From Ruminiclostridium herbifermentans (GTDB taxonomy: Bacteria > Bacillota > Clostridia > Acetivibrionales > DSM-1351), in contig NZ_CP061336.1 in the NCBI RefSeq assembly GCF_005473905.2, positions 1,410,501-1,474,500 of the forward strand: 64,000 nt of DNA, read 5' to 3'. The translations under genes and the position numbers were made by a program. Position 1 is the first letter of the stretch, and every line of letters starts with the position of its first letter. Positions 1-64,000 of this stretch are shown here, in pieces. The notes below the pieces were generated by a model. It was not told where the DNA came from, searched no databases, and saw only the letters and a list, made by a program, of their open reading frames with translations.

Positions 1-483
1 GAAAAGTGGAGCGAAATAGCCGAACAAGATAGAACTCCACAGGAAAACGAAGCTTTCTGGAAGGAATACTTTTTAAAAGAAAAAGACAATTATGCGGATA
101 TACTAGCTAACAATCGCAAAACATTGAAAGGAACACTTTCAGAACTTGCCAGTTCTTTTAATATGGATACAGTTACTTTTACAGGATTTTTAGATGGAAT
201 GAATACCAGCTTGGTAGAAGAACTTGATTTAGAGTCTCTAGAGGAGACAACAGAGATATCTATTGAAATAGATTATGAGAAGTTGTACTTTAATATGCTA
301 GATGCAAAAGCTGATTGGCTTTACAATTTACCTGAGTGGGAAAACATTCTATCAGAGGAAAAAAGAAAGGCTATTACGAAAGAATACAGAGTATCCAAAA
401 TGGCAGTTAGCAATAGGGTTGGTAGAAATGATCCATGTCCTTGCGGGAGCGGGAAGAAATATAAGAAATGCTGTGGAAAGTAA
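1..483 (+). CDS. SEC-C motif protein, 5' end outside window
   Basis: The frame is open from base 1, so the true start lies upstream of the window; an in-frame TTG at 124 is not needed as a start. The C-terminus carries a SEC-C zinc-binding motif, [20 protein letters not shown], with the Cys pattern C-x-C-x8-C-C, as found at the end of SecA and in many small stand-alone bacterial proteins. The rest is an acidic, mostly helical region with no motif I recognise. The SEC-C family binds zinc and often mediates protein or nucleic acid contacts; the specific role here is unknown. An intrinsic terminator follows 35 bases after the stop. Confidence 0.85.
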
Positions 484-517
484 GAGGCTAGAATATAACA
501 TAATAGACAATCAGTAA

Positions 518-553
518 AAACAGACAATTTTAACTTAAGATTGCCTGTTTTTT
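518..553 (+). terminator. Intrinsic terminator after SEC-C gene
   Basis: AAACAGACAAT at 518-528 pairs with ATTGCCTGTTT at 540-550 with one mismatch, and runs into a six-base T tract. Confidence 0.75.
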
Positions 554-577
554 ATATATCAAAAATGCAAATGTTAA

Positions 578-673
578 TTTACCGATGAAGGTGGTATTTA
601 CTTAAACGATGTGCTTTTTGATGGATGGGCTGTTAAAACACATTTTCTGTATAGAGATGTTATATTGCAATAA
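578..673 (+). pseudogene. Short coding-like fragment, no start
   Basis: A 31-codon frame directly after a TAA reads FTDEGGIYLNDVLFDG and on to YRDVILQ before a stop. It has no start codon or ribosome binding site, yet its composition looks protein-like rather than random A/T-rich translation. I take it as the C-terminal remnant of a lost gene. The family is not recognised, and chance is possible at this length. Confidence 0.3.
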
Positions 674-756
674 ATAGTGCGAGTGTAATATATATCTAAT
701 TGCGAAGAACGGTTAGAAATTGATGCTAGAAATAGTAGGTGAAAAACAAGTATTGT

Positions 757-850
757 AGCCGACACAGCGGAAGTAAAGTAGCTGTGAGTATTAACCTGAG
801 ACAGGACGCCTTTGTGTAATACGGTCGGCGGAGGTGCTTGTTCTTCGCCG
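757..850 (+). ncRNA. Candidate structured RNA with three-way junction
   Basis: Nested complementary segments: GCCGAC 758-763 with GTCGGC 824-829 (closing stem); ACAGC 764-768 with GCTGT 781-785; GTATTA 788-793 with TAATAC 817-822; and inside that CCTG 795-798 with CAGG 802-805. A further hairpin, CGGCG 826-830 with CGCCG 846-850, would compete with the closing stem, as in a riboswitch-style switch. Local GC is much higher than the flanks. It does not match a riboswitch class I know, and the next gene (citrate synthase) starts about 500 bases away. Confidence 0.4.
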
Positions 851-921
851 CAATTATTTCAGCGTCAATTTCGTGAGCAAGCAATAGATATATATTGCTA
901 CGTCCGTACTATTTAAGCAGT
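848..921 (+). repeat. Dispersed repeat, copy A
   Basis: About 75 bases starting CCGCAATTATTTCAG match the reverse complement of 57218-57291, with only four differences over the first 51 bases (848-898) and good similarity through TACTATTTAAGC. No coding frame is evident. It lies just after the candidate structured RNA, whose upstream part is not present in copy B. Confidence 0.7.
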
Positions 922-1307
922 TTAAAGTAATGAACTTAAAACTTAGAGTTTGCTGACCAACTTTAATCATAAATGAATACTGATTTTGTTATTTCATTTG
1001 TAAAAGGCTGAATGTAATTATATTTTCATAAGTTTGTGAAATTTTTAATAATTAAACTTGCATTATTGGCTTATATAATATAGAATTGAAGTGGCTAGAG
1101 ATATTTTTTTGAATTTATTTAAGTCTATTAATTCACATATAAGTGATTTTTGAAGTGATTTTTGAACAGACATTAGTCATATTATTTATAAAGCATACTA
1201 TCATTATAACATTGGGGATATGTTTATATTGCTGATAGTATACAAGGCTTGATAAACTTATGGCAAAAAAATTGAAAAGAAGAAAAATTTTTTGGAGGTG
1301 TCAGACC
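922..1307. other. A/T-rich intergenic region before citrate synthase
   Basis: No gene is visible. A -10-like TATAAT lies at about 1073-1078 without a convincing -35 element. Small direct repeats (AAGTGATTTTTGAA near 1142-1168) occur. Nothing else is supportable. Confidence 0.4.
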
Positions 1308-1337
1308 ATGTCATTTGGTTATATTTTAATTGATTAG
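1308..1337 (+). CDS. Possible nine-codon leader ORF before citrate synthase
   Basis: The best ribosome binding site in this region, GGAGGTG at 1294-1300, sits correctly for ATG 1308, which encodes MSFGYILID then TAG. The citrate synthase frame opens at ATG 1340, two bases later. This suggests either translational coupling through a short leader peptide or a misplaced start by frameshift. Purely sequence-based and uncertain. Confidence 0.3.
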   Translation: MSFGYILID

Positions 1338-1360
1338 AAATGATGACATGGGAAATACAT

Positions 1361-2713
1361 ATGAATGAAAAGATTAATAATTATGTAGATAAGAAGATAG
1401 ATGATATTAAAAAGATAAACTATATCAATCTTGAGCAATTTGTAAGATACAATGTAAAAAAAGGATTGAGAAATAGTGACGGTTCAGGAGTATTAGTGGG
1501 ACTCACAGAAATTGGAGAGGTTCATGGATATGTACTTTATGAAGGTGAAAGAAAAGAGGACGAGGGTCGTCTTATTTATAGAGGTATAGATGTTGTTGAT
1601 TTGGTTAAAGGCTTTCAACAGGAGAGTAGGTTTGGATTTGAAGAGGTTTGCTATTTGCTTTTATTTGGTGAATTACCCAGTAAAGTTCAATTAGATGAGT
1701 TTGTTGAAGTGCTAAGTGAATTAAGAAATTTGCCAGAAGGATTTACAGAGGATATGATTCTTAAAGCACCAAGTTCTGATATAATGAACAAGCTTGCACG
1801 AAGCGTATTGGTGCTATATTCCTATGATGAAAATCCAGATAGTGTTGATGCAAAGAACTTATTAAGACAAAGCATTGAGTTAATAGCTAAGTTTCCAACA
1901 ATGGTTGCATATGGATATCAAGCAAAATCTCACTATTATGGTGGAAAGAGCCTATATATACATAACCCAAGACCTGATTTGTCAACTGCAGAAAATATTT
2001 TGCACTTAATAAGACCTGACAATAAATATACAAAAACAGAAGCTGAAATTCTCGATTTAGCATTAGTACTTCATGCAGAGCATGGTGGCGGAAACAATTC
2101 AACGTTTGCAGCAAGAGTAGTATCATCTACTGAAACAGACACTTATTCAGCTATTGCTGCTGCTGTTGGTTCATTAAAGGGACCAAAGCATGGTGGAGCT
2201 AATATTAAGGCTATGAATATGCTGCAAAATATAAAAGAAAATGTTTCTGATTGGAATGATGAAGAAGAAATACGTAATTATTTAACAAAAATTATGGATA
2301 AACAAGCTTTTGATAAAGCTGGACTAATATATGGTCTAGGTCACGCGGTATATACTCTGTCAGACCCTAGAACAACCTTATTAAAGGAAAAAGCACATCA
2401 GCTTGCTATTGAAAAGGGCAGAGAAAAGGAATTTTTATTCTATGAAACTGTGGAAAGAATTGGACCTGAAGTATTCTGTAAGAAGAAAGGCACATCAAAG
2501 AATATTTGTGCTAATGTAGACTTTTATTCAGGTTTTGTATATGATGCATTAGGAATTCCAGCAGAGTTGTTTACACCTCTGTTTGCAGTGGCTAGAATTG
2601 TAGGCTGGTGCGCACATAGAATAGAAGAAGTTATCAGTAACCAAAAGATTATCAGACCAGCCTATAAGAGTATTTCAAAGGCAAAAGAATATATTCCGAT
2701 TAACCAAAGATAA
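1361..2713 (+). CDS. gltA: Citrate synthase (Si-type)
   Basis: Condenses acetyl-CoA and oxaloacetate to citrate in the cytoplasm, the entry to the oxidative TCA branch and glutamate synthesis. Family signatures: GPKHGGANIKAM with active-site His near residue 276, GLGHAVYTLSDPR with the second His near 327, and CANVDFYSGFVY with the catalytic Asp near 386. The length of 450 aa fits the long clostridial form. The start is unsettled: ATG 1340, 1343 and 1361 are all in frame, and none has a strong binding site of its own because the GGAGGTG at 1294 serves a nine-codon ORF. I use 1361 (MNEKINNYVD). A terminator follows at 2750. It is monocistronic, but lies near the pyruvate kinase and a decarboxylating dehydrogenase. 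Confidence 0.93.
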   Translation: MNEKINNYVDKKIDDIKKINYINLEQFVRYNVKKGLRNSDGSGVLVGLTEIGEVHGYVLYEGERKEDEGRLIYRGIDVVDLVKGFQQESRFGFEEVCYLLLFGELPSKVQLDEFVEVLSELRNLPEGFTEDMILKAPSSDIMNKLARSVLVLYSYDENPDSVDAKNLLRQSIELIAKFPTMVAYGYQAKSHYYGGKSLYIHNPRPDLSTAENILHLIRPDNKYTKTEAEILDLALVLHAEHGGGNNSTFAARVVSSTETDTYSAIAAAVGSLKGPKHGGANIKAMNMLQNIKENVSDWNDEEEIRNYLTKIMDKQAFDKAGLIYGLGHAVYTLSDPRTTLLKEKAHQLAIEKGREKEFLFYETVERIGPEVFCKKKGTSKNICANVDFYSGFVYDALGIPAELFTPLFAVARIVGWCAHRIEEVISNQKIIRPAYKSISKAKEYIPINQR

Positions 2714-2749
2714 GGTGTAAGTACAAAAAATAGTATAGTATTTTTATGT

Positions 2750-2798
2750 AACCCGGGGCTGGTAAAAGTTAATATGACTTTTATTGTCTCGGGTTTTT
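2750..2798 (+). terminator. Intrinsic terminator after citrate synthase
   Basis: AACCCG 2750-2755 pairs with CGGGTT at 2790-2795. An inner stem, TAAAAGT with ACTTTTA, extends it, and a T tract follows. Confidence 0.85.
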
Positions 2799-2941
2799 AA
2801 AAATAAGTTATTTATAAATTATAGGCAAAAATAAAATAAATATAAATTGTTGGTGGTATAATAAAGCTGAAAATGATAACATTTAGTTATTATATTTGTA
2901 TTTATATTTGTGTTAAAATATAAGAACTATTTATAAAATAC

Positions 2942-3070
2942 CGCTAAAGCTGCACTCTTCATAAGCAGCGACTTATTACTTGAAAAGTTCAACATAGAGT
3001 TAAAGGTTTGATAATTAGACATTTTAGAATAAGTGGTGGGAGTTAGCGTTCGTACAGCAATGGCGCTGTA
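2942..3070 (+). promoter_or_regulatory. Possible structured leader of pyruvate kinase
   Basis: Ordered complementary segments: CGCTAA 2942-2947 with TTAGCG 3043-3048 as an outer stem, enclosing GCTGC 2949-2953 with GCAGC 2965-2969 and ACTTAT 2971-2976 with ATAAGT 3029-3034. A separate hairpin, TACAGC 3053-3058 with GCTGTA 3065-3070, lies nearer the gene. The arrangement is multibranched and ends about 57 bases before the pyk start. The stems are short, so chance pairing is not excluded. The remainder of the 2799-3126 gap shows nothing else. Confidence 0.3.
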
Positions 3071-3126
3071 AAAATGCATGGATAGATCAAAATATATAAA
3101 TGAATTGAAATTATTATGGAGGTTAT

Positions 3127-4869
3127 ATGAGAAAAACTAAAATCGTATGTACGTTAGGTCCTGCTTCAGATAATGAGGCTATACTTAGAAAACTGATGCT
3201 AGGTGGAATGAATGTAGCAAGAATTAATTTTTCACATGGCTCACATGAAGAACATAAAAAAAGAATAGATTTATTTAAAAGTATTAGAGATGAACTAAAA
3301 TTACCAATTCCATTATTGTTAGATACTAAAGGTCCTGAGATAAGAACGGGCAGCTTTAAAGATGGAAAGGTTACACTAAAGGAAAATTCAGAATTTGTTT
3401 TGGTTAACAAGGATATAATTGGTGATGAGACACAATGTACTGTTTCTTATAAGGAACTTTACAAGGATGTTTCAATAGGAAGCAAGATTTTAATTGATGA
3501 TGGCTTGGTTGAACTTAAGGTTATGGAAATAAATAATAAAGACATTTTCTGTGTTGTTCAAAATGGTGGAACTATAGGTAATAACAAAGGCATTAATGTT
3601 CCGGGAGCAAAATTGAAATTGCCTGCATTAACCGTTAGGGATATTGAGGATATAAAATTTGGAATTGAAAATGACTTTGATATAATTGCAGCTTCTTTTG
3701 TAAGGAAAGCAGCTGACGTAGCAGAAATCAGAAAAATACTTGAAAAAAATGGCGGCAGTGATATATTAATTATTTCCAAAATTGAAAACAGAGAAGGAAT
3801 TACTAATTTTGATGAAATTCTTAAGGCTTCTGATGGAATAATGGTTGCCAGAGGTGACTTGGGAGTTGAAATTCCTGTTGAGGAGGTTCCCATTGTTCAA
3901 AAAAACATTATACAAAAGTGTTTTAGAAATGGTAAACCTGTTATTACTGCAACACAAATGCTGGACTCAATGATTAGAAATCCAAGACCAACACGTGCAG
4001 AGGCAAGTGACGTTGCAAATGCCATATTTGATGGTACTAGTGGGGTTATGTTATCAGGAGAGACAGCTGCAGGTAAGCATCCAGTTGAGGCATTAGAGGT
4101 TATGGGAAAAATTGCTGAAAAGGCTGAAAGTGCAGTGAATTACTGGAAGAGATTTGATGCTGAAATAACTGAAATTAGTACAAGTGTAACAAATGCTATA
4201 AGTCATGCTACCTGTACAACTGCTCTTGATTTAAAGGCTTCTGCAATAATTACTGTTACACAGTCAGGTCATACCGCTAGAATGATAGCCAGATTCCGTC
4301 CTGCATGTCCAATTATTGCCACTACCGTAAATCCGAAGGTACAGAGACAGCTGAATTTATCATGGGGTGTAACTCCTTTTTTAGTAAAAATGGCAACTAC
4401 CACAGATGAGTTGTTTGATATGGGAATAGAAAAGGCACTTGAATCTGGAATGGTTAAAAATGGAGACTTAGCAGTTATAACAGCAGGAGTGCCAACAGGA
4501 ATAAGTGGAACAACAAATACATTGAAAGTGCATATTGTGGGCAAAGTATTGGTACAGGGTACTGGAATAGGTGAATTTTCGGCTACAGGTGAGATATGTG
4601 TTGCATCCACACCAAAAGAAGCATTAGACAATTTTAGTGATGGAAATATACTTGTAGTTCCTTTTACAGACAATAGTATGCTGCCAATTATTAAAAGGGC
4701 TGCAGCTATAGTAGTAGAAGAAGGCGGACAATCATGTCATACTGCTACAGTAGGCTTGGCACTGGATATTCCAGTTATAGTTGGGGCAGAAAATGCTACT
4801 AAAATCTTGAAAACCGGATCGGTTGTGACTGTAGATGCGGAAAGAGGGTTAGTACTTAGAAGTAATTAA
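3127..4869 (+). CDS. pyk: Pyruvate kinase with C-terminal PEP-utilizing domain
   Basis: Transfers phosphate from phosphoenolpyruvate to ADP, making pyruvate and ATP in the last step of glycolysis. The N-terminus RKTKIVCTLGPAS, the barrel motif MVARGDLGVEIP near residue 239 and the MLDSM segment are typical. At 580 aa it is about 110 residues longer than the classic enzyme; the extra C-terminal domain is a phosphohistidine-type swivel domain (GGQSCHTATVGLALDIPVIVG, His near 538), common in Firmicute pyruvate kinases and of debated function. The GGAGG at 3119-3123 is unusually close to ATG 3127. A structured leader may precede it. No terminator is obvious before lon. Confidence 0.97.
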   Translation: MRKTKIVCTLGPASDNEAILRKLMLGGMNVARINFSHGSHEEHKKRIDLFKSIRDELKLPIPLLLDTKGPEIRTGSFKDGKVTLKENSEFVLVNKDIIGDETQCTVSYKELYKDVSIGSKILIDDGLVELKVMEINNKDIFCVVQNGGTIGNNKGINVPGAKLKLPALTVRDIEDIKFGIENDFDIIAASFVRKAADVAEIRKILEKNGGSDILIISKIENREGITNFDEILKASDGIMVARGDLGVEIPVEEVPIVQKNIIQKCFRNGKPVITATQMLDSMIRNPRPTRAEASDVANAIFDGTSGVMLSGETAAGKHPVEALEVMGKIAEKAESAVNYWKRFDAEITEISTSVTNAISHATCTTALDLKASAIITVTQSGHTARMIARFRPACPIIATTVNPKVQRQLNLSWGVTPFLVKMATTTDELFDMGIEKALESGMVKNGDLAVITAGVPTGISGTTNTLKVHIVGKVLVQGTGIGEFSATGEICVASTPKEALDNFSDGNILVVPFTDNSMLPIIKRAAAIVVEEGGQSCHTATVGLALDIPVIVGAENATKILKTGSVVTVDAERGLVLRSN

Positions 4870-5014
4870 TTAGAAGTAATTAAATTGTGATTTATACCAT
4901 TTTTGTTGAACTTAAACAATATCAAGGGTATAATGTTTTATGCAATTATTATTATGTGTATAATAGTTTAGTACTGTTTAAGAAATCAGAATTTATATAA
5001 TAGAGAGGATAAAT

Positions 5015-7324
5015 ATGTCAAAAATATTACCATTGTTACCATTACGCGGATTGACAGTATTTCCGTTCATGACATTATATTTTGATGTTGGAAGGCAAAA
5101 ATCAATAAAAGCTCTTGAAGAAGCTATGATTAATGATCAGTTGATTTTTTTGGTTGCTCAAAAGGATGCCTCTTCGGATTCTCCTGATGTGGATGATATT
5201 TATTCAATCGGTACTATATCAAAGGTTAAGCAGCTTCTTAAACTTCAGGGAGACACTATTCGTGTGTTGGTTGAGGGAATAAGCAGAGCTGAAATAATAA
5301 ATGTGGTTCAGAAGGAACCTTTCTTTGCTGTTGAAGTTTTAGAGCCTGTAGTAGATGAAAAATTTGATAATAATGAGATAGAAGCACTAAAAAGAAGATT
5401 GGTTTCAATGTTTGAAGGCTATGTTAAGCTCAGTGGTAAGGTTTCTCCAGACACAGCATTAACAGTTAATGATATAGACAATATCAGCCAAATATCAGAT
5501 ATTATTGCCAATAATATACCTTTAAAATTGGAACAGAAGCAGCAGATTCTTTCGGAATTTCATCCTTTGAGAAGGATAGAAAAGCTTTTACAGATTCTAT
5601 ATCAGGAAACAGAGATACTTGAAATAGAAAAGGATATAAATGCTAAGGTAAGAAAGCAAATAGACAAGGTACAAAAGGAGTATTACCTTAGAGAGCAAAT
5701 GAAAGCAATCCAGACTGAATTAGGTGACAAAGAAGGGGTTACCGGTGAGGTTGAAGAATATAAAGCAAGGATTCCAGAGGCAGGATTCCCAGAGGATGTT
5801 GAAAAGAAGGTCATAAAAGAACTTGACAGATTATTGAAAACTCCACAAGGTTCGGCTGAAGGAAGCGTAATAAGAACCTATATTGATTGGATTTTCGACT
5901 TGCCTTGGAGCAAAAAAACAGATGAAATAATTGACTTAAACTATGCAGAAGAAGTGCTAGAACAGGATCATTATGGGCTTACAAAGGTTAAGGAGCGCAT
6001 AATTGAGTATTTGGCTGTACAGAAGCTAAAAAATAGTCTTAAGGGGCCAATTTTATGCTTGGTAGGGCCTCCTGGTGTTGGTAAAACTTCAATTGCAAAA
6101 TCAATTGCAAAGGCACTTAATAGAAATTACGTCCGCATATCCCTTGGAGGAGTTAAGGATGAGTCTGAAATACGCGGACACAGGAGAACTTATGTTGGTT
6201 CAATGCCAGGTAGAATAATTTCTGCATTGAAACAGGCTGGTTCAAACAATCCATTAATTCTTCTGGACGAGATAGACAAGATGAGCAGTGATTTTAGAGG
6301 AGATCCAGCTTCAGCCATGTTAGAGGTTCTGGATTCTGAGCAAAACTTTGCTTTTAGAGATCATTATTTAGAATTGCCTTTCAGCTTGTCAAATGTTTTG
6401 TTTTTAACTACTGCAAATAGCTTGGATACTGTACCTAGACCTTTGCTTGACAGAATGGAAGTTCTTGAACTTTCATCTTACACAGAGGAGGACAAGGCTA
6501 ATATTGCAATGAAGTATCTGTTGCCAAAGCAAATTGAACTTCATGGTTTAACCTCAAAGAATATAAAGATTGATGAAGAAACTATAAGAGATGTTATTAA
6601 CTTCTATACAAAAGAAGCAGGAGTAAGAAATCTTGAAAGAGAGATAGGAGCAATTTGCAGAAAGGTTGCTAAGGCAATTGTTTCAGAAAACAGAAGAACA
6701 ATAACAATTACTCGTTCAAATTTGGACAAGTATCTCGGCATAAAGAAATATAGATTTGATTATGCAAATGAGCATGATGAAATAGGTATTGCTACTGGAC
6801 TTGCATGGACTTCTGTTGGTGGAGTAACCTTATCTATTGAAGTAAACATAATGCCTGGAAATGGAAAACTAGAATTGACAGGTCATTTAGGAGATGTTAT
6901 GAAAGAGTCTGCTAAAGCTGCAATAAGCTATATCAGGTCTGTTTGTAAAGAACTCAAGATTTCAGAAGATTTTTATGAAAAGAATGACATTCATATTCAT
7001 GTTCCTGAGGGTGCTACTCCAAAGGATGGACCTTCAGCAGGAATAACTCTTGCAACAGCAATGGTTTCAGCTTTATCAGGAGTACCAGTAAGCAGAAAGG
7101 TTGCTATGACAGGTGAAATAACATTAAGAGGAAGAGTCCTTCCAATTGGAGGCTTGAAAGAAAAGGTGCTTGCTGCACACAGAGCTGGTATAGATACTGT
7201 AATTATACCTATTGATAATAAAAAGGATATTGATGATATACCAGAAAATGTAAGAAAGTCACTGAAATTTATTTGTGCTTCAGATATGAAAACAGTTTTA
7301 AAAAATGCATTATCTACAAAATAG
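5015..7324 (+). CDS. lon: ATP-dependent protease Lon
   Basis: Cytoplasmic AAA+ serine protease that degrades misfolded and regulatory proteins. Domain order: N-terminal LON substrate-binding domain (residues 1 to about 200), coiled region, AAA+ module with Walker A GPPGVGKT at 351-358 and Walker B LLDEIDK, then the protease domain with the catalytic Ser in DGPSAG near 674 and Lys in GGLKEK near 717. The 769-aa length is normal for LonA. Start ATG 5015 has GAGAGG seven bases upstream. No CIRCE or CtsR-like operator was found ahead of it. Confidence 0.97.
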
Positions 7325-7502
7325 ATATGCAGAATATTATTATTTTAGACATAACGCCCAGACTCATAATGAAGTTATTTACAAATGAATTATTTACAAA
7401 ATAATTATCAACAAAATAAATATTACAAAATATATTCTTTTGCAGAGAAATTTCATTGCAGCAGCAGAGGCGTTTAAACAAGGCGGGAGAGGTCTTTAAC
7501 AT

Positions 7503-7586
7503 ATGAAAACTAAAGCTATATTCTTGAGTTTAGAAGTAGGGGATATTTTCTTGCCTAGTTATATAAATTATTTGTTAGGGGTGTAA
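7503..7586 (+). CDS. Possible 27-codon leader ORF
   Basis: ATG 7503, preceded by GAGAGG, opens a frame coding MKTKAIFLSLEVGDIFLPSY and seven more residues, stopping four bases before the dehydrogenase start. The position and binding site allow translation and coupling. No family is recognised, and it may be a chance ORF. The rest of the 7325-7590 gap is A/T-rich with short ATTTACAAA repeats. Confidence 0.3.
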   Translation: MKTKAIFLSLEVGDIFLPSYINYLLGV

Positions 7587-7590
7587 ATAA

Positions 7591-8670
7591 ATGAAATCAC
7601 ACAAGATAGCTGTAATTGCAGGTGATGGAATAGGACCTGAGGTAATAAGCGAAGGGGTAAAGGTATTAAAAGCAGTATCAAAATTGAATCCAGAGATAAA
7701 TTTTGAATTCACAGATTTCCCTTGGGGATGTGAGTATTATGTTAAAACTGGTAAAATGATTGCAGATGATGGAATGGAAACATTAAAGAAATTTGATGCA
7801 ATTTATTTAGGTGCTGTTGGTTATCCAGGAGTACCTGACCACATTTCTCTTTGGGGATTGCTACTTAAAATAAGAAAGGGCTTTGACCAATATATAAATC
7901 TTCGTCCAGTTAAGCTTCTTAATGGCGCAGAGTGCCCATTAAAAAATGTTGACCGCAGCCAGATTGATATGGTTGTTATCCGTGAAAACAGCGAAGGTGA
8001 GTATGCTGGGGCAGGAGATTGGCTATTTAAGGGAAAACCTGAAGAAGTAGTGCTTCAAACAGGTGTATTCTCTCGTAAAGGCTGTGAACGTGTAATCAGA
8101 TATGCCTATGAATTAGCAAGAAAAGAAGGAAAAACGCTTACAAGTATCAGTAAGGCAAATGCACTCAACTACTCTATGGTTTTCTGGGATGAGGTTTTTG
8201 AGGAAATTGGAAAAGAATATCCAGATGTTAAGACTTATTCATATCTTGTTGATGCAGCATGTATGTTCTTTGTTAAGCAGCCAGAAAGATTCCAGATAGT
8301 AGTAACCTCAAATCTGTTTGGAGATATCGTGACAGATCTTGGTGCTGCTATCGCGGGTGGACTTGGCTTGGCTGCAGGAGCAAACTTAAATCCTGAGCGT
8401 ACTTTCCCTTCAATGTTTGAGCCTGTGCATGGTTCAGCACCTGATATAGCAGGACAGGGAAAAGCAAATCCTTTGGCTGCAATATGGTCAGTAAGTCAGA
8501 TGCTCGACTTCTTTGGATATGAGAACTGGGGAAAAGCAGTATTAGATGCAATTGAAAAGGTAATGGTAGAAAAGAAATTCTTAACCCCTGATATGGGTGG
8601 TACATCAAAGACAAATGAGGTTGGAGATGCTGTTGTAAAAGCACTTGAAGAAATAGCTGCCAATATGTAA
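7591..8670 (+). CDS. Tartrate/D-malate-type decarboxylating dehydrogenase
   Basis: Member of the isocitrate/isopropylmalate dehydrogenase superfamily: NAD-dependent oxidation plus decarboxylation of a 2-hydroxyacid. Seen: GDGIGPEV at the N-terminus, VPDHISLWGLLLKIRKGFDQ with NLRPVKL, the metal-binding SNLFGDIVTDLGAA, and EPVHGSAPDIAGQGKANP, the NAD-specific loop. The PDHISLWG segment matches the tartrate dehydrogenase/D-malate dehydrogenase (TtuC/DmlA) branch rather than LeuB or Icd. The 359-aa length agrees. Near citrate synthase it could in principle serve as an isocitrate dehydrogenase, but the sequence argues for the DmlA branch; the substrate remains an inference. AGGGGTG sits 11 bases before ATG 7591. 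Confidence 0.85.
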   Translation: MKSHKIAVIAGDGIGPEVISEGVKVLKAVSKLNPEINFEFTDFPWGCEYYVKTGKMIADDGMETLKKFDAIYLGAVGYPGVPDHISLWGLLLKIRKGFDQYINLRPVKLLNGAECPLKNVDRSQIDMVVIRENSEGEYAGAGDWLFKGKPEEVVLQTGVFSRKGCERVIRYAYELARKEGKTLTSISKANALNYSMVFWDEVFEEIGKEYPDVKTYSYLVDAACMFFVKQPERFQIVVTSNLFGDIVTDLGAAIAGGLGLAAGANLNPERTFPSMFEPVHGSAPDIAGQGKANPLAAIWSVSQMLDFFGYENWGKAVLDAIEKVMVEKKFLTPDMGGTSKTNEVGDAVVKALEEIAANM

Positions 8671-8893
8671 TATGGCTTTCTTCAATAATAAAAATAAATG
8701 CAAATAATAAATATAAAAGTGATAGAACTCTTAAAGTAGAGTACTTCGATATTTACTATATTCTATGACTTTTAATGAGAGTATATAGAAGTAAGAAGTG
8801 CTTTTGCAAATGATTATTGCGCTAATTTTGCGTTGGACTTATATTGAGTTTAATCTGTAATTATATAAAATTAAATATTAAACTAGAATATAT

Positions 8894-8967
8894 AAAAGCT
8901 TGTGACTGTAAGTACTAGATATTGAAATAAAAATGTTCAGTATTTAGGCACAGTCAACAGGCTTTTT
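8894..8967 (+). terminator. Likely intrinsic terminator, distal
   Basis: AAAAGCTTGTGACTGT pairs with ACAGTCAACAGGCTTTT, with one bulge and one wobble or mismatch, ending in a T tract at 8963. It is 224 bases after the dehydrogenase stop; the stretch between shows no gene. Confidence 0.6.
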
Positions 8968-9306
8968 CCCATTTCAAGTCTAAAACTAAGTTATTTTTCT
9001 TCATATATATAATGATATATTGGACAATAGCAATTAAGTTAGAAATGATATTTAAATTCGTATAATGTAATTAAATGGCCAAAATATTAGGTTATTACTG
9101 TAAATTACCAAATAAAATGTTTTGAATTAAGATGCAAACTATCAAATTAAGTGATAAAATAAAACTATATATCGAAAGCTACTGTCTTTTTGATAAAATC
9201 AAATAGATAAGCAGGAATTTTGTTGTAGTATCACGAATATATCTAAATTAGTCAGATAGTACTTTGCAAAAGAAGATATAATTGATATACTAATGTGGAG
9301 GCGCTT
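8968..9306. other. A/T-rich intergenic region, nothing recognised
   Basis: No coding frame or stable hairpin stands out. Several TATAAT-like strings occur, but none is paired with a good -35 element. Confidence 0.4.
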
Positions 9307-10440
9307 ATGTTTTATACTGTAATTTCGACTTTGATCATCATAGTCACCTCGCTAGTTGCTTTCTATTTGCTTTATAGGGCAAAAGAATTAAGTTTAGGAA
9401 TTTTAATTTCAATTTCACTTGGATCTATAACCTTAGGATTTACATTTTTGCCGATCTTTAAAACAGTAACAGTATTTTTGAAAGAAAGTATATTTATAAA
9501 TAAAAGCTTTGCTTTTGTAATATCTGTACTTACAGTTTTAATTATTTTTCTGATATTTATTTTAATAATTAGTTTTATCATTTCATTAGCAATGCCTAGT
9601 AAATTAGCTTCTATAGACTGTTGTGTCATAATAGACAATGTAATAGCTAAAATTAAAAATGCTTTTACTGAAAACATGTTAAAAAAACCAGTTGACACTG
9701 AACAAAAAATTGATACAATGGGTATAGAAAAAAAAGAAGTGGATAGTGACATTAATATAAGTGATGTAGCATATGGTGATGCGTGTGCATGTGAAGAAAC
9801 TGAAAAAGAAGTAGCATGTGTATTGCAATATGATTCTAATAATTCAGATGTTACTGAACAAGTAAATACTGACTATAGCGATGTTGTTCAATCAGAACAT
9901 GTGGAAACAATAACTTCTGATATATCTGAAGAAATAAATTCAGAAGAAATAGATTCTAAAGAAATAGAATCTGACGAAATAGATATTTATTATTCAGATA
10001 ATAATATGGGAGATCAAATTTCTGAGACCGAAGTACCAGAAGTTGAGGCAGCAGAGACTAATGCTGCGGAAACTGATGTGCAAATAAACGAAATTCCAGA
10101 AATCAGTATTTCAGAAAGCGAAACGCAAATCCCAGCACCAGAAGCAAAACTTGAAAAAATATCAACAGAGGATATAAGTGATGCAAAATCCTTAGTACTT
10201 ATAGCTCTTGAGAAGAAAGGCAATAATAAGAAAGAAGAAGCTATAGAGTACTATATGAAGGCGTTGCAGCGACAACCGGATGTTGAAATGATACTTTGGA
10301 TTGTACTAGATGTTTGTGCTCTGTATAAACAACTTGGCTTAAATGAATTGGCTATAAGCATTTTGGAAACTATGGCCAACCAATATGGAACTGTCATTAA
10401 GCCAGAAGTAAAAAAGGAAATTATGAATTGCTTAGTATAA
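9307..10440 (+). CDS. Membrane-anchored acidic protein with TPR-like C-terminus
   Basis: Not a family I can name. ATG 9307 has GTGGAG six bases upstream, so the earlier in-frame GTG at 9295 is rejected. Residues 1-95 form three hydrophobic helices. Residues of about 130-270 are a highly acidic, low-complexity linker rich in Glu, Asp, Ser and Ile, including repeats of the type SEEIDSKEIESDEID. The last 85 residues (KKEEAIEYYMKALQRQPD, then LAISILETMANQYG) look like a pair of tetratricopeptide helices. This layout suggests a membrane-tethered adaptor with a flexible cytoplasmic arm. It is 45 bases upstream of a PRC-barrel gene and probably cotranscribed with it. Confidence 0.75.
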   Translation: MFYTVISTLIIIVTSLVAFYLLYRAKELSLGILISISLGSITLGFTFLPIFKTVTVFLKESIFINKSFAFVISVLTVLIIFLIFILIISFIISLAMPSKLASIDCCVIIDNVIAKIKNAFTENMLKKPVDTEQKIDTMGIEKKEVDSDINISDVAYGDACACEETEKEVACVLQYDSNNSDVTEQVNTDYSDVVQSEHVETITSDISEEINSEEIDSKEIESDEIDIYYSDNNMGDQISETEVPEVEAAETNAAETDVQINEIPEISISESETQIPAPEAKLEKISTEDISDAKSLVLIALEKKGNNKKEEAIEYYMKALQRQPDVEMILWIVLDVCALYKQLGLNELAISILETMANQYGTVIKPEVKKEIMNCLV

Positions 10441-10485
10441 ATATGAATAAGATTTTCTTGGAATTTTGAGGGGGGTACTTTTTTT

Positions 10486-11295
10486 ATGAAAAAGTCAAAA
10501 GAAATAATTGGATTACCTATAATTAGCATATCTGATGGAACTGAAGTTGGTAAAGTCAAAACTGTAATAATTAATGCTGAAAAAGGAGCAATAGATTATG
10601 TAGTAGTGGATAGTGGCATTCAAATACTTAGTGCTAAAGTCATTCCTACAGAATATGTTCTCGGTATAGGTGAGTATGCATTAACAATTGAGAATGAAGA
10701 TGCTATAAACGATATTAGCAAAATACCTGCTGCTATTGATTTACTTCAAAAAAATATTCAAGTCAAGGGCACAAAGGTATTAACTAAAAAAGGTCGTCTA
10801 ATTGGTGAAATTGGAGATATATATGTAAATGAGGATGACCATTGTTCAATTATTGGACTTGAATTTATAGCTGATATAACACAGAAAAATGTGAGAATTA
10901 TTCCTCGTGATAGCATAATTACCTTTGGAAAAAATCTTGTGGTGGTTAAAGATGATGTTGAGACAACACTTTTGAATAGTGCAGCACAAATAAACAATTC
11001 AGCTGAGCAAGCGGATATCGAAAAAAAAAATTTAGAACCTAATTTGAATCAAGCAAATGACAGTATTAATAACACTGTTAATAGCACTGCTACAGAAGAA
11101 ATTGATTCTGGAGCTGTGTCTGATATGATGGAAATGAAACATAAAGAATACCTAAATGGAAAGATCGCTACTAAAACCATATATGATGATGATGGTAGTG
11201 TTTTAATAGAAGAAAATACAGTAATAGATGATGAGATTTTTGAAATTGCAAAAGCTTATGGCAAGGTAATCGAATTAGTTATGAATAATAGATAA
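10486..11295 (+). CDS. PRC-barrel domain protein, two domains
   Basis: The N-terminal half holds two PRC-barrel-like beta domains: residues 1-75 (KEIIGLPIISISDGTEVGKV) and 80-165 (GTKVLTKKGRLIGEIGDIYV). The domain was first defined in the photosynthetic reaction centre H subunit and is also found in RimM. The C-terminal third is low-complexity followed by MKHKEYLNGKIATKTIYDDD. In Firmicutes such proteins (YlmC/YlxS-like and PRC-barrel sporulation proteins) are poorly characterised. The binding site GAGGGGGG ends 12 bases before ATG 10486, a slightly long spacing. It shares a transcription unit with the preceding membrane protein and is closed by the 11298 terminator. Confidence 0.85.
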   Translation: MKKSKEIIGLPIISISDGTEVGKVKTVIINAEKGAIDYVVVDSGIQILSAKVIPTEYVLGIGEYALTIENEDAINDISKIPAAIDLLQKNIQVKGTKVLTKKGRLIGEIGDIYVNEDDHCSIIGLEFIADITQKNVRIIPRDSIITFGKNLVVVKDDVETTLLNSAAQINNSAEQADIEKKNLEPNLNQANDSINNTVNSTATEEIDSGAVSDMMEMKHKEYLNGKIATKTIYDDDGSVLIEENTVIDDEIFEIAKAYGKVIELVMNNR

Positions 11296-11297
11296 TA

Positions 11298-11330
11298 ATA
11301 AAGGTTACAGCTAGCACTGTAACCTTTATT
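11298..11330 (+). terminator. Intrinsic terminator after PRC-barrel gene
   Basis: AAAGGTTACAG 11300-11310 pairs perfectly with CTGTAACCTTT 11316-11326; followed by ATT. Confidence 0.85.
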
Positions 11331-11394
11331 TGAATATATTAATGTTTATCTCTAAAATTTAAATAATTACATATTACTACATTCTTATAAATTA

Positions 11395-11433
11395 TAAAAT
11401 AAACGCACTCAACTGGTCGTTTGGCCAGTTGAG
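11395..11433 (-). terminator. Intrinsic terminator of mecA
   Basis: CTCAACTGG 11408-11416 pairs with CCAGTTGAG 11425-11433. On the minus strand it is followed by GTGCGTTTATTTTAT. Confidence 0.75.
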
Positions 11434-11480
11434 TTAAAATTAAGCAAAACAGCATTTTATACTTTCATAAAAGTATCTGA

Positions 11481-12101
11481 TTAAAAGTATTTGCTCAACG
11501 TCTGTATAGCGTTATCAGAAATTATTTTCTGTCCATATTCATTTAGATAGCCTTCAAAGAAACTAACATTTGTAATCTGAGTAGAATATTCACACATAAA
11601 AATATCTAAAGATTTCGAAGAAGATGCAGAACTTCCAGTCAACAAGAGGTAATAGCAGTTTTTATGCTTAATTAGTGAACTTTCTCCTTTATAATATGTG
11701 CAAATACGCTTACATAATGAACATAAATCTTCAATTGATTCGAAGCAATAAATTTTTAGAGCAGAACAAACCTTACTTTTCTTTTTCTTTTGTCTCAAGT
11801 CAGAATTCTTGTATTTGCTTTTTATATATTTCTGAATTGATTCAAATTCACCTTCAGAATCTATTTTGGTTATTGTAACTACAAATCCTTCTTCATTCTC
11901 AGGAGAAGCCTCAAAAATGAGTTGAGAATCATGTGATGCAAAACCATACTCTTCTTCAGCTCTCTCCATCATATCCCAAAATAATTCTTGAGCTGCTGGT
12001 GAATTATAATTCAAAGAGCCTAAATCAATATTTCTTTCCTCAAGATCACTAAGAGTTATAGTTACCCTCAATACGTTGTCATTAACTTTTTCAATTCTCA
12101 T
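11481..12101 (-). CDS. mecA: MecA-family ClpC adaptor
   Basis: MecA proteins bring substrates such as ComK to the ClpCP protease and promote ClpC assembly. The N-terminus MRIEKVNDNVLRVTITLSDL, with FWDMMERAEEEYGF, is the diagnostic N-terminal MecA domain. A basic KKKKSK linker near residue 105 separates it from the C-terminal ClpC-binding domain (ALKIYCFESIEDLCSLCKRI, FEGYLNEYGQKIISDNAIQTL). Length 206 aa, within the family range. It is the only minus-strand gene in the first 21 kb and faces the PRC-barrel gene across two terminators. The binding site GGTGAT upstream of ATG 12101 is modest. Confidence 0.9.
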   Translation of the reverse strand: MRIEKVNDNVLRVTITLSDLEERNIDLGSLNYNSPAAQELFWDMMERAEEEYGFASHDSQLIFEASPENEEGFVVTITKIDSEGEFESIQKYIKSKYKNSDLRQKKKKSKVCSALKIYCFESIEDLCSLCKRICTYYKGESSLIKHKNCYYLLLTGSSASSSKSLDIFMCEYSTQITNVSFFEGYLNEYGQKIISDNAIQTLSKYF

Positions 12102-12336
12102 ATAATCACCAACTCACTTAAATTATTTTCACTACCAAATTTACTAGTTATTATTATATTATACTTCCAAAATTACAAAATGAGAAGCAATTTTTCCGAT
12201 AATTATTCATTTTAAAATATGTAATTTATATTACATTAACCAAATTTTTCTTAACTAATATTTTACTATTTTACAAATAATATATGAGGAAAGAAAATAT
12301 GCCCAAACTTAGATAAGTAAAGAGCATTGTTTTAGC

Positions 12337-12432
12337 TTAAGGAAGTAAAAACATCTCCTGCCTCGATGAAACGCCACATGATGCAATGAAATTTATCTGC
12401 AATGGGAAAATTTTGTCTTGAAAGTAGGCATT
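12337..12432 (+). ncRNA. Structured dispersed motif, copy 1
   Basis: About 96 bases colinear with 46167-46260. The core TGCCT...GATGAAACGCC...TGATGC...ATGAAATTT...CAATGG shares roughly 80 percent of positions with copy 2. Outer stem TGCCT 12359-12363 with AGGCA 12426-12430. Inner stem ATGAAATTT with AAATTTTGT uses two G-U pairs where copy 2 has Watson-Crick pairs, which is structure-preserving variation. A good promoter lies between it and maf, so it may be an independent RNA rather than a maf leader. It matches no family I know. Confidence 0.55.
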
Positions 12433-12464
12433 TTAATAAAAATTTTAAAGAATCTACATTATGT

Positions 12465-12493
12465 TTGAAATATAAGCTATAAAAATATATAAT
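12465..12493 (+). promoter_or_regulatory. Promoter candidate for maf
   Basis: TTGAAA, a 17-base spacer, then TATAAT at 12488-12493, about 90 bases before the maf start. The region is A/T-rich, so a chance match is possible. Confidence 0.5.
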
Positions 12494-12583
12494 TATATAG
12501 GTTATATTTGGTTATTGAAATGGTTATTAAAATGGTTATTGAAAATTGAAAATATTAAAATTTATAAATGGTATGGTGAAATT

Positions 12584-13180
12584 GTGAGAGATATTATTTT
12601 AGCGTCAGCGTCTCCTAGAAGACAACAATTGTTAACACAAATGGGTCTGCATTTTAATTTAAAACCCTCTGATATTGAGGAAGTTATAGATAATACATTG
12701 GAGCCTTGTCAGGTTGCTATGTCCTTAGCAAGTCAAAAATGTAATGATGTTGTGTCTCAAATTGAGGAGGATTGCATTGTTATCGGTGCAGATACAATAG
12801 TAGTCAAAGATAACAAAATGCTTGGAAAGCCTAGAGATGAAAGAGAAGCTTTTAACATGCTTACTAGCCTTAGGGGTGAATGGCATCAGGTTGTAACAGG
12901 GCTTTGCTTATATAGAACCAGCGATAAAAAAAGCATATGTGATTATGAAATAACTAAAGTAAAAATATCTGATAAGTCAGATGAATTTATAAATGAATAC
13001 ATTTCAACAAAAGAGCCTTTTGACAAAGCCGGTGCATATGGGATTCAAGGATATGGCTCATTACTTGTTGAAAGAATTGATGGGTGTTATTTTAATGTAA
13101 TGGGATTACCAATATATAAACTATCATGTATGTTAGAGGAATTGGGATATAAGATTAGCCTTGAAAAAGCAGAAGCTTAG
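12584..13180 (+). CDS. maf: Maf-family nucleotide pyrophosphatase
   Basis: Maf proteins hydrolyse non-canonical nucleoside triphosphates (dTTP/UTP and modified nucleotides) and are linked to septum control. Seen: LASASPRRQQLL near the N-terminus, SLASQKCNDV, IGADTIVV, LGKPRDEREAFNML and FDKAGAYGIQGYGSLLVERI, all family signatures. I choose GTG 12584 (MRDIILASASPRR) because Maf proteins begin at this motif. The frame is open upstream to an ATG at 12515, but that extension (repeated WLLKWLLK, from an ATGGTTATT direct repeat) is unlike the family. Start of the maf-radC-mre-min cluster typical of Firmicutes. Confidence 0.93.
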   Translation: MRDIILASASPRRQQLLTQMGLHFNLKPSDIEEVIDNTLEPCQVAMSLASQKCNDVVSQIEEDCIVIGADTIVVKDNKMLGKPRDEREAFNMLTSLRGEWHQVVTGLCLYRTSDKKSICDYEITKVKISDKSDEFINEYISTKEPFDKAGAYGIQGYGSLLVERIDGCYFNVMGLPIYKLSCMLEELGYKISLEKAEA

Positions 13181-13560
13181 AATAATAGGTTATTAATTTA
13201 TAGTTAGTGCTGAATTAATAAGGCAATAATTTTTCTATTCAACTCTTTGTAAAATAATAATATATTGTAAAATAACATATTGTAAAGAGCATGCTTTCTT
13301 AAATTATATGTTGAATTACGTATTAGGACTTATTAAATTATATTTTAGCTTATAAATGTTTGTACAAGTTAATGTAATAATCAATTCTAACAGAAATAAT
13401 TGTAGGTATTCATACTTATCAATGAAAATTCGATGAAAATTCGATGGAATTTTGGTTGAGAACTAAGTAGAGTGTTTATATCAACTAAAATGTACACATT
13501 AAAAAGAAAAACTTTCTTTGCAACTAGTAATATTTAGTATAACTGAATTAGGGGAAAAAG
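13181..13560. other. A/T-rich gap between maf and radC
   Basis: No gene. TTATTAATT near 13189 can pair with AATTAATAA near 13213, a weak A/T-only hairpin followed by GGCAATAATTTTT. A short direct repeat, GAAAATTCGATG, lies at 13425-13446. Nothing else is supportable. Confidence 0.4.
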
Positions 13561-14250
13561 ATGGACAGATTGAAAATTAAAGAACTTCCTTTATGTGAAA
13601 GACCATATGACAAGCTTGAAGCAGTTGGTTCAGAGCATCTGTCAAATGCAGAACTTCTAGCTGTTATTATAAAGACTGGTACAAAGTCATTTACTGCAGT
13701 TGAATTAGCTCAGCTAGTGCTAAAGATGTCTCACGATGGCAGGCTTTCATCCTTGAACAATTTATCTATTGAGCAGCTAATGCAAATAAAAGGAATAGGA
13801 AAGGTTAAAGCTTTTCAGATAAAATCTGTGTTAGAATTATCAAAAAGGATTGCATCTAGTGACGGGATAGTGCATCATGTAATAAAGAGTTCAAAAGATA
13901 TTAGCACACTTTTGATGGAAGAAATGCGTTATTTAAAAAAAGAGGTTTTCAAAGCAGTTTTACTTGATACAAAAAATCAAGTGATTAAAATTATAGATGT
14001 TTCAATTGGAAGTTTAAATTCTTCAATTGTTCATCCACGAGAGGTGTTTTGTGAGGCTGTAAAAATCGGCTGCAATAGTATTATTTTTGTGCATAATCAT
14101 CCAAGCGGCGATCCCACTCCCAGTTCGGAAGATATTAAAACTACGCAGAGACTTTTGGAGTGTGGGGATATTTTAGGAATTAGAGTTTTGGATCATATCA
14201 TAATAGGGGATGGAAAGTTTATTAGCTTTAAAGAAAAGTGTATTATTTAA
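13561..14250 (+). CDS. radC: RadC-family JAB/MPN protein
   Basis: RadC proteins carry an N-terminal helix-hairpin-helix region (IKGIGKVKAFQIKSVLELSKR, residues about 77-100) and a C-terminal JAB/MPN metalloprotease-like domain. The zinc motif is HNHPSGDPTPSSED, with His-x-His and Asp present. The biological role is unsettled; an original DNA repair claim was withdrawn for E. coli. Length 229 aa is standard. GGGG lies six bases upstream of ATG 13561. It sits between maf and mreB, the conserved Firmicute arrangement. Confidence 0.95.
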   Translation: MDRLKIKELPLCERPYDKLEAVGSEHLSNAELLAVIIKTGTKSFTAVELAQLVLKMSHDGRLSSLNNLSIEQLMQIKGIGKVKAFQIKSVLELSKRIASSDGIVHHVIKSSKDISTLLMEEMRYLKKEVFKAVLLDTKNQVIKIIDVSIGSLNSSIVHPREVFCEAVKIGCNSIIFVHNHPSGDPTPSSEDIKTTQRLLECGDILGIRVLDHIIIGDGKFISFKEKCII

Positions 14251-14279
14251 TAATTTAGAAATTACAGGAGGATATATAA

Positions 14280-15302
14280 ATGGGTTTTTTTGCAAGAGAT
14301 ATAGGAATAGATTTGGGAACAGCAAATACTTTAGTTCATGTTAAGGGTAAAGGAATAGTAGTACGAGAGCCATCGGTTGTTGCTGTTAATGCAAAAACTA
14401 ATGAGGTTTTAGCTGTAGGAGAGGCTGCAAAAGAGATGATTGGGCGTACACCAGGAAGTATTGTGGCTATTAGACCAATGAAGGATGGTGTTATAGCTGA
14501 TTTTGATATTACTCAGAGTATGATTAAGCATTTTATAAAAAAGGCAATATCAAATGGTGTTTTAAGTAAACCAAGAGTTGTAATATGCGTACCATCAGGA
14601 GTTACAGAAGTTGAAAAGAGAGCTGTTGAAGATGCTACGCTTCAGGCTGGTGCAAAAGAAGCATATTTGATTGAAGAGCCAATGGCAGCTGCTATAGGTG
14701 CTAATTTGCCTGTTGATGAGCCCTCAGGAAGTATGGTGGTAGATATAGGTGGAGGAACAAGTGAAGTTGCAGTTATTTCGTTGGGAGGGATAGTAACAAG
14801 TAAATCTCTGAGAGTAGCTGGTGATGAATTGGATGACGCCATTGCACACTATATCAAAAAAGAGTATAGCTTGATGATTGGAGAGCGTTCTGCTGAACAA
14901 ATAAAGGTTACAATTGGCGGAGCATTTCCTAAGACAAAAGAAGAGAAAATGGAAATAAGAGGAAGGGACTTAATAACAGGTTTGCCAAAGAATATTGAGA
15001 TAACATCCTCTGAGATAAATGAAGCATTAAAGGAGCCTGTTAATGCAATAATTGATTCAATTAAGTTTACTTTGGAAAAAACTCCTCCTGAGCTTGCATC
15101 TGACATTATGGATAAAGGAATTATGCTCACTGGTGGAGGTGCACTGCTTGATGGTCTTGATAAATTGATTATGCAGGAGACTGGAATGCCTGTTTCAGTT
15201 GCAGAAAATCCATTAGATTGTGTAGCACTTGGCACAGCTAAAGTGCTTGAAGAAATTGAAACTCTTAAAAAGGTTCTAATTTCCCCAAAGAGACTCAAAT
15301 AG
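14280..15302 (+). CDS. mreB: Rod-shape actin homologue MreB
   Basis: Forms membrane-associated actin-like filaments that direct lateral wall synthesis with MreC, MreD and PBP2. Actin-fold ATP motifs: [12 protein letters not shown] at the N-terminus, phosphate 2 [16 protein letters not shown], and adenosine [11 protein letters not shown]. The short N-terminus MGFFARD may act as an amphipathic membrane anchor. 340 aa. Strong AGGAGG upstream of ATG 14280; 29 bases after radC and likely cotranscribed with mreCD. Confidence 0.97.
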
Positions 15303-15337
15303 CTGCAATGAATGATTTAAGATAACAAGTTAGTGGG

Positions 15338-16225
15338 GTGAAGTTGTCTTTGAGGTTATTTACAGGTAAATCATTAATACTAATAGTAATTACACTTGTT
15401 TTAATTGTGTGTATTGGACTGTCTGTAAATCCCAACAGCAGTGTGAATTGGTTTGGAGATTTGATTTCCGTACCATTTACTTCAGTTGGTAAAGTCCTTT
15501 CATATGCAGGTCAGCAGATAGAGGAAGGTGTTGGCCTATTTAATGATGTTGAAAAGCTGAGAGCTGAAAATAAGAGATTAAATGAAGCTATAGATAAATT
15601 CAATAATGAGAGGACAGAGTATTTAAGACTTAAAAGTGAGAATGAAGATTTAAAGAGTGTCCTTAAAATGAGAAAAGAGTTAGAGGACTTTGAGTTTTTA
15701 GGAGCTAACATTATAGCTAAGGACTCTGGTAAATTTTTTAATGTGTTTTTGATAGATAAGGGATATACAAGTGGAATTAAGTATAATATGCCAGTGATTA
15801 CTAGTAAGGGGCTAGTTGGTAAGGTTTCAGCAGCTCAGCCATTCTCTTCGAAAATAATTAGTATAATAGAGGAAGGAAGTGCAGCTAGTGCAATAGTATC
15901 TAAAACTGGTGATTTAGTTGTAGTTAAAGGGGATTTAAAACTTTCTAAGGAAGGACTTTGCAAAATAGAGTATATTCCTGCAGATTTAGATTTATCCCAA
16001 GGAGATGTAATTGAAACTTCAGGCATGGGCGGTATTTATCCTAAGGGAATAATTATAGGAACTATTAAAGAAGTTCGGCAAGGAGAAAGTGATCTTGACA
16101 AATATGCTATTGTAGAGCCTGCTGTTGATTTAAAAAGGTTGAGCCAAGTGGTAATACTAAAAAATACATCAACAGAGATGAGTTCAGAAGAGATATCTTC
16201 AGAAATGGAGATTACTGATAAATGA
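15338..16225 (+). CDS. mreC: Rod-shape protein MreC
   Basis: Bitopic membrane protein linking MreB to PBP2 outside the membrane. One TM helix at residues of about 12-30, then a coiled coil (residues 65-110, EKLRAENKRLNEAIDKFN), then the double beta-barrel extracellular domain (AKDSGKFFNVFLIDKGY, GLVGKVSA). 295 aa. GTG 15338 is taken as the start; TTG 15344 is better spaced from the preceding GGGG and remains possible. The end overlaps mreD by four bases (ATGA), so the two are translationally coupled. Confidence 0.93.
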   Translation: MKLSLRLFTGKSLILIVITLVLIVCIGLSVNPNSSVNWFGDLISVPFTSVGKVLSYAGQQIEEGVGLFNDVEKLRAENKRLNEAIDKFNNERTEYLRLKSENEDLKSVLKMRKELEDFEFLGANIIAKDSGKFFNVFLIDKGYTSGIKYNMPVITSKGLVGKVSAAQPFSSKIISIIEEGSAASAIVSKTGDLVVVKGDLKLSKEGLCKIEYIPADLDLSQGDVIETSGMGGIYPKGIIIGTIKEVRQGESDLDKYAIVEPAVDLKRLSQVVILKNTSTEMSSEEISSEMEITDK

Positions 16226-16734
16226 GGAATAAAGTTATATTTTACATTATACTCATATTCACCTTCGTAATTATACAGGTAAATTTCTTAAACTTTATAA
16301 GTATATTTGGAGTAATACCCAATATAGTGATAGTATTAATTGTAAGTATTGCACTATTAGAAGGCAAAATTCACGGTGCAGCAGTAGGTTTTTCAGTTGG
16401 ATTATGCATGGATGCAGTAGTAGGTGTTGCTCTGGGATTTCAAGCATTGCTTGGTATGCTGTTAGGCTTTGCGTTGGGGAATACTAATAAAAGGTTTTTT
16501 AAAGAAAATCTTTTAGTTATGTTTATATGTACTTTTATTTCAACCATATTATTCGAATGTGCTATGTTTTTAGGCTCTTATATATATGGTATACCTTTAG
16601 ACTTTATTTTAACTCTTAAAAATATTATATTTCCAGAAGCAATACTTAACAGTGTTTTAGGATTGATTTTATTTTTTATAATTGTTCAAATTAATAAAAG
16701 ATGGTTCTATAATCAAGGAAAAAACAGATATTAA
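16222..16734 (+). CDS. mreD: Rod-shape protein MreD
   Basis: Small integral membrane protein of the elongation machinery. 170 aa with about five hydrophobic helices and a final basic tail (NKRWFYNQGKNRY). Weak primary conservation is normal for MreD; the identification rests on size, topology and position, with a four-base overlap with mreC and the class B PBP gene downstream. Confidence 0.9.
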   Translation: MRNKVIFYIILIFTFVIIQVNFLNFISIFGVIPNIVIVLIVSIALLEGKIHGAAVGFSVGLCMDAVVGVALGFQALLGMLLGFALGNTNKRFFKENLLVMFICTFISTILFECAMFLGSYIYGIPLDFILTLKNIIFPEAILNSVLGLILFFIIVQINKRWFYNQGKNRY

Positions 16735-16887
16735 TATTTTGTAAAGATGTTTTAATGAACTAATAGAAAATGTTAAGGCCTTTTGCTTGATTTAAGTTAT
16801 CAATAAATAGCATAATATTTATATCTGATAGTGATAGGGGGATTCTGTGTCCATTATTTTAAAAATAATAATAGGCATGGTCATAAA

Positions 16888-19002
16888 ATGAAACAGTTTT
16901 TTAAGGATAGATATAATATTTTAGGTATAAGTATAGTGATGGTATTTGCATTAATTGTATATCAATTGGTAAATATTCAGCTAATTCAGGGTGAGAATTA
17001 TTTCAATCAATCTCAATCCATAAACTTAAAATCAAGGACAATTTTAGCTGAAAGAGGCAATATTCTTGATAGATATGGAGTTCCTATAGCTACTAATTCA
17101 AGTAGTTATTCTCTGATGCTAATGACAACAGGAACTTCTTCAGACCAATTAAATGAGATTCTATTAAAATTATCTAAAATATTAGAGAAAAATGGTGACA
17201 CTTATAAAAATTCATTCTCTAAGTACTTGACTTATAATCCAATTGAATTTGGGTCAGCGATAGCTAAAAGTCAAGATAGAATCAAAGCTTTAAGAAATGT
17301 AACAGGGTATCCGTTTCAAGGATATAATCAAGCTTCCACCGCAAAAGATGTATTCAATTATTTAAAGGATACTGCTTTTAAAATTGACAAGAAGTATTCC
17401 GATGAGGAAGCTTATAAGATTATGACATTAAGATTTGAGATAATGGGATATAATTCTTTAAATCCTGTAATTGCAGAAAACATTAGTAATGCAACTGTCG
17501 CTGAAGTTGAGGAGAGAATAGATGAGTTTCCGGGTGCTATAATTGATACTGTACCCAGCAGAAAATATGTTGATGCTGAATATGCGGCTCATTTAATTGG
17601 ATATGTGAGGACAGTCAGTGAAAATGATTTGATTAAGCATGCTGATGAAGGCTATAATATGAATGATATTATAGGCAAGTCCGGAATAGAACTCACGGCT
17701 GAAGGATATTTGAGAGGAACCAATGGATACCGAAGAATTGAGATTGATGACAATGGTAAAACAAAAATCATTAGTGAAGAGGCCGTGAAGCCCGGAAGTG
17801 ATGTGGTGCTTACAATAGATATGCGACTTCAAAAGGCTGCCATGGATTCTCTGGAAAAGAATATTCCAATTATAAGAGAAAGGAAAAATTCTCAGAACCA
17901 CAAGGATGCATATGCTGGTGCAGTTGTAGCACTAGATGTAAAGACAGGTGACGTATTGGCTTTAGCTAGTTATCCTAGCTATGATCCGTCAATATTTTTA
18001 GCAGATGCTAGTGATAAAGAAGCACAAAAGGCTATAAGTGCCCTTTATGATGCTTCTAATACCACAACCTCTGAATATAATAGGGCAACAAAAGGAATTT
18101 ATGCACCAGGGTCAACATTTAAGCCTCTTGTTGGTATTGCAGGCTTAGAGGAAGGTGTTATAAACCCATATGAGAAGTACTTTGACAAAGGATATGTTCA
18201 ATATGGAGATATAATGCTTAAGTCAATAGAATACAGGACATATAAGGGAGGACTTGGATGGGTTAATATGATTCAGGCAATCCAGAAATCCAGTAACCCC
18301 TATTTCTACGTGCTAGGCAATAAAGTAGGCATTAATAATATTGTTAAGTGGGCAACAAGGTTTGGACTAGGACAAAAAACAGGAATTGAACTAGATGAAA
18401 GCACAGGAAACATATCCTCTAGAGAATTTAAAGCAAAGATTGACCCGGATCCATGGACAGAAACAAATACGGCTCAGTCTGCTATAGGCCAGCTTTATAA
18501 CAGCTTCACACCTATACAGTTGGCAAATTATACGGCAACAATAGCTAATGGTGGTAAGAGATTTAAGCCGCATGTTATTAAGAGAGTAATAAAATATGAT
18601 GGTTCAATTGTTACAGAGACTAAACCAGAATATGAAATATTGCCTGTTAAAAAAGAAAATATGGCTATTATTCAAGAAGGAATGAAAGCTGTTGCAAATA
18701 GTGAAGATCCTGGAGGAACTGCTTCATCAGCGTTTGTAGAGTTACTTCCTATTAAAGTTGCTGGTAAAACTGGAACGGCTGAAACTGGAAACGAAGCAAA
18801 TCACTCTTCAAATGCATTGTTTATATGCTATGCTCCTGCAGACAATCCTGAAATAGCTGTTGCAGTTGTTGTTGAGAGAGGAGTATTGGGCGCATATACT
18901 GCACCTATTGCTTGTGATGTGTTAAAAGAGTATTTTGATATAAAAGGTGTTCAGAACGAGGATTACGCTGTGAAAAGAGACATAGTTGAATTGACTAGAT
19001 GA
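16888..19002 (+). CDS. mrdA: Penicillin-binding protein 2 (class B transpeptidase)
   Basis: Cross-links peptidoglycan during elongation. TM anchor at residues of about 12-32; dimerisation domain starting SRTILAERGNILDRYG; transpeptidase domain with STFKP (catalytic Ser), SSNPYF (SxN) and KTGTAE (KTG box). Start uncertain: ATG 16888 (MKQFFKDRYN) gives a normal short cytoplasmic tail and is used here. The frame is open to GTG 16831, and a GGGGG at 16837 is not positioned for either. In the mre-min cluster this is the expected PBP2 partner of MreBCD. Confidence 0.93.
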   Translation: MKQFFKDRYNILGISIVMVFALIVYQLVNIQLIQGENYFNQSQSINLKSRTILAERGNILDRYGVPIATNSSSYSLMLMTTGTSSDQLNEILLKLSKILEKNGDTYKNSFSKYLTYNPIEFGSAIAKSQDRIKALRNVTGYPFQGYNQASTAKDVFNYLKDTAFKIDKKYSDEEAYKIMTLRFEIMGYNSLNPVIAENISNATVAEVEERIDEFPGAIIDTVPSRKYVDAEYAAHLIGYVRTVSENDLIKHADEGYNMNDIIGKSGIELTAEGYLRGTNGYRRIEIDDNGKTKIISEEAVKPGSDVVLTIDMRLQKAAMDSLEKNIPIIRERKNSQNHKDAYAGAVVALDVKTGDVLALASYPSYDPSIFLADASDKEAQKAISALYDASNTTTSEYNRATKGIYAPGSTFKPLVGIAGLEEGVINPYEKYFDKGYVQYGDIMLKSIEYRTYKGGLGWVNMIQAIQKSSNPYFYVLGNKVGINNIVKWATRFGLGQKTGIELDESTGNISSREFKAKIDPDPWTETNTAQSAIGQLYNSFTPIQLANYTATIANGGKRFKPHVIKRVIKYDGSIVTETKPEYEILPVKKENMAIIQEGMKAVANSEDPGGTASSAFVELLPIKVAGKTGTAETGNEANHSSNALFICYAPADNPEIAVAVVVERGVLGAYTAPIACDVLKEYFDIKGVQNEDYAVKRDIVELTR

Positions 19003-19092
19003 TTTTTTACTTGGTTTGGATGAAAAAGGAGGGAGCAATTCCATACCGTGTATTTATCTGGAATATGATATTTGTGAGGTATGGTGATAATT

Positions 19093-19782
19093 ATGGATGA
19101 GAATGCAGTTACTTTTAAAGGAACGGTTAATGGGCTAACAATTATTTTAAAAGATGATGTGAGCTTTGAAGAACTTGTAAATAGCTTGCTTATAAAGATT
19201 AATAGTGCAGGTAAATTTTTTCGTGGTGCAAAATTAGCTGTAAGATACAGAGGACGCACATTAAACGCCGAAGAAAGAGAGAAACTCTTTGAGCTACTTA
19301 AAGAGAATAGCGGGGCACAAATACTATCTTTTGACGAAGATAAAACAGAAAAGCCAGCGGCAAAAGCAGCATCAAATGGAAACACAAATGAAAGAAATAA
19401 TCAAATTAAAAAGTACACATATTTCAAGGGCATAGATGAAGGTGTAACAAAATTCTATAGAGGAACTGTTAGATCAGGTCAGCTTATTACCTTTGACGGA
19501 AATGTTGTTATATTAGGAGATGTTAATCCAGGAGCAGTTATTGAAGCAACTGGAAATATAATAGTAATGGGATTGCTTAGAGGGGTAGTTCATGCTGGCA
19601 GTGATGGAAACAAGGAAGCTATAATAGCGGCACTAGGACTAAACCCAACGCAATTGCGCATCGGAGATATAATTGCTAGATCACCAGATGATGAAAAGGG
19701 TATTGGAACTAATTTGATTCCTGAGTTAGCATATGTCAAAGATGATAAATTGTTTGTGGAACGCTTTTTACCACAGAGGTAA
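19093..19782 (+). CDS. minC: Septum-site inhibitor MinC
   Basis: Blocks FtsZ ring assembly away from midcell when recruited to the membrane by MinD. N-terminal FtsZ-interacting domain (residues 1-100) and C-terminal beta-helix with FDGNVVILGDVNPGAVIEAT and GNIIVMGLLRGVVHAG, the diagnostic MinC_C pattern. ATG 19093 follows GGTGAT by about five bases and is preferred over ATG 19081. First gene of minCDE. Confidence 0.95.
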   Translation: MDENAVTFKGTVNGLTIILKDDVSFEELVNSLLIKINSAGKFFRGAKLAVRYRGRTLNAEEREKLFELLKENSGAQILSFDEDKTEKPAAKAASNGNTNERNNQIKKYTYFKGIDEGVTKFYRGTVRSGQLITFDGNVVILGDVNPGAVIEATGNIIVMGLLRGVVHAGSDGNKEAIIAALGLNPTQLRIGDIIARSPDDEKGIGTNLIPELAYVKDDKLFVERFLPQR

Positions 19783-19886
19783 TTGACAAATTTAAAAAAC
19801 AAATATATAGTTTTATATGTATTAGTTTAGATATTAAGAAATTTCTTATAAATATGTATTGTTTTATATGAATTGGAGGCAGCTGT

Positions 19887-20687
19887 ATGGGTGAGGTAAT
19901 TGTAATTACGTCTGGCAAAGGTGGTGTTGGTAAAACAACAACAACTGCAAATATTGGCACAGGATTGGCACTAGCGGGTAAGAAAGTGGTGCTTATAGAT
20001 ACTGATATTGGACTAAGAAATCTTGATGTTGTAATGGGATTAGAAAACAGAATAGTATATGACCTTGTAGATGTAATTGACGGTGTATGCAGAGTTAAGC
20101 AGGCATTGATAAAGGATAAGAGATATGAGGGCTTGTATCTTCTTCCAGCTGCTCAAACCAGAGATAAGTCAGCTGTAACACCAGAACAGATGATTAATTT
20201 AGTTACTGAATTGAAGAATGAATTTGACTATATTATAATTGATTGTCCTGCAGGTATTGAGCAAGGTTTCAAAAATGCAATTGCTGGAGCAAATAGAGCA
20301 ATTGTTGTAACAACACCAGAGGTATCGGCAGTTAGAGATGCTGACCGTATTGTTGGACTTTTAGAAGCAAATGAGCTAAGAAATCCAAAACTCCTTATTA
20401 ACAGAGTAAGAATCGATATGGTAAAACGCGGTGATATGATGAGTATTGATGATATTATTGACATTCTTGCTATTGACTTAATAGGTGTGGTTCCTGATGA
20501 TGAAAAAATTGTTATTTCAACTAATAGAGGTGAACCTGCAGTTACTGATGATAAATCATTAGCTGGACAAGCTTACCGCAATGTTACCAGGAGAATTCAA
20601 GGTGAGGAAGTACCTATAATGAACCTTGAAAGCGATGATGGATTTTTATTTAAGTTTAAAAAGTTGTTAGGTTTCAAAACTACATAA
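19887..20687 (+). CDS. minD: Septum-site ATPase MinD
   Basis: Membrane ATPase whose cycling places MinC. Deviant Walker A KGGVGKTTTTANIG at residues 10-23, DTDIGLRNLD, and the C-terminal amphipathic membrane-targeting helix FLFKFKKLLGFK. 266 aa. GGAGG is eight bases before ATG 19887. Followed 13 bases later by minE. Confidence 0.97.
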   Translation: MGEVIVITSGKGGVGKTTTTANIGTGLALAGKKVVLIDTDIGLRNLDVVMGLENRIVYDLVDVIDGVCRVKQALIKDKRYEGLYLLPAAQTRDKSAVTPEQMINLVTELKNEFDYIIIDCPAGIEQGFKNAIAGANRAIVVTTPEVSAVRDADRIVGLLEANELRNPKLLINRVRIDMVKRGDMMSIDDIIDILAIDLIGVVPDDEKIVISTNRGEPAVTDDKSLAGQAYRNVTRRIQGEEVPIMNLESDDGFLFKFKKLLGFKTT

Positions 20688-20700
20688 GGAGGTAAACAAT

Positions 20701-20985
20701 ATGCTGATTGATTTTTCAAAAATCTTTGGCAAATCAAAACCATCAAAGGATGTAGCCAAAGAAAGATTGCAATTGGTTCTTATTCACGATAGAGCAAATG
20801 TATCTCCTGAATTTTTAGATATGATAAAAGGAGAAATTATAAAGGTAATTCAGCATTATATGGAAATAGACGAAAGAGCTCTTGATATTCAGCTTACAAG
20901 AACTAAAAGTGATGATGGAGACAGAGTTGTTCCTGCGTTGATAGCTAATATACCTATAAGAAATGTAAGAAATGCAGGTAAATAA
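20701..20985 (+). CDS. minE: Cell division topological factor MinE
   Basis: Stimulates MinD ATPase and drives oscillation. 94 aa. The MinD-contact segment ERLQLVLIHDRANVSPEFLD is at residues 22-41, followed by the IQHYMEIDERALDIQL beta-strand region. Strong AAGGAGG before ATG 20701. Presence of MinE rather than DivIVA-only control fits a clostridial min system. Confidence 0.96.
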   Translation: MLIDFSKIFGKSKPSKDVAKERLQLVLIHDRANVSPEFLDMIKGEIIKVIQHYMEIDERALDIQLTRTKSDDGDRVVPALIANIPIRNVRNAGK

Positions 20986-21009
20986 AATATAAGGTATGTG
21001 ATTGATAAG

Positions 21010-21396
21010 ATGAACATAGCATTAATGGCTCATGACAATAAAAAAGAATTGATGGCTAGTTTTTGCATAGCCTATAAATCTATTTTTCAGGCTCATCATC
21101 TTATTGCAACACGTTCTACAGGCATTTTAATCAACAAGGCAACGGGGCTAAATGTTAATTTGCTGGCATATGGGAGTTTGGGTTCTCAGCAGCTGTCTGC
21201 TAGAATTGCTTGTAATGAGATTGACTTGTTGATTTATTTTAGGGATGTAAACGTAGATAATGATGCAAATACTTTTTTGCTGTTTAAACATTGTGATGTA
21301 AATAATATTCCGTTTGCTACAAATATAGCGACAGCTGAGGTCCTAATTAAGGGCTTAGAGCGAGAAGATTTAGCTTGGAGAGAGCTGTTGAGATAG
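21010..21396 (+). CDS. mgsA: Methylglyoxal-synthase-fold protein, probably inactive
   Basis: Methylglyoxal synthase converts dihydroxyacetone phosphate to methylglyoxal. Fold landmarks are present: MNIALMAHDNKK, KATGLNVNLL, ACNEIDLLIYFRD and NIPFATNIATA. The enzyme's GGDQQ loop, which carries the catalytic Asp (Asp71 in E. coli), reads LGSQQ here, with one residue deleted and Asp lost; the later PHDPD segment (His98, Asp101) reads DNDAN. The AHD pair and the RD are kept. I infer a catalytically dead or altered paralogue. GTG 20998 is an alternative start. It follows minE by 24 bases, so it is probably part of the min operon. Confidence 0.8.
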   Translation: MNIALMAHDNKKELMASFCIAYKSIFQAHHLIATRSTGILINKATGLNVNLLAYGSLGSQQLSARIACNEIDLLIYFRDVNVDNDANTFLLFKHCDVNNIPFATNIATAEVLIKGLEREDLAWRELLR

Positions 21397-21654
21397 AAAT
21401 TCTCAAACAAATTCAAGAATATTAATCAATTGAAGAACTTTTATTTTGCTATAGATTTGCAGTGCTTTATTTGCAAAATGGTTAATTTGGAGAACTAGAG
21501 TTTTAAGTTCAAACAGTGAAAAATTAAAAATAGGATTCTATATACATTCTAAAATCTTGAAATTTCAACCTTTTATGATTACGGTTAAACAACTGTAAAT
21601 CAATATCTATGTAAAGGTTTGCTATAAAGATTAAATTAATATGAATAAAATTCT
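21397..21654. other. Gap between mgsA-like gene and island left end
   Basis: A/T-rich, with no gene and no strong hairpin. CTTGAAATTTCAA near 21555 is a small palindrome. This is host flank of the island. Confidence 0.4.
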
Positions 21655-21697
21655 AAAAAGCCGAGACATTTAGAGGGTTAGTCTTAGGGATTTTTAA
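21655..21697 (+). repeat. Island left terminal inverted repeat
   Basis: AAAAAGCCGAGACA, then GAGGG, then CTTAGGGATTT, matches the reverse complement of 35993-36031 (AAAAAGCCCAGACA, AAGGG, CTTAGGGATTT) with a two-base length difference in the middle. It lies 40 bases from the 3' end of the recombinase remnant, where one end of such an element is expected. Confidence 0.6.
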
Positions 21698-21710
21698 TCT
21701 TTGAAAAATA

Positions 21711-21749
21711 TCGGCATAGTTTGGTAGTGTTACCGGCTATGCCGATTTT
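21711..21749. terminator. Hairpin at recombinase stop, bidirectional
   Basis: TCGGCATAG 21711-21719 pairs with CTATGCCGA 21737-21745, followed by a T tract on the plus strand and ATTTTT on the minus strand. The recombinase stop codon lies inside the stem. Confidence 0.75.
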
Positions 21750-22352
21750 TCTTTTTCAGTGGTGGATGTAGAAACCGGTGGGTCAAACTCGCCAATGCAG
21801 TTATAGACGATTTTGATACGCTGTACTCGTCTGCCATCAATGCGCTCTGCCTTGTAAACATGGATTTTTTCAACGAACTCCCGGATAATCTCCGCTGTGA
21901 GCTCCTTTATATCTGTGTACTTTCTTACCAAGGTTAGGAAGTGGTCTACACCCAGTGCGCTTTCCTTTTCTGAAGTCATAGTGGATTTTAGTTCTACCAA
22001 TCGGCTTTCAAGGTTTTGTTGCTCAGCTTCATAATTAGCAGTCATCTTGGCAAAACGCTCATCGGAAATTTTACCCTCGATGTTATCCTCATAGAGCCTT
22101 TGGATAATTTCATCTAGCTTTTTGATACGAGCCTGTGATTGCTCTAATTCTCGTTTTCCGTCACGCATACTCTTGTCAAGTTTTATCCTTGTTTTCTTGG
22201 TGACCATCTCCACAAATTCGTCCTCATGATTTCTGGCAAAAGCTGTTATCCGGCGGATACCGTCAAGGAGCAATTCCTCAACTACAACATTTCTTATTTG
22301 GTGAGAACTGCAGCCGCCTTTTATTTTACGGTAGGTAGCACACACATATAAA
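21737..22352 (-). pseudogene. Large serine recombinase, C-terminal fragment
   Basis: About 205 residues: LYVCATYRKIKGGCSSHQIR (the Cys-containing zinc-ribbon region), VVEELLLDGIRRITAFAR, a long charged coiled coil (RELEQSQARIKKLDEIIQRL), and LTAEIIREFVEKIHVYKAER, a DUF4368-type tail. This is the C-terminal half of recombinases of the TnpX/TndX type used by Tn4451- and Tn5397-like elements. The N-terminal resolvase domain with the catalytic Ser is absent: the frame runs into the IS21 end, and beyond the IS an unrelated gene follows. So the IS insertion was accompanied by a deletion. Confidence 0.85.
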
Positions 22353-22433
22353 GTTATAATTAATAATGTACAAATAATATTAAATAAAAATGTACAAATG
22401 GTATGATTACAGGGTACAAAAGGAGGTACCCTA

Positions 22434-23726
22434 ATGATTATCAAAAGTAGTATCATAACAGATTTAAATATTCAAACTGTCAAGGATCTTTATAAGTTAA
22501 AACCATTTATGGAGGACACAACATTGAAGGTTAATAAAAGCCAGATCGCAAGGGAACTTGATGTCGATAGGCGTACAGTTGATAAATACATTAATGGCTT
22601 TCATAAGGCCAAATTCAGAGAATGCGTGAATTGTATCACTGCTTACTATGACATTATTGCAGAGCTTCTATCTGATAACAGCCAGCAGATATTTTATTAC
22701 AGAAGAGTTTTATGGCAATACCTAGTAGACAATCATTCTTATGAAGGGTCTTATGTGAATTTCTGCTACTATCTAAGAAAATATCCTGAACTAGACTCAT
22801 ATTTCAAAAAAAGCAGACCTTCAAACGCAAATAACGTAACCATACGTTATGAAACAGGAATGGGTCAACAAGCACAACTAGACTGGAAAGAGTCTATACG
22901 ATTTACTCTTTCAACAGGTGAAATAATAGAAGTAAACATATTTGTATTATTGCTGTCATACTCACGTTTTAGAGTATACAGGGTATCTCTATCAAAAACA
23001 CAGGACATATTATTTTCATTCCTTGATGATGCGTTTAACACGTTTGGAGGTGTTCCAAGTGAGATTGTCACCGATAATATGAAAACAGTTATGGATGAGC
23101 CAAGAACAGAGTATACAGAAGGGAAAATAAATATAAAATTTAAGCAGTTTGCGGATGATTATGGTTTTAAGGTGCACCCTTGTATTGCAGGAAGACCAAG
23201 AACAAAAGCCAAAGTAGAAGCACCAATGAAACTACTTGATGAGATAAGAGCCTACAATGGAAAACTTGATTACAAGGAACTTAATGAGTTGGTCACACGA
23301 ATAAATAACAGAGTAAACATGCAGGTAAATCAAGGTACAGGTCGTATTCCATTAATGTATTTCAACAAGGAAAAAGCTTTCTTAGGAAGCTTACCAGCCG
23401 ATACCATAAGAAAGCCTTATCAAATAACTCCACATAAAGTAAAAGTAAATTCATCCAGCATGTTCAACCATAATGAATGCCAGTATTCTGTACCACCAGA
23501 ATACATTGGAAAAACTCTTACTTTACAAGTGTATGATGGTTACATACATGTTTATTATAACATGGAATTAATAACTATCCATACCCTTAGTAAAAAGAAA
23601 CTAAATTATTTTACAGAACACTATACTGCTATAGCAAGAAAATCGCATGCATTTAAGGAAGAAAATATAAATGAGCGGGCAAAAGAAAACTTACAGGTTA
23701 TAGGAGAAGTATATAGTTATGAATAA
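22434..23726 (+). CDS. istA: IS21 transposase IstA
   Basis: DDE transposase of IS21 elements. N-terminal helix-turn-helix (KSQIARELDVDRRTVDKYI, residues about 35-55); integrase core with Asp in QLDWKES, Asp in IVTDNMKT and Glu in AKVEAPMK; C-terminal Mu-type beta-barrel (CQYSVPPEYIGKTLTLQVYD). 430 aa, intact. AAGGAGG six bases from ATG 22434. Overlaps istB. Confidence 0.96.
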   Translation: MIIKSSIITDLNIQTVKDLYKLKPFMEDTTLKVNKSQIARELDVDRRTVDKYINGFHKAKFRECVNCITAYYDIIAELLSDNSQQIFYYRRVLWQYLVDNHSYEGSYVNFCYYLRKYPELDSYFKKSRPSNANNVTIRYETGMGQQAQLDWKESIRFTLSTGEIIEVNIFVLLLSYSRFRVYRVSLSKTQDILFSFLDDAFNTFGGVPSEIVTDNMKTVMDEPRTEYTEGKINIKFKQFADDYGFKVHPCIAGRPRTKAKVEAPMKLLDEIRAYNGKLDYKELNELVTRINNRVNMQVNQGTGRIPLMYFNKEKAFLGSLPADTIRKPYQITPHKVKVNSSSMFNHNECQYSVPPEYIGKTLTLQVYDGYIHVYYNMELITIHTLSKKKLNYFTEHYTAIARKSHAFKEENINERAKENLQVIGEVYSYE

Positions 23727-24471
23727 CAGTACATACAACCAGCTATGCCGGAACATGGAAATTCTTGGTCTTGGGCAAATGGTAATTCATCTTGATGAAA
23801 TATCTAATTTTGTGACATCCAACAATCTTTCGTTTACAGAAGGACTACTGAGACTTAGTAATTACGAAGTTGATTTTAAGGAGGCCAAAGCATCTAGATC
23901 TATGATTAAAGCAGCAGCATTTCCTTTTGTAAAGGAATTGAAAGATTATGATTTCAATTTTCAGCCGTCAGTAAATCAGCAAGAAATACAAGAACTTTGC
24001 ACGCTTGGTTTTCTTGAAAGAAATGAGAATATAGTATTTCTTGGTCCAAGTGGTGTTGGAAAGACTCATCTGGCAACATCAATAGGAATAGCTGCAGCAA
24101 AGAAACGTACTAGCACATATTTTATCAAATGTCATGATTTATTGCAGCAACTAAAGAAAGCAAAACTGGAAAACAGACTTGATGTAAGACTCAGACACTT
24201 CTGCCATTACAGACTACTTATCATTGATGAACTTGGCTACTTACCCATTGATAAAGAAGATTCTAATATGTTTTTTCAGCTTATAGATATGAGATATGAG
24301 AGAAAAAGTACCATTCTTACAACAAACATGAATTTCAACGAATGGGATGGTGTATTCTATGACGCAGTTGTAGCCAATGCAATACTTGACAGGGTATTGC
24401 ACCATGCACATGTAATATCTATATCTGGAAAGTCATACAGATTAAAGGATCATATGAAGCAAGGAGAATAG
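23719..24471 (+). CDS. istB: IS21 helper ATPase IstB
   Basis: AAA+ ATPase required with IstA for target selection, related to DnaC. Walker A GPSGVGKTHLATSIG at residues of about 110-124, Walker B LLIIDELGYLP, sensor motif TTNMNFNEW. 250 aa, intact; the start lies within the istA 3' end. Confidence 0.96.
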   Translation: MNNSTYNQLCRNMEILGLGQMVIHLDEISNFVTSNNLSFTEGLLRLSNYEVDFKEAKASRSMIKAAAFPFVKELKDYDFNFQPSVNQQEIQELCTLGFLERNENIVFLGPSGVGKTHLATSIGIAAAKKRTSTYFIKCHDLLQQLKKAKLENRLDVRLRHFCHYRLLIIDELGYLPIDKEDSNMFFQLIDMRYERKSTILTTNMNFNEWDGVFYDAVVANAILDRVLHHAHVISISGKSYRLKDHMKQGE

Positions 24472-24495
24472 TTGTACATAATTATTTAATACTTT

Positions 24496-24690
24496 TTATA
24501 CATTTTTCCTTGACAGTTTATATGCGTGGAGACGATAATACTTGTGCAGTTTTCTATGTTCATCTTCAACGATGCAATCTGACAGGAATAAATCAAATGT
24601 GTTCTTTGCATATTCATCAGAGTAGTATGAGTGTTGCGGGTGAAGGAGCGTTCCTTCCTTATTCATTTTTGTAAGTGGATAGTTTGCCAT
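24496..24690 (-). CDS. Small island protein, 3' end altered by IS21
   Basis: 64 aa starting MANYPLTKMNKEGTLLHPQH with AAGGAGG well placed upstream of ATG 24690. The last residues (KLSRKNV) are read from the IS21 terminal repeat, so the original C-terminus is probably lost. Short acidic/aromatic protein with no recognised domain. Last gene of the minus-strand island operon before the IS. Confidence 0.6.
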   Translation of the reverse strand: MANYPLTKMNKEGTLLHPQHSYYSDEYAKNTFDLFLSDCIVEDEHRKLHKYYRLHAYKLSRKNV

Positions 24691-24791
24691 TTTAAATTCC
24701 TCCTTAAATTATTGTTGTGGGATGTACCAAAAACTTTAGCTCATTTTTGAGCAAAAGCCATACCAACTGTCCGGATATAAGGTTCCTGCGT

Positions 24792-25007
24792 TCATACTGC
24801 TTTGTCAGAAAGATAGGTATATCCAGCAGTACGACAGTATTCGGACAGATCATCGTAACCATTGATGTGAACAGTTGACTGCCCGTCAGTGACGGTATAG
24901 CGGATTTCTTTTGTTACTGTCACAGGGTCTCCGGAACGGTTACGAAGATAGAGTTTACCTTTGATACTGTTGTGACTTTTGCCATAAAGCAGGTCAATTA
25001 GCTTCAT
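24792..25007 (-). CDS. Small hypothetical island protein
   Basis: 71 aa, MKLIDLLYGKSHNSIKGKLY, ending TYLSDKAV. ATG 25007 has GGAGG eight bases upstream and overlaps the end of the preceding 126-residue gene by 14 bases, so translation is likely coupled. Predicted beta-rich with no recognised family. Transcribed with the primase gene. Confidence 0.7.
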   Translation of the reverse strand: MKLIDLLYGKSHNSIKGKLYLRNRSGDPVTVTKEIRYTVTDGQSTVHINGYDDLSEYCRTAGYTYLSDKAV

Positions 25008-25374
25008 GCTGTTTTCCTCCCTTCATATCTTGATTTTTAGTAGCAGTAGTAGCAGAACTGGTAGCAGAGTTTTTTGGTACTGCTACTGCAGAAAAGTGAG
25101 GTATATCAAGGGTTTCCAGCCGGTTGGTAGCAGTAGTAGCAGTACTGGCGAGTTTATACTCACACTCCGCATAATCTTTGAATTCTTTTATTTCTCTGTA
25201 CCAACTTTTTTGAAATTTTGCTAAGAAGTTATAAGAACTGCTACAACTGCTACCGATTGCTCTCAAAGCCTTGCACTGTGGGCATTTGGTGTGGTAGCAG
25301 TTGTGATTTTTACTGCTACCAGCACTGCTACTACTGCTACCATTTTTATAAGAACACAGTTCCGTCATAGCCAT
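24994..25374 (-). CDS. Ser/Ala/Thr-repeat protein overlapping primase end
   Basis: 126 aa from ATG 25374, preceded by GAGGG; the ATG lies inside the 3' end of the primase gene. The frame remains open upstream, but that part is primase antiframe. Contains CPQCKAL and further Cys residues (possible zinc knuckle) and a conserved-looking core FLAKFQKSWYREIKEFKDYA. The remainder is low-complexity: GSSSSSAGSS, STATTATNRL, NSATSSATTATK. These are read in different frames from the same DNA heptamer GTAGCAG, so the DNA rather than the protein seems to be conserved there. Confidence 0.65.
   Translation of the reverse strand: MAMTELCSYKNGSSSSSAGSSKNHNCYHTKCPQCKALRAIGSSCSSSYNFLAKFQKSWYREIKEFKDYAECEYKLASTATTATNRLETLDIPHFSAVAVPKNSATSSATTATKNQDMKGGKQHEAN
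25039..25342. repeat. GTAGCAG heptamer array, iteron-like
   Basis: Twelve GTAGCAG heptamers in about 300 bases, six on each strand. Three composite blocks: plus strand 25039-25070 (GTAGCAGTAGTAGCAG then CTGGTAGCAG), plus strand 25126-25149 (GGTAGCAGTAGTAGCAGTAC), and the inverted block 25311-25342. A smaller inverted pair is CTACAACTGCTACC 25241-25254 with GGTAGCAGTTGTG 25293-25305. Its position directly beside the primase-helicase gene suggests an origin or initiator-binding array. Confidence 0.7.
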
Positions 25375-27643
25375 ATTCCCTCGAAAACTGTTCTTTTGCT
25401 TCACTTGTGAGCGAATAATCCTTATAGTAGGTGTTGCCATTCTGCCGGGTAGTGATTGTAGAATAATCTGCGCCGAGGTGTGAAGCGATAGCTTCCCGGA
25501 ACTCTTTAGCAGTCTTGGCAAAGCCGTTATTGTTTTCCCTACACCAACCTTGGTAAACCTTGTAGATACGGCCTGTGGTACAGTGCTTGTTGATTTTCCC
25601 ATCAGGCCATTCACACATACACTCCTCAAAGAAGGAGACCACAGTATTGTTATCTGACATATATTTTTCTCTTGCGAGGCTTACGCTGTCTGGCTCCGAG
25701 AAACGGTAGCCATTAGTAATAACTTGCTGTAGTGCCTTTATAGTCTTAAAAACAATGCCATCACGCTCGGCATACATTTTGTCAAGGAGCGTTTTGTCCT
25801 GCTTATCCTTCGGAATTACGTTAGGGCAGCGTACTACCATAATGCGGTCATAAACCCATTTGCCATCATCACCACCGAACTTAGGTAGTCTGTTCATGCA
25901 AAACCAAAGTAGACCGTTATAAGTGAACTCAAAGGCTTGCTGTCCTTTGAACTCGGCATACAAGCTATCGCCACCGGTTATTTTCTTAAAGGTTTTCAGT
26001 TCATCCACAGAGAGAAAACTCATATCCGAGCTACCGGCAAGGCGTGTACCATAAATAGCACCGGTGCCGAATCTGGCTTCTATCTCCTTAAGGTCAATGC
26101 CGATAAAGTTCCCTTTGCCGAGCAATCGCTCCACAAGGCTCTTTAGCTGAGATTTGCCGGTATCACCATCACCTACAAGGAAAAGTGCTTTTTTCATTCG
26201 CCATCCCTTGATGTTGGAGATACACACACCGATAAATTCAAGGAGTAGTTGCTCTATGGCTTTATCGCCATTTGTGAGGGTGTGCATATATCCGTCAAAC
26301 ACTGGTGTGGGTGTTTCTCTGCCTGTCCAGCTACATGGAATTTGTATGGTGGAGAGGATGTCCGGGGAATGTGGAGCAAGAGTGACATTGTTTGCAGTAA
26401 TATGAAGCAGGCCATTGCTGAAGTTGATTAAATCCTCATTGGCGTTCAATTCCTCTTGGCTCACATAGTTAAGGTCGGTAATAATATGCTGCAAGGTTTC
26501 ACTGACTTTTCCCATTTTGACAAGTTCCTCATCATAATCCGCAATGTACTGCTTGATAATGCCCATCAGCATATTGTCGGCATAAAGTCGGTAACAGCCG
26601 TTTTCATAGACATATTTCATAAGTCCCTGTTTTCCGTTATCCCTAACAAGCACATAGCGGAGGTGTTCTCGCACATATTTTGCAAGGAGCGGAACGCTAA
26701 CATAGACCTCTCCGGTCTGCTCATTGAATTTTATAAAATACGGATGCTCCATCTTGGATTTGTGGAAGGTGCCATGACAGGCATCAATTCCAGTAGCAAT
26801 GGTAGCTTCTCTGTAATCCTCACGCTCCCATTTTTCACGATAGAGAGCAGAACTGCGAAAGATATCATCAATAGCTGCAGGGTCAGGCCCGGTGCGAAAT
26901 GCAATTAAGGCGCATAGTGCGGCATCCGCTTCTGACTGTGAGCCATACTCAGAGATATCGCCATCATCATATAGCTTTTTAAATTTTTCTCCGTTTTTCT
27001 GTTTACGGAGATTGCAGACAATATCAAATCCTGCTCGGTCACCGTCACGCTTTTCACTGTATGTTATCTTCTCGGTCTTTCGCATATTTTTATCAAGGGT
27101 GGTAAGAACTGCGGCTGTGCTTTCTCTAAGAGGCTCATTTAAAATCACATCTCCTGTGAAAGCTGCAAATCGGTTTGTTAGGCCACCTACATACAATTCC
27201 AGGTGATTATTTGGATTTTTCATATAGTAGGCTTTATCAAGTCTGAGATTGCCGTTCTTATCTGCATAAGTGGGAAGTTTGTCTAAATCGCATTTGCCAT
27301 AAATATGGATACCGCCTCCGCTGACGGAACGCTCAGTATAGGAGTTGAATCGATTAAGCAACATCTCTACAAACGGGTCTGTAAGAGGAATGTGGTCTAT
27401 GTCAAGGAAGAAGTGGCCTTTCGGTATCACAAAGCCAATACCGGCAGCGCTCTGCTTTGTATTAGCAGTGACTGCTTCATCGTAAGTTACCCATGTGTGG
27501 CGGTACTTTCCATTAGTGCCTGTCGCACCACCACCGGCAGCAAAGGGTATTTTGTTGATCCGGTCACCGTCAATTTCCTTGCGCCAGAGAAACCATATCT
27601 TCATATCCATTAGTTCCTGCATTGCGTTCGCCGTCTCGTCCAC
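25346..27643 (-). CDS. Primase-helicase of plasmid/phage type
   Basis: Replication initiator of an integrative element. The N-terminal half (residues 1-290) has GGATGTNGKYRHTWVTYDEA and GIGFVIPKGHFFLDIDHIPL with a DxD pair, plus SVSGGGIHIYGK, the pattern of primase-polymerase-like domains. The C-terminal half is a D5/P4-type SF3 helicase with Walker A GDGDTGKS near residues 488-495, FIGIDLKEIEARFGTGAIYG, and the sensor FTYNGLLWFCMNRLPKF. 765 aa, intact. GTG 27643 is used because GGAG lies five bases upstream; ATG 27610 is possible. Followed by the gene carrying the iteron-like array. Confidence 0.88.
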   Translation of the reverse strand: MDETANAMQELMDMKIWFLWRKEIDGDRINKIPFAAGGGATGTNGKYRHTWVTYDEAVTANTKQSAAGIGFVIPKGHFFLDIDHIPLTDPFVEMLLNRFNSYTERSVSGGGIHIYGKCDLDKLPTYADKNGNLRLDKAYYMKNPNNHLELYVGGLTNRFAAFTGDVILNEPLRESTAAVLTTLDKNMRKTEKITYSEKRDGDRAGFDIVCNLRKQKNGEKFKKLYDDGDISEYGSQSEADAALCALIAFRTGPDPAAIDDIFRSSALYREKWEREDYREATIATGIDACHGTFHKSKMEHPYFIKFNEQTGEVYVSVPLLAKYVREHLRYVLVRDNGKQGLMKYVYENGCYRLYADNMLMGIIKQYIADYDEELVKMGKVSETLQHIITDLNYVSQEELNANEDLINFSNGLLHITANNVTLAPHSPDILSTIQIPCSWTGRETPTPVFDGYMHTLTNGDKAIEQLLLEFIGVCISNIKGWRMKKALFLVGDGDTGKSQLKSLVERLLGKGNFIGIDLKEIEARFGTGAIYGTRLAGSSDMSFLSVDELKTFKKITGGDSLYAEFKGQQAFEFTYNGLLWFCMNRLPKFGGDDGKWVYDRIMVVRCPNVIPKDKQDKTLLDKMYAERDGIVFKTIKALQQVITNGYRFSEPDSVSLAREKYMSDNNTVVSFFEECMCEWPDGKINKHCTTGRIYKVYQGWCRENNNGFAKTAKEFREAIASHLGADYSTITTRQNGNTYYKDYSLTSEAKEQFSREYGYDGTVFL

Positions 27644-27670
27644 CTCCTCTCCATATAATTTGTGCTTTCA

Positions 27671-27847
27671 TTATCTGTGTGCCGAGTTTTTAAGTAGCCA
27701 TTCCTTATAGGCATCAACAGGAATTAAAATCCTTGTACCAATTCGTATGGTTGGGAATCCCGGTGATTTTACAAGTTCGTATGCTTTCGGTAGGCTAATG
27801 CCCATCTGTGCCGATAGCTCCTGCACACTCATAGTCGTTTTCTCCAT
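27671..27847 (-). CDS. Excisionase-like HTH protein
   Basis: 58 aa from ATG 27847: MSVQELSAQMGISLPKAYEL, then IRIGTRILIPVDAYKEWL. This is the MerR-like winged HTH pattern of small excisionases/DNA-binding domains (helix_turn_helix_17) found next to integrase and primase genes of mobile elements. Upstream AAGGAGG precedes the ATG by about six bases. First gene of the minus-strand island operon. Confidence 0.85.
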   Translation of the reverse strand: MEKTTMSVQELSAQMGISLPKAYELVKSPGFPTIRIGTRILIPVDAYKEWLLKNSAHR

Positions 27848-28148
27848 TTACTCTTTCCTCCTTATCTTGATATTTGTTTTGGTTTCTACATCCACCATCC
27901 GTTACCGTTCCTAAGGTAGCCACCTGTTCGTGGTCTCCTCGTCTTCGATTGCAGTAGAGGCGCTCCGGTCTTCACCATCTTAGCGGCAACACTGCAAAAG
28001 TATCTCTTGCGGGTGGACTATTCAGTTATCAAGGAACAGAAATTAACGGGTTCTATAATTTGCTCTTGTATTTAATGTAATTGTACTGTATGATGTAACG
28101 GAAGGCAAAAATCTAAATGTTACTCTTAGTGTTACGGAGGTGTCATTC
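27848..28148. other. Divergent intergenic region in island
   Basis: GC-richer than host intergenic DNA. GGTTTCTACATCCACCA 27881-27897 is a perfect 17-base inverted copy of 21760-21776 in the recombinase 3' end. CTATTCAGTTATCAAGGAAC near 28019 resembles spacer sequence common next to Firmicute rRNA genes; a promoter for the rightward gene lies at 28066. Confidence 0.5.
28066..28094 (+). promoter_or_regulatory. Promoter of island accessory gene
   Basis: TTGTAT, 17-base spacer, TATGAT at 28089-28094, 55 bases before the start codon. GTTAC-containing repeats downstream may be operator sites. Confidence 0.55.
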
Positions 28149-29243
28149 ATGCCATACGATGGAATGGGTAATTATATAGAATCAAAAGCCGATAACACTT
28201 CTGATGTCATCGGCTTTGGGGATGTTGGCGGTATCGGTCAGTTGATATATCACACATTCAGGTTTCGAGATTATGAGTTTGAGGAAGGCGCCGGTGAATC
28301 ATGGGACTTAAAACCGATTGTCTACAAAGGCATGGAGCCGGATTTGGATAAGTCAAACGGATTCTCCGGGAAGGAACTATTCCGGGAGGTATATAATCTG
28401 GGCAGAAAAATAAACGAATTCTCGGAAGAAAAGCCGTATGTTGATTTGATTATTGAATTTTGTAAGGATGTTGCCCATCCGTACTATATAGACACTGTGT
28501 ATTCCTTAATGACAGATAAGCAGTTTGATATTGCAGATGATGGTGAAATGCTTGAGAGGGAGTCTTTGTTCAGTCTCTCCACTTTTATGCATGACTTGGA
28601 AAGGTTCTATACAGCCACACAGTTCTATTTTGCGTTGAAAAAAGTATGTGCCGGTGACGGAGACGATACTTTTGATTTAGCACAAGAAGGCAAGTTCTTT
28701 GAAGGTCTGCCATTCTTTGAAAAATATAAGCATGAAGAAAACTTCCAAGAATATAAGCTTGAAAAAGGAGAAATCACTCCGCAGCAGTTGCTGCATGAAA
28801 TGATTGCAGAGCAGAAAAAGACAAAACATCGAGAGCAAAAAGAGGTTACATGGTTTGCTCGTGAGCCATTCGATTATTATGAAGAGCTACGTGAGCAGTT
28901 AATGGATATGATACCGGATTTTCACATGAGATTAAAAATCAATCCACGGAATAATCAAGTGGTCTTTGCTGCCGATGTTCATTCTGTCTTCGATATTTGT
29001 TGGTATACACTTGCTCGTATGCTTGTTGATTTTGGTCCACCGGAAGAAGGCGGTCGAATAAGGGAACTGAACGAAGGTGCGATCATTACCTGCCTTCACT
29101 GTGCAGAAGCCTTCATTCGTGATAACAACCGCCAGCTTTACTGCAAAAAAGTCGAATGCCAAAGGGCACATAACGCTGCAAGGCAACGGAAATATCGCGC
29201 CAATAAAAAGTTAGCAGAAACAAAAGCTAAGAATAAGAAATAA
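28149..29243 (+). CDS. Island accessory protein with C-terminal Cys cluster
   Basis: Function unknown; similar proteins accompany clostridial integrative elements. ATG 28149 has GGAGG eight bases upstream (in-frame GTG 28140 rejected). 364 aa, acidic, mostly helical body; the C-terminus has CLHCAEAFIRDNNRQLYC with a further Cys in KKVECQ, then the basic tail RAHNAARQRKYRANKKLAET. The C-x2-C and C-x4-C spacing with a basic helix resembles a CGNR-like zinc finger, suggesting nucleic acid binding. Transcribed away from the primase operon with its own promoter. Confidence 0.75.
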   Translation: MPYDGMGNYIESKADNTSDVIGFGDVGGIGQLIYHTFRFRDYEFEEGAGESWDLKPIVYKGMEPDLDKSNGFSGKELFREVYNLGRKINEFSEEKPYVDLIIEFCKDVAHPYYIDTVYSLMTDKQFDIADDGEMLERESLFSLSTFMHDLERFYTATQFYFALKKVCAGDGDDTFDLAQEGKFFEGLPFFEKYKHEENFQEYKLEKGEITPQQLLHEMIAEQKKTKHREQKEVTWFAREPFDYYEELREQLMDMIPDFHMRLKINPRNNQVVFAADVHSVFDICWYTLARMLVDFGPPEEGGRIRELNEGAIITCLHCAEAFIRDNNRQLYCKKVECQRAHNAARQRKYRANKKLAETKAKNKK

Positions 29244-29548
29244 AAAATAGACCTTGCTACCATGCCCAGTGTGGGTATAGTATTAATAGTCATCGTTTTT
29301 TGGCCGTCTTGCGTGGATGCTAATGTTTTAATTTGAAGATGCACCGCGGAGATTTAAATAGTGTGCGTTTTCCGGTACCACAACCTTCCAGCAAAGCCGG
29401 AGAATATAAAAATCGCACATATTGCAACAAATCATTATTATTCTCTTGATACCTACTGCATTTTACAAACATTTAATAATTCCCGTACATATCTCAATTA
29501 ATATTGATTTAAACTTAAGCTAACAATATGAAGGGAGAATAATATAAA
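29244..29548. other. Gap between accessory gene and pstS
   Basis: No gene. CCCAGTGTGGG near 29263 and TCCGG...CCGGA (29370-29400) are small hairpins. I could not define a PhoB box with confidence. Confidence 0.4.
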
Positions 29549-30406
29549 ATGAAAAAAAGAATTGTAATGGTTTCAGCAATAATAATGGCTTTTGTCGCTT
29601 TTGCAGGTTGCGGGAGAACCGCGAATGACAGTATCACAGTAATTTCGCGTGAAGATGGCTCTGGAACGCGGGGAGCGTTTATAGAGCTATTTAAAATCGA
29701 GGAAAAAGACACAAACGGAAACAAAGTCGATTATACAACCGAGGATGCCGATATCACTAACAGCACATCAGTTATGATGACCTCTGTCGCGGGTAATGCT
29801 AAAGCAATAGGCTACATCTCATTGGGTTCTCTGAATGATTCGGTAAAGGCAGTCATGATCGATGGGGCTGAAGCGACTGTTGAAAATATTAAGTCCGGCG
29901 CTTATAAGATATCTCGTCCGTTCAATATTGCAATTAGAGGAACAGTCAGCGAAGCAGCACAGGCTTTTATAAGCTTTATTCTGAGTGCAGACGGTCAGGC
30001 CGTGGTTGAAGACAACGGATTTATATCAGCAACTAACAATGGAGCGTTTGGTGGAAGCTCAATATCCGGCAAGGTTGTTGTATCAGGCTCATCATCAGTA
30101 ACACCGGTTATGGAAAAGCTGAAGGAAGCATATATAGCCGTTAATCCGAATGCGGAAATCGAGATACAGCAGAACGATTCAACGACCGGCATGAACTCGG
30201 TGATAGAAGGTATCTGCGATATCGGTATGGCATCGCGTGAACTTAAGGATAGTGAAGTCGCAGCAGGAATTACCTCTAACGTAATAGCAATGGACGGTAT
30301 AGCGGTAATAGTGAATAACGAGAATACCATAAGCGAACTTACAAGCGAACAAGTCAAGGCTATATTTACGGGAAGCATTACTTACTGGAGTGAAATAGAT
30401 GGATAA
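29549..30406 (+). CDS. pstS: Phosphate-binding lipoprotein PstS, permuted order
   Basis: Extracellular phosphate receptor of the PstSCAB importer. Signal peptide with lipobox FAGC, Cys at residue 21. Phosphate-loop motifs are present but in permuted order: SREDGSGTRGAF and ISRPFNIAI, which lie in the C-terminal part of E. coli PstS, come first, while SGSSSVTPVMEKLKEAY and TTGMNSVIEG, normally N-terminal, come second. The permuted form occurs in other clostridia as far as I recall. 285 aa. First gene of an overlapping seven-gene operon. Confidence 0.93.
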   Translation: MKKRIVMVSAIIMAFVAFAGCGRTANDSITVISREDGSGTRGAFIELFKIEEKDTNGNKVDYTTEDADITNSTSVMMTSVAGNAKAIGYISLGSLNDSVKAVMIDGAEATVENIKSGAYKISRPFNIAIRGTVSEAAQAFISFILSADGQAVVEDNGFISATNNGAFGGSSISGKVVVSGSSSVTPVMEKLKEAYIAVNPNAEIEIQQNDSTTGMNSVIEGICDIGMASRELKDSEVAAGITSNVIAMDGIAVIVNNENTISELTSEQVKAIFTGSITYWSEIDG

Positions 30407-31325
30407 ACAGGAAAATAGACATTCACGAACCGCTACTATGTCCCCTAAAAGAAATTTAGTCGGGAGAATGAACATTAAGCATTTCAAAGAAAACGGTGCA
30501 AAAATTGTTTTCATACTCGCGGCCTGTATTTCGATACTGGCCGTTGCGCTTATATGTATATTCCTATTTGCAAACGGTATTCCGGGTATGACCAAAATAG
30601 GTGTGCTTAAATTTCTGACAGGCAGGGTTTGGAAACCCGGAAACAACATTTATGGAATATTTCCTATGATACTTGGGAGCATTTATGTTACCGCAGGTGC
30701 TCTCGTTATCGGAGTGCCGACAGGTATCATTACAGCCGTTTTTATATCCAAATTTGCGTCCGTACGAATTGCAAAAGTCATGAAACAGGCAGTATCTTTA
30801 CTTGCCGGGATACCTTCGGTGGTATATGGCTTTTATGGTTTAATCGTTGTTGTTCCCTTGATACGCGATATATTCGGTGTAAGCGGAACAAGTATGCTTT
30901 CGGCGAGTATCATTCTTGGAATCATGATACTTCCCACAATTATTTCTATCAGCGAACCAGCTTTCAATGCAGTACCTAAACCTTATTACGAAGGTGCTCT
31001 GGCACTCGGAGCTACACATGAACGGGCAGTATTCAGAGTAATACTGCCCGCGGCGAAATCAGGAGTGACCGCGAGCGTAGTACTCGGAGTAGGTCGGGCT
31101 ATAGGCGAAGCTATGGCTGTTATGATGGTAGCGGGCAATCAGGCGCGTATGCCGAAGGGAATTCTGCAAGGCATACGAACTCTTACGAGCAATATCGTAA
31201 TGGAGATGGGCTATGCTGCCGATTTGCACCGTGAAGCATTGATAGCTACAGCGGTTGTGCTGTTTGTGTTTATTCTTATTATCAATATGCTGTTCTCTGT
31301 ATTAAAAAGGAGGACGAGAGTATGA
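30399..31325 (+). CDS. pstC: Phosphate ABC permease PstC
   Basis: Inner-membrane channel subunit. About six TM helices from residue 35; EAA loop EGALALGATHERAVFRVILP contacts PstB. 308 aa. Overlaps pstS by eight bases and pstA by four. Confidence 0.95.
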   Translation: MDKQENRHSRTATMSPKRNLVGRMNIKHFKENGAKIVFILAACISILAVALICIFLFANGIPGMTKIGVLKFLTGRVWKPGNNIYGIFPMILGSIYVTAGALVIGVPTGIITAVFISKFASVRIAKVMKQAVSLLAGIPSVVYGFYGLIVVVPLIRDIFGVSGTSMLSASIILGIMILPTIISISEPAFNAVPKPYYEGALALGATHERAVFRVILPAAKSGVTASVVLGVGRAIGEAMAVMMVAGNQARMPKGILQGIRTLTSNIVMEMGYAADLHREALIATAVVLFVFILIINMLFSVLKRRTRV

Positions 31326-32143
31326 TGTTGCAAAGAAGAGAAGCGGCTTTAATAAAGGCTTTAGTATATTTGGGAGCGATACTCACATTTGCAATATTGG
31401 TCAGCGTGGTAGGTTACATTCTTTTTAAGGGCATACCTAATCTATCGCTCAAATTATTTGAGTTGAAGTACACCACAGAAAACGTATCGCTGTTACCCGC
31501 GCTTATAAATACATTATTGATGACATTTTTTTCGCTGCTGCTTGCTACCCCTCTCGGAATATTTGCAGCAGTATATCTTGTTGAATATGCGCATAAAGGC
31601 AACAGGCTTGTTAAGATTGTGCGTATAACCGCGGAGACGTTGTCGGGCATACCGTCCATTATATATGGGCTTTTTGGACTGCTGTTCTTTGTAACTGCGT
31701 TAGGTCTCCGAATGTCGCTGATTTCCGGGGCTTTGACGCTCAGTATTATGATTTTGCCACTTATAATGCGTACTACTGAGGAAGCGCTTATTGCTGTTCC
31801 CGTTGAATATCGAGAAGGCAGTTATGGTTTGGGTGCGGGCAGACTGCGAACAGTGTTTAAAGTCGTGATGCCATCCGCCATACCCGGAATACTAGCCGGA
31901 ATTATATTATCAATCGGTCGCATAGTCGGAGAAACTGCGGCGCTAATCTATACTGCCGGTACAGTCGCAGAGGTACCCGGAGGCCTGTTTGACTCGGCGC
32001 GTACACTCTCTGTTCATATGTATACTCTCGCGAGCGAGGGATTTTATATTAAACAGGCATATGCAACAGCGGTTGTTTTACTTGTTATAGTTGTAGGCAT
32101 TAACGTTTTATCCGCTTATGTAGCAAAAGAAATTAGGAGGTGA
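31322..32143 (+). CDS. pstA: Phosphate ABC permease PstA
   Basis: Second channel subunit. 273 aa, six TM helices; EAA loop [20 protein letters not shown]; the segment [13 protein letters not shown] matches the PstC counterpart AGIPSVVYGFYGL. Start overlaps pstC by four bases, and pstB follows four bases after its stop. Confidence 0.95.
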
Positions 32144-32147
32144 TCAT

Positions 32148-32897
32148 ATGGGAAAGATTGATATAAAAGATTTAAACCTCTTTTATGACTCATTTCAGGC
32201 TTTGAAGGATGTTACGCTTTCTATTGAAGCCAACGAAATAACTGCTTTTATAGGACCATCTGGATGCGGAAAAAGTACGCTACTTAAAACGATTAATCGT
32301 ATGAATGACCTTGTTGAAGGATGCAAGATAAAGGGAGAAGTGCTGCTTGACGGAGAGAATGTTTATGGCAATATGGATACTTCGATGCTTCGCAAACGTG
32401 TAGGCATGGTTTTTCAAAAGCCAAATCCTTTTCCTATGAGCATATATGACAATGTGGCATTTGGCCCACGCACGCATGGTGTTCGCAGCAAAGCAAAGCT
32501 TAACGATATTGTTGAACGTTCTTTGCGCGATGCCGCTATTTGGGAAGAACTGAAAGACAGATTAAAAAAAGACGCTCTGGGGATATCGGGCGGACAGCAG
32601 CAGCGCCTTTGCATAGCAAGAGCATTAGCAGTTGAGCCGGAGGTATTGTTGATGGATGAGCCAACAAGTGCTCTTGACCCGATATCAACATCCAAAATAG
32701 AAGAACTTGCTATAACATTAAAAGAAAAGTATACTATTGTGATAGTGACGCACAACATGCAGCAGGCTGTAAGGATTTCAGACAAAACTGCATTCTTTTT
32801 ATTGGGCGAAGTAATAGAATTTGGAAATACAGAAAGCCTTTTCTCGGTGCCAAAGGATAAACGCACCGAGGATTACATTACAGGGAGGTTTGGATGA
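32148..32897 (+). CDS. pstB: Phosphate ABC ATPase PstB
   Basis: ATPase driving phosphate import. Walker [10 protein letters not shown] at residues of about 35-43, [15 protein letters not shown]-loop diagnostic of PstB, signature ISGGQQQR, Walker [13 protein letters not shown], switch His in VTHNMQQ. 249 aa. GGAGGTGAT before ATG 32148; overlaps phoU by four bases. Confidence 0.98.
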
Positions 32898-33550
32898 TGA
32901 GAAGCCGTTTTGATGAGCAGCTTGAACTGTTGAATAAAGAATTACTCGAAATGGGCGCACTTATAGAGCATGCTATCAAAAGTGCGTCTCAAGCCCTTCT
33001 AACGCAGGATGTTGATGCCGCTAACAAAGCTATAGAATTCGATAAAGAAGTAGATCAGAAGGAGAAAGACATAGAATCGTTATGTCTTAGATTGTTGTTA
33101 CAGCAGCAGCCTGTTGCGCGAGATCTCCGCCAGATATCTGCCGCGCTTAAGATGATAACCGACATGGAACGCATAGGCGACCAAGCCGCAGACATATCTG
33201 GTATTGTCATTTATCTAGCGGGGACACCTTATATTAAAAGACTTGAGCATCTTCCTCAAATGGCAGATGCAGCCATCAGAATGGTCAAAGGCAGTATAGA
33301 TGCTTATGTGAGAAAAGATCTTGCGCTTACAAAAGAAATCATAGATATGGATGATATTATAGATAACCTTTTTGTAATTGTAAAAAATGAACTCATAGAA
33401 CGCATACATGAAAAAGCAGAAAACGGCGAGCAGGCAATAGATTTGCTTATGGTGGCAAAATATTTTGAGCGTATTGGTGATCATGCTCAAAACATAGCTG
33501 AATGGGTAGAGTTTTCTATAACAGGTAAGCATAAGGGAGAACTGATATGA
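32894..33550 (+). CDS. phoU: Phosphate signalling protein PhoU
   Basis: Couples Pst transporter state to PhoR. Two three-helix bundles with the metal-binding repeats [12 protein letters not shown] (first) and [15 protein letters not shown] (second). 218 aa. Overlaps pstB and phoB by four bases each. Confidence 0.96.
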
Positions 33551-34224
33551 TTTATTATGTTGAAGATGACGACAACATACGAGATCTCGTTGTTTATACG
33601 CTAAACCAATCGGGATTTGAAGCGCTGGGGGTCAAGAACGCTGATGAGTTTTATGCCGCAAGTAAAAAGCAGTCACCTGCTCTTGTGCTTCTTGACATTA
33701 TGCTTCCAGGTGATGATGGATTATCCATATTGAAGGTACTGAAAACAAATAAAAAAACCGCTGTGATTCCTGTTATCATGGTTACAGCAAGAGGTACTGA
33801 ATATGATAAAGTTATTGGCCTTGATTCGGGTGCGGACGACTATATAGCAAAACCGTTTGGTATGATGGAGCTTGTAGCAAGAGTAAGGGCACTGCTGCGC
33901 CGAACCAACTTGAATTCATCACCTGAAATATTGAAAGAAGGGGGACTTGTTGTAGATCGGCAGAAACATATTGTTACAGTAAACAATAAAAATATAACAC
34001 TTACTCTAAAAGAATTCGAACTGCTTTACTTACTAATGGCAAACCGCGGGATTGTGTTAACACGAGAACAAATATTAGAATCGATATGGGATTTCAGTTA
34101 TGATGGTGGTACAAGGACGGTTGATGTTCACATCACAACGTTACGTCAAAAGCTCGGAGAGTACGGGAACCTGATAGATACCATAAGAGGCGTAGGATAT
34201 CGTTTTGGGGGGGTAATAACGTGA
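33547..34224 (+). CDS. phoB: Phosphate response regulator PhoB/PhoP
   Basis: OmpR-type regulator. Receiver domain with acidic pair DDD near residue 8, phosphoacceptor Asp in LVLLDIMLPGDDGL near 49-55, and Lys in YIAKPFG; winged-helix domain ending DVHITTLRQKLGEYG and IRGVGYRF. 225 aa. Cognate kinase follows with a four-base overlap. Confidence 0.95.
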   Translation: MIYYVEDDDNIRDLVVYTLNQSGFEALGVKNADEFYAASKKQSPALVLLDIMLPGDDGLSILKVLKTNKKTAVIPVIMVTARGTEYDKVIGLDSGADDYIAKPFGMMELVARVRALLRRTNLNSSPEILKEGGLVVDRQKHIVTVNNKNITLTLKEFELLYLLMANRGIVLTREQILESIWDFSYDGGTRTVDVHITTLRQKLGEYGNLIDTIRGVGYRFGGVIT

Positions 34225-35903
34225 CAAAGCGTATATTCAGAAGCATCTTTTTAACCTCTTTAGCCGCTCTCATTTTTGCTTCGGCTTTTATTGTGATTAC
34301 ACTTTATAGAATATATGAAACTGACGCTATAAATGAGCTTAAAATTGAAGCAGCCTATATTTCAGACTTAATTACGCAAAAACAAACCGGGGGAGAGTTT
34401 TTAAAGCAAGTTTACTCTGGTGATAGAATCACCTTAATTGCTGAAAACGGTTCAGTAATGTATGACAACATGGCAGATGCGTCTTCAATGGAGAACCATG
34501 CCAACAGGTCGGAAATTGCAGAAGCACTGATGACTGGTGAAGGGGAAAGCTATCGCTATTCAGATACACTGTCTCAAATGACGATATACTACGCACTAAA
34601 AATACATGAAGGCAATATACTACGTGTATCAAAAACTCAAAGCAGCGTGCTGGGGATGTTGTGGGATGTACTGCCGATGCTGCTCATAATAATATTAAGT
34701 ACCGCGCTGCTTTCTTATCTTATTGCACGGTATATGGCAAAGCACATAACAGCTCCTATAAACGCACTGAATCTCGACTCCCCGTTTAATAATGATATAT
34801 ACGACGAGCTAAGTCCGCTCCTTACGCGTATAGAGCAGCAGAATAAAGATATAAAAAAACAGATGTTGGAGATCACCGAAAAGCAACGAGAATTTAACGT
34901 AGTGACAAAAAATATGCGCGAAGGATTAATCCTGCTATCCGCTAAAGGTAACATACTTTCCATAAATGAAAGCGCTGTTAAAATATTTCAGGCGGACATT
35001 GAAAAAACTATTGGTAACCATATTCTATCTGTAAATCGATCTGTTCCCATGTACAGGGTTTTTGAGGGAGCAATAAATGGAATAAACACAGAAGCACTTC
35101 TTACGATTAACAACAAACATTATCAACTGTTGGGTAGTCCTGTAGTATCCAAAGCTAGAACGCTCGGGGCTGTTATACTATTGCTTGATGTCACCGACAA
35201 GCACAGCGCTGAACGTAGCCGAAGAGAATTCACTGCAAATGTATCACATGAATTAAAGACGCCGCTTACTTCTATATTAGGTTATGCAGAAATTATGAAA
35301 AACGGTCTCACAAAACCAGAAGATATGCAGAGGTTTGCAGGGCGCATACATTATGAGGCAAGCAGGCTGCTTTCACTTATAGACGATATACTGGAACTGT
35401 CACAACTCGATGAGAAGGCAAAGTTGTCCGATAAAGAGCCAGTTGATCTTTATTCCTTGGCCGAGGATGCTCTAAGTAGACTTAAATCGATAGCAGACAA
35501 GAAGGAGATTACTCTTTCTGTTCATGGTGAACATATTGTAGTTTCCGGTTACAGAAAAGTACTTGATGGAATGCTGTATAACTTATGCGATAACGCAATT
35601 AAATATAACATTGCGGGTGGTAACGTTGCCGTGAGAATAGACTATAAGGACTATAAGCCTGTTGTTACTGTAAGCGATACTGGCATAGGTATTCCGGCAG
35701 AACACCGGCCCCACATATTTGAACGGTTTTATCGGATCGATAAAAGCAGATCAAAAGAAATTGGCGGCACAGGACTCGGACTCTCTATCGTAAAGCATGG
35801 CGCAATGCTACACGAAATTACTATTGATATGAATAGCAAGGAGAATACAGGCACTACTTTTAAGCTTACCTTCCCCCGTAACAGCGAAGCCTTAAAAGGT
35901 TAA
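34221..35903 (+). CDS. phoR: Phosphate sensor kinase PhoR
   Basis: Membrane histidine kinase. TM helices at residues of about 8-28 and 148-170 flank an extracytoplasmic sensor; PAS-like region about 225-330; HisKA with phosphoacceptor His in VSHELKTPLTSILGYAEI; ATPase boxes DNAIKYN (N), DTGIGIP (G1) and GGTGLGLSIVKHG (G2). 560 aa. Last gene of the pst-pho operon; a strong terminator starts eight bases after its stop. Full set pst plus phoUBR in one operon implies direct phosphate-feedback autoregulation. Confidence 0.95.
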   Translation: MTKRIFRSIFLTSLAALIFASAFIVITLYRIYETDAINELKIEAAYISDLITQKQTGGEFLKQVYSGDRITLIAENGSVMYDNMADASSMENHANRSEIAEALMTGEGESYRYSDTLSQMTIYYALKIHEGNILRVSKTQSSVLGMLWDVLPMLLIIILSTALLSYLIARYMAKHITAPINALNLDSPFNNDIYDELSPLLTRIEQQNKDIKKQMLEITEKQREFNVVTKNMREGLILLSAKGNILSINESAVKIFQADIEKTIGNHILSVNRSVPMYRVFEGAINGINTEALLTINNKHYQLLGSPVVSKARTLGAVILLLDVTDKHSAERSRREFTANVSHELKTPLTSILGYAEIMKNGLTKPEDMQRFAGRIHYEASRLLSLIDDILELSQLDEKAKLSDKEPVDLYSLAEDALSRLKSIADKKEITLSVHGEHIVVSGYRKVLDGMLYNLCDNAIKYNIAGGNVAVRIDYKDYKPVVTVSDTGIGIPAEHRPHIFERFYRIDKSRSKEIGGTGLGLSIVKHGAMLHEITIDMNSKENTGTTFKLTFPRNSEALKG

Positions 35904-35910
35904 TTATAAA

Positions 35911-35951
35911 CAATAAGCGCCACTGAATTTTTTGTTCAGTGGCGTTTATTG
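35911..35951 (+). terminator. Intrinsic terminator of pst-pho operon
   Basis: CAATAAGCGCCACTGAA 35911-35927 pairs with TTCAGTGGCGTTTATTG 35935-35951 with a single wobble. The loop contains the T run. Confidence 0.85.
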
Positions 35952-35992
35952 TTCCGCTTGAAGAGAGTCGGTCAAAAATTTACTTGTTTTTG

Positions 35993-36031
35993 TAAATCCC
36001 TAAGTTGAACTCCCTTTGTCTGGGCTTTTTT
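35993..36031 (-). repeat. Island right terminal inverted repeat
   Basis: Reverse complement reads AAAAAGCCCAGACAAAGGG then CTTAGGGATTT, matching 21655-21697 in the same order. It lies 40 bases beyond the pst-pho terminator. Confidence 0.6.
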
Positions 36032-36040
36032 TAATAATTT

Positions 36041-36105
36041 TTCTGTGCTTAATAATTTATCTGCAATCTAAAATAAATCTTAAATTTCATTTTGATACTA
36101 GGTAT
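36041..36105 (+). ncRNA. Structured dispersed motif, 5'-truncated copy 3
   Basis: AATTTATCTGCAAT (36053-36066) is identical to copy 1, and AAATTTCATTTTGA followed by TAGG matches copy 2, with extra bases in the loop. The GAAACGCC core is absent. The truncated edge coincides with the island's right end. Confidence 0.35.
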
Positions 36106-36196
36106 TTAAATTAGGAATATAATTAGATTGAGAAAAATATAATGTAGAGAGGCATGACCCAAAATTGATGATATGCTAAAGAAAGGGTGAGGGGGA

Positions 36197-37099
36197 TTGA
36201 ATGAAATAACGATGAGACCAAAGTACTCACGCCAGACAGGTACTCAAAGAAATAGAAGAAGAGAGCCTGATAATGATTTACTATCAATAAAAGTAGCAGT
36301 ACAGTTGCTTGTTGTTGTAGTATTTCTGTCTATTTTTGCATTATGTAAAGCAGCAAATACTCCTGCAACTAAGTCTCTTGTTGCTAAAGTAAATGTTGTT
36401 ACTACTACAAATTATGATTCAAATAAGTATATTAAAAAAATTGTTACTGCTTTAGGCATAAATTTACCAGAAAAAGGACTTCAAACAGAAAATCTTATAG
36501 ATGGAAGCCAACAGCAACAAGAGTTTGACAACAATTCAGAGATAAGTGAAAATAGCGATAACTTAATTAGTGAGAATAATTCTAGTTCAAGCATAGATAA
36601 AACAGATAAAAAATACGATACCACTGCTGATGAACAAATTGCTGATACATCCACAATAGAGGTTTTATCAGACTCAGAAATTAAAGCAATAGCTGATAAA
36701 TACTCTTTTATAGTTCCTATAAAAGGTGAATATGTGTCATTGTTTGGTACTAGAACAGATGCATTAACTGGTAAGTCAAGTTTCCATAGTGGTATTGATA
36801 TTGGTGCTAATATGGGAACATCTATTAAAGCTGCCCTTGCAGGTGAAGTTATTGAGGTGGGATCAAGCCCTGAATATGGAAATTATATTAAGCTGCAGCA
36901 TAATGATGGAATGAAAACTATATACGCATATTGTTCAACACTTATTGCAAAAAAGGGTCAGAAAGTTAATCAAGGTGATGTTATTGCAAAGGTTGGGGAT
37001 ACTGAAGGATTGTCAGGTTCACTACACTTTGAGGTGTGGAAAGATAATAAAGCGGTTGATCCTGAAAAACTGCTAAATTATCTGAATATTAGCAAATAG
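36197..37099 (+). CDS. SpoIVFA-like LytM (M23) domain protein
   Basis: One TM helix at residues of about 32-50, an acidic Ser/Asn/Asp-rich linker (90-160), and a C-terminal LytM/M23 domain with FHSGIDIGANMG (His and Asp zinc ligands) and GSLHFEVW. The usual HxH there is SxH, so the general-base His is missing and hydrolase activity is doubtful, as for SpoIVFA. Directly upstream of spoIVFB, where SpoIVFA controls the sigma-K-processing protease. Start TTG 36197, with AAAGGG about ten bases upstream; ATG 36212 is an alternative. 300 aa. Confidence 0.85.
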   Translation: MNEITMRPKYSRQTGTQRNRRREPDNDLLSIKVAVQLLVVVVFLSIFALCKAANTPATKSLVAKVNVVTTTNYDSNKYIKKIVTALGINLPEKGLQTENLIDGSQQQQEFDNNSEISENSDNLISENNSSSSIDKTDKKYDTTADEQIADTSTIEVLSDSEIKAIADKYSFIVPIKGEYVSLFGTRTDALTGKSSFHSGIDIGANMGTSIKAALAGEVIEVGSSPEYGNYIKLQHNDGMKTIYAYCSTLIAKKGQKVNQGDVIAKVGDTEGLSGSLHFEVWKDNKAVDPEKLLNYLNISK

Positions 37100-37104
37100 C
37101 TTCT

Positions 37105-37983
37105 ATGCCTGATTTGGATATAAAAATAAGAATAAAGAACATTACCTTTAGAATTAATATTCTAACTATTCCAATTTATATAATTGCAATAATAAGCAGT
37201 TTTACTGCTCAATTTTTTATAACAGTAGGGTTTATTGCTGTCCATGAATTAGGACATATTGTGGCTGCATTTATTAAAGGAGCAAGAATTTATTGTTTTA
37301 GAATTCTACCAGTAGGTGTTAGTGCATCAATAGAAGATTATAGCTGTAAGAAATTAAACAAGATATTTATATATTCAGCTGGACCATCCGTTAACATAAT
37401 ATTTGCAGTTGTATTTTTTATTCTATATGCCTGCCAAGTTATTCCTATAGAGTTCACTGTTGGAGTCTATATAAACATTTGGTTGGCATTTTTTAATTTG
37501 CTTCCTGTAATGCCATTAGATGGCGGTAAAATCGCTATGGAAGTTCTATCTGATTATTCAGGACTTTTTAAGGCTAGTAAGCATATGAACATAATAACTG
37601 TAATTCTTTCGGTTATTATTATTTTTTTGGGGCTGATAATTTTTAAAAACACTCTATACAATTTAAGTTTAGTGATTATTGGTATATATATTTTGCTATG
37701 TAATACTGAAAGCAGAAAGGAAACAGCATTGATGAATATTAAAAATTTGTTGTTTAGACGTTCTCGTATATTGAAGCAACGCATTTACCCAATAAGGGAA
37801 ATTGCTGTTATGAAGGATGTTAAGCTTTCAGAAGTAGTAAAGGCAATGGATTATGCCAATATGTTTCATATTATAAATGTGCTTGATGAAAATATGAGAA
37901 TTATCAAGGTAATTTCTGAACAAGAAATATTAGATGCCATTATTATAAATAATATTAATACAGAAATTGGTAAGATATTATAA
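37105..37983 (+). CDS. spoIVFB: SpoIVFB-like site-2 metalloprotease (M50)
   Basis: Intramembrane zinc protease; SpoIVFB cleaves pro-sigma-K in the forespore outer membrane late in sporulation. Zinc motif HELGH at residues of about 48-52 in FIAVHELGHIVAAF, and third ligand in NLLPVMPLDGGKI near 132-144. About six TM helices, then a C-terminal cytoplasmic CBS-like domain (VKLSEVVKAMDYANMFHIIN). 292 aa, with only five bases after the LytM gene. The context of min genes upstream (before island insertion) supports the sporulation assignment. Confidence 0.9.
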   Translation: MPDLDIKIRIKNITFRINILTIPIYIIAIISSFTAQFFITVGFIAVHELGHIVAAFIKGARIYCFRILPVGVSASIEDYSCKKLNKIFIYSAGPSVNIIFAVVFFILYACQVIPIEFTVGVYINIWLAFFNLLPVMPLDGGKIAMEVLSDYSGLFKASKHMNIITVILSVIIIFLGLIIFKNTLYNLSLVIIGIYILLCNTESRKETALMNIKNLLFRRSRILKQRIYPIREIAVMKDVKLSEVVKAMDYANMFHIINVLDENMRIIKVISEQEILDAIIINNINTEIGKIL

Positions 37984-38239
37984 TAATTAATTCAACTTTA
38001 CATTGATAAGTTTAACACCTACAATTATTCAATTGGGAAAGTTGAATAATTAAGCTTAACTTCCTATATGATACTCTATTGGTGTTGGAGAATTATAAAT
38101 AAATTATGAAAAATAATGCATGAATAGAATGATAAAGAGAACTCAAACATATTTTGAAAAATCATTATTACCGCATATAACATATAATATGTAAAATTCT
38201 GTGTTATGCAAATAGCAGCATTTGTCAGTATAGAACGGG
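37984..38239. other. Gap before nfnAB
   Basis: AATTATTCAA near 38023 pairs with TTGAATAATT near 38042, a weak hairpin that could end the spoIVF unit. TTGATAAGTTTAAC at 38003 is one of four dispersed look-alikes (also 57091, 59069 and 59136). No gene. Confidence 0.4.
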
Positions 38240-38268
38240 TTGAGACATAAGTTAATTTAAGCTATAAT
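38240..38268 (+). promoter_or_regulatory. Promoter of nfnAB
   Basis: TTGAGA, 17-base spacer, TATAAT at 38263-38268, 50 bases upstream of the nfnA start. Confidence 0.7.
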
Positions 38269-38317
38269 TATAAAAAGGGTCAAGCAATTTTATGTTCTTC
38301 ATATGGGAGGTATTAAA

Positions 38318-39163
38318 ATGTTTAAAATAGTAAAAAAACAAGTACTAAACCCTACTGTAGTTTTAATGGAAATAGATGCTCCATTTATTGCTAGGAAGGC
38401 TGAACCTGGTCAGTTTATAATGCTCCGAATATCTGAATCAGGTGAGAGAATACCTCTTACTGTTGCAGATTATGATAGAGACAAGGGAACAGTAACTATA
38501 ATTTATCAGTTAGTAGGTAAGACTACGCGTGCTTTATCAGAAATGAATGAGGGAGACTATTTGCTGGATTTTGTAGGGCCTTTGGGAACTGCTTCTCATT
38601 TGGATGGATATAAAAAGGTAGCCGTTGTAGGGGGCGGCTTAGGTACTGCCATCGCTTATCCTCAGGCAAAAAAGCTTCATGCATTAGGTGCTGAGGTTCA
38701 TGCGATAACTGGATTCAGAAATAAAGATTTGATTATATTAGAAAAAGAGATGGAAAAAGTCAGCAATAGGCTGATAGTTGCAACAGACGACGGCTCAAAT
38801 GGAAATAAGGGCTTTGTAACAAATGTGCTAAAGCAATTAATTGATGAGGGAAATAAATACGATTTGGTAATTGCAATTGGCCCACTGGTAATGATGAGGG
38901 CTGTAAGCAATTTAACAAAGGAATATGGAATTAAGACCATTATCAGTATGAATTCAATAATGGTAGATGGTACAGGAATGTGTGGCGGATGTAGACTCAC
39001 CGTTGGCGGAGAAACAAAATTTGCATGTGTTGATGGGCCTGATTTTGATGGACACTTAATTGACTTTGATGAAGCCTTGAGAAGACAAGGTATGTATAAG
39101 AATCAAGAAAAAGAATCGGGAGACAGACATGCATGCAAGCTTGGAGGTGAACAAAATGCCTAA
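38318..39163 (+). CDS. nfnA: NfnA: NADH-dependent ferredoxin-NADP oxidoreductase, alpha
   Basis: Small subunit of the electron-bifurcating transhydrogenase that couples ferredoxin and NADH oxidation to NADPH formation. FAD/NAD module like dihydroorotate dehydrogenase electron-transfer subunits (PGQFIMLRI, GPLGTAS, VGGGLGTAIAYP) and a C-terminal 2Fe-2S binding stretch GTGMCGGCRLTVGG with the later FACVDGP Cys. ATG 38318 has GGGAGG eight bases upstream; the in-frame ATG 38303 is rejected. Overlaps nfnB by eight bases. Confidence 0.93.
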   Translation: MFKIVKKQVLNPTVVLMEIDAPFIARKAEPGQFIMLRISESGERIPLTVADYDRDKGTVTIIYQLVGKTTRALSEMNEGDYLLDFVGPLGTASHLDGYKKVAVVGGGLGTAIAYPQAKKLHALGAEVHAITGFRNKDLIILEKEMEKVSNRLIVATDDGSNGNKGFVTNVLKQLIDEGNKYDLVIAIGPLVMMRAVSNLTKEYGIKTIISMNSIMVDGTGMCGGCRLTVGGETKFACVDGPDFDGHLIDFDEALRRQGMYKNQEKESGDRHACKLGGEQNA

Positions 39164-40550
39164 TATGTCTTTAAATAAAGTAAAAATGCCAGAGCAAGAG
39201 CCTGATATAAGAAACAAGAATTTTAAAGAGGTTGCTTTGGGATATGAAGAAAAAATGGCTGTTGAAGAGGCGCAAAGATGCCTCAATTGTAAAACTAAGC
39301 CTTGTGTTTCAGGCTGTCCTGTAAATGTTAAAATACCAGAGTTTATTCAGCTTGTTGCAGCTGAAAAGTTTGAAGAGGCATATTATAAAATTAAAGAAAC
39401 AAACAGTTTACCTGCAATATGCGGCAGAGTTTGTCCTCAGGAAACTCAATGTGAGCAGCTTTGTGTCAGAGCAAAAAAAGGTGAGTCTGTTGGTATAGGC
39501 AGATTGGAAAGATTTGTTGCTGACTGGTATATGAAAAACGTAAATAAGGATGTAAAAAAGCCAGAAAGTAATGGAATTAAGGTGGCAGTTGTTGGTTCAG
39601 GTCCTGCTGGCTTAACTTGTGCGGGAGATCTTGCAAAGTTGGGCTATGAAGTAACTATATTTGAGGCTTTTCATGTTCCTGGCGGCGTTCTGATGTACGG
39701 TATACCTGAGTTTCGTTTGCCTAAAGCCTTAGTTCAAGAGGAAATTCAAACTGTAAAGGATTTGGGTGTAGATATCAGAACTAATATGGTTATTGGAAAG
39801 GTATTTTCCATTGACGAACTCAAGGATGAAGGCTATAAAGCAGTATTCATTGGCTCTGGTGCAGGACTGCCCAGCTTTATGGGAATTCCGGGAGAGAACT
39901 ATAATGGCGTATATTCGGCTAATGAGTTTTTAACAAGAATAAATTTAATGGGTGCATATAAATTTCCAGATAATGACACGCCTGTGTTTGTCGGCAAAAA
40001 TGTAGCGGTTGTGGGCGGAGGAAATGTTGCAATGGATGCGGCTAGAAGCGCAAAGAGGCTGGGAGCAGAAAATGTATATATAATTTACAGGCGTTCTGAG
40101 GCCGAAATGCCTGCAAGACTAGAAGAGGTTCACCATGCAAAGGAAGAAGGCATAATTTTTAAAGTGCTGACAAATCCTAAACAGATACTTGGAACTGAAG
40201 AAGGTTGGGTTAAAGGAATTGAATGTGTGGAAATGGAACTTGGAGAGCCAGATAAATCAGGCAGAAGAAGACCTATAGAAAAGAAGGGTTCAGAGCATAT
40301 TATAGATTTGGAAACAGTTATAATTGCAATAGGACAATCACCTAATCCTCTTATTTCAAAAACTACTCCTGGACTTAATATTCAGTCTTGGGGAGGAATT
40401 ATTGTAGAAGAAGAAACTGGAGCAACAAGTAAGCCTGGAGTTTATGCTGGCGGAGATGCGGTAACGGGTGCAGCGACAGTTATATTGGCAATGGGTGCAG
40501 GAAAGAAGGCGGCGGAGGCTATCCATAAAAAGCTGTCAGAAGAGCAATAA
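39156..40550 (+). CDS. nfnB: NfnB: large subunit, GltD/glutamate-synthase-like
   Basis: NADPH- and ferredoxin-binding subunit of NfnAB, often annotated as NADPH-dependent glutamate synthase (gltA). Two 4Fe-4S sites from CLNCKTKPCVSGCP and CGRVCPQETQCEQLC; FAD fold VVGSGPAGLTCAGDLAKLG near residue 145; NADPH fold VVGGGNVAMDAARSAKRLG. ATG 39156 has GGAGG eight bases upstream; the longer frame from 39129 is rejected. 464 aa. The NfnAB reading is supported by the adjacent overlapping nfnA rather than a glutamate synthase large subunit. Confidence 0.93.
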   Translation: MPNMSLNKVKMPEQEPDIRNKNFKEVALGYEEKMAVEEAQRCLNCKTKPCVSGCPVNVKIPEFIQLVAAEKFEEAYYKIKETNSLPAICGRVCPQETQCEQLCVRAKKGESVGIGRLERFVADWYMKNVNKDVKKPESNGIKVAVVGSGPAGLTCAGDLAKLGYEVTIFEAFHVPGGVLMYGIPEFRLPKALVQEEIQTVKDLGVDIRTNMVIGKVFSIDELKDEGYKAVFIGSGAGLPSFMGIPGENYNGVYSANEFLTRINLMGAYKFPDNDTPVFVGKNVAVVGGGNVAMDAARSAKRLGAENVYIIYRRSEAEMPARLEEVHHAKEEGIIFKVLTNPKQILGTEEGWVKGIECVEMELGEPDKSGRRRPIEKKGSEHIIDLETVIIAIGQSPNPLISKTTPGLNIQSWGGIIVEEETGATSKPGVYAGGDAVTGAATVILAMGAGKKAAEAIHKKLSEEQ

Positions 40551-40704
40551 GAATAGCGATAGAATTGATAGCGTTGTTTTGAGACTGAGAATAGGTAGCC
40601 GTGCTATGTTTGGGCAAGCACATTTCCTTAGGCTGTGGAGTCAAATTCTCAAAGAGCCGTAGAAAGAGTAATTGAAATCTTAGAGATGTTTAACCACGAA
40701 GTAT

Positions 40705-40753
40705 AAAAAGCAGAGCTTGCATTAATTGCATGGCTCTGCTTTTAACTTTTTAA
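40705..40753 (+). terminator. Intrinsic terminator after nfnB
   Basis: AAAAGCAGAGC 40706-40716 pairs perfectly with GCTCTGCTTTT 40733-40743. It follows the nfnB stop by about 155 bases, with no gene between. Confidence 0.85.
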
Positions 40754-40867
40754 GCAGTATATAGTTATGGTAATATCCATTAATTACTATTGTGTATGCA
40801 GTTCTTTTAGTGACTACTTCGATAAAGACTATATGAAATTAGTGCTTTCTATGTTAGCTATGTATAT

Positions 40868-41116
40868 TCAGTTTCCTTTAGCTAATATTAATTGCTCGAC
40901 CTTATCCAACTCATATATATCATGTATATGGTTACCTACATTTGAAAATTCAACTTTGTAATCTTCGAATAGTATTTTTCTGACTTTAGCACTATCTTCT
41001 GTGGCTAATGCAGATGACAATTCTGGGCAGTCACCAAACTGTTTGACAACATAATCCTTACCGTCAGCATTTATAATTCTGAAGACTCCAGAGTTGTATT
41101 TTTGATAGAAGATATT
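40868..41116 (-). pseudogene. 5'-truncated gene remnant
   Basis: An 82-codon open frame on the minus strand with no start codon reads YQKYNSGVFRIINADGKDYV, then KVRKILFEDYKVEFSNVGNH and ELDKVEQLILAKGN before TGA. The composition is clearly protein-like. It resembles small proteins carried by clostridial integrative elements, but I cannot name the family. A stop immediately precedes the frame, and there is no ribosome binding site, so I call it a decayed gene. No other feature occupies 40754-41290. Confidence 0.5.
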
Positions 41117-41313
41117 TCAATATTAATGTAAGTACAATATAAATTATTATTTATATACTTGAATTTTCAAGATTTATTTGATAAATTGAACAGGAAATAT
41201 GAAAATATAAAAAAATAGTTTATCTTTTTAAGGATAAAATTGTATAATATAACTTGTAACAATTTAATGAATCAATTTATGGTTCAAATAAAATGTACTT
41301 GTGGAGGATAAGC

Positions 41314-41748
41314 ATGAAAACATGGGTTTTGTATTACAGTAGGGGTGGAAATACTAAAAAAATTGCTGAGGCAATTGCAGAGGAGTTAGAAATATTAAAA
41401 ACTGAACAAGTACCTCCTGCATATCCACCTGAAAATGTGCAGTTACTTTTTTTGGGAACAGGGGTATATGCTGGAAAGCCAGACCCTAAAATGATTGAGT
41501 TTATAAGAACATTAAATACCGATAGGGTTAAAAATGTAGCAGTATTTGGTACAAGAGGCGGAAATGATACTAGAGCCATAGAAACTGTTAAGTCTCTTAT
41601 AAAGGAAAAAGGAATAAATGTTATTGATGAGACATTTTCTTGTCAAGGAAAATACTTTATATTCTTTAATAGAAAGAAACCAGATGCAGAAGATTTAAAA
41701 GCTGCAAAGGCATTTGCAAGAAAGATATATGATAGCTTGAAAGCTTAA
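41314..41748 (+). CDS. Flavodoxin-family protein
   Basis: Short-chain flavodoxin-like electron carrier. FMN phosphate loop YYSRGGNTKKIAEAIA at residues 6-21, and GTGVYAGKPDPKMIEF and FGTRGGNDTRAI loops. 144 aa; ATG 41314 has GGAGG nine bases upstream (GTA-led extension from 41293 rejected). Monocistronic; nearby nfnAB is suggestive of redox metabolism, but no direct link is shown. Confidence 0.88.
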   Translation: MKTWVLYYSRGGNTKKIAEAIAEELEILKTEQVPPAYPPENVQLLFLGTGVYAGKPDPKMIEFIRTLNTDRVKNVAVFGTRGGNDTRAIETVKSLIKEKGINVIDETFSCQGKYFIFFNRKKPDAEDLKAAKAFARKIYDSLKA

Positions 41749-41764
41749 AAATGCATGTAAGAAT

Positions 41765-41828
41765 GGGATATAACTGCCATAATTATTTTGATATCTAACG
41801 GCAGTTATATCCCGATAGCATTTTTTTA
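41765..41828. terminator. Strong bidirectional terminator
   Basis: GGGATATAACTGCC 41765-41778 pairs perfectly with GGCAGTTATATCCC 41800-41813; T tract at 41820-41826. Between the flavodoxin and the convergent unknown gene. Confidence 0.85.
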
Positions 41829-41956
41829 TAAATTAAAGTGAGATTTTTTTTACTAGTATTTTTGGTAACATATTCCAAACTCATACATATAAATTTAAAG
41901 TTACTGCATTAATCCGATAAGTTAGCATTTATTATCATTTGGTATATTACATGGGC

Positions 41957-42952
41957 TTATGTATTTTTCTTTTTTACGTCAATTTCTACTGGAATCCAAT
42001 CATTGTCTTCTTTTACTAATGAATTTATAAGAACATCAGTGCCATTAGTAAGCTTAGCAAACTCAAACATGTATTTCTTATTATCAACGCCGTCAATAAT
42101 AATTTTTTTCATGTATTCATCTTGCTCTGGAGCATATTGCTTCATTATTAAGCCGCACCAGTTTCCGTAAATGATTTCGACATACAACTCTGCGTTATGT
42201 GCCCATCCGTGGTAAGCCGCAAAAAAGAAGTCCTCTGGAATTAAGAATAAAGAATCAATATAGTATAAATCCTTCAATTTTGTTAGGATGAGTTCACCTG
42301 TGTAATAATTGAAGGTTGTGACACCTACATTACTTCCTTCTAGTATTTCAAGTTCTATAAAGTATTTGTATTCATTCTTATTATTAGTAATAATGGGGAT
42401 TACTTTAAGTAAATTTATATGACCTATACCTTCAAAAGAGGTCAAAAATTCATCATATGACATTGATTTTTTATTGTTTTGAGACAGAAAATTGTAAGCA
42501 ATGGGATATGGAGTTTTAGAGTATCCTACGCTGCCAAATCCACCATTTTTATTTTCAGTAAGGTTAGAGGCTTGCTGTAAGACACTGAAATAATTAATTA
42601 TAGCATTTTCTGGATTATCAATAAGTGAAGGTGGAACAGTATCATTTTCAAATGTCTCTGAAAAACTGTTGATATCAGGAAAGCTATTATTTATTGCTGG
42701 AAGCCTTGAGGGTCTAAAAAAAATTTCATTTTTATCGGACATTTTTTTGCTTATAATTGATATGGTTTGCCTTGATAAGCTGCTTTCATATATGTCTATG
42801 TCGGTGGTCTTAGGAGTTTGCTTAAGATAGCCTCCAAAAATACACTGCTTAGAATATTCATGCTGATTACTGACTCTCAAGCATATAGCAACTATAAAAA
42901 AAGACATTAAAAATAGAGAAATGATAATTAATCTCAATGTCTTATTCTGCAT
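41957..42952 (-). CDS. Membrane-anchored protein of unknown function
   Basis: No family recognised. One N-terminal TM helix (LRLIIISLFLMSFFIVAICL, residues about 6-25) without a lipobox, so the bulk lies outside the cell. Residues of about 110-230 (NPENAIINYFSVLQQA, YDEFLTSFEGIGHINLLKV, YFIELEILEGSNVGVTTFNY) have the look of an NTF2-like beta-alpha domain. ATG 42952 is used; GTG 42964 is in frame four codons upstream. 331 aa; faces the flavodoxin gene across the 41765 terminator. Confidence 0.7.
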   Translation of the reverse strand: MQNKTLRLIIISLFLMSFFIVAICLRVSNQHEYSKQCIFGGYLKQTPKTTDIDIYESSLSRQTISIISKKMSDKNEIFFRPSRLPAINNSFPDINSFSETFENDTVPPSLIDNPENAIINYFSVLQQASNLTENKNGGFGSVGYSKTPYPIAYNFLSQNNKKSMSYDEFLTSFEGIGHINLLKVIPIITNNKNEYKYFIELEILEGSNVGVTTFNYYTGELILTKLKDLYYIDSLFLIPEDFFFAAYHGWAHNAELYVEIIYGNWCGLIMKQYAPEQDEYMKKIIIDGVDNKKYMFEFAKLTNGTDVLINSLVKEDNDWIPVEIDVKKKNT

Positions 42953-43136
42953 AGGTATATCCACGCCTTCAACTTAGTATCAATGCCTAGACTAATTGCG
43001 TGGAATTCATCACCCCATTACTTCCAGTATTCCTAATTATATATATGCATAAAAAATAATATTATCTCTATTTAAACTAGAATAAAAAAATTATATATTT
43101 TTAGAAGTTTATATTTATCATGGGAAATTAAGCTGT

Positions 43137-43182
43137 AAATAAAAACAGCCATATCAAGTATATAAACACTAATATGACTGTT
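43137..43182 (-). terminator. Terminator of AI-2E-family gene
   Basis: AACAGCCATAT and ATATGACTGTT form a stem, with an A run at 43141 that becomes a T run on the minus strand. Confidence 0.7.
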
Positions 43183-43213
43183 GCTAATTTTGTATTATAT
43201 ATTCAAAATAACA

Positions 43214-44431
43214 TTACTTTTTCTTTAGAAGAGGTATATTCCATGATTTCTTTTGTTTCTCATTCTGAACGGGGTTATCAAAATTTAATGTTTTTGCATA
43301 TTCAGGATAGTACATTTCAACAATGTTTTTAATAGTCACTTTGATAGCTGAATATAGCGGAATGACTATTATTAATCCTATAAACCCTAATATAGGAATA
43401 ATACCCATCAACAAGAGAATTACTGTAAGTGGGTGGATATTCATACTTTTTTTCATAACCTGCGGTGAAATGAAGTTATTATCTATTTGCTGTACAATAA
43501 TCATCACTATTAGTACTTTAAGTGCCATAAAAGGATTTCCAGTGGCAAAGGACAATAGGATTGCAGGTATTATACCTAGCCAAGGACCAAAAAACGGAAT
43601 TATACAGGTTATCATTGAAAAGATTGCTAGAATAATTGAGTATTTAAGACCAATAATCAAGTATCCTATAAACATTAATATACCAATTAGGAAAGCTACT
43701 AAAAGCTGACCAGCAATGTAATTAGAAAGTACTAAGTCAATATCAGACAATATTTCTCTGACATTCCTTTTGTGTCTTATGGGTACGAATTTGACAACAT
43801 AGGGTGAAAATTTATGACTGTCAATCAAGAAGTAAAATAAAACAATAGGGATAATAATTATTATAGAACCTATGTTTGTAATAGCCCCAATGAAGTTAAT
43901 AGTACCTGTTCCCAAGCTTCTTGTAATGTTTCCAGCAATTTCAGAGATTTTCTCGGGTAAGTTTAGGCTTTGTATTTCTGGAATGCTGAAATAGCTTAGA
44001 AAGTTGCTATTTAAAAAACTGTTAATTGTGTTTTGGGCTTTTGAATATATATACGGTAAGCTTTGTCTAAATTCATTGAACTGGGTTCCAATAACAGCAC
44101 CTGTATACGTAAAAAATAAAGTTAACATGAAAAGTACAATTAAAAATGACATTATTACAGCCAAAATACGTGGAAGTTTTATTTTTTCAAGCAAACGTAC
44201 AAGTGGTCTTAAAACATAATAAAGTATTCCTCCGAATAGAAGGGGGAAGATTATTGAGTAAATAAAACTCTTTATTGGAGAAATGAAGAAATCAATTTTT
44301 CCGAACATAAAGATTATCAATAAACCCAACAAAAGATAACAGCCGTATCTAAAAAACTTACCATAAAGAAAATTGTAGGTGCCTGCACTGCTTTTATTGG
44401 CATTAACACCGTTATTACTATTGTTTTCCAT
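43214..44431 (-). CDS. AI-2E/UPF0118 family permease
   Basis: Polytopic membrane protein of the AI-2E exporter/YtvI-PerM family, which includes Na+/H+ and autoinducer exporters. About eight TM helices from residue 28; typical signature FGPWLGIIPAILLSFATG and the C-terminal LLMGIIPILGFIGLIIVIPL. 405 aa from ATG 44431, with GAGGTG five bases upstream. Substrate unknown. Single-gene unit with its own terminator. Confidence 0.88.
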   Translation of the reverse strand: MENNSNNGVNANKSSAGTYNFLYGKFFRYGCYLLLGLLIIFMFGKIDFFISPIKSFIYSIIFPLLFGGILYYVLRPLVRLLEKIKLPRILAVIMSFLIVLFMLTLFFTYTGAVIGTQFNEFRQSLPYIYSKAQNTINSFLNSNFLSYFSIPEIQSLNLPEKISEIAGNITRSLGTGTINFIGAITNIGSIIIIIPIVLFYFLIDSHKFSPYVVKFVPIRHKRNVREILSDIDLVLSNYIAGQLLVAFLIGILMFIGYLIIGLKYSIILAIFSMITCIIPFFGPWLGIIPAILLSFATGNPFMALKVLIVMIIVQQIDNNFISPQVMKKSMNIHPLTVILLLMGIIPILGFIGLIIVIPLYSAIKVTIKNIVEMYYPEYAKTLNFDNPVQNEKQKKSWNIPLLKKK

Positions 44432-44514
44432 ATACACCTCATATTAAATTAATTGGTTTTACCCTTGTCATACACATTAAATTATAATTTGTAATGGCAA
44501 AATATACAAGGGTT

Positions 44515-44580
44515 ATAGAATTTGGCAATAATATTCAAGTAGTATTCAAATAATATTCAAATAATATTGCGACTTTTGCA
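44515..44580. repeat. ATTCAAATAAT microrepeats
   Basis: Four tandem variants of ATATTCAAATA within 44530-44570, upstream of the AI-2E permease gene on its minus-strand side. Confidence 0.5.
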
Positions 44581-44628
44581 ACAAAAAAGTCTGTATCTAA
44601 AGATTTTATCTGCAAAAGCTATGTAATA

Positions 44629-44780
44629 TATTTTATTATGAATTAAAATTTGCCGTTTACTCTGCTTCCATACACAGCAAAGGTTGAGTAATGTATTTTA
44701 TGTTGAATTTAAAATCTGCCATCCGCTCCGCTTCCACACACAGCAAAGGCTAAATAATATATTTTATGTTGAAATAGGTA
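44629..44780. repeat. 66-bp tandem repeat, two copies plus part
   Basis: Units of TAATRTATTTTAT...GAATT...GCTTCCAYACACAGCAAAGG repeat at about 44625, 44691 and 44757 (the last partial). CTGCTTCCATACACAGCAAAGG versus CCGCTTCCACACACAGCAAAGG differ at two positions. The remainder of the 44438-45082 gap has a second direct repeat (TAAACACAACC, 44900 and 44925) and no gene. Confidence 0.75.
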
Positions 44781-45082
44781 TCATAAATACCATGAAATAT
44801 TATTATTTATGTTATGCGGATAATAGGGAATAATAACTACCATGAACTATGGATGGTGAATGTGATAGGCTGCTAAAATACTGAGCCAAACTATTTAAGT
44901 AAACACAACCTATACAATTTAAATAAACACAACCCATACTAGTTCTAGAGTTCACCATGTAAGCAAAAAGTATACTTTCGAGTTGTTTTTGCAACAGACC
45001 ATTGATAAGATAGATCAAAAGATTTTTGCGGGAAAGTTGAAAACTATTTTTATGTATAAAGATTATTAAAGGAAAAGGATAA

Positions 45083-45454
45083 ATGGCTGATTCAAAAAGA
45101 ACCATAAAAATTATAAAATATATTGGAATTGGACTTGCTGCTGGGATAGCAAATGGGCTTTTTGGTTCGGGCGGAGGAACTATAGCTGTTCCTGCTATGG
45201 TGTTTTTGCTTGAGGAAGAGGAGCATAAGGCTCATGCAACAGCCTTGCTCATTATATTTCCATTAACATTAGTGAGCGCATACTTTTATTTATCAAACAA
45301 TTATGTGGATTGGAATATAACTTGGAAGGCCATGACGGGTGGAGTTATTGGCGGTGCAATAGGAGCATTTTTATTAAATAAATGCCCGTCATCATTACTT
45401 AGAAAGATATTTGGAGTGTTTATTATAATTGCAGCTTTTAAAATGATTTTTTAA
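45083..45454 (+). CDS. TSUP-family half permease 1
   Basis: TauE/SafE (TSUP) family; members move sulfite, sulfoacetate or organic anions. 123 aa with four TM helices, about half the normal 250-aa length, containing LAAGIANGLFGSGGGTIAVPAM, the conserved N-half motif. Paired 32 bases upstream of a second half-size copy, so they likely form a heterodimer. A-rich GGAAAAGG precedes ATG 45083. Confidence 0.88.
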   Translation: MADSKRTIKIIKYIGIGLAAGIANGLFGSGGGTIAVPAMVFLLEEEEHKAHATALLIIFPLTLVSAYFYLSNNYVDWNITWKAMTGGVIGGAIGAFLLNKCPSSLLRKIFGVFIIIAAFKMIF

Positions 45455-45486
45455 ATTTTATAGATTAGGAAAGCGGGAAATGCTCA

Positions 45487-45870
45487 ATGATAGTTGTACT
45501 GATTGGTTTAGCAGCAGGAATAGTAAGCGGAATGGGAATAGGTGGAGGTACGATTCTAATACCTGCCCTTGTTTTTTTTGTTAAACCTGAACAACATGTG
45601 GCGCAGAGTGTAAATTTGTTATTTTTTATTCCCACTGCTATAGCAGCTCTTGTGATTCATATAAAAAATAAAAATGTGGATTTCAAAACTGGAATACCTA
45701 TTTTGCTTTTGGGATTAGGAGGAGCAGTTATAGGTTCAAATATTGCTCTTTCAATGGATGGAAGTATATTGAGAAAGGTGTTCGGTGTGTTTTTGCTTGC
45801 TATGGGGATATATGAATTGTTTGGCAAACCTAAAGTTAAAAAGCATCTAAAAAAAGAGAGAAAGAGATAA
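45487..45870 (+). CDS. TSUP-family half permease 2
   Basis: 127 aa, four TM helices; motif GLAAGIVSGMGIGGGTILIPAL parallels the first copy. The C-terminal tail KPKVKKHLKKERKR is basic and cytoplasmic by the positive-inside rule. Substrate unknown. Reads like the other half of a duplicated-and-split carrier. Confidence 0.88.
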   Translation: MIVVLIGLAAGIVSGMGIGGGTILIPALVFFVKPEQHVAQSVNLLFFIPTAIAALVIHIKNKNVDFKTGIPILLLGLGGAVIGSNIALSMDGSILRKVFGVFLLAMGIYELFGKPKVKKHLKKERKR

Positions 45871-46166
45871 ATATAGAAAGAGACAATTACATTTGGCAGG
45901 GTAAAATGATATTTGACTAGAAGGAATAGCACTAATCACAATTTTACTATCTCAGCTTTCAACACATAAAGTCTATTAGTGCAGGGAGAGTTATCATAGT
46001 ATTAAAATATTTTGAATGAACATAAATTATAAATTATTCTAAGCTGGCGACGTTCGCAGTACAGTTATTTTTAAATACTATTGAACATAATTATACAAAT
46101 TATAGCAAATATATAACAAAGCAAGAAAAAGTCCCCTGATTATAAAGGTGGTGGGAACTACTTTGT
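45871..46166. other. Gap upstream of moxR motif copy
   Basis: No gene. GCGACGTTCGC at 46047-46057 is a small palindromic hairpin. The rest is A/T-rich. Confidence 0.4.
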
Positions 46167-46260
46167 TTAAGATGGTAAAAAGGCTTGTGCCTTGTTGAAA
46201 CGCCGCTGATGCTATGAAATTTTACTACAATGGAAAAATTTCATTTTGAATAAAGGCGTT
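46167..46260 (+). ncRNA. Structured dispersed motif, copy 2
   Basis: Colinear with 12337-12432. Outer stem GCCTT 46189-46193 with AAGGC 46253-46257; inner stem ATGAAATTTT with AAAATTTCAT (ten base pairs). The conserved single-stranded core TGAAACGCC and CAATGG is shared with copy 1. It lies 128 bases upstream of the moxR start; the gap contains a GAAGGAG-led six-codon ORF (46291). Confidence 0.55.
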
Positions 46261-46387
46261 ATAACAATTTGGAATGTTGAAGGAGTAATAATGACAATAT
46301 TTAATACGTAATTGAACAACATTAAACCCTTAAATTTTTCTTTAATATGTTATAATTAGGAAAAAAGTGAAGGGTGTGTATAATATT

Positions 46388-47332
46388 ATGGAACTAAAGG
46401 ATATAGGATTAATAGCAGAAAAAATAAGAGAAAATGTTTCAAAGGTTATTGTTGATAAAGAAGACATAATAGATTTATCATTGATTTGTGTAATTACAGG
46501 CGGACACATGCTTCTAGAGGATGTTCCTGGAACAGGAAAAACAGTATTTGCCAGAGCGTTAGCAGCATCAATTGATTGCAATTTTAGAAGAATACAGTTT
46601 ACTCCAGACCTTCTTCCATCAGATGTTACAGGCATTAATTTCTATAATCAAAAAGAAAACAAGTTTACATTCAGACCGGGCCCAATTTTTGCAAATATTG
46701 TGTTAGCAGATGAAATTAATCGTGCTACACCACGTACTCAGTCTGCTATGTTAGAATGTATGGAGGAAAAGCAGGTTACAATAGATGGTGAAACAAAGGA
46801 ATTATATCTTCCATTTCTTGTTGTCGCAACTCAGAATCCAGTAGAAATCCAAGGAACTTTTCCATTGCCTGAAGCTCAATTAGATAGATTTTTAATTAAA
46901 ACCTCAATGGGCTATCCAAATAGTAAATCTGAAATAGACATCCTAAAGAGATTTAAAGAAAAAAGTCCACTGACAGAGTTAAAGGCTGTAGTTTCTTCTC
47001 AAGATATTGTAGAAGCTTCAAAAATTTACTCAACAGTAAAAGTATCCGATGATATTTTTGAGTATATAACTAAAATTACAGAAGCCTCAAGAAGGCATTC
47101 AAGTGTACACTTAGGCATTAGCCCAAGAGGTTCTTTAGCACTGCTTAAGGCTATTCAGGTGAAGGCATTGATAAGTGGAAGAAGCTTTGTTACTCCTGAT
47201 GATGTGAAAGCAATGGCAGTGCCAGTATTGGCTCATAGAATAATACCCAAGGGCCTTTCAGGTCAAAATATTAATGCTGGTGAAAAGATAATTAAGGACA
47301 TTATAGAGCATACAGAAGTACCTCTTGAATAA
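46388..47332 (+). CDS. MoxR-family AAA+ ATPase
   Basis: Chaperone-like ATPase usually encoded beside DUF58 proteins. Walker A EDVPGTGKTVFARALA near residues 44-59, Walker B VLADEINRATPRTQSAMLE, sensor FLVVATQNPVEIQGTF, arginine-rich SPRGSLALLKA. 314 aa. ATG 46388, with AAGGGTG about 12 bases upstream; GTG 46367 is possible. First gene of a MoxR-DUF58-DUF4129 operon. Confidence 0.93.
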   Translation: MELKDIGLIAEKIRENVSKVIVDKEDIIDLSLICVITGGHMLLEDVPGTGKTVFARALAASIDCNFRRIQFTPDLLPSDVTGINFYNQKENKFTFRPGPIFANIVLADEINRATPRTQSAMLECMEEKQVTIDGETKELYLPFLVVATQNPVEIQGTFPLPEAQLDRFLIKTSMGYPNSKSEIDILKRFKEKSPLTELKAVVSSQDIVEASKIYSTVKVSDDIFEYITKITEASRRHSSVHLGISPRGSLALLKAIQVKALISGRSFVTPDDVKAMAVPVLAHRIIPKGLSGQNINAGEKIIKDIIEHTEVPLE

Positions 47333-47508
47333 ACAGAGTTTGATGATAAAAAGCATTGTTAATAAAATTGTCAAAAACATTTGTGGGTTTTGCTGCTTGG
47401 AAAAGGCATCATAAAAAAGCACGCTAAAAATGCACATAAAAAAGCACTGTGTATGTATAAGGTTTTTTAGGAAGCAAGCAAATTTTATAGATTTTACAAG
47501 GAGGTCTT

Positions 47509-48591
47509 ATGCTTTTTTTACAAATTGCACTTACCTTGCCTTTAATAGTTATTATTGAAGTTTTGTTATATAAATTTTTTAACCTGAGAGGAATGACATA
47601 TAAAAGAACATTATCAGAAAGAGCCGTATTTGAAGGTGAAAAAGTATTAATGTTTGAGGAAATAGAAAATAACAATTTTCTTCCTATAGCATGGATGAAG
47701 GCAGAGTCGTTTATTAATCCCAATTTAAGTTTTGGCAGCATAAAAAACATGCAAACCTCTCAAGGTGGATACCATAGAAGCGTATTTTCTATAATGCCTT
47801 TTTATAGAATCAAGAGAACTCATGAAATAACTTGTCTGTCAAGGGGAGATTATAACGTGGGAAATGTAACAATTACTGCTGGTGACATATTTGGATTGAT
47901 GTCTAAAATTGTTACATATAATAGAGAAACAAGATTATTAGTTTATCCCAATCCGCTAAGTGAGGATAAAGTGCTTCAGTGCTTTCATTCGTTGCAGGGT
48001 GATGTAGTAATACGCCGTTTTATAAACCCAGACCCATTTCTAGTTGCAGGAGTTCGTGAATATCAGACGGGAGACCCTATGTCTTCGATAAATTGGAAGG
48101 CATCTGCAAGAACAAATCGACTTCAAGTATACAAATATGATTATTCTGCAAACTCAAATATAATGATACTTTTCAATATTGATACAAGTAATAGACAGGA
48201 TTTGTTTCCTAATGAAGAGGAAAGTAAGAAAATTGAATATGGTATTCATTTCTGTGCAGCTATAGTTGAAAAAACAATAAAACAGGGTATTGCGACAGGC
48301 TTTTGCACAAATGGTCATTTTAGGGAGGAAAAAGAATTTGTGAATATACCAAGCCGTTGCAGCAATTCACAGCTATACACTATACTTGAGGCTATGGCAA
48401 AGCTGCAGCTTAGCAGAGCTGTTTCCTTCCATACAATGATAAGGTCTATGAAAAATACAATTTCAAAAGATACAGATATTTTGATAGTATCTCTTTATAC
48501 TGATGAAAGCATTGAGGAAGAGATATTAGAATTGCGTCGCAATGGTCATCAAGTGGAAAAATGGGTTATCGCAGAAAGTGAGGTGGCGTAA
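47509..48591 (+). CDS. DUF58 (vWA-like) protein
   Basis: Partner of MoxR ATPases. N-terminal hydrophobic helix, beta domain, then the DUF58 signature REYQTGDPMSSINWKASART near residues 182-201, followed by a vWA-like fold (NIMILFNIDTS) with a DxS-type metal site. 360 aa. AAGGAGG before ATG 47509. The 176-base gap from moxR has CATAAAAAAGCAC twice. Ends flush with the next start. Confidence 0.9.
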   Translation: MLFLQIALTLPLIVIIEVLLYKFFNLRGMTYKRTLSERAVFEGEKVLMFEEIENNNFLPIAWMKAESFINPNLSFGSIKNMQTSQGGYHRSVFSIMPFYRIKRTHEITCLSRGDYNVGNVTITAGDIFGLMSKIVTYNRETRLLVYPNPLSEDKVLQCFHSLQGDVVIRRFINPDPFLVAGVREYQTGDPMSSINWKASARTNRLQVYKYDYSANSNIMILFNIDTSNRQDLFPNEEESKKIEYGIHFCAAIVEKTIKQGIATGFCTNGHFREEKEFVNIPSRCSNSQLYTILEAMAKLQLSRAVSFHTMIRSMKNTISKDTDILIVSLYTDESIEEEILELRRNGHQVEKWVIAESEVA

Positions 48592-49860
48592 ATGTCAGTT
48601 TTATTTTTATTGACAAATTTGCTTGGCTGCTTAGCTTTCACTCCAATAAGCTTTACAATTTTTCAATTATTTATTGCACCTGAGAATGCTTTTTTGCTGT
48701 CACTTGGTTTATGTATTGTAACTGTTGCTGCATGTTTTTTATGCCAATTAAAAATAAATTCCATTATATATAGAATTATTTCTGCTGCTTGCTCAATTAT
48801 ATTTGCATGTATAATATCGGGAAATTTAAATTTATTCATGATTATATTAGCAGCAATCTGTATATTTATTTTTACTAGGGTAAAGAAAGAAATGAATCCT
48901 ATTAGAAGTATGGCAGTACAAATTGTAGCTGCTGCATTCGTTTACAATATACTGCTGTCTTTTATAGCTACTAAGGGCTTAGCTGATATTTCTGCAAAGT
49001 ATAGCAATATAACTGTATTTATATCTGCAATTGCGTCAGTAGTTCTCCTTATAATAAAACAAACTGATGATTCACGCAGGTTTGGCAGTAATAATATGGG
49101 CATTGGAAGCACCCAACGCAAAAATAATAGAATATTTGCAATTGCTACTTTGATTATTTTATTTTCGATAAGTGCCATAGGACAGGTTCAAAATATATAT
49201 AAATTAATTATCAATATTATTGCAGAGATTATTAAAAAGTTTGGGGAAATCTTTGAAATAGCAGAAAGCGGAGAAATTTCTGGTACAAGTCAGCCTAATA
49301 TGCCATTACAAATGGAGCAGGCAGAGCAATCATTATTAGGGCGAATAATTCAAGCCATTACTGAAGTGTTAATTTTGATAATAACAATAGCTTTTATAGG
49401 TTTTGTGATTTATTCGATTTTTAAAGCTTTACTTGCAATGGTCAAAAAAATTATTAACTGGTTCAAAAAAGGAGAACAATCAGTAGAAAGATATTATGAG
49501 GATGGCCATATTGATGAAAAACAAAGTCTATATAATAAAAATATAAATAATTTGCTAAATAAAATTCGTCAGAGGGCTGAAGACTTGTTTGTCAGAGAAA
49601 TACCATATAATAAGCTGCCAAACGGTATAGCAAAAACCAGAAGACTTTTTAAATATTATAAGGATAAAGCTCAGCAAGAAGGTGTACAAATAAGCAAGTC
49701 ATCAACCTCAGAGGAAATTTGCAGGGGTATGTCTGATAAGTTGCCAGAAACAAGTGATTTCAATGCTTTAATGGCAAAATGTTATGGCGTTGCGCGTTAT
49801 GGAGAAGCTGAACCAATGCCAGAGGAACTGCATATGCTAGAAGATAAGCTGATTAGATAA
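48592..49860 (+). CDS. Polytopic membrane protein with DUF4129-like tail
   Basis: Residues 1-215 hold about six TM helices, with a further helix near 260-285 and a cytoplasmic C-terminus with RRLFKYYKDKAQQEGVQISK and TSEEICRGMSDK, matching DUF4129 domains that follow MoxR-DUF58 pairs. The transglutaminase-like protein that usually accompanies this trio is not present. 422 aa. Role unknown; likely a surface-assembly or stress module. Confidence 0.8.
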   Translation: MSVLFLLTNLLGCLAFTPISFTIFQLFIAPENAFLLSLGLCIVTVAACFLCQLKINSIIYRIISAACSIIFACIISGNLNLFMIILAAICIFIFTRVKKEMNPIRSMAVQIVAAAFVYNILLSFIATKGLADISAKYSNITVFISAIASVVLLIIKQTDDSRRFGSNNMGIGSTQRKNNRIFAIATLIILFSISAIGQVQNIYKLIINIIAEIIKKFGEIFEIAESGEISGTSQPNMPLQMEQAEQSLLGRIIQAITEVLILIITIAFIGFVIYSIFKALLAMVKKIINWFKKGEQSVERYYEDGHIDEKQSLYNKNINNLLNKIRQRAEDLFVREIPYNKLPNGIAKTRRLFKYYKDKAQQEGVQISKSSTSEEICRGMSDKLPETSDFNALMAKCYGVARYGEAEPMPEELHMLEDKLIR

Positions 49861-49912
49861 TAATTAACGTATGTGACTTTGCATTAGGAGTAAATTATAA
49901 AAAAAAATATTA

Positions 49913-49941
49913 TTGACATGAATATAAGAATGGTTTATAGT
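49913..49941 (+). promoter_or_regulatory. Promoter of TrmB-lysA-ddh unit
   Basis: TTGACA 49913-49918, 17-base spacer, TATAGT 49936-49941; near-consensus sigma-A promoter. Confidence 0.85.
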
Positions 49942-49962
49942 GGTTTTATATAGAACCACTAT
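49937..49962. promoter_or_regulatory. Palindromic operator over the -10 box
   Basis: ATAGTGGTT 49937-49945 and AACCACTAT 49954-49962 are perfect 9-base arms with an 8-base centre, overlapping the -10 hexamer. Its position suits repression or autoregulation by the next gene's TrmB-like product. TTTTT follows directly, so a short terminator or attenuator is an alternative. Confidence 0.6.
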
Positions 49963-50020
49963 TTTTATGAGCAGTGTTTAATTATCAACTTACTTGATTT
50001 TTGATGAAAGGATAGCTGAA

Positions 50021-50710
50021 ATGGATGTTATAGAGGCTTTAATGCAGGCAGGCTTTACAAAGCATGAATCAATACTTTATGTTACTTTGTGCAGAGAAGG
50101 TGAATTGACAGGATATGAAGCTTCTAAATTAACCGGTATTTCAAGGTCAAATGCATATCTAGGATTAGCAGGACTTTCAGATAAAGGCGGAGCTTATAAA
50201 ATTAATGGAGAGACCTTAAAGTATGCTCCTGTAGATTCAAATGAACTGGCTGAAAATATCAAGAGAAAGTTTAATAAAGTAATTAAGGTTATTGAAGAGG
50301 AAATACCACAGGTTAATAAATCAAAGGATACATTTATAACAATTAACGGTGATGAGCAAATAATTAATAAAATTAAAAATTTGATTAATTATGCACAATA
50401 TAGGATTTATATTTCAATTTCAAGAGAGCACCTTGATTATGTAATTGAGGAACTCAAGTCGGCTCAAAAGCGTGGTTTGAAGGTTGTTATAATTACATCG
50501 GAGGGTGTCCAATTTGAAGGTATGACTTGCTATAAGTCACAAATGAATTACGGAAGTATTAGACTTATAACTGATTCGGCAAATGTTTTCACAGGACAAC
50601 TAAGCGGAGAAAATTCAACTGGTTTATTTTCAATGAACAACAACTTGGTTGATTTAATTAAGGATTCATTGAAAAATGAGATTAAACTGATTGATAACAA
50701 GATAATTTAA
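50021..50710 (+). CDS. TrmB-family transcriptional regulator
   Basis: N-terminal winged helix (residues 1-80: EALMQAGFTKHESILYVTLC, TGYEASKLTGISRSNAYLGL) and a C-terminal effector domain with PLD-like fold (INYAQYRIYISIS, ALKSAQKRG-like ELKSAQKRGLKVVIIT). ATG 50021 has AAAGGA eight bases upstream; TTG 49994 rejected. 229 aa. Upstream of lysA and ddh, and preceded by a palindrome at the promoter, so it may sense DAP or lysine status; this is inference. Confidence 0.88.
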   Translation: MDVIEALMQAGFTKHESILYVTLCREGELTGYEASKLTGISRSNAYLGLAGLSDKGGAYKINGETLKYAPVDSNELAENIKRKFNKVIKVIEEEIPQVNKSKDTFITINGDEQIINKIKNLINYAQYRIYISISREHLDYVIEELKSAQKRGLKVVIITSEGVQFEGMTCYKSQMNYGSIRLITDSANVFTGQLSGENSTGLFSMNNNLVDLIKDSLKNEIKLIDNKII

Positions 50711-50741
50711 CTTAAAAAATGATTATTATGTGGAGGTTAAA

Positions 50742-51992
50742 ATGACTGAATACTATTCAACGAAAACAAATTTTTTTGGAAACTCAAATCCTGAAAAACT
50801 GATAAAGGAATTTGGAAGTCCATTATATGTTTACAACGAGAAAATATTAAGGCAGCGTTGTAAGGACATGAAGAATTTGGTTGACTATCCTCACTTCATA
50901 CCAAATTATTCTATTAAGGCAAACTCAAATCTACAGATAATTAAAATTGTAAGAGAAGAAGGACTAAGAGCAGATGCTATGTCCGCAGGAGAAATTCAGC
51001 TGCTTTTATATGCAGGTTACAAGCCAGAAGAACTGTTTTTTGTGCCAAACAACGTATCAGAAGCAGAACTAAAATATGCAGTTGATAATGGAGTTTTGGT
51101 AAGCGTGGATTCACTTTCTCAGCTTGAACTTTTAGGAAAAATTAATCCAGGCGGGAAGGCAGCCATAAGATTTAATCCTGGAGTTGGGGCTGGACACCAT
51201 GAGAAGGTTGTCACTGCCGGTAAGAAAACAAAGTTTGGTGTAAATATTGATTGTGTTGAGCAGGTAAAAGAAATTGCTAAAAAGTATAACCTTAAAATAT
51301 GTGGGGTAAATCAGCATATTGGTTCACTGTTTATGGAAGGTGATTCATATATTGAGGGAGTAAAATCTATACTAGCAGTAGCAGAGCAGTTTGAGGATAT
51401 AGAGTTTGTTGATATGGGTGGAGGATTTGGAATACCTTATAAAAAGCAAGAAGGACAGGCAGCATTAGATTTGGTTAGCTTTAGAGAAAAGCTTTCTAAG
51501 GTTTTAGAAGAGTGGACTGACAAATATGGCAAAAAGATATTGTTCAAATCTGAACCAGGAAGATATATTGTAGCAGAATGTGGAGTACTATTGGGAACCG
51601 TTTATGCTACTAAAAACAATTATGCACATAAGTATGTAGGTACAGATATTGGGTTTAATGTTTTGGCAAGACCTGTAATGTATGATTCACACCACGATAT
51701 AGAAGTATATAGGAATGGAAAACCATTAAATGAAGACGATACAGAGGAAGTAACAGTAGTAGGAAATATCTGCGAAAGCGGAGACATTATTGCAAAAGAT
51801 AGAGTTTTACCAGTAATAAAAGAAGGCGATATTTTAGGTATTATGGATGCAGGTGCTTATGGGTTTGCTATGAGTTCAAACTACAATATGAGATTAAGAC
51901 CTGCTGAGATTCTTATAAAAGAAAATGGTGATGCGGTGCTCATTAGACGCAGAGATACCTTTGAAGATTTGATTGCACCGTTTAATGTTTAA
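50742..51992 (+). CDS. lysA: Diaminopimelate decarboxylase
   Basis: PLP enzyme converting meso-diaminopimelate to lysine. PLP-Lys in NYSIKANSNLQIIK near residue 50-55, HIGSLFMEGDSYIEGV, GGGFGIPY, EPGRYIVAECG, and CESGDIIAKDR with active-site Cys. 416 aa. ATG 50742 has GGAGG seven bases upstream. No lysine riboswitch precedes it. Upstream regulator 31 bases away. Confidence 0.95.
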   Translation: MTEYYSTKTNFFGNSNPEKLIKEFGSPLYVYNEKILRQRCKDMKNLVDYPHFIPNYSIKANSNLQIIKIVREEGLRADAMSAGEIQLLLYAGYKPEELFFVPNNVSEAELKYAVDNGVLVSVDSLSQLELLGKINPGGKAAIRFNPGVGAGHHEKVVTAGKKTKFGVNIDCVEQVKEIAKKYNLKICGVNQHIGSLFMEGDSYIEGVKSILAVAEQFEDIEFVDMGGGFGIPYKKQEGQAALDLVSFREKLSKVLEEWTDKYGKKILFKSEPGRYIVAECGVLLGTVYATKNNYAHKYVGTDIGFNVLARPVMYDSHHDIEVYRNGKPLNEDDTEEVTVVGNICESGDIIAKDRVLPVIKEGDILGIMDAGAYGFAMSSNYNMRLRPAEILIKENGDAVLIRRRDTFEDLIAPFNV

Positions 51993-52072
51993 TGCAAAAT
52001 ATTAATTAAATCAATTTTTTTACAATTTTTAAGTTGATTTAAAATATAATTTTTTAAATAAGGGGTAGAACG

Positions 52073-53062
52073 ATGAGCAAAATTAGAATAGGTATTGTAG
52101 GATACGGAAATATTGGAAGAGGAGTTGAAGCGGCTATAAAGCAAAATGCTGATACTGAGTTGGTCGCTGTTTTCACTAGAAGAGCACCTGAAAGTATAAC
52201 TGTTAAAACTCCTAATGTTAAGGTAGTTGAAATTAAGGATGCAAGTAAATATGTAAATGACATCGATGTAATGATTTTATGCGGAGGCTCTGCAACTGAT
52301 TTGCCAGTACAGGGACCTGAATTTGCTGCAATGTTTAATATTGTAGATAGTTTTGATACTCATGCAAAGATTCCTGAGTATTTTGAGAAAATAAATAATG
52401 CTGCTTCTGCTGCAAAGAAAACAGGCATTATTTCTGTAGGCTGGGATCCAGGCTTGTTCTCAATGATAAGAATGATCTCTGGTGCAATATTACCAGTGGG
52501 TAATGATTATACTTTCTGGGGAAAAGGCGTTAGTCAAGGCCATTCAGATGCTATTAGGAGAGTAGCTGGAGTAAAAAGTGCTATTCAATACACAGTGCCA
52601 ATAGATGAAGCAATCAGCAGTGTAAGAAGAGGCAGCAATCCTGAATTGACAACAAGACAAAAGCATATAAGAGAGTGCTTTGTTGTTGCTGAAGATGGAG
52701 CAGACAAGGCTAAAATAGAAGCTGATATCAAAAATATGCCAAACTATTTTGCAGATTATAATACAATTGTACATTTTATTACTGAAGAAGAGTTAAAGAG
52801 GGACCATTCAAAGATGCCTCACGGTGGTTTTGTATTCAGAAGCGGAAAGTCTGGCTTTGAGAATGAGAATAATCACATTGTAGAATTTGCAATTAAACTA
52901 GACAGCAATCCTGAATTTACAGGAAATGTTCTTGTAGCATATGCAAGGGCAGCAGTTAGAATGAACAAAGAAGCAAGCTTTGGTGCTAAGACAGTATTCG
53001 ATGTTCCATTGTCATACTTGTCAGCAAAAAGCCATGCTGAACTGATTAAAGAACTTCTATAG
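52073..53062 (+). CDS. ddh: meso-Diaminopimelate dehydrogenase
   Basis: NADPH-dependent one-step route from tetrahydrodipicolinate and ammonia to meso-DAP, bypassing the four-step succinylase/acetylase branch. Rossmann start IRIGIVGYGNIGRGVEAAIK, CGGSATDLPVQGP, GWDPGLFSMIRMI, and SQGHSDAIRRV are Ddh signatures. 329 aa. GGGG nine bases before ATG 52073. With lysA downstream of the same promoter this couples DAP synthesis and use. Confidence 0.96.
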   Translation: MSKIRIGIVGYGNIGRGVEAAIKQNADTELVAVFTRRAPESITVKTPNVKVVEIKDASKYVNDIDVMILCGGSATDLPVQGPEFAAMFNIVDSFDTHAKIPEYFEKINNAASAAKKTGIISVGWDPGLFSMIRMISGAILPVGNDYTFWGKGVSQGHSDAIRRVAGVKSAIQYTVPIDEAISSVRRGSNPELTTRQKHIRECFVVAEDGADKAKIEADIKNMPNYFADYNTIVHFITEEELKRDHSKMPHGGFVFRSGKSGFENENNHIVEFAIKLDSNPEFTGNVLVAYARAAVRMNKEASFGAKTVFDVPLSYLSAKSHAELIKELL

Positions 53063-53333
53063 TTTTAATGATGCTACTTAAATAGCTTAAATTAATAGCT
53101 TAAATTGTAGATGTCAAACATTATCAACGAGTTATGTCCTCTAAGAGAACGTGAATAGCTTTATTAAAAATAATAGGAACAAATTTTTTGTCATTGCATA
53201 TAAATGTAATAGAGTTTGTTGAACAAAGTAAAATAGTTCAAGCTCTTTTTGCTTGGCACTATAGATAATCCAGTGCCAGTAACAACAGTTTCTTCATTAA
53301 TGATGACCATTAAGTGGTCAGAAGTAGGAGGCA

Positions 53334-53576
53334 ATGATGGGAAGTTTGGATAATGTAACTTGGAAGGGAAATAGCCAAAAAATGTTTAATACAATTCTTG
53401 ATGCTGTTCCTTCAATTTTTAAATCTACTGTTAAGCGTGAAGTAGAAGCATGGCTTAGCAAAAACAACGTAAATGAAATAACTGAAGAATTAGTTCTTCA
53501 AGCATTTAAAGAGAAGGCTCCAAAGCCTATGTGGAATAAACTGATTGGTCAGTTAGAAGCCATGAAAACTGAATAA
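53334..53576 (+). CDS. Small PCP_red-like domain protein
   Basis: 80 aa; W-x4-S-Q-K-MF at the start, then LDAVPSIFKSTVKREVEAWL and NEITEELVLQAFKEKAP match the pattern of the PCP_red domain found at the end of light-independent protochlorophyllide reductase B and as stand-alone small proteins in anaerobes. Function unknown. GGAGG upstream of ATG 53334; ATG 53337 equally possible. Confidence 0.65.
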   Translation: MMGSLDNVTWKGNSQKMFNTILDAVPSIFKSTVKREVEAWLSKNNVNEITEELVLQAFKEKAPKPMWNKLIGQLEAMKTE

Positions 53577-53601
53577 TCAAATATTGTGTTTTGTTGATGA
53601 G

Positions 53602-53640
53602 ATTGAGTGAAGAATTATTTTGCTTCACTCAATTTTTATT
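53602..53640 (+). terminator. Intrinsic terminator after PCP_red-like gene
   Basis: ATTGAGTGAAG 53602-53612 pairs with CTTCACTCAAT 53623-53633, then TTTTTATT. Confidence 0.9.
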
Positions 53641-53673
53641 CTAAAAAATAAAGAATAAAAAGTTGACATTTTC

Positions 53674-53702
53674 TTGACATGAATTGTTAATTTAAATATA
53701 AT
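53674..53702 (+). promoter_or_regulatory. Consensus promoter before glycine riboswitch
   Basis: TTGACA 53674-53679, 17-base spacer, TATAAT 53697-53702; perfect hexamers about 40 bases before the aptamer. Confidence 0.9.
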
Positions 53703-53740
53703 TAATTTATTCTATAACTGAATATTGCGGATGATTGTTG

Positions 53741-53895
53741 TGGGAGAGATGTTTTATTATTAATAAAACTCACCGAAGGAGTAGCACTCTCAGGTCATAG
53801 AGACTACAACAGGACGGACCTCTGGAGAGACCAATGACGGCGCCGAAGGGGCAAGAGCTTTTGAAAGCTTAATCTCTCAGGCAAAAGGACAGAGT
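53741..53895 (+). ncRNA. Tandem glycine riboswitch
   Basis: Two adjacent glycine aptamers. First: GGGAGAG, CACCGAAGGAG, CTCTCAGG and ACAGGACGGACCTCTGGAGAG. Second: GCGCCGAAGGGGCAAGAGC, TCTCTCAGGCAAAAGGACAG. The pairs GGAGAG/CTCTC close each aptamer and CCGAAGG is the conserved binding core. It lies 255 bases upstream of an aminotransferase-serA pair, not of a glycine cleavage operon. I see no classic terminator; the hairpin GCATTG/CAATGT (53910-53937) and the T tract at 53952 may be part of the expression platform. Confidence 0.92.
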
Positions 53896-54150
53896 TATAA
53901 AATGCGGTAGCATTGTTTTTGTGTTGCATAAGCAATGTAAGCTTGCAAGCATTTTTTAATGTGCATTTTGAGAGGTCAAATATTTATTATTTGGCTTTTT
54001 GTTATTTTATTACAAAAAATATTTGATTTATGTAGCTGCAATATTTATTGTTAAGCTAAATGCATAAGTGGCTAAGTCCCGCTGTTGTGTTTTTTACAGA
54101 GATAACTAACGTTTATTAAATTATTTGATAATATATTGGAGGATATAATA

Positions 54151-55302
54151 ATGGAAAAAGAAAAATTACTTATGACACCGGGACCTACAATGATTCCACC
54201 AAGAGTGTTGGAGGTTATGAGAAGACAAATAATTCATCACAGAACAAAGGAATTTGAAGCTATATTTGATGGGTTGGAAGAGGATTTAAAATTTGTATTT
54301 CAAACTAAGAATCCTGTATTAGTATTGGCGTCATCAGGAACAGGAGGTATGGAAGCAGCAGTAGTAAATCTTTTCTCACCCGGAGATACAGTATTGGCTA
54401 TAAGTGTAGGAAACTTTGGAGATAGATTTGCAGACATAGCTAAAACTTTTGGTCTTAATGTTAAGAAGTTAGCAGTTAATTGGGGAGAAGCTGTTAATGT
54501 TAATGATGTAAAAAAAATATTGGATGAAGATGTAGACAATGAAATAAAGGCTATTTTAGTTACACATAATGAGACTTCTACAGGTGTTACAAATGATATT
54601 GAAGCAATTGGAAAGCTAACTAAAGACACAAAGAGATTGTTGGTAGTTGATGCAATTAGTTCATTAGGTGGACTAGAACTTCAAATGGATAATTGGGGAT
54701 TGGATGTTGTTGTTACAGGTTCTCAAAAGGCATTGATGGCACCTCCAGGATTAGCTTTTGTAGGATTAAGTGATAAGGCATGGGATGCTGTAGAAAACTC
54801 AAAATTACCAAAGTTTTATTGGGACTTCAAAAAGTACAAAAAGGGATTGATGAAGGCAGGAGAAAATCCACCATACACACCAGCTATCACAATTATGATG
54901 GCGCAGGCAGAAGCGCTGAAGATGATTAAAGAAGAGGGATTAGAAAATGTTTATGCAAGACATAAAAAGCTTGCATTAGCAACTCAGGCAGGTGTTAAGG
55001 CTCTTGGACTGGAATTGCTTCCAAATCAAGATGTTTCTTCATACATAATTACTGCTGTTAAGGCACCTGAGGGTATAGATATTGCAAAAGTAATTAAAAC
55101 TTTAAATCTGAAGTACGATATTATGATAACTGGAGGACAAAAAGATTTAAAGGGTAAAATTTTCAGAATTGGACATTGCGGATATACAGATGGTCTAGAT
55201 TTAATTAAGACTTTTGCAGCTTTAGAATATGCTTTAAGTGATGCAGGCTACAAGGTAGAAATGGGTGTTTCAGTAGGAGCAGTGCAGAAGGCTTTACAGT
55301 AA
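54151..55302 (+). CDS. Class V aminotransferase (phosphoserine/alanine-glyoxylate type)
   Basis: PLP-dependent enzyme of the serine-glyoxylate/alanine-glyoxylate aminotransferase family, likely the phosphoserine aminotransferase partner of the adjacent serA. PLP-Lys in TGSQKALMAPPGLAFVG near residue 190; N-terminal LMTPGPTMIPPRVLEVM; THNETSTGVTNDIEAIG; VVDAISSLGG. 383 aa. ATG 54151 has GGAGG ten bases upstream; TTG 54136 rejected. Under the glycine riboswitch. Confidence 0.9.
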   Translation: MEKEKLLMTPGPTMIPPRVLEVMRRQIIHHRTKEFEAIFDGLEEDLKFVFQTKNPVLVLASSGTGGMEAAVVNLFSPGDTVLAISVGNFGDRFADIAKTFGLNVKKLAVNWGEAVNVNDVKKILDEDVDNEIKAILVTHNETSTGVTNDIEAIGKLTKDTKRLLVVDAISSLGGLELQMDNWGLDVVVTGSQKALMAPPGLAFVGLSDKAWDAVENSKLPKFYWDFKKYKKGLMKAGENPPYTPAITIMMAQAEALKMIKEEGLENVYARHKKLALATQAGVKALGLELLPNQDVSSYIITAVKAPEGIDIAKVIKTLNLKYDIMITGGQKDLKGKIFRIGHCGYTDGLDLIKTFAALEYALSDAGYKVEMGVSVGAVQKALQ

Positions 55303-55375
55303 GTACTGTGTTAAACAAAGGATGGTTAATTAAAAGGTTTAATTATTAAAGAAATTACTAGGAGGTAATTAAATT

Positions 55376-56983
55376 ATGAAGGTAATAGTAACAGAAAGAA
55401 TAGCAGATGATGGTATTGAGCACCTTAGAAAAGACGGTCATGAGGTTGATGTTAAGTATGGAATTTCTCATGAAGAATTGCTTGAAATAATAGAAAATTA
55501 TGATTCAATTATTGTAAGAAGTGTAACAAGAATTAACGAAGAACTTTTGAATAAAGGAACAAAACTAAAGGTTGTAGGTCGTGCGGGTAATGGTGTAGAT
55601 AATATAGATCTTCCTGCATGTACAAAAAGAGGTATTATTGTAGTTAATACACCAGAGAGCAATAGTATGGCAGCAGCTGAGTTGGCTGTTGGCTTGGCTT
55701 ATGCTATTTTTAGAAATATTCCTCAGGCTCATTGGGCTGGAAAGGAAAAAAAGGATTTCAGAAGAAATAGGTTCTTAGGAAATGAGTTAGATCAGAAAAC
55801 AGTAGGTGTTATCGGATTAGGAAGAATAGGTTCGATTGTTGCTACAAAGCTAAAGGGCTCAAATATGAGAGCTATAGCTTACGACCCATATATTACTGAT
55901 GAAAAATTCAAAAAGCTTGGAGTGGAAAGATGTGAAACTCTTGAGGAATTGCTGAAGCAGGCAGATTTGATTACTATTCACACTCCAAAGACAGCTGAAA
56001 CTATTAATATGATTAATGAGGAGCAAATAAAGCTTTGTAAAGACGGCGTTAGAATAGTTAATGCAGCTAGAGGAGGACTTGTTAATGAAGATGCCTTATA
56101 CAATGGTATTAAATCTGGTAAGGTTGCAGCAGCGGCGTTAGACGTACTTAATCCTGAGCCTAATTATGACAAAAAACCTGAAGAACAGGATTACGAAAAC
56201 AAGCTTTTTGAACTTGACAATGTAATTATCACTCCTCATTTAGGTGCATCTACAGATGAGGCAAATTATAACGTAGGTACTTGTGTTGCTGAGTTGGTAG
56301 CAGATGCCTTAAGAGGTGATATGGTAGCAGCTGTAAATATGCCTCCAATGAAGAATAAAGAAGTAGGAGAAATGAAGCCTTATGTTGATTTGGCTGAATT
56401 ATTAGGAAAAATATATTATCAAGCTGAGAAGGATACTGTTAACAAAATTGAAATAATTTACAGCGGTGAATTAGCAGAGCAAGAGACAAAATTATTGTCA
56501 TTATCAGCATTAAAAGGTTTCCTTGATGTAGTTGTAAAAGAAAAGGTAAACTATGTTAATGCAGAGTTAATTGCTAAAAACATGGGTATTTCTCTTGTTG
56601 AAAGCAAAAGTTCAACACTTGAAAAATATACAAATCTGATTACCATTAGATTTACTACAAAAACTAAAACCCTTGAGGTATCAGGTACTGTATTTGCAAA
56701 ACAGGAACTAAGAGTAGTTGATTTCTTTGGATATAAGCTAGACTTTGACCCAACTCCTTATGTTTTAGCTATTCAAAATATTGACCAACCAGGTATAATT
56801 GGACAGATTGGTACTATATTAGGAGCAAATGATATAAATATTGCAGCAATGCAGTGGAGTAGAAAGCAAGGCGGAGAAAAAGCAGTTGCATTTGTAAGTG
56901 TTAACTGCGAAGTAGATGATAAAGTAATTGACATGCTCAAAAATATAAAAGGTGTATTAAAGGTGACTTTATTGAAGTTCTAA
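55376..56983 (+). CDS. serA: D-3-phosphoglycerate dehydrogenase
   Basis: First committed step of serine synthesis, oxidising 3-phosphoglycerate to 3-phosphohydroxypyruvate. D-isomer-specific 2-hydroxyacid dehydrogenase core with VGVIGLGRIGSIVATKLKG (NAD fold), NAARGGLVNEDALY and HLGASTDEANYNVG (catalytic His), then an ASB domain and a C-terminal ACT domain (VLAIQNIDQPGIIGQIGTIL). 535 aa, the long form. AGGAGG nine bases before ATG 55376. Cotranscribed with the aminotransferase, forming phosphoserine together. Confidence 0.96.
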   Translation: MKVIVTERIADDGIEHLRKDGHEVDVKYGISHEELLEIIENYDSIIVRSVTRINEELLNKGTKLKVVGRAGNGVDNIDLPACTKRGIIVVNTPESNSMAAAELAVGLAYAIFRNIPQAHWAGKEKKDFRRNRFLGNELDQKTVGVIGLGRIGSIVATKLKGSNMRAIAYDPYITDEKFKKLGVERCETLEELLKQADLITIHTPKTAETINMINEEQIKLCKDGVRIVNAARGGLVNEDALYNGIKSGKVAAAALDVLNPEPNYDKKPEEQDYENKLFELDNVIITPHLGASTDEANYNVGTCVAELVADALRGDMVAAVNMPPMKNKEVGEMKPYVDLAELLGKIYYQAEKDTVNKIEIIYSGELAEQETKLLSLSALKGFLDVVVKEKVNYVNAELIAKNMGISLVESKSSTLEKYTNLITIRFTTKTKTLEVSGTVFAKQELRVVDFFGYKLDFDPTPYVLAIQNIDQPGIIGQIGTILGANDINIAAMQWSRKQGGEKAVAFVSVNCEVDDKVIDMLKNIKGVLKVTLLKF

Positions 56984-57024
56984 AAAATTTAAATATATCT
57001 GTTTTTTAAATATAAGATGTATAT

Positions 57025-57118
57025 AGGTGTTTTAAACTTATCGCTGGTTGTTACTAATATGGTTTCAATAATTAGTAATCAAAAATTAGGTTGATAAGTT
57101 TGAACACCTTTATTTTTC
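57025..57118 (+). terminator. Intrinsic terminator after serA
   Basis: AGGTGTTTTAAACTTATC pairs with GATAAGTTTGAACACCT with one unpaired base; inner TTACTAAT with ATTAGTAA. T tract TTATTTTTC follows. Confidence 0.85.
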
Positions 57119-57392
57119 TATTTTTCTTGAGTAAAGATTAATATAATTTGTTGCAGCTGCTATGGTTCATAGTGTGCTAGGAGTTGATATAAAACAAGAA
57201 ATAATATTATCAACAGTAACCGCTTAAATAGTACTTCTGTACAACATATATCTATTGCTTGCTCACGAAATTGATACTGAAATAATTGCGGTGTTAGCGT
57301 GTGATGATTTAAGTGGAAAAGTATAGCTATATGTAATATACTATTCTATATGATTGTCTAGCATAAAATTACGATGTTACAGGAGGAACTAA
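57119..57392. other. Gap containing dispersed repeat copy B
   Basis: No gene is visible. Contains the inverted copy of the 848-921 repeat at 57218-57291. Otherwise A/T-rich. Confidence 0.5.
57218..57291 (-). repeat. Dispersed repeat, copy B
   Basis: Reverse complement begins CCGCAATTATTTCAGTATCA and ends TACTATTTAAGCGGTT, matching 848-921. Opposite orientation to copy A. Confidence 0.7.
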
Positions 57393-58559
57393 ATGAAAAA
57401 GTATTTATTAACAAGTTTAATTTTGTTTGTTTTAATGATTTGCTTTATCGTTCCTGCATTTGCGGCAAACAACACTATCACAGAGATGCCTAATGTAAAA
57501 ATTATAATTGATGGACAGGCAGGAACTTATGAAGATATACCTATCAATATGAATAACAGAACTCTTCTACCACTAAGAGGTATTTTGGTGAATCTGGGTG
57601 TTAACAATGATAATGAGCATATTGTTTGGAACTCAAAGGAAAAGAGTGTAACTGTTTTAAAAGATTCAGCAAAAATATATCTAAAAATAGGCAGCAATAA
57701 AGCTACAGTTAACGGTAAAGAAATTGTTTTAGATGCTAGTCCTGTAGTATATAAAGATAGAACCTATATTCCTGTTAATTTTATTGCACAAAGCCTTGGA
57801 ATGAAGGTTGTTTGGGATGGAAGTTCTAAATCTGTTCTTATTAGTGAGCAAAATGAATATAACCGGATTAAGGATATTTTGGAAAAAGCTAATGCAGCAA
57901 TGGACGAAATAAAAACCTGCAATGGAAAGATGGATATTTCTATGGCTACCGAACAGGATGGCATAAGTTTTGATATAGACATGAATATGGACATAGCTAT
58001 AGATGTATTGAAGAAGAAAGCCTTTATGAACATGAAAATGGATATGTCCATAATAAATATGGATATGGATTTATACTTTACTGATAATACTCTATACATG
58101 AAGAATCCTTTATCAGATCAATGGGAAAAGAGTACTATGTCAGAAAAAGATTACAATAAAATATTTGATGAAAAAGCTAATATTGATATATTAGATATTT
58201 CTGATACGCTATGTGCAGGATTGAAGGAAGTTAAGAGCAGCAAACCAGATGAGATTCTTTTAAAAGGAAATGTATTTCTGGGGGATTTGCTGAATATGGT
58301 GGGTGAGAATCAGGGAACAGATTTATCTAATGCTATATTTGATAATTTTAATGTTGAGATTTCACTAGATAAAAATACATATCTGCTTAATAGCATTAAA
58401 ATGGTGACAAGTTTTAGTATAGCAGGGGATGAAACTCAAGGTGCAGAAATGACTATAAAATGTCAATATCTAGATTATAACAGCGACATTAATATAGTTG
58501 TTCCTGAGGATGTAATAAAGAATGCTGTTGAGAATCCATATTTGGCGGATTCACTGTAA
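57393..58559 (+). CDS. Secreted copper-amine-oxidase-N / DUF6612-like protein
   Basis: Signal peptide (residues 1-24, cleavage after AFA). Residues of about 30-150 form a copper amine oxidase N-terminal domain repeat (LPLRGILVNLGVN, YIPVNFIAQSLGMKVVWDGS), a surface-protein module unrelated to catalysis. The C-terminal two thirds (MDEIKTCNGKMDISMA, DIDMNMDIAIDVLKKKAFMN, DLYFTDNTLYMKNP) resemble DUF6612/LolA-like lipid- or ligand-binding domains. 388 aa. AGGAGG seven bases before ATG 57393; terminator 58578. Confidence 0.85.
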   Translation: MKKYLLTSLILFVLMICFIVPAFAANNTITEMPNVKIIIDGQAGTYEDIPINMNNRTLLPLRGILVNLGVNNDNEHIVWNSKEKSVTVLKDSAKIYLKIGSNKATVNGKEIVLDASPVVYKDRTYIPVNFIAQSLGMKVVWDGSSKSVLISEQNEYNRIKDILEKANAAMDEIKTCNGKMDISMATEQDGISFDIDMNMDIAIDVLKKKAFMNMKMDMSIINMDMDLYFTDNTLYMKNPLSDQWEKSTMSEKDYNKIFDEKANIDILDISDTLCAGLKEVKSSKPDEILLKGNVFLGDLLNMVGENQGTDLSNAIFDNFNVEISLDKNTYLLNSIKMVTSFSIAGDETQGAEMTIKCQYLDYNSDINIVVPEDVIKNAVENPYLADSL

Positions 58560-58577
58560 TATAATAAAAACAGAATG

Positions 58578-58611
58578 AAAAAAGGAGTTAACAATTGTTA
58601 ACTCCTTTTTT
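58578..58611 (+). terminator. Strong intrinsic terminator
   Basis: AAAAAAGGAGTTAAC 58578-58592 and GTTAACTCCTTTTTT 58597-58611 are perfect arms with a four-base loop and built-in T tract. Confidence 0.95.
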
Positions 58612-58676
58612 GAGGTTATTTTGAATAGAATAAACTTAAATTTAACTTGTTGCACTATCTTTAACCAAGTAAACAT

Positions 58677-58859
58677 TTATCCAATTTGTACTCGCGAACC
58701 AATATAAGATAAGGGAAAATTAAAGTACTGGCTTACTGCTGCTCCCGCATAAGTTTGCCTAAATGGGTTACTCCCAAAATATTTGTTTAATCTTAAACCA
58801 AGAACTCCATTTACTCCAGTGTAATTACTAGGGATAAGTAGCTTGACTGCAAACCCAGT
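58677..58859 (-). pseudogene. Coding remnant without start
   Basis: A 60-codon minus-strand frame after a TAA reads KLLIPSNYTGVNGVLGLRLN, KYFGSNPFRQTYAGAAVSQY, FNFPLSYIGSRVQIG then stop. The Gly/aromatic pattern looks like the C-terminus of a real, beta-rich protein. No start codon or binding site. Family not recognised. Confidence 0.45.
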
Positions 58860-59050
58860 TTAAATAAATTAGCGCAACCAGATAAACTTCTTATTAGTTT
58901 AAAAAAAAAATTAGGTAAAATTGCACAAAAATAACTAACATTTGACGATGTGATTTGGCAAAATATATATAAGACATATAAAGTTTATTTGTTTATAATT
59001 AAGTAGTTTACATGTATTAAAAATAGTTAATGCTATTATAGATATTAATA

Positions 59051-59165
59051 AATTTCGGCAACAAAATATTGATAAGTTTGAACTGCAGAAACTCAATTGC
59101 AGCTGAAGCGTGCCGAAATTATTGGCAATAAACTATTGATAGGTTTGAAAACCGATAAATTTTTG
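59051..59165 (+). promoter_or_regulatory. Inverted and direct repeats upstream of ABC operon
   Basis: AATTTCGGCA 59051-59060 and TGCCGAAATT 59111-59120 are perfect 10-base arms enclosing CTGC...GCAG. Direct repeats TATTGATAAGTTTGAA (59067) and TATTGATAGGTTTGAA (59134) flank the right arm. About 150 bases before the exporter start, so a leader or operator region is plausible. No terminator T tract. Confidence 0.45.
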
Positions 59166-59272
59166 GGGGTTGAAAGTTGAGTGATTTATAATAATCTTCA
59201 AAGGAATAAATTTAAATTACGATACAAGTTGATAGCAAGAATACAAGCATGCAAGATAGGAAGGAGTACAAG

Positions 59273-61633
59273 ATGTTTAAAATATTGAAGCACTTAAAAC
59301 CACATATTATTTCTATTATATGTATAATCGGATTTTTGTTAATACAGGCTTTATGTGAACTTTCTCTGCCCGACTACATGTCTGATATTGTTAATGTGGG
59401 TATTCAGCAGGGTGGTGTTGAAAATGCTGTTCCAGAAGTTATAAGAAAAAGTGAGTTGGATAAAATTACACTTTTCATAAGTGAAGAAAGCAGAAAACTG
59501 GTATATGATAATTATAAATTAATAGAGAAGGATAATTTTTCAGAACAAGATATAGACAATTATTTAAAGATTTATCCTGAAATAAAAAATAATGATGTTT
59601 ATGTACTAAATACAATTGATGAAGAAACTATTGAAGCTTTGAACTCTATAATCGGCAAGTCAATACTAATGCTTCAGACAATTGAACAAAAAGGTATAGC
59701 TTCTATTATTGGACAACAGAATATTGGAAATGCTGTTGAAAATAATACTCCAAGTTCTGAGCGAAAGATTATAAATGATACTCAGCAGAAGTCTGATGAA
59801 CAAAGCCAGCAGCCACAGCTATCAGATGGGTTAGCAGGGAAAATTGAAAGTTCTGCTAATGTAAACAAGGATGCTGATATATTGGATTATTTATCTAAAA
59901 TGCCAAAAGAGCAACTATTGGCTATGAAGAAACTAGCTGACGAGAAGCTTGAGCAAATGCCTGAGAGTATGATAATACAGGGTGCAATACCTTATGTGAA
60001 AGCCGAGTATTCTGTCCTTGGCAGAGATACTGACTGGCTGCAAACAAATTATATCCTCTATGTTGGATTACTTATGCTGCTGATATCATTTGGAAGCTTA
60101 GTTGCCACCGTTTTGGGAAGTTTACTTTCATCAAGGGTAGCAGCAGGACTTAGCAAAAGCCTTAGAAAAAATGTATTTGAAAATGTTGTAAGCTTTTCAA
60201 ATACAGAATTTGATAAGTTTTCTACATCCTCTCTAATAACAAGAAGCACCAACGACATTCAACAGGTTCAGACATTTATTATAATGCTTCTGCGAATAGT
60301 CTTCTATGCTCCTATATTGGGTATTGGCGGTGTAATAAAGGTTATGAATACTGATACACAAATGTCATGGATTATTGGTGTGGGTGTATTAGCTATGATG
60401 GCTTTGATAGTTGTATTGTTTGTGGTTGCAATGCCTAAATTCAAAAGTATGCAGAAGCTTGTTGACAGACTAAATCTTGTGACACGTGAGTCTCTTACAG
60501 GAATGCTTGTTGTTAGAGCGTTTAGTACTCAGAAATACGAAGAAAATAAGTTTGATAAGGCAAATATAGATTTCACAAAAACAACCCTTTTTGTTAGCAG
60601 AGCCATGGCAGCAATGATGCCTGTTATGATGCTTATTATGAATTGTATTACACTTCTGATTGTATGGGTTGGTGCTCATCAGATAGATTTGGGTAACATG
60701 CAGGTTGGAAATATGATGGCATTTATGCAGTATGCAATGCAGATAATAGTATCCTTCCTGATGATTTCTGTTATATCAATTATTTTACCTCGTGCTTCGG
60801 TATCAATTTCGCGTATAGCAGAGGTGTTAGATACAACTGGAACAATAAAAAATCCAGATACTATAAAAGAATTCCGCAAAGACCTTAAAGGTCATGTGGA
60901 ATTCAGAAATGTATCCTTTAAATATCCTGGAGCCGATGATTATGTACTTTCAGATGTGAGTTTTACTGCCAAGCCTGGTGAAACCACTGCATTTATCGGA
61001 AGTACAGGAAGTGGGAAATCGACACTTATAAATCTGCTGCCTCGTTTTTATGATGTTACTGAAGGGCAAATTTTGGTCAATGGTATAGATATTAGGGAGG
61101 TTTCATTGCATGAACTTAGAGAAAAAATTGGTTATGTACCACAAAAGGGTATATTGTTCTCAGGTACTATTGAGAGCAATTTAAAATATGGTAACGAAGC
61201 TGCAACAGAAGAAGACTTAAGAAGTTCTTCAGAAATTGCACAAGCCATGGAATTTATTAATGAAAAGGAAGAGGGCTTCAAAACAGAAATATCCCAAGGA
61301 GGAACAAATGTTTCTGGAGGACAGAAGCAGCGATTATCAATTGCCCGTGCGCTTGTTAAAAAGCCTGAAATATTTATATTTGACGATAGCTTTTCTGCAT
61401 TGGACTTCAAGACTGATGCTGCACTTAGAAAAGCCCTAAAGGAGAAAACGGGTGATGCAACTGTTCTTGTAGTTGCTCAAAGAATAAGTACAGTAATGAA
61501 TGCAAATCAAATCCTAGTGCTGGATGAAGGAAAGGTTGTAGGAATTGGTACCCATAAGGAATTGATGGAGAGTTGTGAGGTATATCAGCAAATTGCTTTA
61601 TCCCAACTGTCGCAAGAAGAACTGTCTAGTTAA
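59273..61633 (+). CDS. ABC exporter subunit A (degenerate Walker B)
   Basis: First half of a heterodimeric exporter (multidrug/lipid type). A TM helix at residues of about 10-30 is followed by an unusual extracellular insert of about 200 residues (30-245) rich in Gln, Glu and Ser, before the remaining five TM helices. NBD: Walker A GSTGSGKST, canonical signature VSGGQKQR, Walker B IFIFDDSFSALD with Asp where the catalytic Glu should be. 786 aa. ATG 59273 has AAGGAG eight bases upstream. Its 3' end is duplicated in tandem after the stop. Confidence 0.92.
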   Translation: MFKILKHLKPHIISIICIIGFLLIQALCELSLPDYMSDIVNVGIQQGGVENAVPEVIRKSELDKITLFISEESRKLVYDNYKLIEKDNFSEQDIDNYLKIYPEIKNNDVYVLNTIDEETIEALNSIIGKSILMLQTIEQKGIASIIGQQNIGNAVENNTPSSERKIINDTQQKSDEQSQQPQLSDGLAGKIESSANVNKDADILDYLSKMPKEQLLAMKKLADEKLEQMPESMIIQGAIPYVKAEYSVLGRDTDWLQTNYILYVGLLMLLISFGSLVATVLGSLLSSRVAAGLSKSLRKNVFENVVSFSNTEFDKFSTSSLITRSTNDIQQVQTFIIMLLRIVFYAPILGIGGVIKVMNTDTQMSWIIGVGVLAMMALIVVLFVVAMPKFKSMQKLVDRLNLVTRESLTGMLVVRAFSTQKYEENKFDKANIDFTKTTLFVSRAMAAMMPVMMLIMNCITLLIVWVGAHQIDLGNMQVGNMMAFMQYAMQIIVSFLMISVISIILPRASVSISRIAEVLDTTGTIKNPDTIKEFRKDLKGHVEFRNVSFKYPGADDYVLSDVSFTAKPGETTAFIGSTGSGKSTLINLLPRFYDVTEGQILVNGIDIREVSLHELREKIGYVPQKGILFSGTIESNLKYGNEAATEEDLRSSSEIAQAMEFINEKEEGFKTEISQGGTNVSGGQKQRLSIARALVKKPEIFIFDDSFSALDFKTDAALRKALKEKTGDATVLVVAQRISTVMNANQILVLDEGKVVGIGTHKELMESCEVYQQIALSQLSQEELSS

Positions 61634-61732
61634 GTATAAAAGCAAAGCGACAGTTTAATGTCGCAAGAAGAACTGTCTAGTTAAGAATAAAGCAAAACGA
61701 CAGTTTAATGTCTCAGAAGAACTTTCTAGCTA
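61608..61732 (+). repeat. Tandem 50-51 bp repeat from the gene 3' end
   Basis: Unit 1 (61608-61658) includes the last seven codons and stop of the exporter gene; unit 2 (61659-61708) and the partial unit 3 (61709-61732) repeat TGTCGCAAGAAGAACTGTCT and the AAGCAAAGCGACAGTTTAA tail. They therefore carry extra copies of SQEELSS and its stop codon. Confidence 0.9.
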
Positions 61733-61811
61733 GGAAGGGATATAAGGTTGAGGCGTACCGCCACGAAAGTAATACCAGATTAATGTGCCGAGAGTCGGCG
61801 TGGAGGTTAGT

Positions 61812-63686
61812 ATGAGTAAAAATTCTGAAAATAAAATACCTAGAAAAAATAAAAAACAAAGTATGGGTGGACCAATGGGAGGACCTATGGGCGCTCAGGT
61901 TGAAAAAGCGAAAAATTTCAAAAAAACAATTAGAAAACTACTTGCTTATATGAAACCATATTTGCCAGCTATTATAGTTGCTTTAGTATTAGCAATTGGC
62001 AGTGCTGCTTTTTCAATAGCTGGTCCCAAAATTCTTGGTAATGCAACTACAAAGATTTTTGAAGGTTTGATTGGCAAGGTTAGTGGAGAGAGTACTGGTA
62101 TAGACTTTGATTATATAGGAGAAAAGTTATTATTTTTGGTAGGATTATATGCCATCAGTTCATTATTTGCATTTATTCAAGGGTACACAATGGCAGGTGT
62201 TGCGCAAAAGGTATCCTACAGGTTGAGAAAAGAAATTTCTGAAAAAATTAACCGTTTACCTCTTAAATATTTTGATAAAATGACACATGGTGAAGTTTTA
62301 TCGAGGGTTACAAATGATGTTGATACAGTTAGTCAAACACTTAATCAAAGCTTGTCACAGATTATTACATCCATAACAATGCTGATAGGAATATTGATAA
62401 TGATGCTTTCTATTAGTTGGTTGATGACTTTGGCATCAGTATTAATTCTTCCATTATCAGTAGTTTTTATATCATTAATTGTTAAGAAATCTCAGAAATA
62501 TTTTAAATCTCAGCAGGAGTATCTAGGACATGTAAATGGCCATGTGGAGGAAATATTTAGCGGACATAACATAATGAAAGCTTTTAATGGAGAGAAAAAG
62601 GCAGTTGAAACCTTTGACCAGCTAAATAATACCCTTTATACATCTGCATGGAAATCTCAGTTTTTGTCAGGAATGATGATGCCTATAATTTTCTTTGTAG
62701 GCAATCTTGGATATGTTATGGTATCAATTCTAGGAGGCTGGCTTGCAATTAAAAAAACTATAGAGGTTGGAGATATTTTGGCATTTGTTCAATATGTAAG
62801 GCAGTTTTCACAGCCTCTTGGTCAGGTGGCACAGGTTGCTAATATATTACAGTCAACAGCGGCGGCAGCAGAAAGAGTATTTGAGTTTTTAGAAGAACAA
62901 GAGGAAACAGAGGATATAGAGAAGCCTGTTACCATTGATGGAATAAAAGGAGAAGTAGAATTTAAGAATGTTCACTTTGGATATAATCCTGAAAGCATAA
63001 TAATAAATAATTTTTCAGCTCATATAAAGCCTGGACAAAGAGTAGCAATTGTAGGCCCTACAGGTGCTGGAAAGACAACAATGGTAAAACTTTTAATGCG
63101 TTTCTACGAACTGAATAGTGGAGACATCTTTATTGATGGTAATAACATTGTTGATTTCAAGAGAGGCGAACTGCGAGATTTATTTGGTATGGTGCTACAG
63201 GATACATGGCTGTTTAATGGAACAATTATGGACAATATTAGGTATGGCAGAATTGATGCTACAGATGAAGAGGTCATAAAGGCTGCAAAGGCTGCTCATG
63301 CTCACCATTTCATAAAAACATTACCAGATGGCTATAATATGGTGTTAAATGAAGAGGCAAGTAATGTATCACAAGGTCAAAAGCAGCTTTTAACAATAGC
63401 TCGTGCTATTTTGTCAGACCCCAAAATTCTAATTCTTGACGAAGCAACAAGTTCAGTAGACACTCGTACAGAGGTTCTTATTCAGAAGGCCATGGAAAAC
63501 TTGATGAAAAATAGAACAAGCTTTATAATAGCGCACAGATTATCAACAATAAGAGATGCTGATTTGATATTAGTTATGAAGGATGGGGATATTGTAGAGC
63601 AAGGTACGCATGAAGAATTAGTATCAGCTAAGGGTTTCTATGCTTCATTGTACAACAGCCAGTTTGAAACTAATGAGGCTTCATAG
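61812..63686 (+). CDS. ABC exporter subunit B (canonical Walker B)
   Basis: Second half of the heterodimer. N-terminal Gly/Met/Pro-rich MGGPMGGPMG, then six TM helices. NBD: Walker A GPTGAGKTT, degenerate signature VSQGQKQL in place of LSGGQ, intact Walker B ILILDEATSSVD, switch His in IIAHRLST. The complementary defects (Walker B in subunit A, signature in subunit B) are the hallmark of heterodimeric exporters such as TM287/288, with one active ATP site. 624 aa. GGAGG before ATG 61812; longer frame from 61785 rejected. Confidence 0.93.
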   Translation: MSKNSENKIPRKNKKQSMGGPMGGPMGAQVEKAKNFKKTIRKLLAYMKPYLPAIIVALVLAIGSAAFSIAGPKILGNATTKIFEGLIGKVSGESTGIDFDYIGEKLLFLVGLYAISSLFAFIQGYTMAGVAQKVSYRLRKEISEKINRLPLKYFDKMTHGEVLSRVTNDVDTVSQTLNQSLSQIITSITMLIGILIMMLSISWLMTLASVLILPLSVVFISLIVKKSQKYFKSQQEYLGHVNGHVEEIFSGHNIMKAFNGEKKAVETFDQLNNTLYTSAWKSQFLSGMMMPIIFFVGNLGYVMVSILGGWLAIKKTIEVGDILAFVQYVRQFSQPLGQVAQVANILQSTAAAAERVFEFLEEQEETEDIEKPVTIDGIKGEVEFKNVHFGYNPESIIINNFSAHIKPGQRVAIVGPTGAGKTTMVKLLMRFYELNSGDIFIDGNNIVDFKRGELRDLFGMVLQDTWLFNGTIMDNIRYGRIDATDEEVIKAAKAAHAHHFIKTLPDGYNMVLNEEASNVSQGQKQLLTIARAILSDPKILILDEATSSVDTRTEVLIQKAMENLMKNRTSFIIAHRLSTIRDADLILVMKDGDIVEQGTHEELVSAKGFYASLYNSQFETNEAS

Positions 63687-63819
63687 AAATATTTATGGTA
63701 ACCAAACTGCGTTCAATATCTAATTAAAGTTTAATTTATTCTGAAAAGGAGTTATTGGAAATAAAAAATAATATAACAAACAGTAAAATGTTTAATATAA
63801 TAATTCTTTATTAATATTT

Positions 63820-63869
63820 AAAAAGCTTATACTTTTGAAAGATTAAATTTCAGAAGGTAAGCTTTTTTT
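63820..63869 (+). terminator. Intrinsic terminator of ABC operon
   Basis: AAAAAGCTTA pairs with TAAGCTTTTT, with an inner stem, and runs into seven Ts. Confidence 0.8.
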
Positions 63870-63962
63870 GCATAATCGAAAACCTAGAGCCGATAATAGA
63901 CATCTGACACTTTAAATAAAATGAAGTTAATGATATAATTAAATTCTAAGGAGGTGTTGAGC

Positions 63963-64000
63963 ATGGACGATAAATTATTTAATTTGATTGAAAAAATGTA
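63963..64000 (+). CDS. Start of a further gene, cut by window end
   Basis: AAGGAGG followed by ATG 63963 opens a frame MDDKLFNLIEKM to the edge. Too short to assign. A MarR-type regulator would fit the neighbourhood of exporters, but nothing shown proves it. Confidence 0.6.
   Translation, partial: MDDKLFNLIEKM

Follow-up and report, generated by a model that had tools for sequence, protein, structure and literature searches.

A mirrored array of twelve heptamers as the probable replication origin of a PICI-like element in Ruminiclostridium herbifermentans

An array of twelve GTAGCAG heptamers lies directly behind the gene of a P4/D5-type primase-helicase in the window, the 64,000-nucleotide stretch of Ruminiclostridium herbifermentans DNA that was analysed. 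With a probability of about 0.87, this array is the origin from which an integrated and partly decayed element of the PICI-like (phage-satellite) type is replicated, the sites being bound by the winged helix of the primase and the word acting as an exchangeable password. The elements of this reading that come from the sequence are the geometry of the array, its AT-rich centre, its conservation, the dialects of its word, the covariation of the word with the winged helix and one cassette exchange. The first-pass annotation had already suggested iteron-type sites for replication initiation, and this suggestion is supported by the position 3' of the primase, the mirrored halves and the AT-rich centre. 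Further backing comes from the conservation beside orthologous primases, the winged-helix covariation and the layout given for PICI and SaPI origins in passages of PMC6092414 and PMC7581432. Origins that lie 3' of the initiator and have an AT-rich region between two sets of iterons are a known type. As far as the literature search shows, the exactness of the 6+6 mirror, the dialects of the word and the exchange of a cassette are new, and a prior description is possible; neither a mirrored 6+6 array nor a winged-helix/array cassette was found in the titles and abstract openings searched, a scope outside which most subscription papers lie.

Organization of the heptamer array

Word counting located twelve exact copies of GTAGCAG within 25040-25340, six on each strand, which confirmed the number and strands given in the first-pass annotation (Table 1). 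The heptamer occurred 23 times in the whole window, compared with a mean of 5.8 and a maximum of 12 in 100 shuffles. About 0.03 copies would be expected from the shuffles in 301 bp, where 12 were found. The sites form an exact mirror of six plus six, and the starts and ends of the paired sites gave the same sum, 50380, for all six pairs (25040+25340, 25049+25331, 25061+25319, 25086+25294, 25127+25253 and 25136+25244). When six plus six sites were placed at random in 301 bp, no more than four mirrored pairs were obtained in 20,000 trials. The layout proposed earlier, three composite blocks, one of them inverted, with an extra inverted pair, was replaced by this single 6+6 mirror. The array is situated immediately 3' of the initiator gene, the first heptamer starting at the sixth base past the primase stop codon. 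The AT content of the centre exceeded that of the halves (52.4%) and of the primase gene (55.5%). In addition, the two arms of the array are partly complementary (93% over 28 nt and 73% over 40 nt), and the CAAGGGTTT in the spacer of half B sits in an inverted repeat.

Table 1. Features of the array and of the surrounding element, in window positions
Feature	Position	Strand	Basis or remark
P4/D5-type primase-polymerase with SF3 helicase, 765 aa, probable initiator	25346..27643	-	Pfam, TIGR01613, phrog_1829
Winged-helix code, residues 666-755, putative word reader	25379..25648	-	AlphaFold2 model and covariation
Wing code, residues 727-745, segment tied most strongly to the word	25409..25465	-	Same-word effect
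Half-array A, primase-proximal	25238..25340		Start-to-start spacing 9/12/19/47/9
Sites of half A	25334-25340(-), 25325-25331(-), 25313-25319(-), 25294-25300(+), 25247-25253(-), 25238-25244(-)		
Spacer of half A, 40 bp	25254..25293		With CAAGGCTTT motif
AT-rich centre, 95 bp, candidate melting region	25143..25237		69.5% AT
Half-array B, exact mirror of A	25040..25142		Same spacing, 9/12/19/47/9
Sites of half B	25040-25046(+), 25049-25055(+), 25061-25067(+), 25080-25086(-), 25127-25133(+), 25136-25142(+)		
Spacer of half B, 40 bp	25087..25126		With CAAGGGTTT; motif reversed in direction relative to half A
Open frame over the array, judged spurious	24994..25374	-	Not conserved
Excisionase-like (Xis) small protein, 58 aa	27671..27847	-	Named from position and helix-turn-helix look; upstream of the primase, also in many relatives
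Opposite-strand gene, present in many relatives	28140..29243	+	Without Pfam match at E 0.1
Truncated copy of a Cys-rich protein of about 101 aa ('Zn-ribbon' label)	24496..24690	-	76% identity over 54 aa
IS21-type genes IstA and IstB, interrupting the element	22434..24471	+	
Serine integrase C-terminal fragment (DUF4368)	21737..22351	-	88% over 203 aa to the L041 integrase

Conservation of the array and dialects of its word

Named genomes contributed 57 related loci, viral contigs two partly overlapping sets of 20 and 13, and further genomes the remainder; by their record titles, most belong to Clostridia or other Bacillota. Scanning viral sequences with the primases of L032 and L037 as queries gave no yield, and the family search around G284 gave 1 of 21, a locus already known. 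A search for the heptamer beside orthologous primases, which the first-pass annotation had proposed, showed that the array is conserved there, often with another word. In L001 and L003, the twelve site positions were the same as in the window to the base, and L007, L008 and L041 differed from it by one base, in the centre. The words GTGACAG, GTGGCAG, GTGGTCG, GTGTAGG, GTGATAG, CTGATAG, TTTGTAG and GTGGAAG stood at the same place in other relatives, not always at every site. Orthologues that keep the protein and lack the heptamers had been named earlier as evidence against the iteron reading. Such a locus was literally found in L002, whose primase is 86% identical and has no GTAGCAG near it; at the same place, L002 carries a mirrored twelve-site GTGACAG array, which strengthens the iteron reading.

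When mirrored pairs were searched for with no word given beforehand, 37 of 66 loci had three or more exact pairs that shared one word, and the shuffles (30 per locus) had at most two. These 66 loci count the window twice (WIN and L078), include some other duplicates and leave out loci below 40% identity, matches ending before residue 640 and L118, which was too short. A twelve-site template, with at most 11 mismatches allowed over the 12 sites, fitted 37 of the 45 loci to which the analyst had assigned a word, and all six mirror sums were identical in 20 of the 45. Typical spacings within a half were 9/12/19/47/9 in the GTAGCAG elements and 9/11/20/45-47/9 in the GTGACAG elements, the two halves matching in both; the first spacing in L036 was 19 in both halves. 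The length of the centre ranged from 76 to 111 bp across the fitted loci. In all 37 fitted loci, the centre was richer in AT than the final 1.5 kb of the primase gene, and in 36 of the 37 it was richer than the halves, with means of 69.6% for the centre, 52.6% for the halves and 52.0% for the end of the primase gene.

In both halves, the spacer that separates site 4 from site 5 contains a CAAGGNTTT-like motif, often within a loose palindrome. With a relaxed pattern, the motif was found in both spacers of 27 of the 37 fitted loci, and it is perhaps the site of a second protein. The centre itself is asymmetric: 27 of the 37 fitted loci, in several dialects, have AACTTCT beside the half that is nearer to the primase. 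This one-sided sequence in the AT-rich centre hints at polarity.

A clear array was not found in several relatives, such as L018/L059/L114, L020, L031, L086 and L109, and the array of L019 was asymmetric. In L021 and L022, the outer blocks 3' of the primase appear reversed relative to the inner pair, which makes their layout an inverted variant. L031 and L020, where no array was found, have a primase match that stops early, at residues 690 and 742, and that is overlapped or directly adjoined by the following gene (capsid, integrase); the C-terminal end and the array may have been lost together. Some deviant sites were matched across the mirror, namely sites 4 and 9 of L030 (both ATGTAGG) and sites 2 and 11 of L026 (both GTGAATG), and others were without such a match (sites 5 and 8 of L030, sites 3 and 10 of L026).

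Among 60 distant D5-type loci, a set without duplicates, L170 (short 3' end) and nine close-family members or repeats, the template was clear in 1-3 and weak in 10, compared with 0 of 60 for control stretches inside genes. A universal twelve-site template for all D5-type initiators was unsupported, being clear in only these 1-3 loci. One locus, L092, with the word TCGCAAG, possessed an exact mirror whose six sums were all 264. Its initiator is 29% identical over the aligned helicase part, so the 6+6 scaffold may be old.

The primase-helicase and the segment that tracks the word

The primase matched the Pfam families NrS1-pol HBD, DUF5906, D5_N and, at its C-terminus, Pox_D5, and also TIGR01613 and phrog_1829. 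The hallmarks of D5/P4-family SF3 proteins (D5_N, SF3 core and C-terminal Pox_D5) were all present. The domain searches agree with the earlier statement that a primase-SF3 helicase adjoins the array, and assign it to the P4/D5 type. The nearest solved chain was 7OLA, the SaPI5 primase-helicase (E 4.9e-82, profile positions 3-729), which also ranked first by fold. Only the secondary structure of the winged helix was used from the AlphaFold2 model, which had a pTM of 0.54 and low confidence at residues 516-575. The predicted winged helix consists of helices 667-675, 690-704 and 712-723 and the hairpin strands 731-734 and 737-740. In the model, the hairpin 731-740 carries residues 732 and 736-739, the helix 690-704 contains residue 698, and the loop that precedes this helix contains residue 687.

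Covariation was examined in 29 non-redundant primases as the effect of sharing a word on identity, given the identity of the core, with 2000 permutations, which model ancestry only in part. The effect was +0.104 for the winged helix, and within it +0.074 for helix 1, +0.130 for the loop and helix 2, and +0.220 for the wing, each reached in 0 of 2000 permutations. No effect was seen for the PrimPol domain (-0.009), the SF3 parts (+0.006 and +0.009) and helix 3 (+0.005), and the value for the HBD was +0.020 (203 of 2000). Residues 301-455 showed a weak effect of +0.038 (7 of 2000), which became +0.028 (195 of 2000) after thinning to 23 taxa. In the thinned set, from which L061, L106, L115, L038, L016 and L037 were also dropped, the effect was +0.128 (0 of 2000) for the winged helix and +0.26 for the wing. 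At core identities of 0.80-0.90, the winged helix was 0.75 identical between primases with the same word and 0.59 identical between those with different words, whereas the other domains were near equal. Given the overall similarity of the primases, the word thus tracks the C-terminal winged helix, and above all its wing, with a weak signal at most elsewhere.

A scan of all columns, limited to loci with an assigned word and to proteins less than 95% alike that had 350 or more aligned residues, gave N737 as the top column, with this residue present in 12 of 12 GTAGCAG proteins and in 1 of 17 others. Eight of the ten columns linked most strongly to the word fell in the C-terminal domain (687, 698, 732, 736-739 and 756). 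Among the top 40, only 9 fell in residues 660-755 and 12 in residues 301-455.

All 22 pairs with a core identity of at least 0.85 were also compared, 11 with the same word and 11 with different words; as sequences recur in more than one pair, the pairs are not independent. For the wing, 28 of 209 residues differed in the same-word pairs and 135 of 209 in the different-word pairs. The corresponding numbers were 30 and 95 of 242 for the loop and helix 2, 38 and 67 of 242 for helix 3, and 73 and 70 of 891 for residues 560-640. Silent change in helix 3 was no lower than in its neighbours. Helix 3 lies between two covarying segments and hardly covaries itself, which, together with the level of silent change, argues against mere linkage. 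Simple linkage, the code of the winged helix being adjacent to the array, was accordingly disfavoured as the whole cause of the covariation, and it could be responsible for a part of it.

Exchange of the winged helix and array as a cassette

The cores of the primases of L025 (GTGGCAG) and L028 (CTGATAG) are 94% identical. The identity of their DNA was 86-100% up to about -270 before the primase end, fell to 30-76% between this point and about +360, and rose to 76-96% further downstream. Further upstream, in the stretch covered by L025, the identity was 85-97% with one gap near -1500. The winged-helix code and the array therefore can move as one cassette of about 0.6 kb, with L025/L028 as the one clear case. 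Similar drops, starting from about -400, were observed in L002/L003, L036/window and L011/L012. Both edges are visible in the L025/L028 pair only, because the downstream DNA differs in the other pairs. Mixed words were present in L028 and L026, so drift may play a part as well as exchange.

The element and its decay

The gene order in many relatives was the opposite-strand gene, the Xis-like gene, the primase, the array, a Cys-rich small protein, the major capsid gene and the integrase. The putative xis gene, the primase and the array of the window follow this common order and point in the same direction, an arrangement typical of PICIs. The full Cys-rich protein sits 3' of the array in many relatives. 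The integrase was of the serine type in L041 and of the tyrosine type in L013, and only a fragment remains in the window. With regard to a divergent master repressor, another feature of PICIs, the opposite-strand gene of the window had no Pfam match, and opposite-strand ORFs of L060 and L106 looked like HTH proteins by eye. A Phage_capsid match was obtained in Pfam for ORFs of all five relatives tested (L041, L009, L013, L060 and L036). Of the 48 loci with at least 2 kb of sequence past the primase, 36 had a capsid gene by tblastn no more than 2.5 kb beyond the array.

The copy in the window is decayed, with the IS21 genes lying between the truncated Cys-rich gene and the integrase fragment, and a capsid gene was not found in it. 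As it has neither a capsid gene nor an intact integrase, this copy may no longer move. A search for an empty site in neighbours within the genus found similarity no further than the upstream gene, up to 21395 at most, and thus did not locate the ends of the element.

L041:4539-12164 and related loci are small integrated elements of about 7-8 kb that encode a primase, an integrase and a single major capsid protein. The interval between primase and integrase contained no ORF of the size of a portal, protease or terminase gene in L041, L002 and L009. These small elements are possibly minimal capsid-encoding satellites. Moreover, eight initiators of the TIGR01613 type were present in one genome, G009 (L079, L134 and others); four of them were 741 aa long and one was 746 aa long.

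Proposed function and alternative explanations

In the proposed mechanism, the C-terminal winged helix of the neighbouring primase-helicase would bind the heptamers. The count of six sites per half suggests that each half loads one SF3 hexamer, with one site per subunit. The two hexamers would face each other across the AT-rich centre and melt it, and copying of the excised element would start there, presumably in both directions, with the PrimPol domain as the primer-making part. A change of the array together with the winged-helix code may let relatives keep their replication control separate, which is a plausible reason for the dialects. A more specific version is a modular origin code, in which the 6+6 mirror is fixed, each site serves one subunit of two facing hexamers, and the word is exchanged together with the wing and the loop/helix 2; we consider the chances of this version to be evenly balanced.

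The repeats could also be low-complexity coding sequence, that is, Ser/Ala/Thr runs of a small gene, and one frame of 126 aa is indeed open over the array in the window. However, a search of six frames found a frame open through 310 bp over the array in only 8 of 35 loci (window counted), in differing frames and strands. The frame was broken in the close relatives L016 (92% primase identity) and L003 (86%), which kept the sites, and other words stand at the same positions in relatives. The frame of the window is probably open because spacings of 9 and 12 keep the word in a reading that lacks stop codons. The small gene in which the heptamers had earlier been placed is thus without conservation, its frame being broken or moved in most relatives examined. 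A coding role of the array was rejected, since the sites persist and the frame does not, and these comparisons leave such an explanation practically no weight. Plasmid iterons often serve control as well as initiation, and the array sits between the primase and the downstream genes, so that the primase or another element protein could bind the sites mainly to repress or limit copying or transcription (handcuffing or copy control), with the start elsewhere. This is unlikely, as the mirrored halves and the centre, richer in AT than the gene end in every fitted locus and than the halves in all but one, match described initiation sites.

Somewhat less likely still is that the heptamers are single-strand template sites at which the PrimPol/HBD part starts, instead of duplex sites of the winged helix. 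GTG or GTA is contained in most of the words, the pRN1 primase is described as starting at GTG (PMC4234260), and CCPol-MP of SCCmec is described as able to prime at iterons (PMC7581432). In the covariation analysis, however, the word was not clearly tracked by the PrimPol domain or the HBD, and the rigid spacing and mirror order fit duplex binding. The partial complementarity of the mirrored arms would also suit a large stem-loop or cruciform, as proposed for pRN1, in which the words repeat only through the pairing of the arms. A hairpin has no need of the direct repeats of the word within each half, the spacers of the two halves are only loosely alike and the centre varies in length, which makes this explanation very improbable. 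The origin bound by the winged helix is the preferred reading.

If this holds, the family offers a sequence-level test bed for the counting of SF3 helicases onto an origin, where six sites per half suggest one per subunit, and for the evolution of specificity between initiator and origin. The dialects are matched to readers that differ mainly in the wing and helix 2, and a recognition code for D5-type winged helices might thus be readable from nature. If the modular code is true, a natural library of matched reader/word pairs is ready for use, and a password could be changed by swapping a cassette of about 0.6 kb. The dialects also suggest a way for related satellites to coexist in one host, none of them triggering the replication of another.

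Comparison with known systems

The proposed origin was compared with several described systems. ORF904 of pRN1 likewise combines PrimPol, SF3 helicase and winged helix in one protein with an origin just 3' of the gene, but in the account of PMC4234260 that origin is a stem-loop without iterons. The alpha protein of phage P4 is described as a primase-helicase with a winged helix that binds origin repeats (PMC4234260, citing earlier work). By this description the two are alike, whereas alpha has a Toprim-type primase (PMC4234260) and the window protein has an NrS-1/AEP-type N-terminus. In SCCmec, Cch2 is a D5-type helicase whose isolated C-terminal domain binds iterons just downstream of its own gene, as in our proposal, but these were reported there as three 5-nt AAGTG iterons and not as a mirror of six (PMC7581432). 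For cf-PICI, the gene list in PMC10690885 names a major capsid protein, protease, portal, connectors and terminases; the relatives of the window share the major capsid gene, and L041, L002 and L009 differ in the interval between primase and integrase, as given above.

The closest likeness was to the PICI and SaPI origins. The PICI origins are described as lying just 3' of the initiator, with two iteron sets flanking an AT-rich region (PMC6092414), and the SaPI Rep as reading its origin through its C-terminal domain, apparently bound as two hexamers (PMC7581432). The window array has the same position and layout, and its primase has the SaPI5 enzyme as its nearest solved structure. Set beside the SaPI and E. 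coli PICI by description, the window family differs in its 6+6 mirror, which is exact in 20 of 45 loci and near in most other fits, and in the capsid gene that follows the array in three quarters of the loci with enough sequence (36 of 48). Furthermore, its members are mostly recorded as Clostridia or other Bacillota, and its reader and array can be exchanged together as a cassette.
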